Shown here: one piece after another, positions 1 through 64,000 of the stretch | How positions within the stretch are numbered: the stretch's first letter is position 1 | Layout: every line of letters starts with the position of its first letter | Assembly: GCF_964355755.1 (NCBI RefSeq) | Contig: NC_092680.1 | Coordinates: 2,519,001 to 2,583,000 of the forward strand | Source of the DNA: Antedon mediterranea | Lineage: Eukaryota; Echinodermata; Crinoidea; Comatulida; Antedonidae | Length of the DNA: 64,000 bases | Direction: 5' to 3' | Translations under genes and position numbers: made by a program | The notes under the pieces: generated by a model | The model's input: only the letters and a program-made list of their open reading frames with translations | The model's database searches: none | What the model was told of the DNA's origin: nothing

Positions 1-18
1 TAGTCTAGACAGAGCTTA
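1..18. mobile_element. Clipped end of the AAGCTC foldback MITE
   Basis: The first bases match the right end (GTAGACAGAGCTT) of the MITE family found about twenty times in this window, with one mismatch. The rest of the copy lies outside the window. Confidence 0.6.
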
Positions 19-888
19 TTACTTTGACTGCCAAACACAGAGATTCTCATCCTCTTAAATTGTATTTAATACAATCATTTTTAATAATGAAAATGTACAA
101 AATTATGTAACCTTATTCTAGCAGCCCATGTTGAATGGGTGGGCTTATATTCGAATCAGTATTTTTACAGTATTTCTTGCAATTTAACATTTAGTATTTT
201 ATATTAAAATTTAATCTGTCTTGTTTTTAATTCAACATAATTTTTGGTGCTAACTGTACTTTCACACCTAACTTTTAAAAACATTACCCACTGCCCAGCG
301 GTGATGGTGAGTGACTAAAGACTTATGCCCAGCGATGAATGGTCACTGGTTTCTTTAATACCTTATTTAAACAAACAGTAGCCCCCATTTATGTGATCTG
401 AGAGACTAACGTACAATCATGTTTACAAAAAAACATTTTAATACAAATTAAAAAAAATTATTTTAATAATTTGATTACACCTGCAGTACATTTATTATTT
501 GGAATGTCTATGAAGTGATTATGTGAGCAGGTCTCACAGTATCAGGAGTTTTTTTTTACATAAGGGGCAACCAAATCTAAGAAATTGACCCTCAGGTCAA
601 CAGAAAACTCTTGATTCTCTATTTCTTTCTTAAAACTTGGTGGCGAAACATGTACAATGGTGACGATCAAACATCTGAACTGTACTGTTGATGTAAAACA
701 TGCATGGTTGCAATCTTTGTTTACTGCTGATTCTAGAAATTATCCACAACTGAATTCTAAATAATTCTAGTTACTCTCTTTGTTTGCCCTTGCCAAATAA
801 AATCTGTATCCAATTATAGAGCAGTATAATTAAATCATGGCTGGACATGTGTAATATGCTGATAATGGTTGGTTTCTGGATGACTCTA
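19..888 (-). other. Region downstream of the hexosaminidase stop codon
   Basis: This AT-rich stretch follows the stop codon of the minus-strand hexosaminidase gene and should hold its 3' UTR. I see no coding exon and no clear repeat other than the MITE end at position 1. I could not pick a single polyadenylation signal. Confidence 0.4.
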
Positions 889-2639
889 CTATGGACAATA
901 TCCAGGACCTGTTACTGGCTCAGCTTGTATTCCTCTCCTACAAAAACAACAACATTAATATTACCCTCTGAAATAACACATTGGAGAATATATAGTGCGC
1001 GAATTTATGGCTCTAACAAATGAGAAATTCTATAAACTAAGTTATAGAAAAAAGCAATGAAAAATAGGTTAGTTTCACACAGCTTTCACACTGTCATTAT
1101 CAACCTTAGTATAAAGAGGCTTTAAACTTTCCTACCTAAGCATTCTACACCTGTGCTCAGCCAGCCTACTTGTTGCTGCAGGTACATCATTGACACTTTT
1201 TGAGCTCCACAGTCTTTCTCCAACAGCACTGGCCCTAGGCCTACAAAAGCATGAACATACAAACTGGTTAATTTTTAGAATAACTTTTACATAGTATTTC
1301 CTATTGTTATGGGTTTTGTATTAGGATTAGATTAGGGATTTTCAGTCCACAGTTTTAAAGATTTTCATCTGCAAAACCCAAGAAGCTTAACATATGCATA
1401 TCCTACGACATATCCTATAACTTACCAGAGCCGTTGAATAAGGTTGACAGAGTCTACATATTCGCCCCACATGCAAGCCTCTCCACCTATTACAAGAGCT
1501 TTCTGTTCGGCAGTACCTGATAAAAGAAATTAAATATCATCAACTTTTATTATAAATTTATGTTTATGAAAACAAAAAAACAGGAAACAAGACATAAAAA
1601 AAACATAAGGAGTGGAAATGAATGGAATGACAAACAAAAATTAACCTAAACATTAATATTAGACTTATGTTATGCTGGGAGGGCGATTTGCGATAGCTCT
1701 TGAATGTTACCTGTAAAGTCCTGTGGTTCAATTATATAATAAGTCTTCCAGTCTTGGTTATAAGGGTTAGACACATAATTCAAATACCAAGGGGATGACA
1801 GAATTGTTCTGTACCCTTGTTTTGTGACTTTTGACATCTCTTGAACATAGCCACCTTTCCAGACTTCTACAACTGTATCATTTCTGACCTACAGTATAGA
1901 GTGATTTAATTTTGAGAAGATTCAATAAATTTAATTCACATTAAATATTTAATCAACATTCTTAAGCTCTGTCCACACTATCAAACCAGTTTGACATAAA
2001 AAGTGTAATGTGCCCAAAAATGGTAGTGATATGCCAAAATTGGTAGTGATATGTCAAAATATGGACACATCACATTTTTTTTTTGTCACATAAAAAGAGT
2101 ACAAACCTCCGCCTACTGTAAAATTCCCCTCAATAAAATGTCCCCGGAAAATATATATATTTTTTAAAAATTGTTTTTTTATTAGTTCTAAGTGTAAATA
2201 GGTAGTCTGGGTTCCAGACGGAGTTTTGTCTTAATATTAGTAAAAAGATAAATATTTTGGCACATATGGCCTTTCATATGTATACTACTTGATTTTGGAT
2301 CCCGTTTTGGATACAAAAATCGAAATTTAAAAACAAATAAATTTAAAAAAAGACAACGAATACAGTCTTGGGGCAAGTCTAGTAAATAGGCTAACTGCAC
2401 ACTAAAGTTGTGGATGAGAGTTTGGTGTAATGGTTATGTTTCCAGCCTCTCACTGTTGAGATCGCTGGTTTAAGTCCCGCTGAGGTTTTTTTAAATTATT
2501 TTTTTATTCTTTTTTTTTTGTGGACCTTGATCTTTGACCCTGACCCTTTAAAATGTAACCACAATTATATGATGGGCATAGATCCTTGTGGCCAAATTTG
2601 GTGAGATTCGGATAAAAACTGTGGCCTCCAGACAGACAG

Positions 2640-2670
<31 letters not shown>

Positions 2671-5600
2671 TACAGGGGTGAAAATATAACCTCCTTGGCG
2701 GAGGTAATTACTACAATAGTGTACTTTAGTATAGGTACATCCTCTGTATATTGTAGTATAGAGTACTGTATATTGATTCCTTACTTTGACTCCATTGTCT
2801 ATGACCTCCTGCCAAATGATATAGCCAGCCTGTAGATCACTCATGATATCCAGTAACCTCTGCATGTAATATTCTTCTAGCTTAGCATAGTCATCACCAA
2901 ACTGTTGTTCTTTCATGAATGCTGTGATGTCTGGGTTACTTTTCCTGTTTAAACACAATGATATATCAGTATTGCCATTAAACATCATTTTTTGGCCAGG
3001 AATGTCAAAATAAATATTGGAAGCATTTGCATTATAAGAGCAATTGGTTTTCTCATATCATTTTAATGTTAAGCTCTGATGTGCCCATATATGAACATGA
3101 TGTCATATCAATGCAATATTTAGGCATATCACTACAATTTTAACCATCAAACTTTATGTGACAACAAAATGTGATGTGCCCATATATGGACATGATGATG
3201 ATTAAGGCATATCACTACTACCATATTTAGACAAAGTTTTAGGCCTGGTAAAACAAACTTCTCATCTTGATTCAAATTTGCACCATATCAACAATGGATT
3301 AACTGCAGAATTCATCTTTAATCAAATGAAACTTTTTTGCATTATCTATCATTGAAAAAAAAAAAAAATAAAGAATACAATACCAGCAATCAAAACTGAC
3401 TTCATCTCCACCCATGTGTATGTAATGATCTGGGTATTTCGCAACAACTTCACCGAAGAAATCTTTCAAGATATCATAAGTAGAATTTAGGATTGGATTG
3501 ATTGGACCAAATGAGCCGGTTGCTTTACCGTCCTTGTAGCACGGAGTCAGAAGGTCGTTGATTGACCCCCATGACTGGGAATGTCCAGGAGTGTCGTACT
3601 CCGGTACAACGCGAATTCCTCGTTCTCTCGCATAGCTGATCACTAAAGATACCTGGTCTTGCGTGTATGTATGGCGTTGATCAAATGCACCCTAAATTAG
3701 AAATTCAATATTGAGATAATTTATCTAATACAATAATTGCAAGATAGGCCAGCATAGCAGCCTAATGAGTTTTGAATAAACAACACGCATTCTAAATGAT
3801 TTTAGTAGCTTAGTAGGTAGGTATAATTAGTTAAGTTAATTCATGTGAAATGGAAGCAGTACATCTATCGGAAGAGTAGGGGATTACCCCGGTGTAGTGG
3901 TTCATTTAGCCCCTGTGGACAGATGAACAGGCGCCATTTGGTGGCAGCATTGACACGACGGGACCCTTAGGGAAGAAAGTTGTGGTTTGTGTTTTTCACA
4001 CCTGCAAGTCGCTGGTTATTCCCCCATTTACATTTACATTCCATTTACTTACCCAATTGCTAAGTTGTGGATACTTTGAACTCTCATAAGGAAATGACTG
4101 ATCATCTACAATATGCCAATGAAAGACATTGAATTTGTTGTACACCATAGCATCCTGAAAAACACCCCAAAAAACACCCCAAAAATGATATCATAGTTCA
4201 AGTTCAATTTTCAAGTGGACACAAATGGATATTAAGAAAGTTAAGGCTACAATTTTGTTTGATTTAGTTAGTTGTAATTTAAGATTGAGCTTTCAATATA
4301 TTGTTTTTGGACCACATAATGCAGCAAGTATAGTCATGAGAAACTGATAATAAGAGAAAGGTAGGGAATCTAAAGTAAAACTCTGTCTACACTATCAAAC
4401 TTTATGTTTGATAGTGTAGACAGGGGTTTATATAGACATCCTTACAAGACTCTTGGCAGCCAACACCTGATATTGATGATGATTATGATGATGATGATGA
4501 TAAGAGAGCCTTAGCTTACGAAGTTATCAAGTAGCGTTGGCACATCAATAAAATGTCTTGATGTGTCTACTAGAATGCCACGATGAAGAAATCTTGGAAA
4601 GTCTGTTATGGTGGTAGCATTCACAGCCAACTGAAACCAAATCAACAGAATATTAATCATTGCTAATTCTGACTTTAATTGTGAAGAAATGATTTATCCT
4701 ATATCCAATCATTAATCTATCATGTCTATACTAGATTATAGAGTTTACCCAGGGTCCCTGGAAGTATACCCAGATCCCTGGGAGTATACCCAGATCCCTG
4801 GGAGTATACCCAGATCCCTGGGAGTATACCCAGATCCCTGGGAGTACACCCAGATCCCTCGAAGTATACCCAGAACCCTGGGAGTATACCCAGGGTCCCT
4901 GGGAGTGTACCCAGGGTCCCCGGGAGTATACCGAGATCCCTGGGAGTGTACCCAGGGTCCCTGGGAGTATACCCAGATCCCTGAGAGTATACCCAGATCC
5001 CTGGGAGTATATCCAGCATCCCTGGGAGTATATCCATCATCCCTGGGAGCATACCGGGTCCCTGGGAGTATACCCAGATCCCTGGGAGTGTACCCAGGGT
5101 CCCTGGAAGTATACCAAGATTCCTGGGAGTATACCCAGGGTCCCTGGGAGTATACCTAGGATCCCTGGGAGTATACCCTGATCCCTGAGAGTATACCCAG
5201 ATCCCTGGAAGTATACCCAGATCCCTGGAAGTATACCCAGATCCCTGGAAGTATACCCAGGATCCCTTGGAGTGTACCCACGGTCCTTGGGAGTATACCT
5301 AGGGTCCTTGGGAATATACCCAGAGTCCCTGGGAGTATACCTAGATCCCTGGGCGGATACCCAGATCCCTTGGAGTATACCCAGGGTCCCTGGGTATATA
5401 CCCAGATCCCTGGGAGTATACCCAGTCATTCATTATTCCATTCTTTCAATTCAGACAGGTGAATACCATAGTATTATATATATTATATTAAAAAAACCTG
5501 GAAAGTAATGTAAAGCATACCCCTCCATCTGAAGATTCATAGATGAGCTGACTAAATGTCTCCAATCCTGTACAAATCATATTCATTGAAATTACCTGAT

Positions 5601-7056
5601 ATGCTAATATCATACTAATATCATATATGTATAATTCCATACTTGAGTATAACCCTACACTCTAAAAGTAGATATTACATTATCATTATTACATTTACTA
5701 CCTCTGAGAACACCCCATATAGTGGCTGCTTTGATTCTAGCACCATCGCTGGCAACTGATAAAGTATCTGAATTAAAAAAAGAAATATAAAGTTATTATT
5801 TACAGTAGGTTAGTTTACTTTCACCCCATTAAGACATTTGGCCACTCTTATGGTTTCCATAACAAAGTAATTCAACTGGTAGGGTTGTAAGCACTTTTTC
5901 TAAAGCCTTGTCTACACTATCAAACTTTATGTGTAAAAAAATGTGATGTACCCACATCTACACAATGATGATGTCATAGAACTACCATATTTAAGCATAT
6001 CACTACCATATTTGGGTACATCACACTTTTTAAGTATACACAAGCCAGATGCGGCACCCATGTTTGACGGGGAATCAACTAGACATCTACACAATGAAAA
6101 CCAGAATAAATGATGCCTACAATTTTCGTTTGATTCCAGCGTTGGATAGTCAGGACAGATGTCCATTGTTACAATCATGCTTGAAATGCTTGGTTCGTTG
6201 ACCTTTGGTAGCCTAAATGTCGAGTTTTCTATATTTGACGGAACCTGTTGTGTTCCGTAGAATATCAGGTTGTAGTAGCGTGTAAACGCCATTTGAAGCA
6301 AATCACAAGTTTTACTGTCGTAGTTAAACCTGAAAGAAAATGAAATTTATTTTTTAATTATAATCATAATAATGACTTAAGTAAATAAGTAAATAATGAC
6401 TTAAGTATAGCTTTTTGAACAATTTGAGTAACGTTATAGTGGAGGGAGTTATGGTTTATATTTGCATCTGTATTTTATACAAAATACTATGTATAAAAAC
6501 AGCTTAGCAAAATTTTAAATAAAAATGGGTTAATAATTGATAACACTGTCAGATACTGTGAAAGCATTGAACAGTAGATTAATGTAGATTACCAAATTTT
6601 TGGTCAAATATTAATTATTATATTATATTCTAATAGTAATTAATTTCTAATAATATTTATTATAAATTCTTATTAATATTAATATTTTTCAAATCCCATG
6701 GAAATAAAACGGCATTATTAATTTTAGCCTTTGACCTGTGATCAGTTTAAACAGACTTACTTAAAAACCTTGTTTAAAAATAGCATACTAGTTGTGGTTT
6801 TAATTTGCTGCGGCAGGGGCCAGGGTGAGCCGGTGGTTGGATTCACGGTTTCTCCTAGATCTGCTGCTGCTCCTCCTCCTCCTGCAGCAGGTAGGCCTAG
6901 ACCTTCAGTCTCCGGTTTATAACGTAAATCATCCTGACTTTGACGAATAATATCTTCTACATTTCTAATGATATTATTGAGATCGTTATGTGGTTTGCAA
7001 AAAACATTTTTGTGTAACAATATACACACAAAAAGTGCAGCTAGTTTAAGCAACAT
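889..7056 (-). CDS. HEXA/HEXB: Lysosomal beta-hexosaminidase (GH20), 12 exons, 573 aa
   Basis: The enzyme removes terminal N-acetylhexosamine from glycoconjugates in the lysosome. Exons, in order of transcription: 7056-6761, 6329-6121, 5767-5702, 5567-5521, 4630-4520, 4154-4053, 3691-3384, 2944-2785, 1888-1711, 1516-1426, 1240-1136, 937-889. All have GT-AG borders, phases agree, and they total 574 codons. Residues 1-20 form a signal peptide. The GH20 N-terminal domain follows a Gly/Ala/Pro-rich stretch that the human enzymes lack. Family hallmarks are LVDTSRH (Arg231), [17 protein letters not shown] (His314), the catalytic pair in MGGDEV (Asp373, Glu374) and [11 protein letters not shown] near the C-terminus. 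There are four N-glycosylation sequons (NST, NAT, NST, NDT). At the subunit-specific site the sequence is PWYLNY: Asn as in human alpha, but not followed by Arg. It may be a single gene predating the alpha/beta split. Confidence 0.96.
1963..2095. mobile_element. AAGCTC MITE, right end decayed
   Basis: The left inverted repeat and the core (GTGATGTGCCC, GGACACATCACA) are present. The right terminal repeat is missing, and a family-C repeat begins immediately after. It lies in a hexosaminidase intron. Confidence 0.8.
2099..2710 (+). mobile_element. SINE-like repeat family C with tRNA-like promoter, copy 1
   Basis: It opens with ACCTCCGCCTACTGTAAAATT and closes with CCTCCTTGGCGGAGGTAA, so the ends are inverted relative to each other. 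Near 2420-2490 are a box-A-like TGGTGTAATGG and a box-B-like GGTTTAAGTCC, as in tRNA-derived SINEs. A second copy with the same landmarks lies at 22706-23340. The order of parts suggests a composite or nested element. It is intronic in the hexosaminidase gene. Confidence 0.6.
2639..2667. repeat. (CA)n microsatellite
   Basis: Nearly pure CA dinucleotide run preceded by AGACAGACAG, inside the family-C repeat. Confidence 0.9.
3069..3241. mobile_element. Degenerate AAGCTC MITE
   Basis: Internal MITE motifs occur twice (GATGTGCCCATATATG with GGCATATCACTAC), and a left-end fragment TAAGCTCTG is joined directly to the core. It looks like two rearranged partial copies in a hexosaminidase intron. Confidence 0.6.
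3855..4010 (+). mobile_element. SINE family B fragment
   Basis: It shares GAGTAGGGGATTACCCCGGT and the following TGGTTCA-TTAGCCCCTGT with copies at 12195 and 25842. It lacks the tRNA-like head. It lies in the intron between hexosaminidase exons 6 and 7. Confidence 0.6.
4381..4430. mobile_element. AAGCTC MITE reduced to its inverted repeats
   Basis: The left terminal repeat (CTCTGTCTACACTATCAAAC) is followed after a few bases by its inverse (GTTTGATAGTGTAGACAG). The internal region is gone, leaving a near-perfect hairpin of about 45 bp. Confidence 0.85.
4742..5430. repeat. 20-21 bp minisatellite in a hexosaminidase intron
   Basis: About 34 tandem units of CCCTGGGAGTATACCCAGAT and variants (CAGGGT for CAGAT, GAAGTATAC, GTGTAC) fill most of the intron between exons 4 and 5. 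The unit is partly palindromic (CCCTGGGAGTATACCCAG), so both strands can fold. Open frames through it on both strands are periodic and not genes. Confidence 0.95.
5901..6040. mobile_element. AAGCTC MITE
   Basis: The left terminal repeat and palindromic core (AATGTGATGT, GGGTACATCACACTTTTT) are present. The right end is degraded. It sits in the intron between hexosaminidase exons 2 and 3. Confidence 0.8.
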
Positions 7057-7524
7057 TTTACAGTGTGGAAACGAAAATGCACGTTCCTTTGTTTACTTGA
7101 GGCTGATCATGTGATAGAACTAGATTCTGGGTCATGTGACACTAAAAATATAGCTCATTTACTATATTAAAGGGTAACTCCATCTTTCAATATTGTTGTT
7201 ATATAATTATTGATAATAATCCCACTTATTTAACAGCGGTGAAGAAGAACGAGAAAAACATTTTTACTAATGTATTGTAAGGCCACGTGTCTGATGCAAT
7301 TTCAATTCAAATTCACATTTATTTACTCATCCTTTATACACTTGGTTACTGGTTGTAAAATGTAATGTACAAGATCAGCAAAATAAAAATTTAACTGTGT
7401 GACCGCAAATGACTAACAGTACCATCTTTCCCATTACACCTGCACAAACTCATTTGAATAACATAGAACGGCATACCAAACTACGGTGAGACATACATTC
7501 TCCTCAACACACGAAGATAATTAA

Positions 7525-7870
7525 TTCCTTTTTTACATTAAAATTGAGGGCGCTAAACATAACATTTACGAGATCAAAAATACCATGTAGCGGGAAAAAA
7601 AAGTTTAAAAAGTGCTCTTCCTGCCTCAGCACTAAGGCCTTGCCACAGCCTTGGGGTCGTTCCCACCACATCATCACCAGATGCATTGCTAGTGCCTTCT
7701 CAAGATGTGTGATGGAAAGTGGGACGTATAATTCTGTGACGTAACCCCAAACACAGTTGGTTGCATACCTTTAACTCTATTCCTTCAACCAGCGTGGGAA
7801 TCGAACCCACGACATACGTGTCGTCAACATGACCCTCAGTCGCCAGAGCTAACTGTTCATTTTGGTTTTA
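7525..7870 (-). mobile_element. tRNA-derived SINE family A, copy 1
   Basis: Read on the minus strand, a tRNA-like head with a box-B match (GGGTTCGATTC) is followed by a body found again at 23345-23670 on the plus strand. Shared segments include AGAGTTAAAGGTATGCAACC, ATGATGTGGTGGGA, CCTTAGTGCTGAGGCAGG and TATGTTTAGC. Two copies in opposite orientation define the element as about 340 bp. Confidence 0.85.
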
Positions 7871-7957
7871 ACAAGGTTAATATGTTATTTATGACGTAAT
7901 GATGAATTACGTAATATATAAATAGACTATTATTAGCTGTTCAGTCATGTACCACTT

Positions 7958-8035
7958 TGTGGCGTAACGGGTAATGCTCAGGTTTGAGTGCTCTCAGCAT
8001 TGCGTTCAAACCTCTACGAATAGGCCTATTTTTTA
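7958..8035 (+). mobile_element. tRNA-like sequence (SINE head or tRNA pseudogene)
   Basis: TGTGGCGTAACGGGTAATGC resembles a box A, and GCGTTCAAACCTC about 45 bases later resembles a box B. I could not fold a convincing acceptor stem, so I do not call a functional tRNA. Confidence 0.45.
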
Positions 8036-8819
8036 TCTTTATTGAAAATAATTTTTTTTTCTTTGATTTTCAAAGTGAGATATTTTGAGGATTGTAAATG
8101 TCAGGCCTAAACAAGTGGACCTTATGGGTTCGGAACCGACTCGGACCGGGCCTTTTATAATTAATTACAACAACTTTTAGGGGATTTTATAAACAAAGTT
8201 ACGACACAGACAACCGTACGTCGACGCTCCGCCGCGATCAATGTAATAATTATAGGCCTCGAATTTACTTTTCTTCCAGAAATAGCTTTCTCTTTAGCAT
8301 GTAAGGTAATTGATACAAAAGAGTAAACACGGTTCTACTTAGGCTATTTACTTTGCAGCGTATAATGGCAATCGGCTGATAGATGCAGTAAACCTTAATC
8401 ATGCCAATGATATAATTGTGTTGCGGCTAATAGTTCTCTAATTGTAATGCCGATGTTTAATGGCTATAAAATACCGTACGTATTTATCTGTGTATTTCCG
8501 TCGACCGGGATATAGATGTTTACACGACAAACTGAATTTTAGTAGAATTACTGAACCCATATATTGCATGCAACAAACCCATCAAGGTAAACGCAATAAC
8601 CATCCCCGCTCTGTACTTTCGGTATCATAAATCTAATTAAAGACGATTAACCCTACTATACCGAGTATTGTACATTATGGAATAACTGTATCCAATGAAG
8701 ATAACCCTTAAGTTACAGATCACACCGGTTATGAAAGATTATGTATTTGTGGACGTCGGTATCCAATCGAATCCTCAAGCATATCATTGTTAACGGTATT
8801 GTTCACTACACGATCGCTA

Positions 8820-8999
8820 AAGCTTCGTTCCCACTAGGACGCAACGCCCATGATGTATATACGCGCACCGCAGGTAATTCGGACCAGTCGCGACGTGAAG
8901 GATCATCCAAAATCGTTTGCTTGCATGTGATTGACTCACGCACTTACGCGTCGCGCCTACGTCGTCATTGCATTGCGTCCAACTGTGAGAACCAAGCGT
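8820..8999. mobile_element. MITE with GCTTSGTTCYCAC ends, copy 1
   Basis: Imperfect inverted ends GCTTCGTTCCCACTAGGACG and its counterpart CGCTTGGTTCTCACAGTTGG enclose about 180 bp rich in ACGCAACGC-type motifs. A shorter relative is at 20025-20158. The frame through it has no protein character. Confidence 0.7.
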
Positions 9000-10668
9000 T
9001 AGTGAATAGTCTTGATGCAAATGTTAACAGAGCACATACATACATGTATGAATTTGAACATTTTGTATCTGTTTAATTTTAACTTTATGAATCCTCTTGT
9101 ATCCTTATATTATGTCGTTTGTTTGTATTGTTTTTAAGACTATTCAATTCAGCTGTACTGTTATAGTTTCATACCTACCCTTGTAAAATAAAGTTGAATA
9201 AATAATAAATTAATATGGATGAGTGATTGGTGATGTATGTTATTGTTTTGTTTTGTCGAAACATAATGATGCGGTGCAGCACGCCAGTATCACATAAAAA
9301 GTCAATGATTCAATAACATTCAAACACCAAGTAACTGGTTTCTATAATTGTTTAATCTAAACGGAATATGTCAAAGAAATGTAATCCACATAAGAGACCC
9401 TGTCGACCTAATATTACGATGTAACAAGTATGAAAAACTGTCTAAGCACCTGCATTATTTATTATGTATATTAGCTAATTTAAATAAGTTGCATATCCTG
9501 CACGTACACATGCACCCTAATATTGTGTATACATTCAATTAATATACTTCATGCATTGTTATATACACGACGCTATACAATAATTATATACAAATATAGC
9601 ATCGATCGAGTTAACTGATAGGCTAATTTATAATTGAATAATATTTATCAAATGATAAACTAATGACGTCATCAAATCACTGGCAAATTAATGCATAAGC
9701 GGTCAATGATATTATACTCTATGAAACAAGCTGTTTATTATTATTCCTATATAATACTGTAAATACATATTTATGTATTATACGCGTACAATATTCAATA
9801 TGTCGCATATATTTCCTTTCACATAACTTGTCTTTATACTTAATTAAATATAAAAAAATATTAAATATAATATGCTTCACTGTAATATATTTAGACACTA
9901 TTCTAATTGTCAAGGTAAATGGTACTTAAATAGTTGAATATCATCTATATTAAACATGCTGCAAATAGACTATCTTACGTAAATTAACACAGAGTATTTT
10001 CGGATGAATTTTCATTTACGTCATATTTCCATTATTACTTTACTTTGTAATGGGTAACATTAATACTTATTTATGGGTAAATTAATCAAATCTAAAGTTA
10101 AAAGTTAAAACTATATAGAATTTCTTTTTAAAATTTGACTATAACTTATTGGCGAATTTACGAAAAAATACAGCAGAACCCCAATAACACATTATAGGGA
10201 TCGGACCCAACAAAGTGTCCCTTAATAGGGGTCGGATGTAGCATAAAAACGTACATTATATTAACCCCTTGTTCGCTTCATTGGAAAGTTTCCTCTAAAG
10301 AGGGCTGTCTCTGTAGTTCGGAACATCATGGAGAAATAAGTTCTCCATGGGAACACTAATACTTTGATACGTTAAAACTCTATTTTCATTTTGTTGATAT
10401 TGCTAAAAGTCAGGGTTTATGAAAAAGTATCGTAGATAATGGCTAAAAATATAAAATAAAAAAGACAATGATTGGAGGGTATTTAAAAATGTGTCACTGA
10501 ACATGGTCGACCGCTGGTTTATCAATATGGTGAATAGGTAATAGGTGTAGGGCCGCCGGATGGATGACCTAATAGGGCTACGGCGGCCGGATGGATGAGC
10601 TAAGTTAACATTGAGTATTGCACGTGGGGTTATACAATGAATACTCTCCATGGTTACATAATAATAAT

Positions 10669-11119
10669 TTACATTGTAAACATAGTGTTTAGATCTTAAA
10701 CATCTATTTTGTACCCACTTTTCCACACATTTAGCCTTAACATGTTTAGATATATCTAAACATGTAGTCTGTATCCAACACAACACATCAGTGACGTGTT
10801 GATTGTTAAACATGTGGAGCAATATAAAGACACGATTAGGTTTTAAACGTGTTTACTTTGCCATGTGTGGAGCTTTTTTCCGCCACAGTAAAATATGCAC
10901 GCAACGCTAAACACGTACCTAAACATGTTGACTGAACATACTAGTGATATGTTGACTGCTAAATGAGTGGAGGAAAACATGTGTATGTATGTAGCTATAA
11001 ACACGTTTCGGGTTTAAACTCGCTAAACATGTAACTACCTTTTTAAACGCTAAATGTATGGGAAAAAGTGGGTACAGAATAGATTTTTAAGATCTAAACA
11101 CTATTTTTACAGTGTAGCC
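10669..11119. mobile_element. Non-autonomous DNA transposon with about 65-bp TIRs
   Basis: The left end TGTAAACATAGTGTTTAGATC (10675 on), continuing through GTACCCACTTTTCC, is repeated inverted at the right end (GATCTAAACACTATTTTTACA, preceded by GGAAAAAGTGGGTAC). The interior contains repeated AACATGTT/AAACACGT motifs and no transposase frame. Confidence 0.75.
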
Positions 11120-11761
11120 TAGACATTATACGAATCATCAGAATGTGGTTACGGGCTTTAGTTATGCAAAATGGAATAACAATACGGAAAATTGTAGGCC
11201 TAAGTATATATAATAGACATATAATAATAGAACATTAATACGCATGCGTCCTATGGTTATACATGATAATCAATCCCTAATATTAAAATTCCAATTAAAA
11301 TGGAACACATTAAATCTTACTATTATACTATTACAACATACTTATTGATAATATTAATTCGAATACCTAAATTCTATTTTTTTTTGCATAAAAAGATGAC
11401 TGAATACATCTCGGTTTCTATGTCTGTGACGTCATCATTTCTTCGTTGTTTTTATTGGTCGTCGTCATCGCTGTCATCCTTCTACATCCACATAATACGT
11501 CAATTATATTCTCTGTAATAAATCCGAAGATTTCCGTATTTTGGCAAACTTTAAACAATCTTGTATACGTGTTCCCCTAAGTTTGTATATTATTTATTTT
11601 GAATAAACAAATAGAGATATTATTATTATTATTATTATTCCATTACAATTTGGTCCAAACGCAACAAAGGTTTTTCCAGTATATAATATACGCATAGAGT
11701 TCCAACAAAAGTCTTGAATATTATCCCGGATGTTGGACTCTACATCTTGTAAGTGATTCCT

Positions 11762-14700
11762 TCATTCCACCTGACAACAACGGGTTGCGCATAAACACCA
11801 GCGAGAAGGCTTTACGAATCCTTTCTTTACAGGTTTTCCCATTAAAAAAAGTTCTTGATCTGAAATTAAATACAAAATTACCGGCTGCGGTGAGTCTATT
11901 GATTACATTATCGAATCTATGCACAGTTATCTTATTCTTTCATCGTGGAATCTCCCGGTTCATAGAAACATATAAGTCCTGGTTTATCTAAAGCTCTGTC
12001 TGCGCTATCAAACTAGTTTGACCAAAAAAGTGTGATGTGACCAAAAAAGTGTGATGTGCCCAAAACGTGGTTGTGATATGACATCATCATGTCCATATAT
12101 GGGCACATCACATATTTTTTTGATAGCGTAGACAGAGCTTTATATAATGAATTATGTGGTGTACGGCTGCGATGTGTCTATAGTGTAGCCATAATAGCCA
12201 TTTGTGAATGAGTATGAGTATTACTCCAGAAACCCAGTTCATTATTCGAAAAAGAGTAGGGGGTTACCCCGGTGAACTGGTTCACACAATAGCCCCTGTA
12301 TCAGTACCCCCTATCTGATAGGACAGTGATTAATTCACTATTGGTAATTCTTGGCCACATTGCCTAAAGACATAAAATAAAAAAATAAAAATTAAATATA
12401 CCTGTTACGATTTGTTTTTCTTCTGATTCCAACTCACGCATTAATGATTGTATACTTCTAATATCTCTGAAATTACAAACAAATGTAGTTGATTACTTAA
12501 TCTATAATATTCAGTAAAACAAATGAATGCTGTTCGAAGGGTTGAACACTATTTTACGTCAGTCTCATCAAATAAAAAGAATTGACAAATGCCGATATTT
12601 TGTAACCGAGCAGTTGGATGATGACAACAGTTATTCATTGTGTTTGTAAAGCTCTGTCTACACTATCAAACTAGTTTGACAAAAAAACATTGTGATGTGC
12701 CCAAACATGTTAGTGATATGCCCAAATATGGAAGTGATATGACATAATCATGTCCATATATGGGCACATTATTTTGTCACATAAAGTTTGATAGTGTAGA
12801 CAAGGCTTAATAACAAAATATTTCATTCTACACTCTTGTTTGCCTATTTATCCCCATCACCCTGATAGTTTGCCTATTTATCCCTATCATACCCTGGCCG
12901 TTTGTCTATTTATCCCCATCACCCTGATAGTTTGCCTATTTATCCCTATCATACATACCCTGGCCGTTTGTCTATTTATCCCCATCACCCTGATAGTTTG
13001 CCTATTTATCCCTATCATACCCTGGCCGTTTGTCTATTTATCCCCATCACCCTGATAGTTTGCCTATTTATCCCTATCATACCCTGGCCGTTTGTCTATT
13101 TATCCCCATCACCCTGATAGTTTGCCTATTTATCCCTATCATACCCTGGCCGTTTGTCTATTTATCCCCATCACCCTGATAGTTTGCCTATTTATCCCTA
13201 TCATACCCTGGCCGTTTGTCTATTTATCCCCATCACCCTGATAGTTTGCCTATTTATCCCTATCATACCCTGGCCGTTTGTCTATTTATCCCCATCACCC
13301 TGATAGTTTGCCTATTTATCCCTATCATACCCTGGCCGTTTGTCTATTTATCCCCATCACCCTGATAGTTTGCCTATTTATCCCTATCATACCCTGGCCG
13401 TTTGTCTATTTATCCCCATCACCCTGATAGTTTGCCTATTTATCCCTATCATACATACCCTGGCCGTTTGTCTATTTATCCCCATCACCCTGATAGTTTG
13501 CCTATTTATCCCTATCATACCCTGGCCGTTTGTCTATTTATCCCCATCACCCTGATAGTTTGCCTATTTATCCCTATCATACCCTGGCCGTTTGTCTATT
13601 TATCCCCATCACCCTGATAGTTTGCCTATTTATCCCTATCATACCCTGGCCGTTTGTCTATTTATCCCCATCACCCTGATAGTTTGCTTATTTATCCCTA
13701 TCATATCATTCATTCATCTTTTTATTTCGGAATATCATGGTGACATAATATATCCATAGCAAAAGAGAGAAAACAAAATCTTAATCTAAGAGCTCATAGC
13801 ACAAACATATATAAATATATAAAGTAAACAATGCATTCTTGACACATTAAGAACGTGGCGATTAATGGCTATGATCAAAGAATTACTTACGTTCACACAA
13901 TTTTTAAAACTAAAAACAGATTTTTTAATGAACTCATCAAAGGATGGGACGTCATTTAAGAACATCATGCTTGCACTACAATTTCTAGGCTGCTTCAGCA
14001 GCAAACGTAAGGCATTGTTATAACATACTTTCAGTGATCTCAGAGTGCTCTTATTATACCTACACCATCAGGTTGAACAGTACATGCTGACACAGTAACT
14101 CTTAAATAGAAACATTTAGTCGTAGTAGAACATTTTCCAAACTTTCTATTTAGGGAGTTGGCCCTAATGCAAACAAATCGATATTGACGTTTGATGTCAC
14201 TTTCATCACTCAGATTATTACTGATCACATGATCAAGATAGGCATTATCAACGTTTAGAGGTGCCCCATTTAAGGTAATATGTGGAATACCTTTGAGGTT
14301 GCGGACTTTCGGGCAAAATAGCAAGCATTTGGATTTGGTTTCATCAAAAGTAATATCATGGTCACTAGCAAAACCTTCAGTGTCCAATTAGGCTTTGTAA
14401 GCCAGCCACTGACGGAGCCAAAAGAACCAAGTCATCGGCAAAGCTTAGGCAATTCAGTTTAAGACTGTAATTTCACAACCTTCTTTTGACTTAGTCAGTT
14501 CAACAGTTAACGGATCAGTGTACACATTGTAAAGTAAAGGGGACATAACGCCTCCCTGGCGAACCCCATTACGAACTGTGAAAGAATCGGAAACGGAACC
14601 ACCCCACCTCGAACTGTGAAAGAATCGGAAACGGAACCACCCCACCTGACAACAAATTCCTGATTCCTATATCCTGATCGTTTGCCTATTTATCCTATCA

Positions 14701-17700
14701 TCCTGATCATTTGCATATTTATCCGATAAACGTATCGTCTTACTTTGCGACAGCTTCTACGTCATCGAAGCCATTTTGTCTGTTACTGTCGTGACCACCT
14801 GAGGTGTAGTCAGCGTCTTCTGGTGAGAGTAGGTTACGTTTACTTGACTTGCAGATCTTGTTGTTGTCAACTTCAATATGGGGTACTGTACCTGGAAGAA
14901 GATCGGTGTTACCATCTAGAAGTAGAAGAAAAGTTGACGGAACTGAACCAAGACAAGCCTAGGGCTAATGGAGGCAACATCGAGGTCGTTTAAGATGCTA
15001 CCAATGCTAGGAGGGCGATCTCCCTGATCAATGTCAAGGGTCATCTGACTGCTGACAAAGACTTTCTAAAGCTCTGTTTACACTATCAAACTTTATGTGA
15101 CAAAAATGTGATGTGCCCATATATGGAACATGATGATGTCATATCACTACCTTATTTGAGCATATACTACCATATGAGCATATCATTACCAAATTTGGGC
15201 ACATCACACTTTTTTTGTCAAGCTGGCTTGATAGTGTAGCCAGGGCTTTAGAAATTATTTGTGTAGAATATCCGAAATATGTGTATGTCAGTTATAGTCA
15301 GTACCTTGGGACAAAATAAATTATTTGAAAAAAAACCGTATACAACGTTGAAATATTGGAATCAAAAAGTATCAAATCAAAAGTATTTTCCTCTGCTCAT
15401 CCAATCGTTTGAAAAACGTTTTATTTTAGCGTTTTAAAAAACGTTTTAAACGTATAAATAATGGTAGACTCCCGTCTAATTTTATGTCCACGTGTTTTTG
15501 TACCACCTGTACAGGAGTGTTTGTCTGTGTTTAATTTGATATTAGTTGATAAACGTCTCGTTTGAGGAGGTGTGTCTTTGGTGACATCATAAAACACGTT
15601 TGAAATAAATCGATTAAGAAAGACTCTTTCTCATTAAATAGTTGTAAGGTGAACGTGCTTCTTATCGTGTATATATTTAACTCATGGTTTCTCTGTTATT
15701 CTATAGCAATACATCCAAAGTAGTCGAGTGGAAGAATATTCATCGCGTAATAAAATATGCAAATTTAGTAACGCGCGACAATGTCTGCAGACTGTTTTGT
15801 GACCGATATATATGACGATAATGCAATAATAGTACAAATAATGCCATCAACACTGGTGCCCGTAAATTACATATTGAAATTCGCAGGCATGTGCATAGTA
15901 TAATTGTGTCGATTATATACAACGGATTTAAAGGAGAGGAATACGATTGCGCCAGCAAATAGGTCTAAATTCATTACGTATAAAAACGTATACTGTATGC
16001 GATAACTATCTTAACCAATCATCTTCCATTTCCATGATCACATGTTGTTTATTCTTATTGAATTGTTAATTACCTATAATAGTGTACCTTGTCTTTTTTT
16101 TTTTAAATCACCCAGTGACATATTTTATGATATGTGCGTTTAAAATATGCGATATAAATTTATTTTGAAAGAACGCGTCAACTTTTCGCGTTCGTGGATT
16201 TATTTGACGGATTCAAACGCGTTTTGCCTTAATATTTAATAATGGGTGTCTATGTTATATAATAGTTGAATATTGTTGACGCATTGGCTTATAATCTGCA
16301 ATACTTACGATTATGACTGTATAGTATTTTTTTCCTAAATGGCACGTTCTTGTATCTCATCACGTGACGTGGATAGCTTTGTCGCAATTGATGTCGTCAT
16401 TTTTGTATGATTACGTATCAACTGTATTGCTAACTTTAAAGCAGTGGGTTTTTTTTAAGTGTTTGCTAAACATAAATATACACAGGTTGAGGACAAGATA
16501 AAACATTGCGTTCGTGTTTTGACCGTTACAGATGATGACGACAAAGATGATGATATAAGTATTTAAATTGAAGATTGTGTGGGTTGTCATTTGTTCTGTT
16601 TCAAATTACAATTGATACCTTGATAGTAGTAGGCAAATTATACAGGCATTGCATGTGAAACACATGTGATTCTGTATCTATAATTACTAGTAGAAATAGT
16701 ATACAACTATACGAAATAATCAATGTTTATGTGTGAAATTTTTTTTTTCATTTTATTAATTTTAGCAACATTAAAACAATACATAGACTTTGAGTGTGCC
16801 AAGGAGTGGCAAAAGAGGTCGAAGGACCACTGTCGCCATAAGGCGTGCCACACCAGCACTCAAAGCATACAATAAAACATAAAACAATGTAAATAAGTAA
16901 TATAAATACTATGATTATATACATTAAAGAAGCATAGTGTTTTTAAAGTGGTCCATTAACATGTTTTTAAATTGTACCCAACTTCCGCAAACAAAGGCGT
17001 CTGTAATATTGACCGGTAGTGTATTCCACAGACGAATAAATCTGGTTGGGATACAATACTTTCCACTATCAGTTTTGGATGCAAGATGTTTAAAAGTCAG
17101 AACATCCAAATGCCTACAATTGATAATCAACATATTTAAAATAAAACTATTCTGTAATTTATATAATATATTTGTAACAAAAATAACGGTAAAATAATCT
17201 CGATTTGATTCGGCTGTCATCAAATTCAATCTAGTTAATTGGTCAGAATATGGCTGATCTAAGATTCGTTGATCTTAGATCATGAGGTGATTTCATGAGG
17301 TGAAAATATAACAAATTTATATCTTCACCTCATGAAATTATTTTTACCATTTCACTTATTTTTACCATTTCACGAATATAAAACATTCATTATTCGCAAT
17401 CGTCCAATCAAATGACAAGAATCTATTTTGGTGTATAAAAACTAATATTTCGAGCTTACCTTTATTAAGGGGAAAAGCCGCCATTAAACTTCTAGATTTT
17501 CTCATTTCTGCTATCATCAGTTCCATACAGCCGCTAAGTTGAATTACTAACCTACGGAATTCTGGTCTTGTATTTGTCCTAAATTTCAAGAAAATAAGCA
17601 AAAGAACCCTTTCAGACTTGCCAATTCTTACTCTTCTTCTAAATCCACCTCATACAGACCATTACGCATACCATGGAGAGAGGCGTAACTATCCACCCCC

Positions 17701-19381
17701 TCCACCCCCAAATTCAGCTCCACCCTGACAATAAATTTCAGACAATAAAAAAGCTCGCCGCGCGTCTAAACAATGACACGCGCAGATTATTCTAGCCAAC
17801 ACATAACGAGAACTAGAAACTTTTGTGGGATATTGATTATACAATAAATAGGCCTTTACGAACCCTTTTAGATGTGGTGATAGTCTTCCTTTGGCCGATT
17901 TAGCTGCCTCAAAGCACTTCAATCTTGCCTTATTTACATCCTCTCTATGTTCATGGTTATCTTCCGTATCACCAATAGAAATTACTTTCTCTCGAAAATG
18001 CGCTACCTTACAATTAAATTCACGTATAAGCTGAAAAATTAAAAATGGTATTACTTATTTACTGATTGAAATAGATAAATGTTTATTATGCGTTTGGACA
18101 ATCGGCAATTAAGTAGACACTCCAGTAGGCAAAAGGTATTTTATTATCAGCCACCTTGTAGGCTATGCTGCGCCTTCAAATCAAAGGATGACATACACGC
18201 CAATCTACATTTATGAATACTAGAGGTTTGATAGACTTGCCCAAGTCTGTATTTTTTATTGTCTTTTTTATGTTAGTCCACCAGTCGACGTTTCAAATTT
18301 TCAAATAAGTATACGTATGAAACGCCATATGTGCAAAATATTTATCCTTTTACTAATATCAATATAAAGTCAAAACAGACTAGGGGTTATTGTATGAAAT
18401 CCCCAAATTATGATTATGCTTTCAGTAATTCCAATAATGAGCACATCTACACCATATACGTTACATGATTGTGTACGCGCAGTGCATGTATCGGTGTTGA
18501 TGTTTCTTGCACTTTGATAGAACTAACGAGAAACCTGGTGGTTTATTTTTTGTAAAGTCGATCATCATAATACCTGCCTTGATATAAAGTTTCTCTTTTC
18601 CGTTGATGGTTTTGATCATCAAGGAAAGCAAGATTCCCATTCCTGATCATGACGTCATACACTCGCATGTTACTCGACGGATGGTAAAATGATTTCGAAA
18701 ACATCTCTGTGAGATTCATTGGTCCTTTCGGAAATTCATGTTTCCTAATTTTTCGACAAAATCCCCGTATAGCCTATATTAATATTTACTTAGTGAATTT
18801 ATTGAAATTGCTTATTCGTCGATTTTTCTTGATCGCTATTGATTGATTAAAATGTATCAAAATTCTAGGTATAGTAACAGGAGGTAGGCTAAATATGTAA
18901 TCACTAAAACACTGAACACGCGAGTGTCTCGCGACAGTATCGAGTATATCAGTGGCGTAACAGCTATAGGCTCTCACTGCTAAACCCAGGGGCTCCATCT
19001 TATGGAGGCCCTGAGCAGTTTCCAGAGGAAAAACAGGCATTAAGATATGTAGAAAAAAGCTAAAAACACGTACTTTGGATTCCTAAGGCAGGAGCCTCTG
19101 ACCTTTGACCTCTGCGTTACGCCAATCGGCGGTCAATGAATGAATTCTGTTGATTGATTGGTACACATATAGGTATAGTCAATATCACAAGATTAACTGA
19201 TATAAACAAATATAAACAAACGAGTACTTACCTTTTCACATTCATCAACATATATATGAAGTGAGCTTCCGTAGTTAATTTCATCGGTTGTTGTAAAATC
19301 GTAGTGCGATCCTCTGGAGCGACTGATGGACGACCGTAGCGATTGCCTACTACGGCATCGCCCGTTCTTACTTTTACTCAT
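11762..19381 (-). CDS. RGS7BP: R7BP-like regulator of RGS7-family proteins, 6 exons, 248 aa
   Basis: R7BP proteins bind R7-type RGS/G-beta-5 complexes and hold them at the plasma membrane, tuning Gi/o signalling in neurons. Exons: 19381-19232, 18030-17864, 17578-17460, 14891-14744, 12466-12402, 11859-11762. All phases agree and give 249 codons, close to the human 257 aa. Exon 1 is Ser/Arg-rich. Exons 1-2 give VDECEKLIREFNCKVAHFRE then VISIGD, the family signature. Exon 3 gives LSGCMELMIAEMRKSRSLM, which also resembles R9AP. Exon 5 supplies a helical DIRSIQSLMRELESEEKQIV, like the C-terminal helix of vertebrate R7BP. The last exon ends in basic residues plus RWCLCATRCC, fitting palmitoylation-dependent anchoring rather than the R9AP membrane helix. 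The exon 2 donor (GG|GTTCGT) is unusual. Exons 4-6 rest on phase and resemblance, so are less certain than 1-3. Confidence 0.85.
11991..12140. mobile_element. AAGCTC MITE, full length
   Basis: Both terminal repeats are present (AAGCTCTGTCTGCGCTATCA and TGATAGCGTAGACAGAGCTT). Matching T-to-G/A-to-C changes in both arms keep the hairpin paired. It lies in the last R7BP intron. Confidence 0.95.
12195..12330 (+). mobile_element. SINE family B fragment
   Basis: It contains GAGTAGGGGGTTACCCCGGT, then TGGTTCA and TAGCCCCTGT, as at 3855 and 25842. Intronic in R7BP. Confidence 0.6.
12649..12808. mobile_element. AAGCTC MITE, full length
   Basis: Both terminal repeats and the GTGATGTGCCC / GGGCACAT core are present. 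It ends about 30 bp before the 62-bp satellite in R7BP intron 4. Confidence 0.95.
12838..13705. repeat. 62-bp satellite, about 14 near-identical units
   Basis: Each unit holds two related halves, TTTGCCTATTTATCCCTATC and TTTGTCTATTTATCCCCATC, joined by ATACCCTGGCCG and ACCCTGATAG. Two units carry an extra CATA, at 12951 and 13451, exactly 500 bp apart (eight units plus 4 bp). This shows a block duplication inside the array. It lies in R7BP intron 4. Frames across it are repeat artefacts. Confidence 0.98.
13706..14668 (-). pseudogene. Broken non-LTR retrotransposon (reverse transcriptase fragment)
   Basis: On the minus strand, 14645-14454 reads NGVRQGGVMSPLLYNVYTDP, a reverse transcriptase motif. 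It is followed by LSFADDLVLLAPS, the catalytic FADD box, at about 14455-14400, and then by the FDETKSKCLLF segment. A later part at 14004-13850 (NCSASMMFLNDVPSFDEFIK) matches the usual LINE C-terminus. Stops and frame changes separate these pieces. A 38-bp tandem duplication (ACTGTGAAAGAATCGGAAAC) lies at about 14570-14645. The motifs suggest a CR1/L2/Rex-like clade, but I cannot place it further. Confidence 0.85.
14672..14727. repeat. Outlying degenerate units of the 62-bp satellite
   Basis: CCTGATCGTTTGCCTATTTATCC and a second half-unit resemble the array that ends at 13705 on the other side of the LINE fragment. They stop about 17 bp before R7BP exon 4. Confidence 0.75.
15069..15248. mobile_element. 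AAGCTC MITE, full length
   Basis: Both terminal repeats are present, with an extra CATATTTGAGCATAT-type internal segment. It lies in R7BP intron 3. Confidence 0.95.
15250..16735. other. R7BP intron 3 interior
   Basis: AT-rich sequence between a MITE and a LINE tail. I see no exon, and no clear repeat beyond short runs of AAAACGTTTT type near 15415-15450. Confidence 0.4.
16741..17229 (-). pseudogene. 3' end of a non-LTR retrotransposon
   Basis: The minus-strand frame 17229-16924 reads YCIPTRFIRLWNTLPVNIT, the conserved C-terminal R..WN.LP motif of LINE ORF2 proteins. After a short 3' UTR it ends in a poly(A) run, seen as T9 on the plus strand at 16740-16748. The copy is truncated at its 5' side. 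Confidence 0.8.
17256..17338. repeat. Two small hairpins in R7BP intron 3
   Basis: GATCTAAGAT (17256 on) pairs with ATCTTAGATC, and ATTTCATGAGGTGAA (17290-17304) pairs with TTCACCTCATGAAAT (17324-17338). They sit between the LINE tail and exon 3. They may be remnants of a foldback element. Confidence 0.6.
18950..19131. mobile_element. CAGTGGCGTAAC repeat, copy 1
   Basis: It opens with CAGTGGCGTAACAGCTAT and closes with GCGTTACGCCAAT, which is near-inverted. The interior AAACCCAGG-GGCTCC is shared with a copy at 34016-34180. It lies in R7BP intron 1. Confidence 0.65.
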
Positions 19382-20024
19382 TCAAGACTACGACACTCGT
19401 ACATCCACGGTGATAATTCGCGACGTGGCGTTCACTTTTTTGTCAATATCAGTTCTATAAAACTATCCAACCAATGGCAAAAGATAAGATGTTTTGATCA
19501 ATGAATCAATGTATTCTAGAAATTCTAATTGTACGGCTCCTCATTGCATTCAGGCTGAGTCAAATAATCTATAAATCGGTCGTGTTTTAGCATTGGATAA
19601 TAAAAGTGCCCTTTTTCCATATCTTTAGCAAACACTACTACGATAGCTTATACAATTGCTCTGAAATTGTTGTATCGAGAGAGAAAATGAACCGTTGACT
19701 TTGCCTATGTACTACGTCATACACATCAATATTTGTAGTAATTTATTTGCACCCGCAGATGTTCTTAGTAAGTAAGTCTTCGCCAGGTAGTTTCGATCAT
19801 AATTAAGGCCAGTGGGTTAAGTAACCTTCCCCGTGTACTTAAATTACGCATCGAGTATATCCATAATAAATGTTTACTATCTAGCTTGAAACAATTATCT
19901 GAAAAATAAAAGGTATAGAATATTTTATTTAAGCCTGTGACATTTTTTCAAATCGGTTATAGTTGTATTTGTGTTTTTTTACATCAGAAATGTGGAAATA
20001 ACTATACATAGCTACATAATGCTT

Positions 20025-20158
20025 GGTTCCTGTTGGAGACGCAACACAAGGACGTAACGCAACGTAGATTTGGATTATTCGAACTGTCTCTTGTCATTGG
20101 TCAAACACGCTTGCGTTGCGTTTACGTCCTTGCGTTACGTCCTTGCGGTAACCAAAGC
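20025..20158. mobile_element. MITE with GCTTSGTTCYCAC ends, copy 2
   Basis: GCTTGGTTCCTGTTGGAGACGC at the left faces an inverted GCAAGGACGTAACGC and GGTTACC at the right. ACGTAACGCAACG-type motifs recur inside. It is related to the element at 8820-8999. Confidence 0.6.
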
Positions 20159-20242
20159 TGCGATCTTCTCTGTGTTCTAAATTAATCGTTAATTAATCAG
20201 TGAGCAAAGATAAACACTTACCGTTGTATTGACCGAAGACCA

Positions 20243-20408
20243 AATCAAACTTTATGTGACAAAAAAATGTGATGTGCCCATATATGGACATGATGATCTC
20301 ATATCACTACCATATTTAAGTATATCACTACCATATTTAAGTATATCACTACCATATTTGGTCACATCACACGTTTGTCAAACTAGTTTGATAGTGTAGA
20401 CAGAGCTT
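20243..20408. mobile_element. AAGCTC MITE
   Basis: The core and right terminal repeat are complete. The left repeat is shortened. The CCATATTTAAGTATATCACTA segment is duplicated inside. Confidence 0.9.
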
Positions 20409-22705
20409 AACACAAAACTAGTCTGAATATGAGGATGAATTTGACCTTCCAATAATTAAAGATTCTCACTGATCCACCAGTTTGTCCTTCATTACAATGA
20501 TAATTTAATTTAAAAAACAATTATTTTATTGAATGTTAGGCCTACAGCTCAAAGAGCGACGGTGTATGCCTATCTGTGCATGCTGTTGTGGTTCTTAATA
20601 TGAACGCAGGCTTACAGTGAACAACTGAATAAAATCGATTGCATAATTAAATTCTATGATAAACGGTTATGATGACGAGGACTATAGCAATTACCGTTGG
20701 TCTATTCAATGTGTGTATAACACAGCTTTTGTAGGTTTTTCTCTGGCATCTCTGAACTCTACGTGGATATTGGCCCGGCACCCTAGCCAAAATGTGCACA
20801 GGTTTCTAAATATTCACATTGGCCTCTTAATGTGAACACGGCCTTGGCGTGTGCACACATGACCCAATCTCCTAATCTACGCGACTACTAGCAGCTGTCG
20901 AGTTTAAAAGTAATTCTGTGCGCGTCTAGAAACGTGAGCATGCGTAAAATGACTGCTGCGTAGTCGCATGTGTCACTACTGTGCCACACAACAAAGAACG
21001 CGCGCGCACTTTCAAATGTTGATAATAATAATAATACGCGCGCGTTTACTTTTAGTTAAAACTCCAACGAATACAAATTGGCAAAGAAGAAATTGATAAG
21101 AACAACAATTATTATTACAATTATTTTCTCAGTATGAGGACAAATATTAATACTTTTACCTTGTGACAGGCCGAAAATGATTATCAAGATTAAGAAGATG
21201 AATGCCATAATAGTCATGATGATTAGGGTTGAGAATGAAATCAAAGCAAATAATGATACATTTAAAACAATAGGTCTCTATACTAACATAATTATATAAA
21301 TAAAGGTAATTGTTTTTAACAATATAAGTGAAAGAAAGTACATAGTAATGTTAAATAAAATAATTTATATAATAATATAATAGTCGTAGAAATAATTAAT
21401 GAAATCGACGTTTGATAGTACATACAGCACGCAAATGATATCAATATATCCTACATTATATATTCAAGTACATCAACTGGAGAACTGATATATTATTTGA
21501 ACGAGATTGAGCAACCGTTTCTCTTTTTATTACCGTCTCCTTCTCCTCATCTTCCTCCTACCTTATCGCAATGTATTATCCGGCCAACCGCAGCATCGTC
21601 ATCATTTATATTCCTTATATTTGTGTAATTATTATTCCTCCAAATATTAATACTGATGAAAATTAATATTTTATTTATAACGTTGAAAATATCAAGTGAT
21701 TATACGCTGATGTAATATCGCGGTCATTCTCGTTGTAGACTTTTCCCAGCGTCAATGTATATGTAGAAACAGCAGTCGTACAGTCATTGCTCGGCTCACC
21801 TCATTAACATACTAGTAACCAAGCAATCCATCCATTCTAACACATAATTGTTAAACTAGCGAGGTCGGCATAAGCCGTCCAAATTGACGATCTCACTGTC
21901 GACAATTATTACGCACAATACAACTACATTGTAAACATTAAGCACTGATTTGAATGAAGACACGTCTAATTTCGCCATTTTATTATAGAATATACATTGT
22001 AATTATTAGGCACATATAGGAACGTGCGCATGCGCAGTAATTTCGATATTTTTATATAATAATTGCATTTTGTAACATCAGCCGATAATCATATATGTAT
22101 ATACTTTTTGTGATTGGTGAATCAGCAAATGATTTGCACTCTGAAGGTTGTGTCTATGAAAGAAGTCTGATGAAATGAAATGTAGACCAAATTACAATTG
22201 CTAGTTGATTCCACGAAATGTTGTGAATTGAATAATTATAAAATACCATCGTTGAGGATGATTTTGAAGCAACTTAAGTACGAATTTTTGGAAACCATAT
22301 CTGAATAATAATTAATTTATCGGTAATAAGGTTTCAGGACGCTGAAATAATTGAACACTTTAAATTTCTGTCAAGAGGAAAACACATACTGTATACGGCA
22401 CCTAATCGGGTTCTTTATACAATCTCGAACCCCAAATAATTGATCTCTCAAAAATTAATTTCGGATTCACAAAAAATTTTAAAAATGTTTTTGAAGATTT
22501 CTTCAAGTTATTTCGTACTTTACTCGATTGTTTACCATGTCAGAGAAGGTTTGTTCATGTCCAATGTTCAGGACTACGTATAGCTTATAGTTTATTCTAG
22601 GTTTCTTCAAGTCCGCAAACAATTGTGTGTTAAACGTTAGGTTCAAATACTTACCGTTGTATGGAAAGTTTCCGCAAGTCTACAAAACATGTCACTCCAA
22701 AAGTG

Positions 22706-23340
22706 CATACCTCCGCCTACTCTAAAATTCTCCTACATAAGATTTCACCGACATTCTTTTATTCTCGTGTCTTAATTAATTCTGTGTGTGATTAGGATAA
22801 TTTCACTACAGCCATGTGTATGTGAGTTTGGTGTGATGGTTATGTAACCAGCCTTTCAACTAACAATAGTTTCAGTTGACTAACAATAGAACAGCAACGC
22901 CAAAAACAAACGAGTGAATTTGAAAAGACATAGGTTTTTTAAACCTAATCGTATAAAAAAACCTGCACATTAAATCAAATTATGTTTTAAAATTACAAAT
23001 CACAAATTATAAACTATTGCCTCTTGTACAAAAGTTTTTTGGACAAGTAATTCTCGTGAAAATGCAATTTCAGTTTACTTGTTACTTTAAGACTGCTCGG
23101 CGGTTTTTTAAAATTGTCTCCTATCTTTCAACACCAGCAGGTCTGAAAATAATACTAAAAAGAGGTCCAGAATTGGAACCTGGTCCGGATTGACTCCAAA
23201 ATTGAATGAAGTGGTCATTGACCACATCTGTATTTTCATTTTGGTAAAGATCTTGCAATAACTTTTTGAGTAATCCTGCTAACAAACAAACAGACACCTT
23301 ACGCGATCGACTACATTATACCTCTTTGGTGGAGGTAAAT
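22706..23340 (+). mobile_element. SINE-like repeat family C, copy 2
   Basis: It has the same landmarks as the copy at 2099: ATACCTCCGCCTACTCTAAAAT at the left, a tRNA-like GAGTTTGGTGTGATGGTTATG, and ACCTCTTTGGTGGAGGTAA at the right. The middle differs and is longer, and may include another insertion. Confidence 0.6.
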
Positions 23341-23344
23341 TAAC

Positions 23345-23670
23345 AAAATGACCGTTTAACAACACGTATGTCATGGGTTCGAACCCCACGCTGGTCGTGG
23401 CGGAATAGAGTTAAAGGTATGCAACCACTCTGTTTGGGGTTCACAGAATTATATGTCCCCCTTTCCACCACACATCGTAAGAAGGCACTAGCAATGCACC
23501 TGTTGATGATGTGGTGGGACGGATAACCCCAAGGCTGTGGCGCAGGGCCTTAGTGCTGAGGCAGGGAGAGCACACTTTACATCTTTTTTTGGCTTTCGCC
23601 ACCTGTATTTGATAAATTAAATTATATGTTTAGCACCCTAAATTATAATGTCAGAAAATTTGCAAAAAGA
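23345..23670 (+). mobile_element. tRNA-derived SINE family A, copy 2
   Basis: The head has a box-B match in GGGTTCGAACCCC, and the body is collinear with the minus-strand copy at 7525-7870. It directly follows the family-C repeat. Confidence 0.85.
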
Positions 23671-23767
23671 TACCGATGTCCAGTCAGACTAATCAAATTG
23701 TTAAATGTATGTCGGAGGTTCTTCAGGTCCATAACATGCAAAATGTTTAAAGACTTAAATATCTAAC

Positions 23768-23783
23768 CTAGTAGACAGAGCTT
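23768..23783. mobile_element. Fragment of AAGCTC MITE end
   Basis: TAGTAGACAGAGCTT matches the right terminal repeat only. Confidence 0.45.
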
Positions 23784-24068
23784 TATATATAGCCTCACTC
23801 AAACATTCACTTATTTTTATTGTAATTTTATTCATATTAAAACACTATATATTACAACTTCTTTGAAATATAAATTTCTAACAGTAATGAATTAAATGAT
23901 AAATGAATACGAGACATTAACATTTCTGTTGGAAATTCTTAATAATATGACAAAAATCCAATCCAGATAATCGCTTTCTTTCTTATACCATGAGACAGAT
24001 TCTGTAAAGATATGGTAGATGTGGAAGGAATTGAAGACAGAGATTTTTCCAACTAAAACACAGTTAAA

Positions 24069-27000
24069 TCAACTAATCTCTTTTTTTTCCATTATTGCAA
24101 CATCTTGCTGTTCTTCCCTCTTTGTGTCGGCTATTTTTACGGTACTTGATGTATCCATCGACTGAGATGGGGGTCTGAACTTGGCACCTGGTGGTTTGGA
24201 AGCCATGATTGATTCTGGCACAGGTATGTTAATGATTTCGGGCACCATCCATGCTTTCAACCATCCCACAAGTGGTGTGCTGCCCAAAGTGTAGTGGGTC
24301 TTCTTATGATAAAACAGTAAACCATCAAGCTTTGTCTAAATATAAAACAACAAAATCATTCTGTGTATTAAATGAGTCTACTGCCCTCAACTTTCATAAG
24401 TGGTGGTGCACAGTAGTAATGTTGTGTGTACATTTGATTTAGATCTTTTTGTACTGGTGGACATTATGGTTAATAATTGTTGATTAAAAGCCATACCTGA
24501 AATGGCATTGGGTTGGCCAATACTTCCTGTAAGTTGGTTTTCTCGCACACATAGTATGGTAGCGCTTCAAATTTGATCTAAGTAAAAAGAGTTTAATTAA
24601 ACTAGCTAAAACTACTTCCTAATGCCTAAAGCTCTGTCTACACTATCAAACTTCATGTGACAAAAAAATGTAGACATGATGTCATATCATTACCATATTT
24701 AGGCATATCACTACCATATTTAAGCAAATTTTTTTTTTATCAAACTAATTAGTGCAGACAGAGCTTAACATGATCTCTTTATTGTAAAATATTTACTGTA
24801 TATTACATATTATGTTTTGACAAAAGGCCAAATAACAAACAATTAATAATTTATATTTATTAAGAAATTATTTTCTGGAAATGAAGAAACTTAAATAACC
24901 TACAGGGTTGAGTTTAGAGACTTTTGTAACTTCTGTATTCTCTTGTATTTTACACTGTAACCAATAGAATCTGAACTCTGTGTCACAATCATACACTGGA
25001 TGGCCACCCCAACACATCACATCTAAAATATAGTATGTCTTTGACACTTCATCATATACACAGTCCAGTATAGTGTATTCTAATGGGAAAAAATAATTAA
25101 TTGTGGTTAATAAAAATGATTGATATTAGCGCAATATAATATATACATATAATGAATGTTTATGAGTTGAATAGGAAAAATATTCAACAAATATTCTTCC
25201 ATTCAATGAATACAAAACATTTATTTATCTGCATCACCTACTTTTCTAAAGAAAACTTTATCCAATTAATGCAGCCCATCCATCTATATTTATGTCAAAG
25301 TTATATAAAGACTGCAGCCCCTACTATGTTGAAATGGCTATCTTTTGACAAAATATGTTTAATATTTTGACACAGACACAACACATGCTTGAACCCACAC
25401 TTCCATTCCATTCTGTCATCTCTCAAACTATCATTAACTGTATTTTATTGTTAACCGTTTTTGATGTTGTATTGTTTTATGTTTCAAAACTGTTAGTGGC
25501 GGTATTTATCGCTGTTGGTTTTGATTGAATAAAAATTAAAAAAATAAAAATAAAAATAAACAATAGTTTTTTTTATATACAAAGCTTGTATTCTATCAAA
25601 AAGAAATATATTATAATGCATATTGCTATTTTCTTACGAGATATTGTTCGACTTGACGACCGATTTCCACCAGGAAGATTAGAGTGAAATCTTTTGATAC
25701 AATAGCCACTTTTGGTATAGGCCGCTGTCCTTCCCTGTACAGATATAATCATTCCTTTTTATACAATAAAAAATTTAATTAAATTTCAATTAGCTTTTGA
25801 AGAATACCCAGTCATATTATATATAAATTTAACCAGAGTGTATGGCTGAGCAGTTAAGACAGTGGAACTGCAATCTATAGCCATAACATCGGAAAAGATT
25901 CGAGGCTCACTCACTCCTTGGTTCTAGTGGTAGAACAAGTCTTCTCGGATAAAGACTACAAACTGTACGTCCAGTGTACACATCTAGCTTATGTGCACTT
26001 TAAAGAACCTAGTACATCTTTCAAGATGAGTAGGGGGTTACCCCGGTGTATTAGTAGGGGGTTACCCTGGTGTATTAGTAGGGGGTTACCCCGGTGTATT
26101 AGTAGGGGGTTACCCCGGTGTATTAGTAGGGGGTTACCCTGGTGTATTAGTAGGGGGTTACCCCGGTGTACTAGTAGGGGTAACCCCGGTGTATTAGTAG
26201 GGGGTTACCCCGGTGTATTAGTAGGGGGTTACCCTGGTTTACTAGGATACACACAGCAACTGATCATAGTTGGGCCCTCTGGGAGACCAGTCTTTGACTG
26301 AACAGGTTACCCAGTATAAATCAATAACAAATTCAAAATATATATCACAATATATTACAATACTGTACATACCTTTGACGCTACTACTAAGTTCCTTTTA
26401 CCAGTTGGACAAAACACCATAAGCCATTCTTGCTCAAAATCTGATGGTACATCCACTAACCATTCTGAGAGCATCAACTATAAACATAGCATACTTCAAG
26501 TTACCCTTGATAGATTTGTTGACTAAAACACTAACAAATTATTCTATTTGGGAGTGATAATACTGCAATATATTTCAAACTGAAAAAAATAAATAAATAC
26601 AAAACTACTGGCGATTTCAGGAAGAGTTTGAATTTTAAAGGCCATATATTTTTAATGATTAAAAAAACAAAATTTGTACAAAGTCCCTGACAACAACAAA
26701 TTCTAAATTACAATATTATTTATTTATCATCAACCCTTTATATTACCTGACACGGTCTTACCTGATTTGCATAATAATTTTTATGTTTGCGCTCCTCTAA
26801 CGTATCCATTTCCTCGCTATCATCAGGTTCCTCCTCTTCCCAGTCATTTTCAGCTAATCTTCTGGCATAATTTGCAAAATCTAATCTCTTTCTGAAAAAA
26901 TGAATAGTAGAGATTAAAGAAAGTAATCATTTCTGAGGTCCTCTAGCAGACTATCACAGTCCTAATTCTGTAAATGTCAATTAAACCATGCATTGTGCTA

Positions 27001-27417
27001 ATAAAGCTTCAGTTTTTCAAGAACTTTTTAACTCTTGAAACAAAATAAAAATATTGGCAAGTCCTCATGTCTAATCCAGTGCTTTTGTAGTAAGGAGGGG
27101 TGAATACTGTTATTGACGGAAATTACTTATTACACAATTCAAGTAAGATACACAGTGTCGGTGCACATAGCAAGTGATTGTTACCCAGGCCCTTCCCACA
27201 CTACAGTATGTCATATGACACAGGAACAATACAGATATATTGGTGCAACTGATTACTGTTTTTGATTCTGTAGTCTGCTTCTACGACGTTCTTCCTGCAA
27301 TCCAGAGCGGTCTTCTTTGCTTTTATACTGCGCAAGTCTTGGATGCGATGCTGCAGTTGTGTTGTCTGATTTTGTTACAGAAAATGATGTAGCGAGTTGT
27401 TCTGCCAAATCCTCCAT
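24069..27417 (-). CDS. SNUPN: Snurportin-1, m3G-cap nuclear import adaptor, 7 exons, 338 aa
   Basis: Snurportin binds the trimethylguanosine cap of spliceosomal snRNAs and links the snRNP to importin-beta for nuclear import. Exons: 27417-27257, 26891-26762, 26477-26373, 25734-25638, 25079-24904, 24577-24497, 24335-24069. Phases agree and total 339 codons (human 360 aa). The N-terminal [10 protein letters not shown] segment matches the importin-beta-binding domain, followed by an acidic linker. Cap-binding-domain motifs are [36 protein letters not shown] and STPLVGWL, whose Trp275 corresponds to the human cap-stacking Trp. Exon 7 has two possible acceptors six bases apart (start 24335 or 24329), changing only two residues (Thr-Lys). 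An AG just before the ATG (TTACACAG) suggests an intron in the 5' UTR. Confidence 0.95.
24629..24766. mobile_element. AAGCTC MITE
   Basis: Both ends are recognisable, the right one degraded (CAAACTAATTAGTGCAGACA). It is in the snurportin intron just upstream of exon 6. Confidence 0.9.
25380..25562 (+). mobile_element. Probable LINE 3' tail
   Basis: A GC-poor tail ends in TTGATTGAATAAAAATTAAA followed by (AAAAT)n, typical of a retroelement 3' end. No coding motif remains. It lies in a snurportin intron. Confidence 0.4.
25842..26305 (+). mobile_element. tRNA-derived SINE family B with internal array expansion
   Basis: The tRNA-like head is TATGGCTGAGCAGTTAAGAC with GATTCGAGGCTCAC about 45 bases on (boxes A and B). 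It is followed by TGCACTTTAAAGAACCTAGT and the TAGGGGGTTACCCCGGTG segment. That segment is single-copy at 3855 and 12195 but tandemly repeated here. The element is in the snurportin intron between exons 3 and 4. Confidence 0.8.
26029..26243. repeat. 24-bp tandem array, nine units
   Basis: Units of AGTAGGGGGTTACCCCGGTG plus TATT, with some carrying CCTGG for CCCGG and one missing a base. The 127-codon frame that runs through it is an artefact of the 24-bp (codon-multiple) unit. Confidence 0.95.
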
Positions 27418-27751
27418 GTTTTCTGTGTAACAAAAATATTGAAAACATCAGTTTCTGGAAAAAAGGGGGAAGGTGAGAAACTGCATTAGCATCAACATTT
27501 ACAATATATATCGTGCGCAGCATTAATATTCATTATTTTTTTAGAAATAAAAACATAAAATACAAAATATACTACTAGGTAGTACTAGAGAGAAGATATT
27601 AATGACAATGCTGTGGGTATCAGTTGGCTGGATCTCAATGGAGATACAAAAAAAAAGCGAAAAACTAAATCAAAACGATAAAGTAAAACAGCCAGAAAAG
27701 TTAGCTGAGCTTTCGGGCAACACTAGCCCTTTATCATAAGTGCAAGTGGTA

Positions 27752-27782
<31 letters not shown>

Positions 27783-27820
27783 AATTGAGACCACCAGGTG
27801 TATATATATATATATGTTAT
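27752..27820. repeat. (TA)n microsatellites
   Basis: Two TA runs flank AATTGAGACCACCAGGTGTA at the outer edge of the TTGCGCAA inverted array. Confidence 0.9.
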
Positions 27821-28630
27821 GCGCGATTTGAACGATTTGCGCAATTTGAAATTGCGCAAAAAAAATCCTTGCGCAATTTGAATTGAAACATGTGTTTCAA
27901 ATTGCGCAAGCAACGTATTAAATTGCGCAAGTAATCTGCAAATTGCGCAAGGTTTTTCGACAGATTGTGAAATCATGCACACCCATATTTTTATAGTATT
28001 TAATTTCTAAGAATGATTCAAAATTAAAGATAAATATCGCATTTCCTTATTTTAGTAGTGCAAATATTGTTATAAGTTAGCATACCGTCGAAGAACCGAC
28101 GAAGGAAAACGAAGCGGTGGTGTTCCACCAGGCGGGCGCGGCGCGGGCGGCCGGCTATACTAGGCCTACTCTAGCCTAGCTAGGGTCTGGACTACTGATA
28201 CTGACTAGGTTACATGGCCTAGCTTAAACTAATATTAAAAACTTAAAAAGTGAGTATTAAACATTATCTTCATTGAAATGGTCTTATTTATATAATAAAA
28301 TACTAAATTTTAAACTCCTCTGCCTAGGCCTAGCCTAGCCATGTATGGGAAAATTTACAGTTCGTTTTCAAATTGCGCAAAGGTGTCATATTGCGCAAGA
28401 ACTATCTTGCGCAATTTACAAATTGTGCAGCGCAATTTAAAGTTGCGCAAAGATTTTCTTGCGCAATTTGAAATTGCGCAAGTTGATTTCGCAATTTGAA
28501 ATTGCGCAAAAAAATCCTTGCGCAATTTTAAATTGCGCAAGAATTCTTTGCGCAATTTCAAATTGCGCAAGGATTTTTTTGCGCAATTTCAAATTGCGCA
28601 AATCGTTCAAATCGCGCATAACATATATAT
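27818..28630. repeat. Inverted pair of TTGCGCAA palindrome arrays
   Basis: The left arm (27818-27960) and right arm (28360-28625) are built from TTGCGCAATTTGAAATTGCG-type units. They are inverted relative to each other: ATGCGCGATTTGAACGATTT begins the left arm, and its complement ends the right arm. The 400-bp middle is not repeated and includes a GC-rich stretch at 28085-28155. It lies upstream of both snurportin and the tetraspanin. Confidence 0.85.
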
Positions 28631-29314
28631 ACATCATAATAAATATTGTCCCTACATACTACTACCAGCCTCCCTTCCCTACACACTCTATTTTACAGAC
28701 ACTTCCTTAAATGAATTGTGGGCATAGGTCTACTTACATAGGCCTAGCCTAGTTCAATGATATTCAAGCAACCCTTATCATCCCCCTTAATTCACTACAC
28801 AGTAAATGCGACCAAAGAATATAAATTCTGATATAATATTCTTTGAGATGCAACCTTCTTCTTTCACTTTCTCCACATGTTGTTGGCGACGGCGACGACG
28901 ACGATCCAGGAACGTGTGGTGAGTCAGTCAACCATATCCTGTACTCTGCGACCACGTCCATTTATATAGACAGGGACATTGATCAAGTACTTGTCCCACA
29001 CAATGATGTAATTAAAATATAATGTTTTTCAAATTTATTGTAATATAAATCGAATGCGGATTTTAAAATATTATGTATCTATAATGAGAAATGATTATTT
29101 TGTTTCAAGAAACTGCGTACAGCAATTAAAATAGAATGAATAATTATATTCACCGTTGTAATAATAGTATATTCCATTTTTATGACGTAGTTGTCACAAG
29201 ACTGCTCTCAAAAAAGAAATTACGACGATCGCAATATCACGGGGGAAACCAGACATTTCTTCTGTTTTGCTTGCTTGTGACAAACCTGAAATTCAGTAAA
29301 TCGCTACCAAAACC
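28085..29314. promoter_or_regulatory. Probable bidirectional promoter region, snurportin / tetraspanin
   Basis: The two genes diverge from here, with start codons at 27417 (minus) and 29315 (plus). The GC-rich, CpG-containing stretch at 28085-28155 is the best promoter candidate, but I cannot locate a transcription start. Inference from layout only. Confidence 0.35.
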
Positions 29315-32300
29315 ATGGGTCTTTGTACTGCTTCTGCAAAGTTATTCTTAACTCTACTTGGCTTGTGTTTTACAGTATGTTTAAAATATTGATCTGTAGT
29401 ATTATAAGGAACAATTTGTTGCATAATTATTAGTTGTCTTCTAATTAGATTTGTTGACCGTGTCTTTCTTTCAATGCTAGGCTAGCCTAGGAGGTACAGT
29501 GGCAGTAGGCCTCTCGGACCCGGTTATAGGCTTACTTAGGCCTAGGCTGTAGACTAGTAGTAGATCGTCGTGACTGTCCATATATGGGCACATCACATAA
29601 AGTTTGATAGTGTAGACAGAGCTTTAAATTAATCAATCTTTGCAGGTTGCAGCAGGATGTTTGATGTACGCTGGCATCATTGTGTTTGCTGGATATCAAG
29701 AGTATGATAAAATCTATGATGATCATTACGTGTGGGTGCCTGGTGCGACCATAATCACAGCTGGTGTTTTCATGTTTATTCTTGGCATCATTGCTTGCTG
29801 TGCAGCATGCAGAGAAAATAAATGTCTACTCGCATGTGTAAGTATATAAGTATAAATTAATAAGGTGATTTTTTAGTGAACGATGAGCAAAACAAAAACA
29901 TTTGAGAATATTTTAGTTTTGTTGTTATCATTGTTGAATCCCAGATAATGAATTAGTATGTGCAAAGGTTTCATAAAGTGTTAATTTTTAATATTTTATA
30001 AATATAATTGATTGTATTTTCTTTTTTTCCCCAGTTTTTCGTAGTCTTGCTGGTGATAGTAATGATGGAACTCACTGGCGCCATTGTTGCAATTATCTAT
30101 AAAGGAGAGGTATAACGCCATTATATTTTTTGAGAAATTGAAGAACTATTTTTTATTATCACAGATCATTTTAGACCATGATAGGCTTATGTCTGCATCA
30201 ATACAGCAACAAGTTAACCCTTCCTTGGCAAAACCCTTAATAAGGAAATGCTATGGCTAACACCTATGACACCCCTGTTTAGTGAACATTTGTTGGGTCC
30301 CAAAGGTGTCCCCTTAATAGAGGTTTTCTGTATTTCCTATTTGTATTCATTTTGTTTTATAACGTGAAGACCTTGTCTACACTATCAAATTTTATGTGAC
30401 AAAAAAATGTGATGTGCCCAAATATGGTAGTGATATGACATCATCATGTCCATATATAGGCACATCACATTTTGTTTGTCACATAAAGTTTGATAATGTA
30501 GACTGAGCTTAATATTTGGCTGACCACAGATAATTTTGCATTCCATCCCTGTGTGGGCTTATACTTCAATCAATTTAGTATTTCTCAATTGTATTTATTT
30601 TGTTTTATAAGGTTAAAGATGGTATCCTTACTGGCATGCACAAAACATTTAATGAGTATGGCACAGACAAGGAAGTAACAGATAGCATTGATGAAATTCA
30701 AGAAACTGTAAGTACAACAATTGTTAATTAAAATGGACCTGAAATGGACTTTTGATTTTCAAGAAATTCACACATGTTATTTAAATGTATCAAATTAACA
30801 CAAACCCATACAAATAAAAACAAAATGTATAGTATTTTGAGTAAAAACAAAATTTTAAGATACCATGGTAAATTAGCAAAAATTACTCACGCCATTGCAA
30901 TATTCTATTTCAACGGTCGTCGGAAGCCTCTATATTTACGACGTCACATATACACACGATGATATCGAGAGCGTGTATGCTGCCCGATAGTCAATGAATG
31001 ATCGACGGCGGCCTGGAAAGATACGCGAAGCGTTGACACTAATACTAATTTATTCAATATCTAATGTTGTTGAAATATAGGTCACTAAAATGTACTTCGT
31101 TTGTTCTAAAACCCGAATTTAGAAGACCTACCTCCCAAACCTTTACTAGGCCCCCAATCCAGCGCGCGGAGTCGATCCACCACCCACATCATGCGGCGAG
31201 GCTCCGTTTCATGTGCATCATCCAAGGACCAAAGCGATATCAACAACTTGCAAAATATGAATAAAATTCGTTTTCGAACTGCCTGACAAATAAATTATCA
31301 TCTCATATTACTAATTTAATTCTGAAAAACTAAAGAAACTAACACATTTTAGCAGTATAAATTATGAACGATATACAAAATACACGAACGGAAAATATGG
31401 ATACGCATCATTGTGCACGGAGCTGTATCCCGGACAACGTTGCCAGGCCAACTTCGGTATTGCCAGAAAAAAACCGTTGATTTTAAGATTTTAAATCGTC
31501 ATTTACTCGATGAATAACCGTTTATACGGTAATAATTTTATCTAAAAAAATTCTAAATACGTTTCTGCAAATGCACAAGCATTTTTTAGAAAATACTCCA
31601 TAGATTGCAAGAGTTATAGCCAAAAAACTGCAAATTGTCCATTGGAGGGATAGGAATATATTCGCAAAGTGACGTCACCCGTGAATTTTTTTGATTTTCA
31701 AATGGGGCTTTCCCCAAAAGGGCCAATTTATATTTTGTAACAATATACATTCTAGCAACACCTAATAGCCCCCAAAACATCATTCTAAAATGAAAAAAAT
31801 CGAAAATCCATTTCAGGTCCATTTTAAACATTAAAACGAAACTCTATATTTAGGACCAAGTATTCTTTTAATGCTTTGCTATTGTATTGCTTTTGTGACC
31901 AAATTTGGTCATATGTGTTTTTAAATTTCATCAATTTAATGCTGAAAACTCTTACATATTTTGGTATGGTATGCTTATAAAGTAAAACCTACATTTTACG
32001 TATGATACGGGATCGAAAGACGTACGTAAAACATGGGATTCGTAAATCGAGGTTGATCTTAAATTCACCCTAAATACAGAGGCTAACTCGTAGTCTGTAG
32101 TCCAGCTTGGCGCTTTTTGAAGTCTAACCAGATCCAGAATAAAATATTCTTTTCTTTCTACTTTCAGTTGGAATGCTGTGGAGTTGAAAACAGCACTGAT
32201 TGGGCAGATACCACATGGGGTAAAAAACATCTTTTACAAGTGCCTGGAAGTTGCTGCAAGAAGGGACAGAAAAACTGTAATGGATCAACCGCTGATATTC

Positions 32301-33209
32301 TGTTTGATCGAACTTATACTGAGGTATATTCATTATTTTAATTCTCCTATTTTGTTATCCATTCATTTGTTGCATTATGGAGATATTTGACAACCTGTAC
32401 CTATATCAGTGCTGTATAAACATATCTGTGCTCCATATACAACAATAACTGGCCAGTATCATAGGAATATTTGGTAATACAGTATCTCATATGTCTCGCA
32501 TTGCATGTGGTGTGTCTGTGTCATATACAGGACTTTAGAATATGTCTATAGTACTAGGCATACATGTGAAACACATGTGATGCTGTATTATGTTATTTTC
32601 CTATGATACTGAAGAAATATAGATGCAATACAGAGAACCGGGTGTAGCATGCACAAGGAAGTTTTCAAAACACTGTATTTGGTACATTATATATTGTTCC
32701 AACCAAAAAAATATATTGTGTCATCGTTTTGCGTAGTCGACAATATTGTTCTTTAATGTAATGTATTGTGGTATCTAAAATACAGGGATGTTACAGCAAG
32801 GTAGAGAGAAAGCTTCAAGATAACCTAAAAGTGATCATTGGAGTATCCGTTGGTCTTCTTGTCATTCAGGTGAGTACTACATTCAACTCTCGCATTTACC
32901 AGACTATGAAAACCACAAAATCTCTCAATACCAGACTTTTCTTGAGGTTTAAAAGGTCCTTGTTTTCTGTGCAGAATACCAGAAATATTATCCCAGTCCA
33001 TCGGTGTATTGGTAGTTGATTATATTTCAATTTTTCAGAAAATTGAGGTTCGAACACTTTCTCAGTGCAAGCACCTAAATAATAAAATATATTTTGTCTT
33101 ATTTTAGGTCGTTGGCCTCATCTTCTCATGTGTTCTGTTCTGCAATAGGAAGAAAGTTGCTTATGCAACATTAGACAACGAAGGCACTACACATGGATAC
33201 AGAGCTTAG
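29315..33209 (+). CDS. TSPAN3: Tetraspanin, TSPAN3-like, 7 exons, 254 aa
   Basis: Tetraspanins organise membrane microdomains with integrins and other partners. Exons: 29315-29374, 29646-29837, 30035-30109, 30612-30707, 32168-32323, 32786-32869, 33108-33209. Every intron is phase 0 and the total is 255 codons. Four membrane segments lie at about residues 10-35, 52-76, 85-105 and 209-233. The large extracellular loop has CCG (144-146), PGSCC (Cys170, Cys171), Cys178 and Cys195: six cysteines, the standard pattern. The start MGLCTASAK, the RENKCLLA turn after TM2 and the NCNGS motif in the loop resemble vertebrate TSPAN3. Membrane-proximal cysteines are possible palmitoylation sites. The tail ends GYRA. 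An AATAAA is at 33343. Family is certain; the TSPAN3 assignment is probable. Confidence 0.95.
29576..29624. mobile_element. Right half of an AAGCTC MITE next to a splice acceptor
   Basis: CCATATATGGGCACATCACA and the right terminal repeat are present. The element ends 21 bp before tetraspanin exon 2, so the polypyrimidine/acceptor region follows it directly. Confidence 0.9.
30369..30510. mobile_element. AAGCTC MITE, full length
   Basis: Both terminal repeats and the complete palindromic core are present, in tetraspanin intron 3. Confidence 0.95.
30728..31827. mobile_element. Non-autonomous TTAA-flanked DNA transposon, about 1.1 kb
   Basis: AATGGACCTGAAATGGA at the left, directly after TTAA, is matched by its inverse TCCATTTCAGGTCCATT directly before TTAA at the right. 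The inverted ends continue for about 30 bp. TTAA duplications fit the piggyBac or Kolobok superfamilies, but the termini differ from the 6.3-kb element at 45815. No transposase frame remains. It lies in tetraspanin intron 4. Confidence 0.8.
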
Positions 33210-33716
33210 ACTACCTGAATTATGAATAAACAGGTTTAGGTTTACTAACTTTTATAATAGCCATCCCCTTGTATGTCAAAATTCCTATTTTGTCCAGTCT
33301 TTTTATGGTTTGCTGATCAATATTTTACTATAAATACTATTTAATAAATACGACACTGTAAAATGTATGTTATTGAGTACAGTAATATGTTTAAAAACAG
33401 ATTTTTGCATAATATTTTCTGTAGATGAAATGTTTTATTCCATGTAATTTAGTAGAATTTAGTGCAATTATTTGTTACACCTTGCTTTGCAAACAGAACA
33501 GGACGATATTCATCCCAAAAATTGAGGAATTATAATTTTTAGAAATTAGTACTTTTTTTATCCTATTTTTGATAAAGCACATAGAAAGGTTACCGTAAAT
33601 TAAACAGTTGTGTAATAAATGTAATACGTCTACATAATTAAACAACATTATATAAAATGCATTTAGTTATTGAGAAATAATTTCATAGATAAATTGTAAA
33701 AGTACTGTTCATCTGT

Positions 33717-33751
33717 TAATCATGGACCTATACTTTATAGGTCCATGGTTA
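33717..33751. repeat. Short perfect hairpin downstream of the tetraspanin
   Basis: CATGGACCTATA (33721-33732) pairs perfectly with TATAGGTCCATG (33736-33747) around a CTT loop, extendable by four more pairs with one G-T. It may lie in a long 3' UTR or be a foldback remnant. Confidence 0.7.
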
Positions 33752-34015
33752 CACTTTCAGAACACGATTTATATGCGAGTCTAGCATCTGGTCACAGAAA
33801 AGGAACTGAAGCATGTGAAATAGTAATATTATTCAATTTACTAATTTATCACTACAGTTTTATACAAAAAATAATGCAACTTTAAAATATATATGGTGTT
33901 GGTGTTAATACTTATGTTTATACAATTTTAGTTAATTTACTGTATTATATACAAATTAGTTCTGGTACCCATTTCAAGTGTATGTAGGCTATATCCCATT
34001 GCTGGTGGCTGCCTC

Positions 34016-34180
34016 TCAGTGGCGTAATGGCTATGAGCACTCACTGGCAAAACCCAGGAGCCCCAGAGCTCAAGGGGCCTCAGAACATGAGCAGTCCAAT
34101 GCAACTACCCAGTGTTGGAGGGCCCTTAGGAGTGCTAAACCAGGGGCCTTTGCCCTGTGCGTTACCCAACTGCTGCTTCT
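34016..34180. mobile_element. CAGTGGCGTAAC repeat, copy 2
   Basis: It begins CTCAGTGGCGTAATGGCTAT and ends GTGCGTTACCCAACTG, and shares AAACCCAGGAGCCCC and GAGCAGT with the copy at 18950-19131. Parts of the frame through it are open but it is not a gene. Confidence 0.65.
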
Positions 34181-35171
34181 AGAAATGTTATGTATTTAAA
34201 TAAAATATTTATTACTGGAAATTGATGTATAAAGCAATAACTACTAATATATGTTGTAAAACCTGACATTTTGTTAGTAAAATCTGTAAAATTGACTAGG
34301 CTACATTTCTAAGTTTGTATTTTTTTATGCTGTAACCCACTTATAGTTTATGTTGTGTGTAATTCAATTCATTCCGGATTTGACAAAACAAACAATAACA
34401 CGTACATCACACATGCTAGACCCGTGGCACTCCTACACCGAACTCAATCGCTTTCGATGGGACGTCCTCGTACGTGTATATTGTAAATCTTTTTTCTAAA
34501 ATTTAAGGGGATCCTGATGCTTTTGTCTCCTTAATAGCAGTTTTATATATACTAATTTATTAATGAAATTGAGTGTCAACTAAAGCACAACAATTCAGAA
34601 CATATCATGATGTATGCTGGTATGACCATGGAGGAATTTCCTACATAGTATTTATTGCACAGGAAGTCAAACTGTTTATTTCGTTTTAAAGGCCTATTGT
34701 TTGAAGATTACTACCTAATTATGCTAAATAAACATTTTTTTCTTAGAGGAAGTGGTTATTAGCTCATTTCAGCTAAGTGAGCATATAAAATAATTTATTT
34801 GTTGCTACACTTCTTGAATGAAGGTGTGTCCAGAGTAAGTTAAAGAAAAAAAAAATGATTTACCAATAGGCTTATTTACAAGGAAACTTGGAATAAATTA
34901 TATACAAAATATAAAAAAATAACATTAACACAGTAATACAAAAAACTATATTTTAAAGTAGTACATAAATAATGAATTTTAATAATATTTAAATATAATT
35001 CACACACAAAAATTTACATTCAAGATACATGGAATATTTATAGTGGACGGAACTTCATACAGTACTGTACTTTGTGACAGACAAATTTGGCCACAATGAT
35101 GCATTATATTTCATTAAAAAACATAAAGAGACAAAACAAAAACTAAGATAATAGACAGACACTGGAGGATA

Positions 35172-35203
35172 AAGCTCTGTCTACACTATTAAACTAGTTT
35201 GAC
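35172..35203. mobile_element. AAGCTC MITE, left end only
   Basis: AAAGCTCTGTCTACACTATT followed by AAACTAGTTTGACC, then unrelated sequence. Confidence 0.8.
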
Positions 35204-35810
35204 CCTCTACTCTCCGGTTCTATAAATAACATCTACTCATTATGTACAGTAACTACACATTAATACAAAAATAAATAAATAAAATTAATATTTGGAATGT
35301 CATTTTGTATTTCATTATATTTGTATTCAAAAGAATAGTTATAAATAATAAATAAAAATAGAATAAATAATTTGTTAACAAATTATTTATTTAAAATAAA
35401 TTGCATAATAAGTAGTATCACAATGCAAGGATAAACTGCATTGTGCGTCAAAATAATTCCTGATATATTTCTTGGAAAATGAATATCTCTACATAATATT
35501 AATAATATATACATACTTACTGTAATATACATTTTTCATAAATTATTTAAAATAAAATAATTGTATTATAAAACAGCTGTATTGTATGAGAAGCCTGACC
35601 TTTTTTATCTCCTCCTAAAACATATGTTCAATACTTATGCTAAAATACCAAACTACTGTATGTAAAGCTCTATCTACCCAGCTGGGATAAGGCATTATAA
35701 CCAAACATTTGTTAGATAGTCCCCCTTTTTATTTATATTTATTTTAGGCAAACCAAGGTTTATGAGCACTGTAATTTCCATTAATATTTTGGACAATAAA
35801 TGAATCTGTA

Positions 35811-35946
35811 TCTGTCTACACTATCAAACTTGTTTGACAAAAAAAGTGTGATGTGCCCAAATATGGTAGTGATATGATGTCATCGTGTTCCTATGGGCAC
35901 ATCACATTTTTTTGTCACATAAAGTTCGATAGTGTAGACAGAGCTT
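35811..35946. mobile_element. AAGCTC MITE, full length
   Basis: Both terminal repeats and the core are present. It lies about 130 bp beyond the FAM81 stop codon, so it may be in that gene's 3' UTR. Confidence 0.93.
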
Positions 35947-36075
35947 TAGAAATGATTTTCTACAAAGTGTTCAGCCAGCAAATCTTGAACATATTTACAC
36001 ATCACATATTCAGGTCGTATAGAGGTCAAAGATGTCCAATAGATCAACTCTAGTATATACTTCTATATGACTTCT

Positions 36076-39000
36076 TTATGTCAAGACTACCAGCTTTTTT
36101 ACCTTTCCCATTTCTTTACGAACCTCTTCTGCCAGAAGACGGCGTTTACCATCAAGAACACTTTGCATGGTGGCCATTGACTGTTGCAATGTTTTAAATC
36201 CTTCAAAGTTTTCTTTCTGCATCTGTTTTGTTCTTTCTTCCAACGATTGCAGCAGACGTTTGTTGTTATTCCGAAGTTGTGAATTAACGCGCGTTTCCAA
36301 GCTTTGCAAGTTTTGGATTTCCTCTTGTTGCTGGTGTACAACTGTCTCTAAGTTTTCTATTTTGCTTTGTAATTTTAAAATGTGCTCAGATTGCCTTTTA
36401 TCCGACTCTTTCTAAAATACATAAATAAAAATTGTTAATTATGAACTACGTTTAAGGTACAATTATGTAATAGTTTCATCAGATTAAACCATTTTCTCTT
36501 ATAGGGGACCATACAAATGATATAAATAATAGGATAACCAATTATGATAGCGTGAGCCATGCATGATGGGAAGTAATTGGGAGCAATGGCGCCATCACCA
36601 GTATATAAAGTTTTTTATTATACGGTGGCGCTATTGCTCCTAAACCCTTCCCATCATGCATTGTACAATGACGTTCCTCGCGAAATCAAGCTTTTTGCGA
36701 TAAAACTTATTACGGTCATTTTGACACCTCATGTGTGGATACATTGCAAGAATGTCTATGAAGTAGCATAAAACAATATCTATGTACCTGTTGCAATTTT
36801 AATTTGGTGGCAGCATTACCAAGCTCTGTCATCAACACTTCTTTGAGGTGTTGTTGTTCTTGAACACTGACTAATTGATTTGACTGGACAGACTTGTGCA
36901 CTGTTTCTATTAAGGCCCTTGTCTTTGAATCCAGAAGCGATACAGCTTGGTTGGAACCACCTTCGACACTACGTAGCTTAGAGTCTTGCTGTACTTCAAA
37001 CTTCTCAATGCTACTTTGTAGTCTTAGAACCTTCAAAGATAAAAAAGGGCCAAGTTATTTTCTACTTTTCTCACAATGAAAATATAAAGGTTTGCAAATG
37101 TTGTACACATATTTTCTTACATCGCTGTTTTCATAAGAACAAATAAACACTTAAAGCTCTGTCTACACTATCAAACTAGTTTGACAACAAAAGTGTGATG
37201 TGCCCAAATATGCCAGTGATTTACCCAAATATTATAGTGATCATGTCCATATATGGGCACATCAATTTTGTTTGTTGTTTCATAGTGTAGAGCTTAATAC
37301 CTAAATAATCATTATTTAATTGAGTTCTTGGTAGAAACAGGACCAATGATTTATTTAATTATTTAAGTAATGCTGTAATGGTGCTATACTATACTATACG
37401 AACATGAAATATGATCACCATAATCTAATTTGTTTTATGCAGACACACACTAGGTAATGCTAACGTTAGACAATTATTCTTTTAAAAATATGACGATGTT
37501 AAGTAACAGGTATTGTTATTATGTTAAATTCTATGTGTTGTGAATAGACAGGTTAATAATGCAATTTTATACAATACAAAGTACAAAGCATTTAAACAGT
37601 GTGTACTCATAAAAATGGTTTTTAAAATATTTAAATTGTTATCCCATTGCAAATGTTCTTTAAATGTTGTACCCATATTTTGTTACAATCGCTGTTTTTT
37701 ATAAGGAGAAATAAACAAGTTAAGCTCTGTCTACACTATCAAACAAGTGTGATATTATTATTATTATTATTTATTGCCAAAAACCAGATACAAACAAACA
37801 AAAACACAGAAACTAAGGGAGTAGGCAGGAACCTAAAAGTGAACCTAATCACTATAACAAGAGTTCAGGTTCCGTACTCCCAAGTAACAACAATGATATA
37901 TAATAAACTATATAAAAATATTTAAATAACAAATAGACGAATCAACAGTGTCAATAGTGATATACCCAAATAATGTAGTGATATGCTTAAATATGGTAGT
38001 GCTATGACATCATAATATCCATATATGGGCACATCACATTTTTAAATCACATAAAGTTTGATAGTGTAAACAGAGCTTTACACAGTTATATAACTATACC
38101 TTAGTTGAGGTTTCCATAACTGTTTCACTCAGGTTCTTACTAAGATCTTGAACTTGTTTACTTGCATTAGCAATAGACTCATGTAAACCTCGCATTTGAG
38201 TTGACAGTTTGGCAATTGAGGCGTCGCATCTTCCAACCCGTGATCGTAGTTCTGAGATACTGCCAATGTGATGGTACTCAAGGTTTTTAACCGAATGACT
38301 GGCTTGATTGTGGGAGTGATCACGCATCATCATCTGAGATTCTAGAGTCTTGGAAGATAAATAATAAATTATAAAAATATTGTAGGAATAGGCTAAGAAC
38401 CCATGCAGTTTATTCTAGTTTACAAATCCTGTTTAAAGAAGTGTCAAACTAGGCACTCATTAAAAAGAATCATTAAATGAGAGTACGGAATCAAGTCCTT
38501 TAAAACTGTGGCACTACATTGAAATGGTACTACAGTACTGTATATATCCTATGAATAATTGTAGGTTGAGAGTGAGTCTATGAGGCTTGCAGTTGAAAGC
38601 AGGTGTCAAATGCATTGTAATGTAACTGTTCCTAAAATCTGTAAAATAGCCTACGCAATAAAGACAAAATCCCTCTCTAGGGTATGTTGAGTAAAGAAAG
38701 ATGAATGCTTGTATTGTACACAATAAAGACAATGGTGAGTAAAGACAAACAAAAATTGTCTGACTGAGTGACAATCCAACCCAAAATCTCAGAAAACTAA
38801 CTACATTTTTACATATGTGACCATCTAGTCAATAAACAAGTTAATATTTAATTGTATATGAATGCTGCAATAATGTGCATACAGGAGGTTGTTTTTATAA
38901 CTGATCAACCATGACTTGGTTGACACCAATTCTATACTCTTCATTGTGTCCTCAAAATATACCACTGATAATATAAAAATAGCTAAAACAAGAAAATATT

Positions 39001-39342
39001 CTTGTTTTAGCTATTTTTAAAAGAGGGTCAATACAGTATGCGTATGCATACAAAATAAGTTGTATTTACTTCGATATCTCTACTGAGGTTAGTAACTGCC
39101 ATTGTGATCGTCTGTATGTGTTCTTTTAGTAATGCCTTTGCCTCAGCCGCTTTCAGAATATTTCCAGCAGCAGGATTGGCCAGTGTCAGGAGGAAGTCAT
39201 TATTTAACTGTTTAGCTCTGTCAACCAGCACCTGTGATGTACGTTCCCTTTGCAGGATTCTGCTGTCTTTCCCTAGATAGTGGGTGTCACCATCATAACT
39301 GCTGGAGATGTATGGCGCAGGATGGCGCCCTCGAAGACTCAT
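36076..39342 (-). CDS. FAM81: FAM81 family coiled-coil protein, 4 coding exons, 366 aa
   Basis: FAM81A/B are conserved coiled-coil proteins of poorly known function; vertebrate FAM81A has been reported at synapses. Coding exons: 39342-39070, 38348-38100, 37030-36788, 36411-36076. All introns are phase 0 and the total is 367 codons, matching the human length of about 368 aa. Diagnostic segments are EHIQTITMAVTNLSRDIE (about residues 73-91) and LRSRVGRCDASIAKLS in exon 2. The rest is heptad-rich helix, ending in a Lys-rich tail (EVRKEMGKVKK). A splice acceptor 12 bases before the ATG (exon starts at 39354) shows that a 5' UTR exon lies upstream. MITEs occupy introns 2 and 3. Confidence 0.93.
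36554..36666. mobile_element. Short foldback MITE with about 45-bp arms
   Basis: The left arm (GCATGATGGGAAG, GGGAGCAATGGCGCCA) is repeated inverted at the right (GGCGCTATTGCTCC, CTTCCCATCATGC). Only about 25 bp separate the arms. It is in the last FAM81 intron. Confidence 0.8.
37153..37297. mobile_element. AAGCTC MITE
   Basis: Both ends are present, the right one shortened by a small deletion (TTTCATAGTGTAGAGCTT). It is in FAM81 intron 2, about 120 bp upstream of coding exon 3. Confidence 0.9.
37722..38078. mobile_element. AAGCTC MITE split by a nested LINE tail
   Basis: The left terminal repeat breaks off at about 37754, and the MITE resumes at about 37956 (AGTGATATACCCAAATA) to a normal right end. 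The insert (37755-37955), read on the minus strand, ends TTTTTGGCAATAAATAATAA with further AAT units, a LINE-type 3' terminus. The right MITE end is 21 bp from the donor of FAM81 coding exon 2. Confidence 0.85.
38974..39019. repeat. Perfect 21-bp hairpin in FAM81 intron 1
   Basis: TAAAAATAGCTAAAACAAGAA pairs without mismatch with TTCTTGTTTTAGCTATTTTTA around a four-base loop. The stem is longer than usual for chance in AT-rich DNA and lies about 50 bp from the exon 1 donor. Confidence 0.85.
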
Positions 39343-39350
39343 GTCAGCAT
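39339..39350 (-). promoter_or_regulatory. Minimal uORF overlapping the FAM81 start codon
   Basis: On the minus strand an ATG eight bases before the main ATG reads Met-Leu-Thr-stop, and its TGA overlaps the main start as ATGA. Termination there could permit reinitiation. The effect on translation is inference. Confidence 0.5.
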
Positions 39351-39354
39351 CGCC

Positions 39355-42300
39355 CTGTAAAATATATTTTTTTCAAAATCATGACATATAGCAAGCAAAT
39401 AAAATTGGAAAAATTAATGTTAAAAACATGAATCCACCACTGCTAAGAAGCTTGTGTTCAATTTGTTATGTTATTTATTACCATAAATTAAGACTAAAAG
39501 ATCAGTTATTTCACTTCCAACTTTATTTATAAAACGATATTTTACAATGTTATTGTTATGCTTGCAGAATGTTGTAGACAACTCGTGAGTAGGTTAGATG
39601 ATGTATTGAAACAATTGTGAGTAATTTTAAGGGGTGGGTACGAAACTGCATTAGCGTCCATAAAAATATTCATGCTCATTGTAGATTTTAAATAATAGGT
39701 ACGAATCGTCCTAATTATGGGACCAATCGTCCACACATGTCGTTTTTATCGGTTTCGTGTGTGCTACAATAGTATGCTAGGCTAGAAGTCGATGAAGAAC
39801 CTTGAAAAAACTCCATCAATTTCTCGTAAATGTGGGCCTAGGACTAGGTCTTCGTAAAGTAATTGAGACATGTTTTCATAAATTCGTGTAAAAACATTAA
39901 ATTAAGTCGCGTGAGCTCCGCGCAAGTCGTACGTACGTACGTACGTCGTCGTGGCGGCGGCCTGCTCCTGTGTGCGAGACACACAAAATCCACCATGCCA
40001 TGGTACCACACGTCACATCATCAATCAACGACGGCCCAGCCCCAGGAATCGTTCCCCGACCGACATCCCGTAATCATAAGAGATCAATTCCTTCAAAAAA
40101 AACAAACTCCCAAAATTAATAAATACATACTTTGATAATTCCAATTATTGGGGAATCTTTTGCCTAACATTGGTACAAGAAATGAAAAAAGACTGCAACT
40201 TTAGGCCGTGTATTTAACTATGATCACTCGCCAGAAATAAATGTTTATCCGTTGTCACACAAACAGTGCGGTAATGTATAGCGTATTTCGTGTAATGCTT
40301 TTTGTGTATGAGAATATAGTAGTACAGTATGAGCACATCGAATCCTCGACGGATGAGAAGCGAGAGGGAATACCATTGAATCTGCAGTATACAGAATGCA
40401 GCAGGAAATAATTTATTAAAAGCAAAGTCATTTATTCCTTAAAAACTCCTGCAGTTTTTCTAAACTAATTTCAATTAACAACTTATCATTTCTTTGTGTT
40501 AAAAAGAAATGGAAAGACCTGGGTTCCTTCTCTTTCAACCTGCAAAATTACTGATCGTTAAAACGAGTTAAAAATGTAATTGGTTGTTTTTCATTGACCA
40601 ATTAAAAAGGATTTGGGATAAGTTTTAATTATATTAATTGTATAACATTTCAATATATGCCATGAGATCCTTGTAAAGACCATCATTGTGAGGTCATTTC
40701 TGACCATGACGTCCAAATTTAGACCTTTTATTTTTCAGCATTATTTATACGTTTTTCCTATTTGCATAGGAGGGCTTTTGCGCGATATTATGCAGGCACT
40801 CAAATTGTGACGTAGTTGAATCCTTTACACATTGACTACAGCTGTTGTCAGAAGCCTTTTATGTGTTTCGCGGCGAGTAAGAAAGAAAGCATCTCTTTAT
40901 ACCCGTCGTATTTCCATATGTTTAACTGGTAACGTTCGAATTGCACAACAAAGGTTAGTTACTTATTTATATTTCACAGAATTGTCTCTTTTATTCTTGT
41001 CTGTAAGTCATGTGAAAGTGGATTATTGTGAAATCTAATGTATTGGTTTTCATTCGCCATCGCGAGAGAGGAAGTTGCAGATTGGCGTGTTTGCGTGCAG
41101 GCTCGGGTCAGTAGACAATGACCCGATGATCAAGTAGGCAGGAATATGTAGATAAGTGACGCACTTAGAAGCCAAGCCCTTGAGCTGAGGCCTCAGTGTG
41201 TGGTGTTAATCGAGAAAGGAAGGAACAAAGGCCTGGCATGCCAAGCTCCTTTTCTCTGTCGCCATTTTGATTACAGAAGGAGTTGTTGCATTCATTTTTC
41301 TGCTTGTCTTGTTGAGTTGTGTCAGAGGAGTTATTAAGGTTAGATTTTATTTTATAACAGTGTTTGAATAATTTATATGATAATGATGATTCTTTTTTAT
41401 TTAATTTGCCATTTTCCTAAAAAACATGCACAATTATAAATTATTATCTTTTATTGACACCAATCATGTCAATTCAGAATATTTTATAAAACTGTGGACA
41501 CCGCATGTTATGAAGTAGCATAGAGATTTAGTTAGTTTATAACAAATGTACCAATAAGTTTGGCAGAACTATGAGAAGGATGTTTTAAAACAATTTAAAA
41601 GGAAATTTAAAGAATAATTTATTTTCTATTTTTTAAAATCTTTTTTAACTGAATTATCTAGAACTTTAAATTAAATGGAATTTACCATCCAAGTATAGTA
41701 ATTCGATAGTAAATTCTAATACTGCAGTAATTCTATACCGTACTGCTGTAGTGTACTGGAGGTTTATTATTGTTTTCGTAGCCACGAACACAATGCCACC
41801 AACAGTAAACACACCTTTTAAAAGCATCTCTTTTACGAACTAGCATTCTTTTTATGCTTGTTGGATAAAATATATAACCAACCAATATTAAAGATACTGT
41901 ACAAAAGTAACTTGAAACCGAGATCGAATACAGTAATTAAGATATCTAAACAATTTTTGTCATATGACAATTTTAATATTAAATTTCAAATTAAATTAAA
42001 ATTAGTATTTTCCATCTTAATTAGTAAAAAATTAGTGACAATTTTCTTTAGAAATGGTTTAAAACTTTAGAATTTTTACAAAATTATAAAATGTAATTAA
42101 AAGAATTTTAAAGTATCCTAACCCAGTATGGAAAATGTCCTAGAAATACGACTTTTTAACATAAATTAATCAAAATTTTTAAAAATGCAAAATTTACAAA
42201 ATCGACATCTGAAAACTTTGTTGCGCAACAATTGACAAATGATTTCTTGTTATTATGCAGACTTCAATTCTTAGGAATTTTTATTGTAATTTACCATTCA

Positions 42301-45300
42301 AAATGTTTTATTTATTTAAAAAAAAAAAAGGCCTTAAACTGTGTTTAAAATTGACCAAATTGCAGATACAGGTATGTTTCAAAATTGAGTAAATAGATTA
42401 GCTTGATTGTATAGTCAAGGAACACATCAAATTCCATGTAATCCTGCTTGATAACTAACGATAGAAAAATGTTATGAATTTGAATAACGAATGAATAATT
42501 TATAATAAGGCACCAAGCAGTCATTAAAATATTTTTTGAACAAACATACTACAGTATTAAGAATTGTCATTTATACAATACATTAGTTAGTTACTGTACG
42601 TCACTACAAGTATATAACATAGCTCGTTCAATACTGATGAGGACTCAGTGGCTAAATTGCACACAGGTGTCGATGAAACATAATTAAAACAACTTCTCCC
42701 CATATGGTCCCTGTAGAATGGAATTTGTAACAATACGATTTTAACATGTTGCCGTTTTATACTTTTACACTTTTTGTCATTTTTTAGTCCGTTTATGTAT
42801 ATGAATGTATCTTTAAATCGGATTGCTGACAACCGACATTTTTTGGTGTTTTTTTTAAACGAAAACCAGTAAAGTTTCTTGTATATTGTGCCACCAAACG
42901 GCGCTCATTCGTCGGTCAACAATGAGATACACACGATAAACCAGTAGAGAACACTGGGATAAATCCCTATTCTTCCGAATACACTGGGTTCTCTAGTTCA
43001 GGAAAGAGTAAACTGCTAATATTATCACCTGAATCAACAGTTCACTCCAAGACCATATGGGGGAAGGATTTATTTATTGATTAAGGTCAAATGCAGAGGT
43101 CACTTTACATACAGTACTGATTTATCTTTAAAGAATTACCTTAAAAGAATTGATTGATACTACTTTGTTAGTAAAAAAATGACACAATTGATAATACAAC
43201 ATTTAAAATTGATAAGAAAATAGTAAATACTGTACCAAAAAAAACTCATACATTTTTTGTTGTAAATTATAAAAGTAGGGCTGATTATCTAATTTAATAA
43301 TTAAGGACTTTTTGCTTGTTTGCAAGAATAAACAATTACTGATATTGCTATGCCTTCTTAATTGTTATCTTTAATCAGTGGTTGATAACACAGGTTGTTT
43401 ACTATGAAGAATACAGGCTGTTAAGTATCTATATGTATTACTCTCAGGAAATGAGCACATAATAATAGTGTACCGTAGTACAGCAAGCAGGGACAGCACC
43501 CAGAAAAGAGCATTGTTCAAATGTCAAATAAAATGAATTAAAAATATGTTTTGTGTTTTTACTGTAAGCCTGTTTCCGGAGTATGAACAATTAAAAGTTA
43601 TTTGCTGTAGTTTACTGGGTTGCATTTGTGGACACTTGATTTAGTAATGTACTGTTGAAATGGTGAAATCAAGGGAAAGCCAATCTTTGGGCTCTTTTGT
43701 GGGCTAGTGAAAATCACAGTCACCAGCAGGCTCATTTTATCAATTCAAAATATTATAGATACAGTGATTTATGTATTTCCAAGCTATTACAATATGTGTA
43801 TAGTAGGCTATGCAGGGCCATTGCCACCAGTACAGTTGGTAAGGTTTCAACTTGTGTCCTGCACATACAGGGAATCGTTTCTGTTTTTGCGCGACCATGT
43901 GTAGAAAACATTCATACTAGCTATTGAATTTAGATGAAGATGATCCCTATAAGTAATCAACGATCAAACTTCAGAGAACATCCCTTAGTGCTATATCTGA
44001 TGATTCTTTCCTTGGAGATGATTGGAGGGCCTGCAGATCAATTGAAGTCCTTGTCTGCCCTTCGATGAATACAAGCACTATTGTCTACTGAACAGAATTG
44101 GTTTTCCATAATGATAGTTAGAAATGCAGCAAGCATTTGCCAAGCTTGTTAGCAATCTTGAGACTACCTATGCAGTACAATTAACATATTCATTTTATGA
44201 GTGCTACATTACCAAGGTCAGGTATTAGGAGCTGTAATGAAGTGTTTTTCTGGGATTCAGTCTGAATAAAATACTGCACAAACAATACTTCTTTAGGGAT
44301 TTAATTTCAGAGATGCTCTGATTAGCACCTTAGCTTTTAATTGCTAATTCAATCATTATTTATTAATCCTCAATGTATTTGCCTTCACAATTTAGTGTTC
44401 ACAATTCCTGAATAATTGCTATGTCAATAGTATGTATCAATAGGACTTGTTCCAACATATGGTCTAAATGGATGTAAAACAGCACATGCTATAAATAAAT
44501 AATATTACTACTTTTTCCATGTTAATCTAAAGATCGCAATATATTGTTGAATTGTATACAATTATAGTTGAGTTAGAGAAGGATCGCATTGCATTTAAAA
44601 AAAAAGATTATTCCATTTTATTCCAAGTTAAAGCATCTTTCGTGCATTTCAATTTCCAATTTAGTACAAACATTATCAGTATTTTTAAATCTTTATTTTA
44701 GAGAAGAACTTGATTTCCGTCTAAGATATCGATCTAAATAATTTTTAAAATTGCAATACAGTATCTGGAAACCTGTTAATGACCTTTCTATCAAAGATCT
44801 TCAAAGAGACGACTGTTGAGATGGTCCCTCAGCCTCTCCCATGTCACATGGTCTCTGTCTTCTTGCTGTTGCCGTTCTATTGGTCAATGTATTAGAGATT
44901 TTCATTAACTCTTCTCATTAAAATTCTTCTGCAGGTATACAGTATGTTTCTCTTTTTAATGATTGTTGATCAGAAATGAGAGGTGGATTCAGAATAGAAT
45001 TATTTTTTTACTGGGAATTCTTTGTCCCGTTCGTCTAATTCAAATTAAATTATGTTGTTTTGTATGATTGAACAATTGGTGACTTCTCATGGGGCTTGTT
45101 GCTATACCTGTATATGATTAGATCTTAAATAATGTAATTCATGCACCATACAATATTTATTTTAAAACCATAACAATGCTATTTCTTTAATTTTATTTAT
45201 TTCAATGCTATTTATGTTACAGTGCATGAAATAAAATAGGAAAACAGTAAAGATAAGAAAATGAACAGTCACCAAAATAACAAGACTTTTGAAATCTGCA

Positions 45301-45814
45301 GTACCAGTATACTGAATAGCTTTCTAATAGTTTTTTAATTATCTCAAGATGTGTTAACTTACTGGTACTGGTCCAAAGTTCTGTCTACACTATCAAAACC
45401 TTATGTGACAAAAAATATGATGTGGCCATATATGGACATGATGATGTCATATTACCACCATATTTGGGCATATCACCACCATATTTGGGCACATCACACT
45501 TTTTTTATAATATAGTTTGATAGACAGAACTTAACATTCTATCTATTCCTTTTTGATAGAAGCAGATCTTTTCATTTTTGTCTTTTGTAATCTGATCTTA
45601 ATAATAGTTTGCTAATAAAAAATGCTGCATGGTTTCAAAACAAATATAAATTTCCTAATTAACTGACTGCCATTCAGCAGATCTGTTCTTCATGACCTTT
45701 GTGCCTGTAGAACTTGTTAGAGAAATCTTTTTTAAGACGGTCCCTTCCCCTTGTCACACACACCAGCAATAAGCAATCACTGTTGATCGCTACCTATTGG
45801 CTGGTATATTTTAA
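39355..45814. other. Gene-poor spacer between FAM81 and the Kolobok-like element
   Basis: The proximal part should hold FAM81 upstream exons and promoter; an (ACGT)n, CpG-rich patch lies at 39929-39965. A second, less AT-rich patch at about 41040-41340 could be a promoter or first exon of the zinc-finger gene further right, but I cannot link it. Otherwise the region is AT-rich, with one MITE and no coding exon that I can support. Confidence 0.45.
45375..45532. mobile_element. AAGCTC MITE
   Basis: Left end AAAGTTCTGTCTACACTATC and shortened right end GATAGACAGAACTT share the same G-to-A/C-to-T change (GTTCTG / CAGAAC). It lies 280 bp from the large transposon. Confidence 0.92.
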
Positions 45815-46290
45815 AGGACAACTGTACCGAGGACCATATTTTAAAAACGTATTAGGGGTATACATATGATTTCAGAACCATCGCGAAATCGAGGATATCG
45901 CCGCACGCGCTCGCCGTACAGCCGTCGCCGTAAATTGCTGTGACGTCACAGGTGCATCGCATAATCTACTTAATGAGTTTTCGCTGTTGTTACCATACAA
46001 TAGATAGGTACCGTCACTTCAATTGCTTATTTAACCTTTTAAATTACTTAAATTTGCCAAAATGTTTTCCTGGTATTTTGAAGAAACACTTCAATATCCA
46101 GATAGACAAAACAAACAATAAAACAATTCAACTTTTATAATTTTTACGATTTATTTAAAAAGTGTGTTTACTAGAAATGTTCGCGCTTTGCGAGACTTGT
46201 CTATGGGACCCGAAGAGTAGCTAGTAGAAACATGACGTATGACGTTCTGGAATCATTCAACCATATCGGACTCAAAACTTTTTCTCTGCT
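45815..46290 (+). repeat. Left terminal inverted repeat of the Kolobok-like element
   Basis: 476 bp, matching the reverse complement of 51677-52152. The outer part contains a GC-rich, CpG-rich segment (GCCGCACGCGCTCGCCGTAC) in otherwise AT-rich DNA. Both copies are likely to contain promoters, since one gene starts just inside each repeat. Confidence 0.95.
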
Positions 46291-46398
46291 AGCTAGCGAT
46301 TTTTGGGCCGTGTGCGAGCTTCCTCCTCCTCCTCTCGTGTGTGTGACGGTGGTGTGATCAACATTGTGTAGAGTAGTAGTAGAGAGAGGGAACTGAAA

Positions 46399-49300
46399 AT
46401 GCCGGCGTGTGTTGTTTCAAATTGTTGGGAATACGAAAAAGCCCGATTAGATGGAATACCCTTTCATACTTTTCCAAATGATAAGGCGTTGGCCAGAAGA
46501 TGGTTAACTGTTATTAGAAACGCTAATTTGAATCCCGGCTGTAAGCCGTCGACATACAGAACTTTGCGAGTTTGTGGAAAGCACTTCATGAAGTCAGATT
46601 ACCTACCTGACCCAAAACACGATCTAGCTCCGCATCTTTACAAGCCAAAACACCGCCTGAAACCTGACGCAGTACCAAGTATATTTGCATTTAACAAACC
46701 TAGTAGTACAACTATGAGAAGTGCATTTAAAAAAAGACAGGAGGCTGGTAATCAAGAATCGGTAAGAACAATGATGAATTTACCACCAGAACAATAATAT
46801 TAATAATTAGGCCTAATATATCAAAGTAAATTATAGGCCTAATAAGTTTTTTTTTTCTTTTTATGTTTAGGCTAAGCCTAAAAAAAAATTAACAATTGAC
46901 TGGGCCTACTACTCTGTACATTATTAAAATATTACATTTATGATATAGGCCTAGGGATTTTAGGCTATGCCTAGCCTATAAATCCAAACAAGAAAAAATA
47001 TAGCCTAGGCCTATGCTAGATAGTATTACTACTACTACTAGCTAGAGATAGGCCCTTTCTTAGTGCATTATTTTTTTTTAATGAAAAATGCTATAATGAT
47101 GATTACTACTAACTAGGCCTACTAACTACTAGCCATCATTTGGTGATTGAGAACAACAACAATTAACACTAACTATAGTTTAAAAAAACAATTCTATTTT
47201 TTGTTACTGTGTAGAAATGGTATTAAAGAAAAATAAATATATTTAGTTTTTCACAGGCTCAGAATCATCGCATACATCACATGATGTCCAAGAAAAAAAA
47301 TCAGTACATGGCAATGATGATGAGGTATGATTATTTATGGTTTATCTATCTTCACCAACTTGTGAATGCGTAGTGTATGTAATATCAAATTCTGTAAACT
47401 ATATAATATTATAATTTTACAGGACTTAAATGTAAGCTTTTCATCATCACATGGAAATGAGTCGATGGGATGGATACCAGAAGAGGACAGTTCTTCTTCC
47501 TCTGAAGAAGAAATAGAAGTAGTAGATGATAATGTTACAGGAAAAGTGATAGTCAATGTTGATAGTGTGCTTGAAATGTTTAAGCGATGCCAAGAATGCG
47601 GTCAGAAGATAATATCAACAAATGTGTTATACAGGGGAGCAAAAATAATTGTACATTGGCAATGTACTGAATATCACTTTGGCAAATGGGAAAGCTGTCC
47701 AGATGTTCGTGGAATGGCAGAAATCAATTTACTTACAGCCTCTGCTATTTTGTACAGTGGAAACACATATCAAGCAATTAATAATTTTGCTAAAATTCTT
47801 GATATGCATTTTTTATCATCATCAAGTTTTTATCAAATTCAAAAATGTTATTTGTTGCCAGTCATAAATGAAGCATATAAGGAACAACAAGATGTGATGA
47901 TTGCCGAACTCATTTTAAGAAGTTTGGATAATGAGACTATCTCAATTTTGGGGGACGCCCGGTCAGACTCGCCAGGGTATTCCGCAAAATATTCTACGTA
48001 CTCTTTTATTGAAGAGAAAAGTGACAAAATTGTTGATGCTCGGCTGATACAAGTGACGGAATGTTCCAGCTCAGTAGCAATGGAAAAGGAAGGTTTCATC
48101 AGAAGTTTAGAGTTTTTGTTGGGTCATGGCATCAACATCAAAACAATCACAACTGACAGATCACCATCAATCAGAAAAGTTATGAAGGACGAATACTGGG
48201 AGATATCACATCAGCTTGATTGCTGGCATGTTTGTAAAGGTATGATTGATACAGTAAAATAATTCTCTAACAAACTAAAACCAAATTAAATCCTTCATTT
48301 TTTTTACTCTCATCAGTATATAAATAAGCACCATATACATATTGTACAAATGAGCATTATATGAGTTTGCTCTAATCTATCTCATCTCGCACAGTGTAAT
48401 TTCAATTGACACTTCTTCTAGTCTACTAGTGTAGCACCAGCGAGTACAGTATATACTGTAATCATGTTTGTAAAGTTCATAAATTGTTTTACTAATACTA
48501 TATTGTATATTTTATCAAATATTTCAGGCATTAAAAAGAAAGTCTTGGCAAGTGGTAAAAAGAAGGGAAATGAGCACCTATTATTGTGGACCAAGAGCAT
48601 AACAAACCATTTGTGGTTCTGTTGTGCAACTTGTAAAGGTGATGTCCAGGTATGACCACTAGTGAATTTTTTTTTCAATCGACAGGGGTGAAGAGGAAAA
48701 GCAAAAGTAATGAAACTCTCATCTTGTGATGTGCTTAACAAGCCCTGTCAATATACTGTAAACAAAACAAAAATATATATTTATGTACATCATCATATTG
48801 ATAATTGATATATAAAATACTCAAAATTAAAAAATCAGTTCTGCTTTATACTGTGTTTATTATTAATAAGTACTATATAATTAATACAGAAATAAAAATA
48901 AAGTTGTGTCCAATAAAAAATATTGCAGTACTATATAAACTGCTCTTATACTAGTATAAAAGAAAAAAGAGCACCATCATCATCATTCTCTAAATTGAGC
49001 TTTACACTATTTTTTTACTAATGTTTAGGTACTCAAAAACAGGTGGAAATCAATTTTAAATCACGTGGTAAATGTTCACAGATGGGAGGAAGATGGGATT
49101 GAGAATACCTGTGCACACAGTGCCCTAACAGAAGAAGAAGCAGAAAGCAAGATATGGCTAGAATATGATTCGCCAGCCTATGATGCTTTGAAAAAAATTG
49201 TACTGGATAAAAGATTAGATAATGATCTTGGTCAACTTGGAGAATTTAAGCATACTGGTGGGTGTGAAATGTTTTTTGTGTAGACAATAAGAATTAAACG

Positions 49301-49925
49301 TTAGTGTAAAACCCATTTTACTTACTCACTGCTCAATTCTTCAATTCAGGTACCTTAGAGTCCTATCATGCCTCGTACACCAAGTTTGCCCCAAAACGAA
49401 TTCACTTTCATTATGGTTCTATGCAAGGCAGGACTCAGCTAGCAGTTATAGATCATAATGCTAATGTTGGCAGGAAACAGGCACAAACAATTGCAGGTAA
49501 TACTTATAATGCATGTAATAAAATAACAAGACACTTTAAGTTAATATACAACATTTTATTATATTCTCTGTTCACCCATGTCTAAACTGTCTAGTCCAGC
49601 TACATAATAGGCCTATTAAAAATGATTTGTTTTTCTGAATTTAATTGTAGGTGATCTTCGATACAAAATGGTTTGCCCAAAACGGGGCGATGGATCATGG
49701 TCTGCCAAAAAAATTTATGAAGCTAAAAAATATGATTACGTTGTTGATCTGGTTGAGAAGACGCTACAGAGACGAATGGACCCAGGTATAAGGTACAAAT
49801 ATACAGAATCTGCAGTGCCTCTTCCAGAATTACCAAAAAACATCTCAAAGCAGGAACAACCTTCTAAAGATTTATTAATAAATGAATATTGTCAAAGAAC
49901 CGAGCAAATTATGGATAATCAGTAG
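46399..49925 (+). CDS. THAP-domain Kolobok-like transposase, 7 exons, 668 aa
   Basis: Exons: 46399-46747, 47257-47324, 47423-48239, 48528-48649, 49029-49257, 49350-49496, 49651-49925. Phases agree, with 669 codons and no stops. Residues 1-95 are a THAP zinc finger: Cys4, Cys9, the later CGKH pair, the invariant Trp, and the closing AVPSIF motif. An acidic Ser-rich linker follows. A zinc-ribbon-like CQECG (195-199) precedes the catalytic body. LGDARSDSPG (Asp317), TITTDRSPSI (Asp384) and TLESYH (Glu532) are my candidates for the DDE triad, and HQLDCWHV (about 402-409) is typical of this family. Exon 1 ends at CTG|GTAATC; a nearby alternative donor at 46761 would break the frame of exon 2. It should excise and insert at TTAA. 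I infer activity from intactness only. Confidence 0.88.
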
Positions 49926-49994
49926 ATGATTATGATGGTGATGATTTAAATACTGTTGTTATACAAAGTTTATTTTTCAGTTTAATCGAACAAA

Positions 49995-50967
49995 TTATGC
50001 ATCATCAGTAGCAGGCCAAGAAAAACCTTTGTATGTTCCATCAGGTGAAGGAAACTTTTCTCTAATTTTCTTGACCAAACAAGCTGGCAATACCATTCTG
50101 TTCTTGTAGCCTAGTTTTTCACCTTGTAGAATCCATTGTAGTACAACTCTGTAAGCTACAAGGCGGTATTGTCTGATAATTTAAAAAAATGAATGACTTT
50201 AGCTAAGTCTGTTAAAAATAAAAAGTGCCATGTTTTCTATATTTTGTTTTACTCACTGCTTGTTGATATCTAGTATTCTATATAGTAAATGGTTATTAGA
50301 GTGACTTTTGAAAACATGGTCATGCAAAACAGATTTAGTGGTCAAATGTATTTTTAAAAACAAAACATATTCTTGTGCTTATAGAGTAGTTCTCTTGAGT
50401 TTAACACAATGGAACTAGCGGCAAAATGAATGTATTATGTAGAAAGAATAAAAAAAATAAAGGAAGAAAGATATCTTGAATAAAAAACCAAAAGCCTTAC
50501 TCATTATTTAGTTGGCCATGTAGGCCCCTTGGTTTCGGAAATTGTTTCCAGTTGTGTCGATGACTTCGAAAAAATGTTGTCAAAACACTTGTATTTAAGT
50601 GTGCTTCAAGATCACAATGAGATGTAATGCACCGTAATAATAAATCGTCATCTTTTTCCATTGGAGTTGTAGTAGGCCTCTCTCTCTCTAACAAAGACAA
50701 TGTTTGTTGAACTTCATTGCAACATACACATTCGTCTTCCGTTGCCATTGGTGTACAAAAACCACATGTACACCAAAAACTGTCATTCAGTCTACTTACT
50801 AAAGCTGTTGGCAGGGGTGCAACTGCACTATTATTCTTCTCCTTTCTTCTGCGCTCTATCTCGGTTGGTGAGTATTGTGGTTCAAATAAATATGGTCTTG
50901 GAACAGAATAAAAAATATCGTCGTCACTTCCATACTCTTCTTCTTCTGTTTCATGCACTTCAGCCAT
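49995..50967 (-). CDS. P2X7-type ballast-domain protein carried by the transposon, 2 exons, 214 aa
   Basis: Exons: 50967-50501 and 50172-49995, joined in phase (GA|A) by a consensus donor AATGA|GTAAGG. After an acidic N-terminus come cysteines 66, 68, 71, 80, 82, 83, 113, 118 and 187 in the WCTCGFC...CVCC...CITSHC pattern of the cytoplasmic C-terminal domain of vertebrate P2X7. Exon 2 adds YRLVAYRVVLQWIL and IREKFPSPDGTYKGF, matching the very end of P2X7. In P2X7 that domain binds zinc and guanine nucleotide. There are no membrane segments and no channel domain here. The gene converges on the transposase gene with 69 bp between stop codons. Its role in transposition or host interaction is unknown. 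Without splicing, the frame stops at 50497 after 156 codons. Confidence 0.85.
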
Positions 50968-50974
50968 GTTTTAT

Positions 50975-51676
50975 CGTTATGTGTCTATGATGAAATTAAA
51001 TGAGAGTATTAAATTGGGCTATATTAAATACCGATTTGATATGCACTGCCTAGTAGGCCCTGGGTCTACCTAGTAGTATTCAATCCATCTGCCTAACCCT
51101 TCCTCTAGCTGGGCACAATATGATTATGAGTGAGGATTTCGAGTAAAATATTATTAATATTATTATAATAAGTTCATGAATTTTTAGGCGTTCATAAACG
51201 GCGGCCATGCCCCACCCATGCCATGGCCAAAGGCCCAAAATAATCAGACCCACTCTAAGCTAGTAGTAGAGTACTACTAGGCCTAGGCTGGTACTAGGTA
51301 GGCATAGTACTATACTAGGCTCTTGCGCATATCAATTAGTAGCCTATTTATTATAGGCCTAGCCTAGTAGAATAGGCTTACCCAGACTCCTACTAGGACC
51401 TAGGCTAGGCATATATATAAAAGAAAACAGCGGCAGCAGAGCCAGAGGGGACCTAGGCCTAGGCCTAGGTTAGGCCTAGTTTTGTTTTCCAAAATTGAAA
51501 TTACGAGACCCTGACACAAAAACAAACATAATCTAATTTTTTTTTTAAACTTACGTGATAAGCCCACGATCAATGCTAAAAAACTTGTCTGGAAAAATTA
51601 CAACTATCTCACACACACAGTTTACCACATCACCACACGTCACATACACACCACCACCACACAGCAGCTAGCATGC
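50975..51676. other. Subterminal spacer, promoter side of the ballast-domain gene
   Basis: It lies between the ballast-gene start and the right inverted repeat. It has many AGGCCTA/TAGGCCTAG palindromes (for example ACCTAGGCCTAGGCCTAGGT near 51450) and no open frame of note. It should contain the minus-strand promoter and 5' UTR. Confidence 0.5.
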
Positions 51677-52152
51677 AGCAGAGAAAAAGTTTTGAGTCCG
51701 ATATGGTTGAATGATTCCAGAACGTCATACGTCATGTTTCTACTAGCTACTCTTCGGGTCCCATAGACAAGTCTCGCAAAGCGCGAACATTTCTAGTAAA
51801 CACACTTTTTAAATAAATCGTAAAAAATATAAAAGTTGAATTGTTTTATTGTTTGTTTTGTCTATCTGGATATTGAAGTGTTTCTTCAAAATACCAGGAA
51901 AACATTTTGGCAAATTTAAGTAATTTAAAAGGTTAAATAAGCAATTGAAGTGACGGTACCTATCTATTGTATGGTAACAACAGCGAAAACTCATTAAGTA
52001 GATTATGCGATGCACCTGTGACGTCACAGCAATTTACGGCGACGGCTGTACGGCGAGCGCGTGCGGCGATATCCTCGATTTCGCGATGGTTCTGAAATCA
52101 TATGTATACCCCTAATACGTTTTTAAAATATGGTCCTCGGTACAGTTGTCCT
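51677..52152 (-). repeat. Right terminal inverted repeat of the Kolobok-like element
   Basis: Inverse of 45815-46290. Identical short frames appear in both repeats only because the DNA is duplicated; they are not genes. Confidence 0.95.
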
Positions 52153-52338
52153 TTAAGGAATCCATTAGGCATTAGCTGCTGTTCATTAATTCGCTCAAGG
52201 CAAGGCGACTGACTGTGTTGGCATCACTCACTCATAGCAGAATGGATAACTAGCAACTGTGTAGTTGAGTTATACCATAAGTGACTGACTGATTTAAAAG
52301 GGAAGTTGATTTCACCGAAGGATGATCAGATTATTGAT

Positions 52339-52492
52339 AAAGCTCTGTCTACACTATCAAACGAGTTTGACAAAAAAAGAGTGTTATGCCCAAATAGTGA
52401 TATGCTTAATATGGCAGTGATATGACATCATCATGTCCATGGCCACATCACATTTTTATGTCACATAAAGTTTGATAATGTAGACAGAGCTT
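52339..52492. mobile_element. AAGCTC MITE, full length
   Basis: Both terminal repeats are present, with small internal deletions (ATGTCCATGGCCACATCACA). It lies 180 bp beyond the Kolobok-like element. Confidence 0.93.
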
Positions 52493-52499
52493 ACAAAGG

Positions 52500-53631
52500 C
52501 CTATAAACAAATCTGCATAATGACCTTTTCAATTTTACTGTATGGATTTTTCAGAAGTCCATTCCATGACTAAATTTCATACACACAGCTCAAGTAGATC
52601 AATAGCTACAGTATCAAAGTACAGCTGTAATTGTAATGGTATGGTAATCAAAATTACATACTTCAGCAAATAAATCCCTTTAAAGGGTATAATACTGTTG
52701 GTATATTTAAAAACTTTGAGTTTTCATTCTTTCATTTTGATCTTATTAATTTTTGCCATGGTCATCGTGCTGTTGGATTCTATTACCAATTATTATTTAT
52801 TAGATTAAGGATGTTTGGAATTGTGCTGTAAATAAGAAACTGATGTTCTTTCATCAGTTTAATTGTTTCTATTCAAAATGCATTTCTTGAACAGGAACTA
52901 TTTGTTTTAGAAAAGAACTTCCCTTTAAAAACATTATTTATAAACAGTTAAATCGTATTATGGGGTTTTCCATTTTCTGTTATCTTCAACTACATAAAAG
53001 ATATATAAATATATTATATATTTTTTTGGTGATATCTTTGTCGCTCTCAAACGTATGCAATAATAATAAAAAATAATTACTGCATAAATATAATTTTAAG
53101 AAAAGTTGAACAATGTTTTATTGTAATTTTCTGATATCTATAAAATGTTTGCAATTTTTTAATAATTAAATTGAACAAATAAAAGTGATTGAAAGACTAC
53201 AATTACAGTGAAAAGGACTGTGAAACATATCCTGTGAATTTCTAAGAGATTGAGCTTTCATCTGTACTATATCCTTTCAGTGATCTTCAAGTTACCAGGA
53301 CTTAAAAATTGCAGCAAACTGTGAAGAATTTGTTATGCATGATTGAACATTAGTAACTAAAGAAATTGAAGTAGATGATCATCATCCTCAATTTTCTCAC
53401 TAAAAAACTCTACTGATGATCACTTTTATATTTTATTTTATAAAGTAACAAAATGAAATTTGTTTCGTATTAAAAAAAAAAATATTCAGTTTAAAAATAA
53501 TTTGTCATTGTATTCAATTTAGATTGTTGTTTTGAAAAAGAATTTGGGAATGGAAAGAAAACTAAATATATTAATATAAAAATACTATTTATATCAACAT
53601 ATTAATTATTACTGAAATTTGTATCTTTCAG
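52500..53631. other. AT-rich region upstream of the zinc-finger gene
   Basis: No coding exon or clear repeat seen. It is probably intron or promoter of the zinc-finger gene. Confidence 0.35.
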
Positions 53632-53723
53632 GTGAAGTGTTAAACTCGCATCTACTGTCAATCAACCTGATATATATAGACGTCAACCAAACAACCTGTC
53701 ATAGATTTTACCTAAAAGTGAAT
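53632..53723 (+). other. Probable 5' UTR exon of the zinc-finger gene
   Basis: It is bounded by GTATCTTTCAG on the left and AGTGAAT|GTAAGT on the right, both good splice signals, with stops in the interior. The next acceptor is at 54026, 22 bases before the start codon. Confidence 0.5.
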
Positions 53724-54048
53724 GTAAGTTGTGTTGAAAGCATGACATTATAAATGGGAACCTGCACTTACTATTGATATGCTCAGCCTGTGTGGTTGTG
53801 AAGTAGCATATAGCAATGTGTATAATGTTTTTGTGGAGGTCTGCCACTGCGGGTGGTATAAGCTGTCTCTAAACAAATTTAAAGATCGGTGGCGCCTAAG
53901 TGAAACTATGATTCTAGGCCTACAGTACTAGCTACTGAGTGAAGCTACTAACTTCATTAACTACTCAAATGTTTCATAATATTAAACAATACTTTAAAAC
54001 TGTAAATCTTATATGTTTTTTTTCAGATTGAAGAGTAAAATAGACAGA

Positions 54049-57000
54049 ATGGAAGAAGAAGCTGAGTTGCATTGTGAGAAATGCGAGTTTACATCTCGAT
54101 CACATTCCTCGATGAAGCGCCATATGAAGGGGAAACACAACGAGCAGTACGAACCACCTTATCAGTACACGTGTGACCTCTGTCCATATGCTACAGGCAG
54201 TAAAATGAACTTTGTTATGCATGTCAGATCTCATGCAAACCCCCAGCAATTTGTCTGCTCAATATGTCATCGCAGTTACAAAAACAAAAGTTCTTTGAAT
54301 AAGCACAAACAAAGCCACAGAAACAACCCATTTTTCTGCAGTAAATGCAACAACAAGTTTGTTTATAAAAGCAACATGAAGACGCACATGAAAACGTGTA
54401 AAGGAAGACAGAAGCCGACTGTCAGACGCTTTCGGTGCAAAGTATGCTCGAAGGAGTTCCTGTCTGGGGTTAGCCTTCAGATGCACATGAGCGAACATGA
54501 TCACGTAGAATTAAAATGTACTCATTGTAGCTTTGTCAGTGATTCACAAGACATCATTGCCAACCACATGGAGAATGTTCACCAAATTTCCAAAGATGTT
54601 GAAGATCCAAATGATTATAATATAATTTTAAACCAAATCAAGAAAGAACCAGGTCTTGATGATGATACAGATACTGGTAATGGAATGCTTAGTGGTCAAA
54701 GTGATTCTAACCAGGTGGCAGATAACTTACCATTTGAGTATGAATCTTCAGGAAACACATGTGGCGAATGTGGGTTCACTGCTGGCAGCAGTAAAGGTCT
54801 TAGATATCATCGCATGAAAAATCATCCAACCAGTGCAGATAAAGCAAAAATGCCAATTTGTAAACTCTGTAATGAGCAATTCCTCTACCCATCTCTGTAT
54901 AACCGCCATCTTATTAAACATTACAAAAGAGGTGATACCTACCAACTTGATAATGATGCACCCATTGGATGTCCTTATTGCTCATTCCATACATCAAATT
55001 GGAACTATGTTTATAAACACATTAAACGAATGCATCCTTTCTATCCAAAAGTAACACGACATCGTAGTAATACAACCACCAGTGTAAACAATTCTACCGA
55101 TACCATTCAAGATTACTATGGAACAACTGAGGATACCATCCAACAACAAGATGAGGAGGTTGGTTCTTCTACCATCAGTCCACCATCTTCCAAAAAACGA
55201 AAGAACCGTCTGTATGCTTGTGACCTCTGCGAGTTTAGTACATGGAGTCATGGAAGTTTAAGTTATCACAAGAAGAAGGTTCACTCCACTCACAGGTTTA
55301 AATGCAGCATGTGTCCATACAAAGCAGTCAGCAGGTGCGACGTCATCAAACATCAGAAACGCCACAGCAAAGAGAAGCCATACATCTGTAAGACATGCGG
55401 CGATGGTTTTGAATCCAAGAAACGACTCAACACTCACATGTTAAATTCTCACGATGGTACCATGGAAGCTGAATCTGAAAATGAAATGATTATAGAGGAA
55501 GAGAATGGAGAAGAAATCCGAGATGATGAAGTACCAGATACAATTGTTGATGAAGATGGTAAAGAGATAACTCTTGTGACAGAGGATCAGTCGGATGATT
55601 CCAGACCATTTAAATGTGATGAATGTGGAAGAGCCTATAAACACAGGAACAACCTTCAATTGCACAAGCTCTCTCACACAGTGGTTCGTATACATCAATG
55701 TCAATTGTGCAGCTTTGCAGCAACGTCTGCCGCTAGCCTAGGAACTCACATGTCTGAGGAACATGACATAGAGCAAGCTGAGGAAGGGGGTGCTGAAGAA
55801 TCTACTGCTGTTGATATGTCCCAACTGCAAGAGACTACTGCAGAATACGATGAGGGTGAAGATGCATCAAATGTTACAGAGTCCAGCGATCAGCCAATGT
55901 TTGTACGTATAGGTGGTTTGTACAAATGTAAATTGTGTGCTTATAGAAGCAAGTACCCTTCGAAAATGGGTCGTCATGTGAAGATTCATACACCAATAAC
56001 AAAGAGCACAAGCTTCTCTTGTGATCACTGTTCTTACCTGACAAGATATAAATTTGCATTGAAAAAGCATGTTATGAACAAGCACAAACGAAACCTGGAC
56101 GGTACACCAATAGGTGATGGACAGAATGAATTAACACCTAAAATAGAACATAATGAAGAGGAGGAAAATAATGAGGAAGACATGAACGAAGAAGAGATGC
56201 TAACCGAAGAGAACTTTGACTCGCCAACGGACATGGTACCGATGGAGGACGGTAGCACAAAATCAAGATTTATCATCAAATGTACGTGTCGTGCGTGTCA
56301 TGGCAAAGCAATTCCAAAAGACAGTGTCACTAGAGAGCAGGATGTGTTCTCGAATGCTAATGAAATGCTGATAAACAAGGTTAACAAAGACAACACTGTT
56401 TTATGGGAGTGTTCCATCTGCGATAAGGTTTTCTCCGAGAAGATTCGATGCCTTCGTCACAGCCTAATTCATACCGGAGAAAAACCGTACACTTGTAGCC
56501 ATTGTTCACGACAGTTCAATCTACGTAGCAACGCTAAACGACATGTCATCATTCACATAAGAAACAATGGCGGTGAAAAACTTTCAAAGTGCACAATATG
56601 TAACAAAGTGTTTGCTTTTGAAGGGCAGTTAAAATACCATTTGAGAACGCAGCATGCAACAGGGGATATTGCATTTGAAGAGGCCTACGATGCAGATGTT
56701 GATAACAGCTTAAAAGCTGTTAAGGATTCCAAAATTGCTGGAAGCTTAAGTTGGCATGGAGAGATGATGGAAATCTCTAGAAGATTCCGATGCAGATACT
56801 GCGATAACACAATCGTGGGCCGAGCAAACTTTGTTAAACACGTCTGCTCGCACACCGGCCAGACACCGATGTCGTGCAACATCTGCGGTAAACTATTTTA
56901 TGATAGAACGTTGTTGTATAAGCATAAGCTTATTCATAAACGCAAAGCAAATACCTGTAAAGGATGTGGAAAGGTTTTCACCGTTCAGTCTAAACTTACA

Positions 57001-57699
57001 GAACATAACCTTACATGTATTGCTTTGAAACGACTTAATAATGAAGTCTCAGCAGGTGAGAATATTAAAGAGAGGTCTGTCTTAGGAGTGGATACCACTG
57101 GAGAAATTGATGCTATGACTGGTATGCCACTTCCTTTACCAGTTATCAGTAATGTCTACTCGCTACACTCGCCCCAAGGAGTTCATCAGAGTAACGCCAG
57201 AATGATGAATTTAAATCAAGAATTTGATGCTCATAATGACGTAGGCCTGTCAGACTTGCGTAACTACCAGCCCAAGGATGAAAGCCCATTGTTGTCCAAC
57301 ATTTTATCACATGGCCGGCTTGTTACTCCACAGAAAAGTCATAGACAGTACGACCACAACAGTTTAAGCCCTTGCATCAGCCCTGAACTTGACCGGAACG
57401 GAGGTCATAGAAATGATGACATGAGGTCATCGACGCCAATTAACAGACACGAAATGAGAAACAACAGTAATCACAGTCCTGAAAATTCAGAAGAGTCAAA
57501 GTGTACGGATTGCTTGAAGAATTCCTGCCATCAACTGAAATGTGTTCATTGTGGTCTGATCTTCTTGGATGTCGTCATGCATACACTTCACATGGGATGG
57601 CATGGAAATAGGAATCCATTTGAATGCCATGGATGTGGCAAAGACTGTGGTGACAAGTATAGCTTTATATCTCACATCTTTAGGGAAAGTCATAAGTAA
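54049..57699 (+). CDS. 24-finger C2H2 protein with Ikaros/Hunchback-type C-terminal pair, 1216 aa
   Basis: The coding part is a single exon. The start ATG at 54049 follows a splice acceptor (TTTTTTTTCAG, exon from 54027). The in-frame ATG at 54013 lies inside the intron and is rejected. I count 24 C2H2 or C2HC fingers: six near the N-terminus (from Cys9), three more around residues 235-335, then groups separated by Glu/Asp-rich linkers. A classical HTGEKPY linker joins fingers 17 and 18. The last two read CVHCGLIFLDVVMHTLHMGW and PFECHGCGKDCGDKYSFISH. This is the dimerisation-finger signature of Ikaros, Hunchback and TRPS1. It is likely a nuclear DNA-binding regulator that can multimerise. 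Far larger than Ikaros, it may be a separate invertebrate family. An AATAAA is at 57880. Confidence 0.92.
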   Translation: MEEEAELHCEKCEFTSRSHSSMKRHMKGKHNEQYEPPYQYTCDLCPYATGSKMNFVMHVRSHANPQQFVCSICHRSYKNKSSLNKHKQSHRNNPFFCSKCNNKFVYKSNMKTHMKTCKGRQKPTVRRFRCKVCSKEFLSGVSLQMHMSEHDHVELKCTHCSFVSDSQDIIANHMENVHQISKDVEDPNDYNIILNQIKKEPGLDDDTDTGNGMLSGQSDSNQVADNLPFEYESSGNTCGECGFTAGSSKGLRYHRMKNHPTSADKAKMPICKLCNEQFLYPSLYNRHLIKHYKRGDTYQLDNDAPIGCPYCSFHTSNWNYVYKHIKRMHPFYPKVTRHRSNTTTSVNNSTDTIQDYYGTTEDTIQQQDEEVGSSTISPPSSKKRKNRLYACDLCEFSTWSHGSLSYHKKKVHSTHRFKCSMCPYKAVSRCDVIKHQKRHSKEKPYICKTCGDGFESKKRLNTHMLNSHDGTMEAESENEMIIEEENGEEIRDDEVPDTIVDEDGKEITLVTEDQSDDSRPFKCDECGRAYKHRNNLQLHKLSHTVVRIHQCQLCSFAATSAASLGTHMSEEHDIEQAEEGGAEESTAVDMSQLQETTAEYDEGEDASNVTESSDQPMFVRIGGLYKCKLCAYRSKYPSKMGRHVKIHTPITKSTSFSCDHCSYLTRYKFALKKHVMNKHKRNLDGTPIGDGQNELTPKIEHNEEEENNEEDMNEEEMLTEENFDSPTDMVPMEDGSTKSRFIIKCTCRACHGKAIPKDSVTREQDVFSNANEMLINKVNKDNTVLWECSICDKVFSEKIRCLRHSLIHTGEKPYTCSHCSRQFNLRSNAKRHVIIHIRNNGGEKLSKCTICNKVFAFEGQLKYHLRTQHATGDIAFEEAYDADVDNSLKAVKDSKIAGSLSWHGEMMEISRRFRCRYCDNTIVGRANFVKHVCSHTGQTPMSCNICGKLFYDRTLLYKHKLIHKRKANTCKGCGKVFTVQSKLTEHNLTCIALKRLNNEVSAGENIKERSVLGVDTTGEIDAMTGMPLPLPVISNVYSLHSPQGVHQSNARMMNLNQEFDAHNDVGLSDLRNYQPKDESPLLSNILSHGRLVTPQKSHRQYDHNSLSPCISPELDRNGGHRNDDMRSSTPINRHEMRNNSNHSPENSEESKCTDCLKNSCHQLKCVHCGLIFLDVVMHTLHMGWHGNRNPFECHGCGKDCGDKYSFISHIFRESHK

Positions 57700-58065
57700 C
57701 AAACTAATGGTGTAACTCAACCAGCAGTTGATTACTATTTTAACCCTCTGTTCCAGAACTTTGTGTACAGCTATCCATTTTGTGTGTCGGTTCTGTAGAC
57801 CTCCTTACCCTTTTTGCCATTAGCAATAATTGATACAAACTGATAAATGATAACAATTAATCAAGATTAAATTAGATTAAATAAAATGTTTTCTAATGTA
57901 ACCATCATTGAAACATGTTTTTAGAATGCTAAGATCTATGATTTAGAAAAATATTTGGACACATTTGGAAAAATAATTTATGAATTTAGAATACTGTAAA
58001 TTTCAGTACCCCTTGTATGAACTGTTACAAAAGATAGGCCAATAGCCATTTATATTTGTACAGGT

Positions 58066-58150
58066 CGGTGTACACTATTTCAATAGTAAAAAAAAGTGTG
58101 ATGATATGACATCATCATGGCCATATCACATTTTTTTGTGTATGCAGAGA
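58066..58150. mobile_element. Degenerate short AAGCTC MITE
   Basis: The TACACTAT left end and the AAAGTGTGATGATATGACATCATCATGGCCATATCACATT core are recognisable. Most of one arm and the right end are lost. Confidence 0.7.
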
Positions 58151-58796
58151 TAAGTCAGCAGATATTGGCAACCAGTCCAGATAATGAACGGAACGGCGTA
58201 TACTTGGCTTGTATTATACGTATGCGCAGATTAATATTCGGTATAACCATATAATGCTAAACGCTTGTTAGCATCGAATCTGGAACAAAACACTTTATTC
58301 ATGCGACGTCCCAAAATATTGATTTATTTCATTTTCTGACTGCTTGGCTCGCATGGAATTATGTTATGTTATTTTGATTTAAAATGGGCCTACTAATGGG
58401 CTGCAATTAAATACCTTTATCATTTTTATAAAAAAATTAATTCTTATTCTTGAGCACTGTATGGAGATTTAAATATTGTACCATAGTACAAATTCTACAT
58501 TAATTTTCAAGGCTATTCCTTATGAATTATACCTTCATTTTAATATGTTGAATGATGTTTATATTGATTTAATATTTTTTTATTAGAACACATTGTCCCA
58601 ATTAATTTATTGTCCAAATTAACTTTAATTAAATTGTGTGCTATTTGTATTTATAGTGTGAATAATTCACCATATATATAGTTTGGAGAAATAATTTCTC
58701 CAGGGTGAAAGTATATAATTCGTTATATTTGCATTAGAATTATGTAATAATACTGGCTTTGTAAACATTATGTGAATTTTTAAATTTGCCTGTTGA

Positions 58797-58879
58797 GCTC
58801 AGAGCCGTAGCCACCAGTACGTGTGGTTTCTTTATTTCGGCACCACCGAAACACAACTCATGGCTACGCCACTGGAGCT
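58797..58879. mobile_element. Short inverted-repeat element with AGCTC-GTAGCCA ends
   Basis: AGCTCAGAGCCGTAGCCACC at the left faces TGGCTACGCCACTGGAGCT at the right. About 80 bp overall. The ends resemble those of the CAGTGGCGTAAC repeat. Confidence 0.6.
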
Positions 58880-59908
58880 GTGGTTGGCATTATTTTTAAA
58901 TATACAGTAACTGGTTTGTCTGTATAGTTTGATCTAAACTAGTCGTTGAAATTGTATGAATTATTTTGTTATACAGGGTTCCGATGTTTGTGAAATTAAA
59001 AATGTGAAAATGAATATTTGTTAGTTTATTTATGTCTTTAGATGAAACTTGCATTTGCAGAGATGCTGGTGTTTTATGTTTGAAATTGTGGCAGATGCTA
59101 GTACTGTATATAAAATCATTTCATCTAAACATTGCAACTTTTGGAAAGAATAGATTTTTTTTATAGTTTACTTGCTTGATGAATCGGTTAACAAGCTTAT
59201 ATGACCCTTCCTACACTTTCTGTGCAACAAGACTATATAGTAAATAGTGTACGAAAACGTGTATTAAAAAAAACAACTATAACGTGAGTGTGGGTTTTAA
59301 AGATGTGCTTATATGTCAAAAAGTAAACTTGCAGTCAAGAGTCTTCCAATGTTCATTTAGCAGTGACTACTTGAATTGATTGAAGCTTGATACTTTTAGT
59401 ACATTCCATGTGCCATCTTGGAAGCAAAGATTTCCCACCAGAGCTCTCCCTCTAGTCCGATTCCAAGTAAGGCTGAAAGTTGTACAACATGCAATACTGT
59501 ATTATATATTATTTTATTCAGACAATAACCATTCATTTTTAATTCATAATCGGGCAGATCCAGGTTTTTTTTGTGGTGTCAAAAACAATTATTTTGGCTG
59601 TCAAAAGGGGTGTGTTCTTCTAGCAATCCTCATGGATCCGTCCATTATAAAATTTTCCAATTCAATCATGCCATGTGCAGCCCAAGGGAGTTCACAGTAC
59701 ATACAAAAATAAAGCTTCAACATGAGTTGCCCTACAATTTTATTCACATTTCTCTATATTTACAATACGTAGGACAAAGGCAGCTTTTTTTATTTAAAAA
59801 CAAAGTAAATTTAAATCACAATGGGGTATTGTTACTATACTTAGCTGCACCCACAGTAGTATCTATAACACTTCAATCACAAATAATCTGCGGAAGGCAT
59901 TACTAATC

Positions 59909-60200
59909 AAATGAGAAAAACTAATAATGTACAATCATATTGTTTGAAGGTTTGCATGGCGAAATCAAATGTGTGCGGTATATACGTAGTGTATCGCAAA
60001 CTTTATATCAACAATGTAGAATCATTAAAATGAGAAAAATTAATGTACAATCATATATTTTGTTCAGGTTTGCATGACAAAATCAAAGGTTGATATCAAG
60101 TTTACAGTACAGCACATATATACATGGTGTACCGCAAACTTGACATCACGTACATACGTGGTGTAACGCAAACTTTATATCAACACTGTACAATCATTCA
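59909..60200. repeat. Diverged tandem duplication, unit about 110 bp
   Basis: ATGAGAAAAACTAATAATGTACAATCATAT and GTTTGCATGGCGAAATCAAA recur about 110 bp later with changes. A third partial unit with GGTGTAACGCAAACTTTATA follows. Confidence 0.7.
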
Positions 60201-61034
60201 ATTACAGTATTGCAGAGATTTGACAAATAGTTTTCTTTGATATCTTCCATTTAAATGTTATGGACACAAATAAATATTGATTAATTATCAATAATTAAAT
60301 AAATAAAAGACTTTACTGTACATAGCTTGAGACATGATGATTTACAGTAATAGAACTGAATATATAAATTTGAATTTAACACCCGGAATTAGGTAAATAT
60401 GGTACACCCTAGATTATTTGAGTCAGTCCAAGCGTTCTAATAATAAGGAAACTAATATGAAATTGTATAATAATGAAAAAAGACAAATACATATTTTAAA
60501 TTGAAGATTTAGTTAATTAAACATTAAGTTTCTAAAAGAAAAATGTGGTATGCTCATAGTACAATATCTTGTTAAAAGCAGAATATTGTTTGATACCATA
60601 ACCACCACCTTTAAACCAACACCCCCCACCTCCCCCAATAACACCCATTTTTCCAATTCGAATAGTCTATGAATAAATTGTCTTGGCATTATTTATTAGT
60701 ACACTTTTGTGCGTACTAATAAAAATCGTTTCATTTAAATAGCACACCGTAATGTATTAATTTTTACATTATACTGTAGTAAGAAATAATGTATTTGAGA
60801 TAGAAAAGGAATAGTTCTAATTTATACCCACTTAACTCCTAACATGGCGATATGTATTATAATTGATATGGGTTTGAACAATTATCTACAATACTACTTC
60901 TTCTTTGTACTCATATAATTTCTTTCTATAAAATGTTAGTCCCTTGACTGTAATAATTTTGATACCCAAGAATTCATTCCATCTTCTCAATACAAGGGAT
61001 TTGTGTTAAGTAATAATTTGATAGGGTTAATGTA

Positions 61035-61181
61035 CAGCTCTGTCTACACTATCAAACTTTATGTGACAAAAAAATGTGATGTGCCTATATATGGACATTT
61101 CATATTTGGTCATATCACTACCATATTTGGGCACATCACACTTTTTTTTGTCAAACTAGTTGGATAGTGTAGACAGAGCTT
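61035..61181. mobile_element. AAGCTC MITE, full length
   Basis: Both terminal repeats are present, with one mismatch in the right arm (CTAGTTGGATAGTG). Confidence 0.95.
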
Positions 61182-61461
61182 TAATGATCGAATATGCACT
61201 TGTTGAACAAGCTGAGTGTTAGTTGTTTAATAGGCAACAGGTATAAACTATATTCTGCTAGGCTTACATTAATTATTAGCCACATACTTTCAAACTGATT
61301 ATTTACATTATACCTTTCTATTCATTTCAATTATACATGTTATGCTTATTTACGGCATATCAAGTTAATAAATCAAACTTAAAACATCTTTAACAAGTGT
61401 TGCATGGGAGTAATTACCACCCCATCGCTTATTCGATCATTCACAGTGTAAAACCAACAGC

Positions 61462-64000
61462 CTACTGGGGATTTGGGTTCCAAAAGTGATGCCCAGGTGG
61501 CTGCTGGGAAGGCGAATGGGCCATCTGAGGTAGCTGTTGGTTATATGAGGCGGGAGGAGGTTGAGAATATGTAGGGTTGGTACGAGTGTATACTACCTGA
61601 TGGTGTACAACACCACCATAGGCAGATGTAGAGCCTGGGGGATGGTGCATTGGTTGAGAAGATGGGGGATAAAGGGGTTGGGAAGCGTTGGGATAGGGAA
61701 TCTTCCCTTGTATGTGATTATACATTCCCATATTATGCTGCATCCGATTCCCATCATCGTCTTCATCCGAATCCCCAGCATAGTCCACCAATCGCATTCT
61801 TTTGCTTACCCCACTGGGGGTATCTTCTGGAAGGCACACCCTAGATTTACCTGTTTTTTATTTTCCAAATATTAATTTTCAGTCCCAATTGATTTATTCC
61901 AATAAACCGGAAATATTAATTAATTAAATTTGCGTACAATTTTGAAAATTTTTTTTCAATTTTTTCATAATTTAAAGAGAAAAAAATTTGAAGAGAAAAT
62001 GAATAGTTAGATTCGCCAATTTTGACGTGAAATAGTAAACGGCGATGACACGTTGAACACATCCAGTTTGAACAATGGAGAAGACAGCAACATGCAAGAG
62101 AAAAGAGAAACAACAACAGCAATGTTAGTTAGCAATCTGAGTACAAGAAAAACAATGTTGTAATAATAAGGACCAGATATAATAATTCTTATAATTATGA
62201 AAATGGAATACAATGCCTATGTATGCATTGTAATACATTTTTTATTTTTTTCTAAGTTCTGAAAATGTCATCAAATGCAATGCCTATGTATGCATTGAAA
62301 TACATTAATTTTTTGTTAATGTTCTAAAAATGTCATCAAAATCGAAGGCAACATATTGTATTGAAAATTTAAAATGTTCTTTAGTTATTTGCAACATTGT
62401 TTTTAAACCTAAAAATGCAATATACTTGCATTTTTTTTCTGTGGACAAAAGTAATGGTTAATATTGGATTGGTCCAAAATGAACATTGATAATCCTAAAG
62501 TTTCGGAGAGAGAATTGGAGAAAAAACTGCCTGTTAGTTACCCCTAGCAACTAAATCTTTAATTATAACTTAGTCAAGATGTTTTCAAATGTTAAGTGCT
62601 AATTATGGAATGTCATTTCTATCCCTATACACTATTGGACACATGCACATATCAAACTGTCTATTTACAATTTTTTTTGGTAATTTTGTGAGGACTCGAG
62701 GCTAAATAGACAAACATCATTATGAATTAAATAAATACAATAATGACAATGTCAGTAATAGTAATAACATAATAATCTAAATTTTAGTGCTAGCTAATTA
62801 ACTGGGAGAAAAAAAAAATAATAAAAAAATATCTATCTAATGATTAAAATATCTACAATTGTATTAATGAATTAGACTATATAACATTTATAAATAAACT
62901 ATTTCACTAGTAGTACTAAAAGTAATTAATATCAATTCTGCTTGATATACAATACTATTGGTAAAATGGAATAAACTTGCAATGGTTTAAAATACACAAT
63001 ACAATGTTAAAACAAGACACAAATATGTGATGAAAATTCTACTTCATAGCAAATTTGCTCTCCTTGCTAATAAAAGGATTTCAGACAATATTAAGTGCCA
63101 TGCTTTGACCTTTGACATGTGTAGGTTAAACCAAACAGAGGCTTATTAATTCCTAGTTAAGAGATATGGGATACAAAATCGGTATGTAATTAGTGCTGGA
63201 GATGCAGTCTCCCCTACCGAGGGGATAAGATTGATGTCCTTTAAGAGAATAGTAATGTAAAATAATAACATCAATAAGTGTTTCCAGAATTTATTTATCG
63301 ACGAACCCCTGTAGAGAACGGAGGAGAAAAATGTGCCTAGTGGCGACAAACCTGAAGCTGGGAGTTGTGGTGGCGGCATCAGATCACGGTCATGTGCTAC
63401 ATTAAACGCTAGTCCCACTGGCACTGGTGGCGGCGGCATTAACCTGCAACAAAGCATATGTAACATTCCTAGGGTGTTGGGAACACAAAACACCTACAAT
63501 GTGCAATCGAGTATAAATGAATTTATCATAACTATTGGTATTAAACTTTAACAAAATAATATCGGCTGAATATCTTATTTCCAAGATTTAACAAAAATAG
63601 AAATTCAGTTTTTTAGAAGGCACAGTGTATGAATGGAATGGAATGGGTATATTACAATTAGATATAAAAGGCATTGAAAATTGCCAAAATACTAGTATAA
63701 TTAGTACAAATTAGTAAACATTTGTAATTTTGTAACTTATGGGATTAAACACATATTTGATAAAATGAATGAATTAATGTTTATTTTAATGTGTTGATAT
63801 TAAATATTAATACTCTCTTAAAAAAGCAGTAATAGAGAATTTAAAATGAACATGCAAGGAAAATCCCAGATTAATTAGCCTCCTTGGAGGTGCAATTTAC
63901 CTAGCATCATCTGGATTTTGAAGTCTAGGCGAATGTGCCATAACACCATGAGATGGTCCGTGACTGGTTTGAACCGGTTGTCCAGGTGGTGGATGGGACA
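61462..64000 (-). CDS. Proline-rich nuclear-type protein, C-terminal three exons (cut by window edge)
   Basis: Exons on the minus strand: at least 64000-63901 (open at the window edge), 63443-63352 and 61850-61462. They join in phase (AG|G and G|GT) and end at a TAG. The visible 193 residues are rich in Pro, His and Gln. A first part has DARLMPPPPVPVGLAFNV. Then SKRMRLVDYAGDSDEDDD, a basic patch followed by an acidic cluster as in nuclear proteins, leads to a His/Pro/Gln/Tyr-rich tail ending WNPNPQ. I do not recognise the family. There is no folded domain in view. The splice phases and the consistent composition make the gene real. Confidence 0.75.
62211..62345. repeat. Tandem duplication with a palindromic core
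   Basis: CAATGCCTATGTATGCATTG, AATACATT and AATGTCATCAAA recur in order about 70 bp apart. It lies in the intron before the last exon of the proline-rich gene. Confidence 0.75.

Follow-up and report, generated by a model that had tools for sequence, protein, structure and literature searches.

A full-length, probably autonomous Kolobok transposon of the two-gene Kol0 type in the crinoid Antedon mediterranea

Kol0 transposons and their ballast-domain protein

The originally reported families of Kolobok DNA transposons form the Kol0 group, a lineage of the Kolobok-1_XT type (Kapitonov & Jurka 2007, as cited in PMC9587614), whose members encode two proteins: a transposase and an accessory protein termed KolX (Kojima & Bao 2022, PMC9587614; this paper, PMC6004289 and PMC7016195 are cited here and below for the portions of text available to us). 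KolX is described as clearly similar in sequence to the cytoplasmic ballast of human P2X7 (residues 476-595). According to the same authors, P2X7 originated when KolX was fused to a P2X4-like gene, Nanor is a likely domesticated KolX, short ballast proteins are to be reinterpreted as parts of Kolobok elements, and KolX-like proteins with most cysteines missing occur in a few piggyBac families. From the perspective of the animal genes, PMC7016195 describes ballast (ZCD) genes that encode short proteins in a wide set of animals, and it reads their linkage to two markers across species as ancestral synteny; within the main text available, the string "transpos" occurs 0 times and ballast domains are not tied to transposons. 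The same work describes an Ixodes protein that joins a "TAHP" domain to a ballast region: we read "TAHP" as THAP, and the protein may then be a Kolobok-derived gene model. Our literature search found the word KolX in PMC9587614 only, whose available text states no function for the protein, and it returned no paper combining the Pfam family P2RX7_C with a transposon.

Here, we describe an element in a window of 64,000 nucleotides (the whole stretch of Antedon mediterranea DNA that was analyzed; contig NC_092680.1, positions 2,519,001 to 2,583,000), to which all coordinates refer. The locus is best explained by a Kolobok DNA transposon of the two-gene Kol0 type that has its full length, is probably autonomous and was apparently inserted recently; we assign this reading a probability of about 0.93. 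The element shares with Kol0 the TTAA duplications, the RR..YY ends, a DDE transposase and, as the second protein, a KolX that resembles the P2X7 ballast; the assignment to this particular lineage is based on KolX, the accessory protein that PMC9587614 ties to Kol0. The element adds a well-preserved copy to an already known two-gene Kolobok lineage; its extras are long, near-perfect repeats. The first-pass annotation had considered a ballast domain undescribed as a transposon component and had labeled its gene "cargo". In view of the statements on KolX in PMC9587614, the first point is wrong and the second is unsupported: KolX was reported in 2022 as one of the two proteins encoded by Kol0 elements, so that both the ballast protein as a Kolobok component and a derivation of the P2X7 tail from a transposon are already published.

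Other combinations of a Kolobok transposase with an accessory protein are known from KolobokP, KolobokD, KolobokE and KolobokH; there, however, the transposase is accompanied by nucleases or a helicase (PMC9587614), whereas the element described here encodes a ballast protein. The piggyBac families with a KolX-like protein have the TTAA target in common with our element, but their KolX-like protein lacks most of the seven cysteines and their ends differ from RR..YY (PMC9587614). Moreover, the transposase found here matches THAP and Mutator-like models, unlike those families.

Boundaries and terminal inverted repeats

The transposon extends from 45815 to 52152 and is enclosed by two copies of TTAA (45811-45814 and 52153-52156); its first 20 bases are equal when read from both ends. 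A 4-bp TTAA duplication is a criterion of the Kolobok superfamily, and the termini AG..CT correspond to the 5'-RR..YY-3' ends by which PMC9587614 sets Kolobok apart from piggyBac. Each end consists of a 476-nt terminal inverted repeat, located at 45815-46290 on the plus strand and at 51677-52152 on the minus strand, respectively, and the two differ by one mismatch, at 46140. The repeat search itself returned 480 nt, a figure that includes the palindromic TTAA. With these data, the TTAA duplications and the near-identical 476-bp inverted repeats of the first-pass annotation are confirmed almost to the base. With a single mismatch, the element would have inserted recently, or one repeat arm would have been converted by the other. 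The left repeat also contains a palindrome at 45941, which we take to be a CRE-like motif.

The repeats may set the element apart from described relatives: for the ten full-length Xenopus Kolobok copies of PMC6004289, 16 bases per end are tabulated and match imperfectly, and the long terminal repeats of KolobokP are direct (PMC9587614) instead of inverted. Our literature search, to which Repbase reports were external, yielded no paper on a Kolobok element with long terminal inverted repeats. Within the window, blastn (E<=1e-3) detected no further copy or fragment of the transposon, the three matches being the element and its two repeats. A search with the joined flanks identified no empty site in the window; all non-self matches belong to a short, dispersed type of repeat that is also present in the flanks. 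Rfam had 0 matches at gathering scores over the whole window.

The two genes and their products

The transposase gene lies on the plus strand (46399-49925) and comprises seven exons of 349+68+817+122+229+147+275 nt, which are separated by GT..AG introns (6/6) and encode an open frame of 668 amino acids. The Xenopus Kolobok genes, by comparison, are listed by their longest ORF (PMC6004289). Given the base composition of the window (34% G+C), the chance of a 668-codon frame staying open is P ~2e-22 according to a simple independent-base estimate. An alternative model, in which exon 1 ends at a donor at 46762 and exon 2 is skipped, is likewise open and yields 650 amino acids. Pfam assigns a THAP domain (1.3e-13) and a Mutator-like transposase domain (1.8e-8), both above the curated cut-offs, while a PDB search gave 0 matches at E<=0.001.

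Inspection by eye places the expected residues along the chain as follows: Exon 1 (46399-46747) encodes the THAP domain with its C2CH residues C4, C9, C59 and H62, the conserved P26, W35 and F63, and the box AVPSIF, which corresponds to the AVPTIF-like box of PMC6004289. Exon 2 (47257-47324) encodes a linker and is the one left out in the alternative model. The DDE residues, which like those of the THAP domain are listed for Kolobok transposases in PMC6004289 and were assigned here on the single sequence, are D317 and D384 in exon 3 (47423-48239) and E532 within GTLESYH in exon 6 (49350-49496). Between the second D and the E, exon 3 further contributes DCWH (405-408), an instance of the C/DxxH motif of PMC9587614. 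Exons 4 (48528-48649) and 5 (49029-49257) together encode what is likely a zinc-finger insert: the first part contributes H439, C444 and C447, the second H464 and H469. This His/Cys cluster (439-469) is positioned between DxxH and E and fits the H2CH finger of Kolobok transposases, a putative assignment made on the single sequence. Only one cysteine is found between D317 and D384, so that the CCHC finger of KolobokP/E/D/5 is absent if its location "downstream of first D" is taken as between the first and the second D. Exon 7 (49651-49925) ends with the stop codon at 49923-49925.

The KolX gene is encoded on the minus strand by two coding exons (50967-50501 and 50172-49995), which are joined in frame at the splice site GA|GTAAGG..CAG|A and specify an open frame of 214 amino acids; for the 155-codon frame the same kind of estimate, with the window base composition and independent bases, gives P ~9e-6. 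Coding exon 1 contains an acidic N-terminus and the cysteines C66, C68, C71, C82, C83 and C113, and coding exon 2 the C-terminal half of the ballast domain together with C187. The sole Pfam family at E<=1 is P2RX7_C (3.2e-15, above the curated cut-off). This is the domain that KolX has in common with the C-terminal cytoplasmic ballast of P2X7 and with nanor (PF20478; PTHR36981 in PMC7016195). In the PDB, 4/4 solved sequences matched at E<=0.001 are P2X7; when residues 51-209 were searched at E<=10, eight sequences were obtained, namely four of P2X7 (3.2e-5 to 4.4e-4) and four of autophagy protein 16 (0.073 to 0.44); we took the autophagy matches as due to chance. Among viral contigs, six stretches fit a KolX pattern, 0 of which were confirmed by tblastn.

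In P2X7, the ballast is combined with a channel domain and contacts GDP via H547, R574 and K583, among other residues; KolX has no P2X channel domain according to Pfam, and in the PDB alignment these three contacts are replaced. The equivalents of R546, A549, Y550, P570, C572, R578, F581 and P582 are retained in the same alignment, I568 is changed to V and Y553 likewise to V, and a tryptophan common to both proteins is located at chain position 556, where PMC7016195 names W559. R546 and R578 are the only remaining GDP contacts, as PMC7016195 reports for proteins outside deuterostomes, although Y/F553, conserved there, is V here. With respect to the seven-cysteine ballast (ZCD) set, four residues, C66, C68, C71 and C187, are paired with cysteines of P2X7. 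The first three, in the N-terminal stretch, correspond to C477, C479 and C482 in an alignment that is not significant alone, and C82, C83 and C113 were assigned by motif only. KolX is a small, probably zinc-binding protein. An AlphaFold2 model computed without an alignment had a mean pLDDT of 43.1 and was discarded as unusable; it did not confirm the ballast fold.

The two genes are convergent, with the stop codons tail to tail and 69 bp apart, and the KolX gene lies entirely between the inverted repeats. The anatomy proposed in the first-pass annotation, that is, an intact Kolobok-like element with an unbroken seven-exon transposase gene on the plus strand and an unbroken two-exon ballast-domain gene facing it, is supported. 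That the ballast gene is a nanor-like host gene captured once by the element appears very improbable: such a capture would draw on the short ballast/ZCD proteins present in many animals and linked to two markers across species (PMC7016195), but the same gene pairing in the Kol0 lineage and the interpretation of Nanor as a domesticated KolX (PMC9587614) speak against it, as does the position of the gene inside the repeats. We likewise give very little weight to the possibility that the copy is dead or that the locus is chimeric through misassembly. While the element is known from one sequence, both genes are open with in-frame splice sites, the repeats differ at one position and TTAA is equal on both sides.

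Putative promoters and a possible role of KolX

Each of the long, near-perfect repeats may contain the promoter of one gene. For the transposase this promoter would be contained in the left repeat. For KolX, a possible non-coding 5' exon on the minus strand (51555-51676) leads out of the right repeat, with a putative donor directly after 51555 and a putative intron end at 50985; a second candidate donor is found at 51381, and other candidate sites are present. A non-coding first KolX exon reaching into the right repeat would imply a promoter in each repeat. However, upstream ATGs occur in both leaders, including a frame at 46232-46357, which disfavors a simple twin-promoter picture. For other Kol0 elements, the available text of PMC9587614 gives neither the strand nor the promoter of KolX. 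When the left repeat and the leader were scanned for bacterial-type promoters and terminators, with a tool inapplicable to an animal genome, 1 of each was returned, compared to 1.1 and 0.5 in shuffles.

We propose that the element works as follows: Transcription of each gene probably starts in the repeat copy next to it and runs inward. The THAP domain of the transposase would bind the element ends, and the DDE domain would cut and insert the element at TTAA. KolX, a protein centered on the ballast fold that P2X7 later combined with a P2X channel, would assist transposition. We put a role of KolX as a transposition helper at roughly even odds and favor it over the alternative that the element encodes KolX to limit itself, by lowering the activity of the transposase. 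The latter we consider rather unlikely: encoded apart from the transposase and on the other strand, KolX could, speculatively, have its own dosage, but a helper would explain the retention of KolX across the lineage no less well. A more specific proposal, which we regard as tentative, is the following: KolX would serve the Kol0 transposase specifically, as a helper or a regulator, each gene would be driven by its own repeat copy and both would hence be controlled by identical promoter DNA, and the ballast fold would act in transposition and have been reused later in P2X7. The role of KolX bears on the question of how P2X7 gained its cytoplasmic domain, and an intact two-gene copy with a repeat difference of 1/476 would be a practical starting point for asking what KolX does.

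Several further features were observed in the window. A palindromic, MITE-like repeat of ~160 bp is present in two copies flanking the transposon (45374-45540 and 52338-52494), and related stretches were found by blastn (E<=1e-4) at 18 other places, four of which are short pieces (4376-4430, 35170-35203, 37721-37752 and 58098-58139). About 1.8 kb beyond the transposon, a single open frame of 1233 codons (53998-57696) encodes many C2H2 zinc fingers. On the minus strand, two frames at 2551-3691 match GH20 (beta-hexosaminidase-like) and constitute exons of a GH20 gene. Finally, the window contains two tandem arrays: one at 12838-13705 with a 62-bp unit repeated 13.9 times at 97% match, and one at 4741-5425 with a 20-bp unit repeated 33.6 times (or a 41-bp unit repeated 16.8 times) at 84-85% match.
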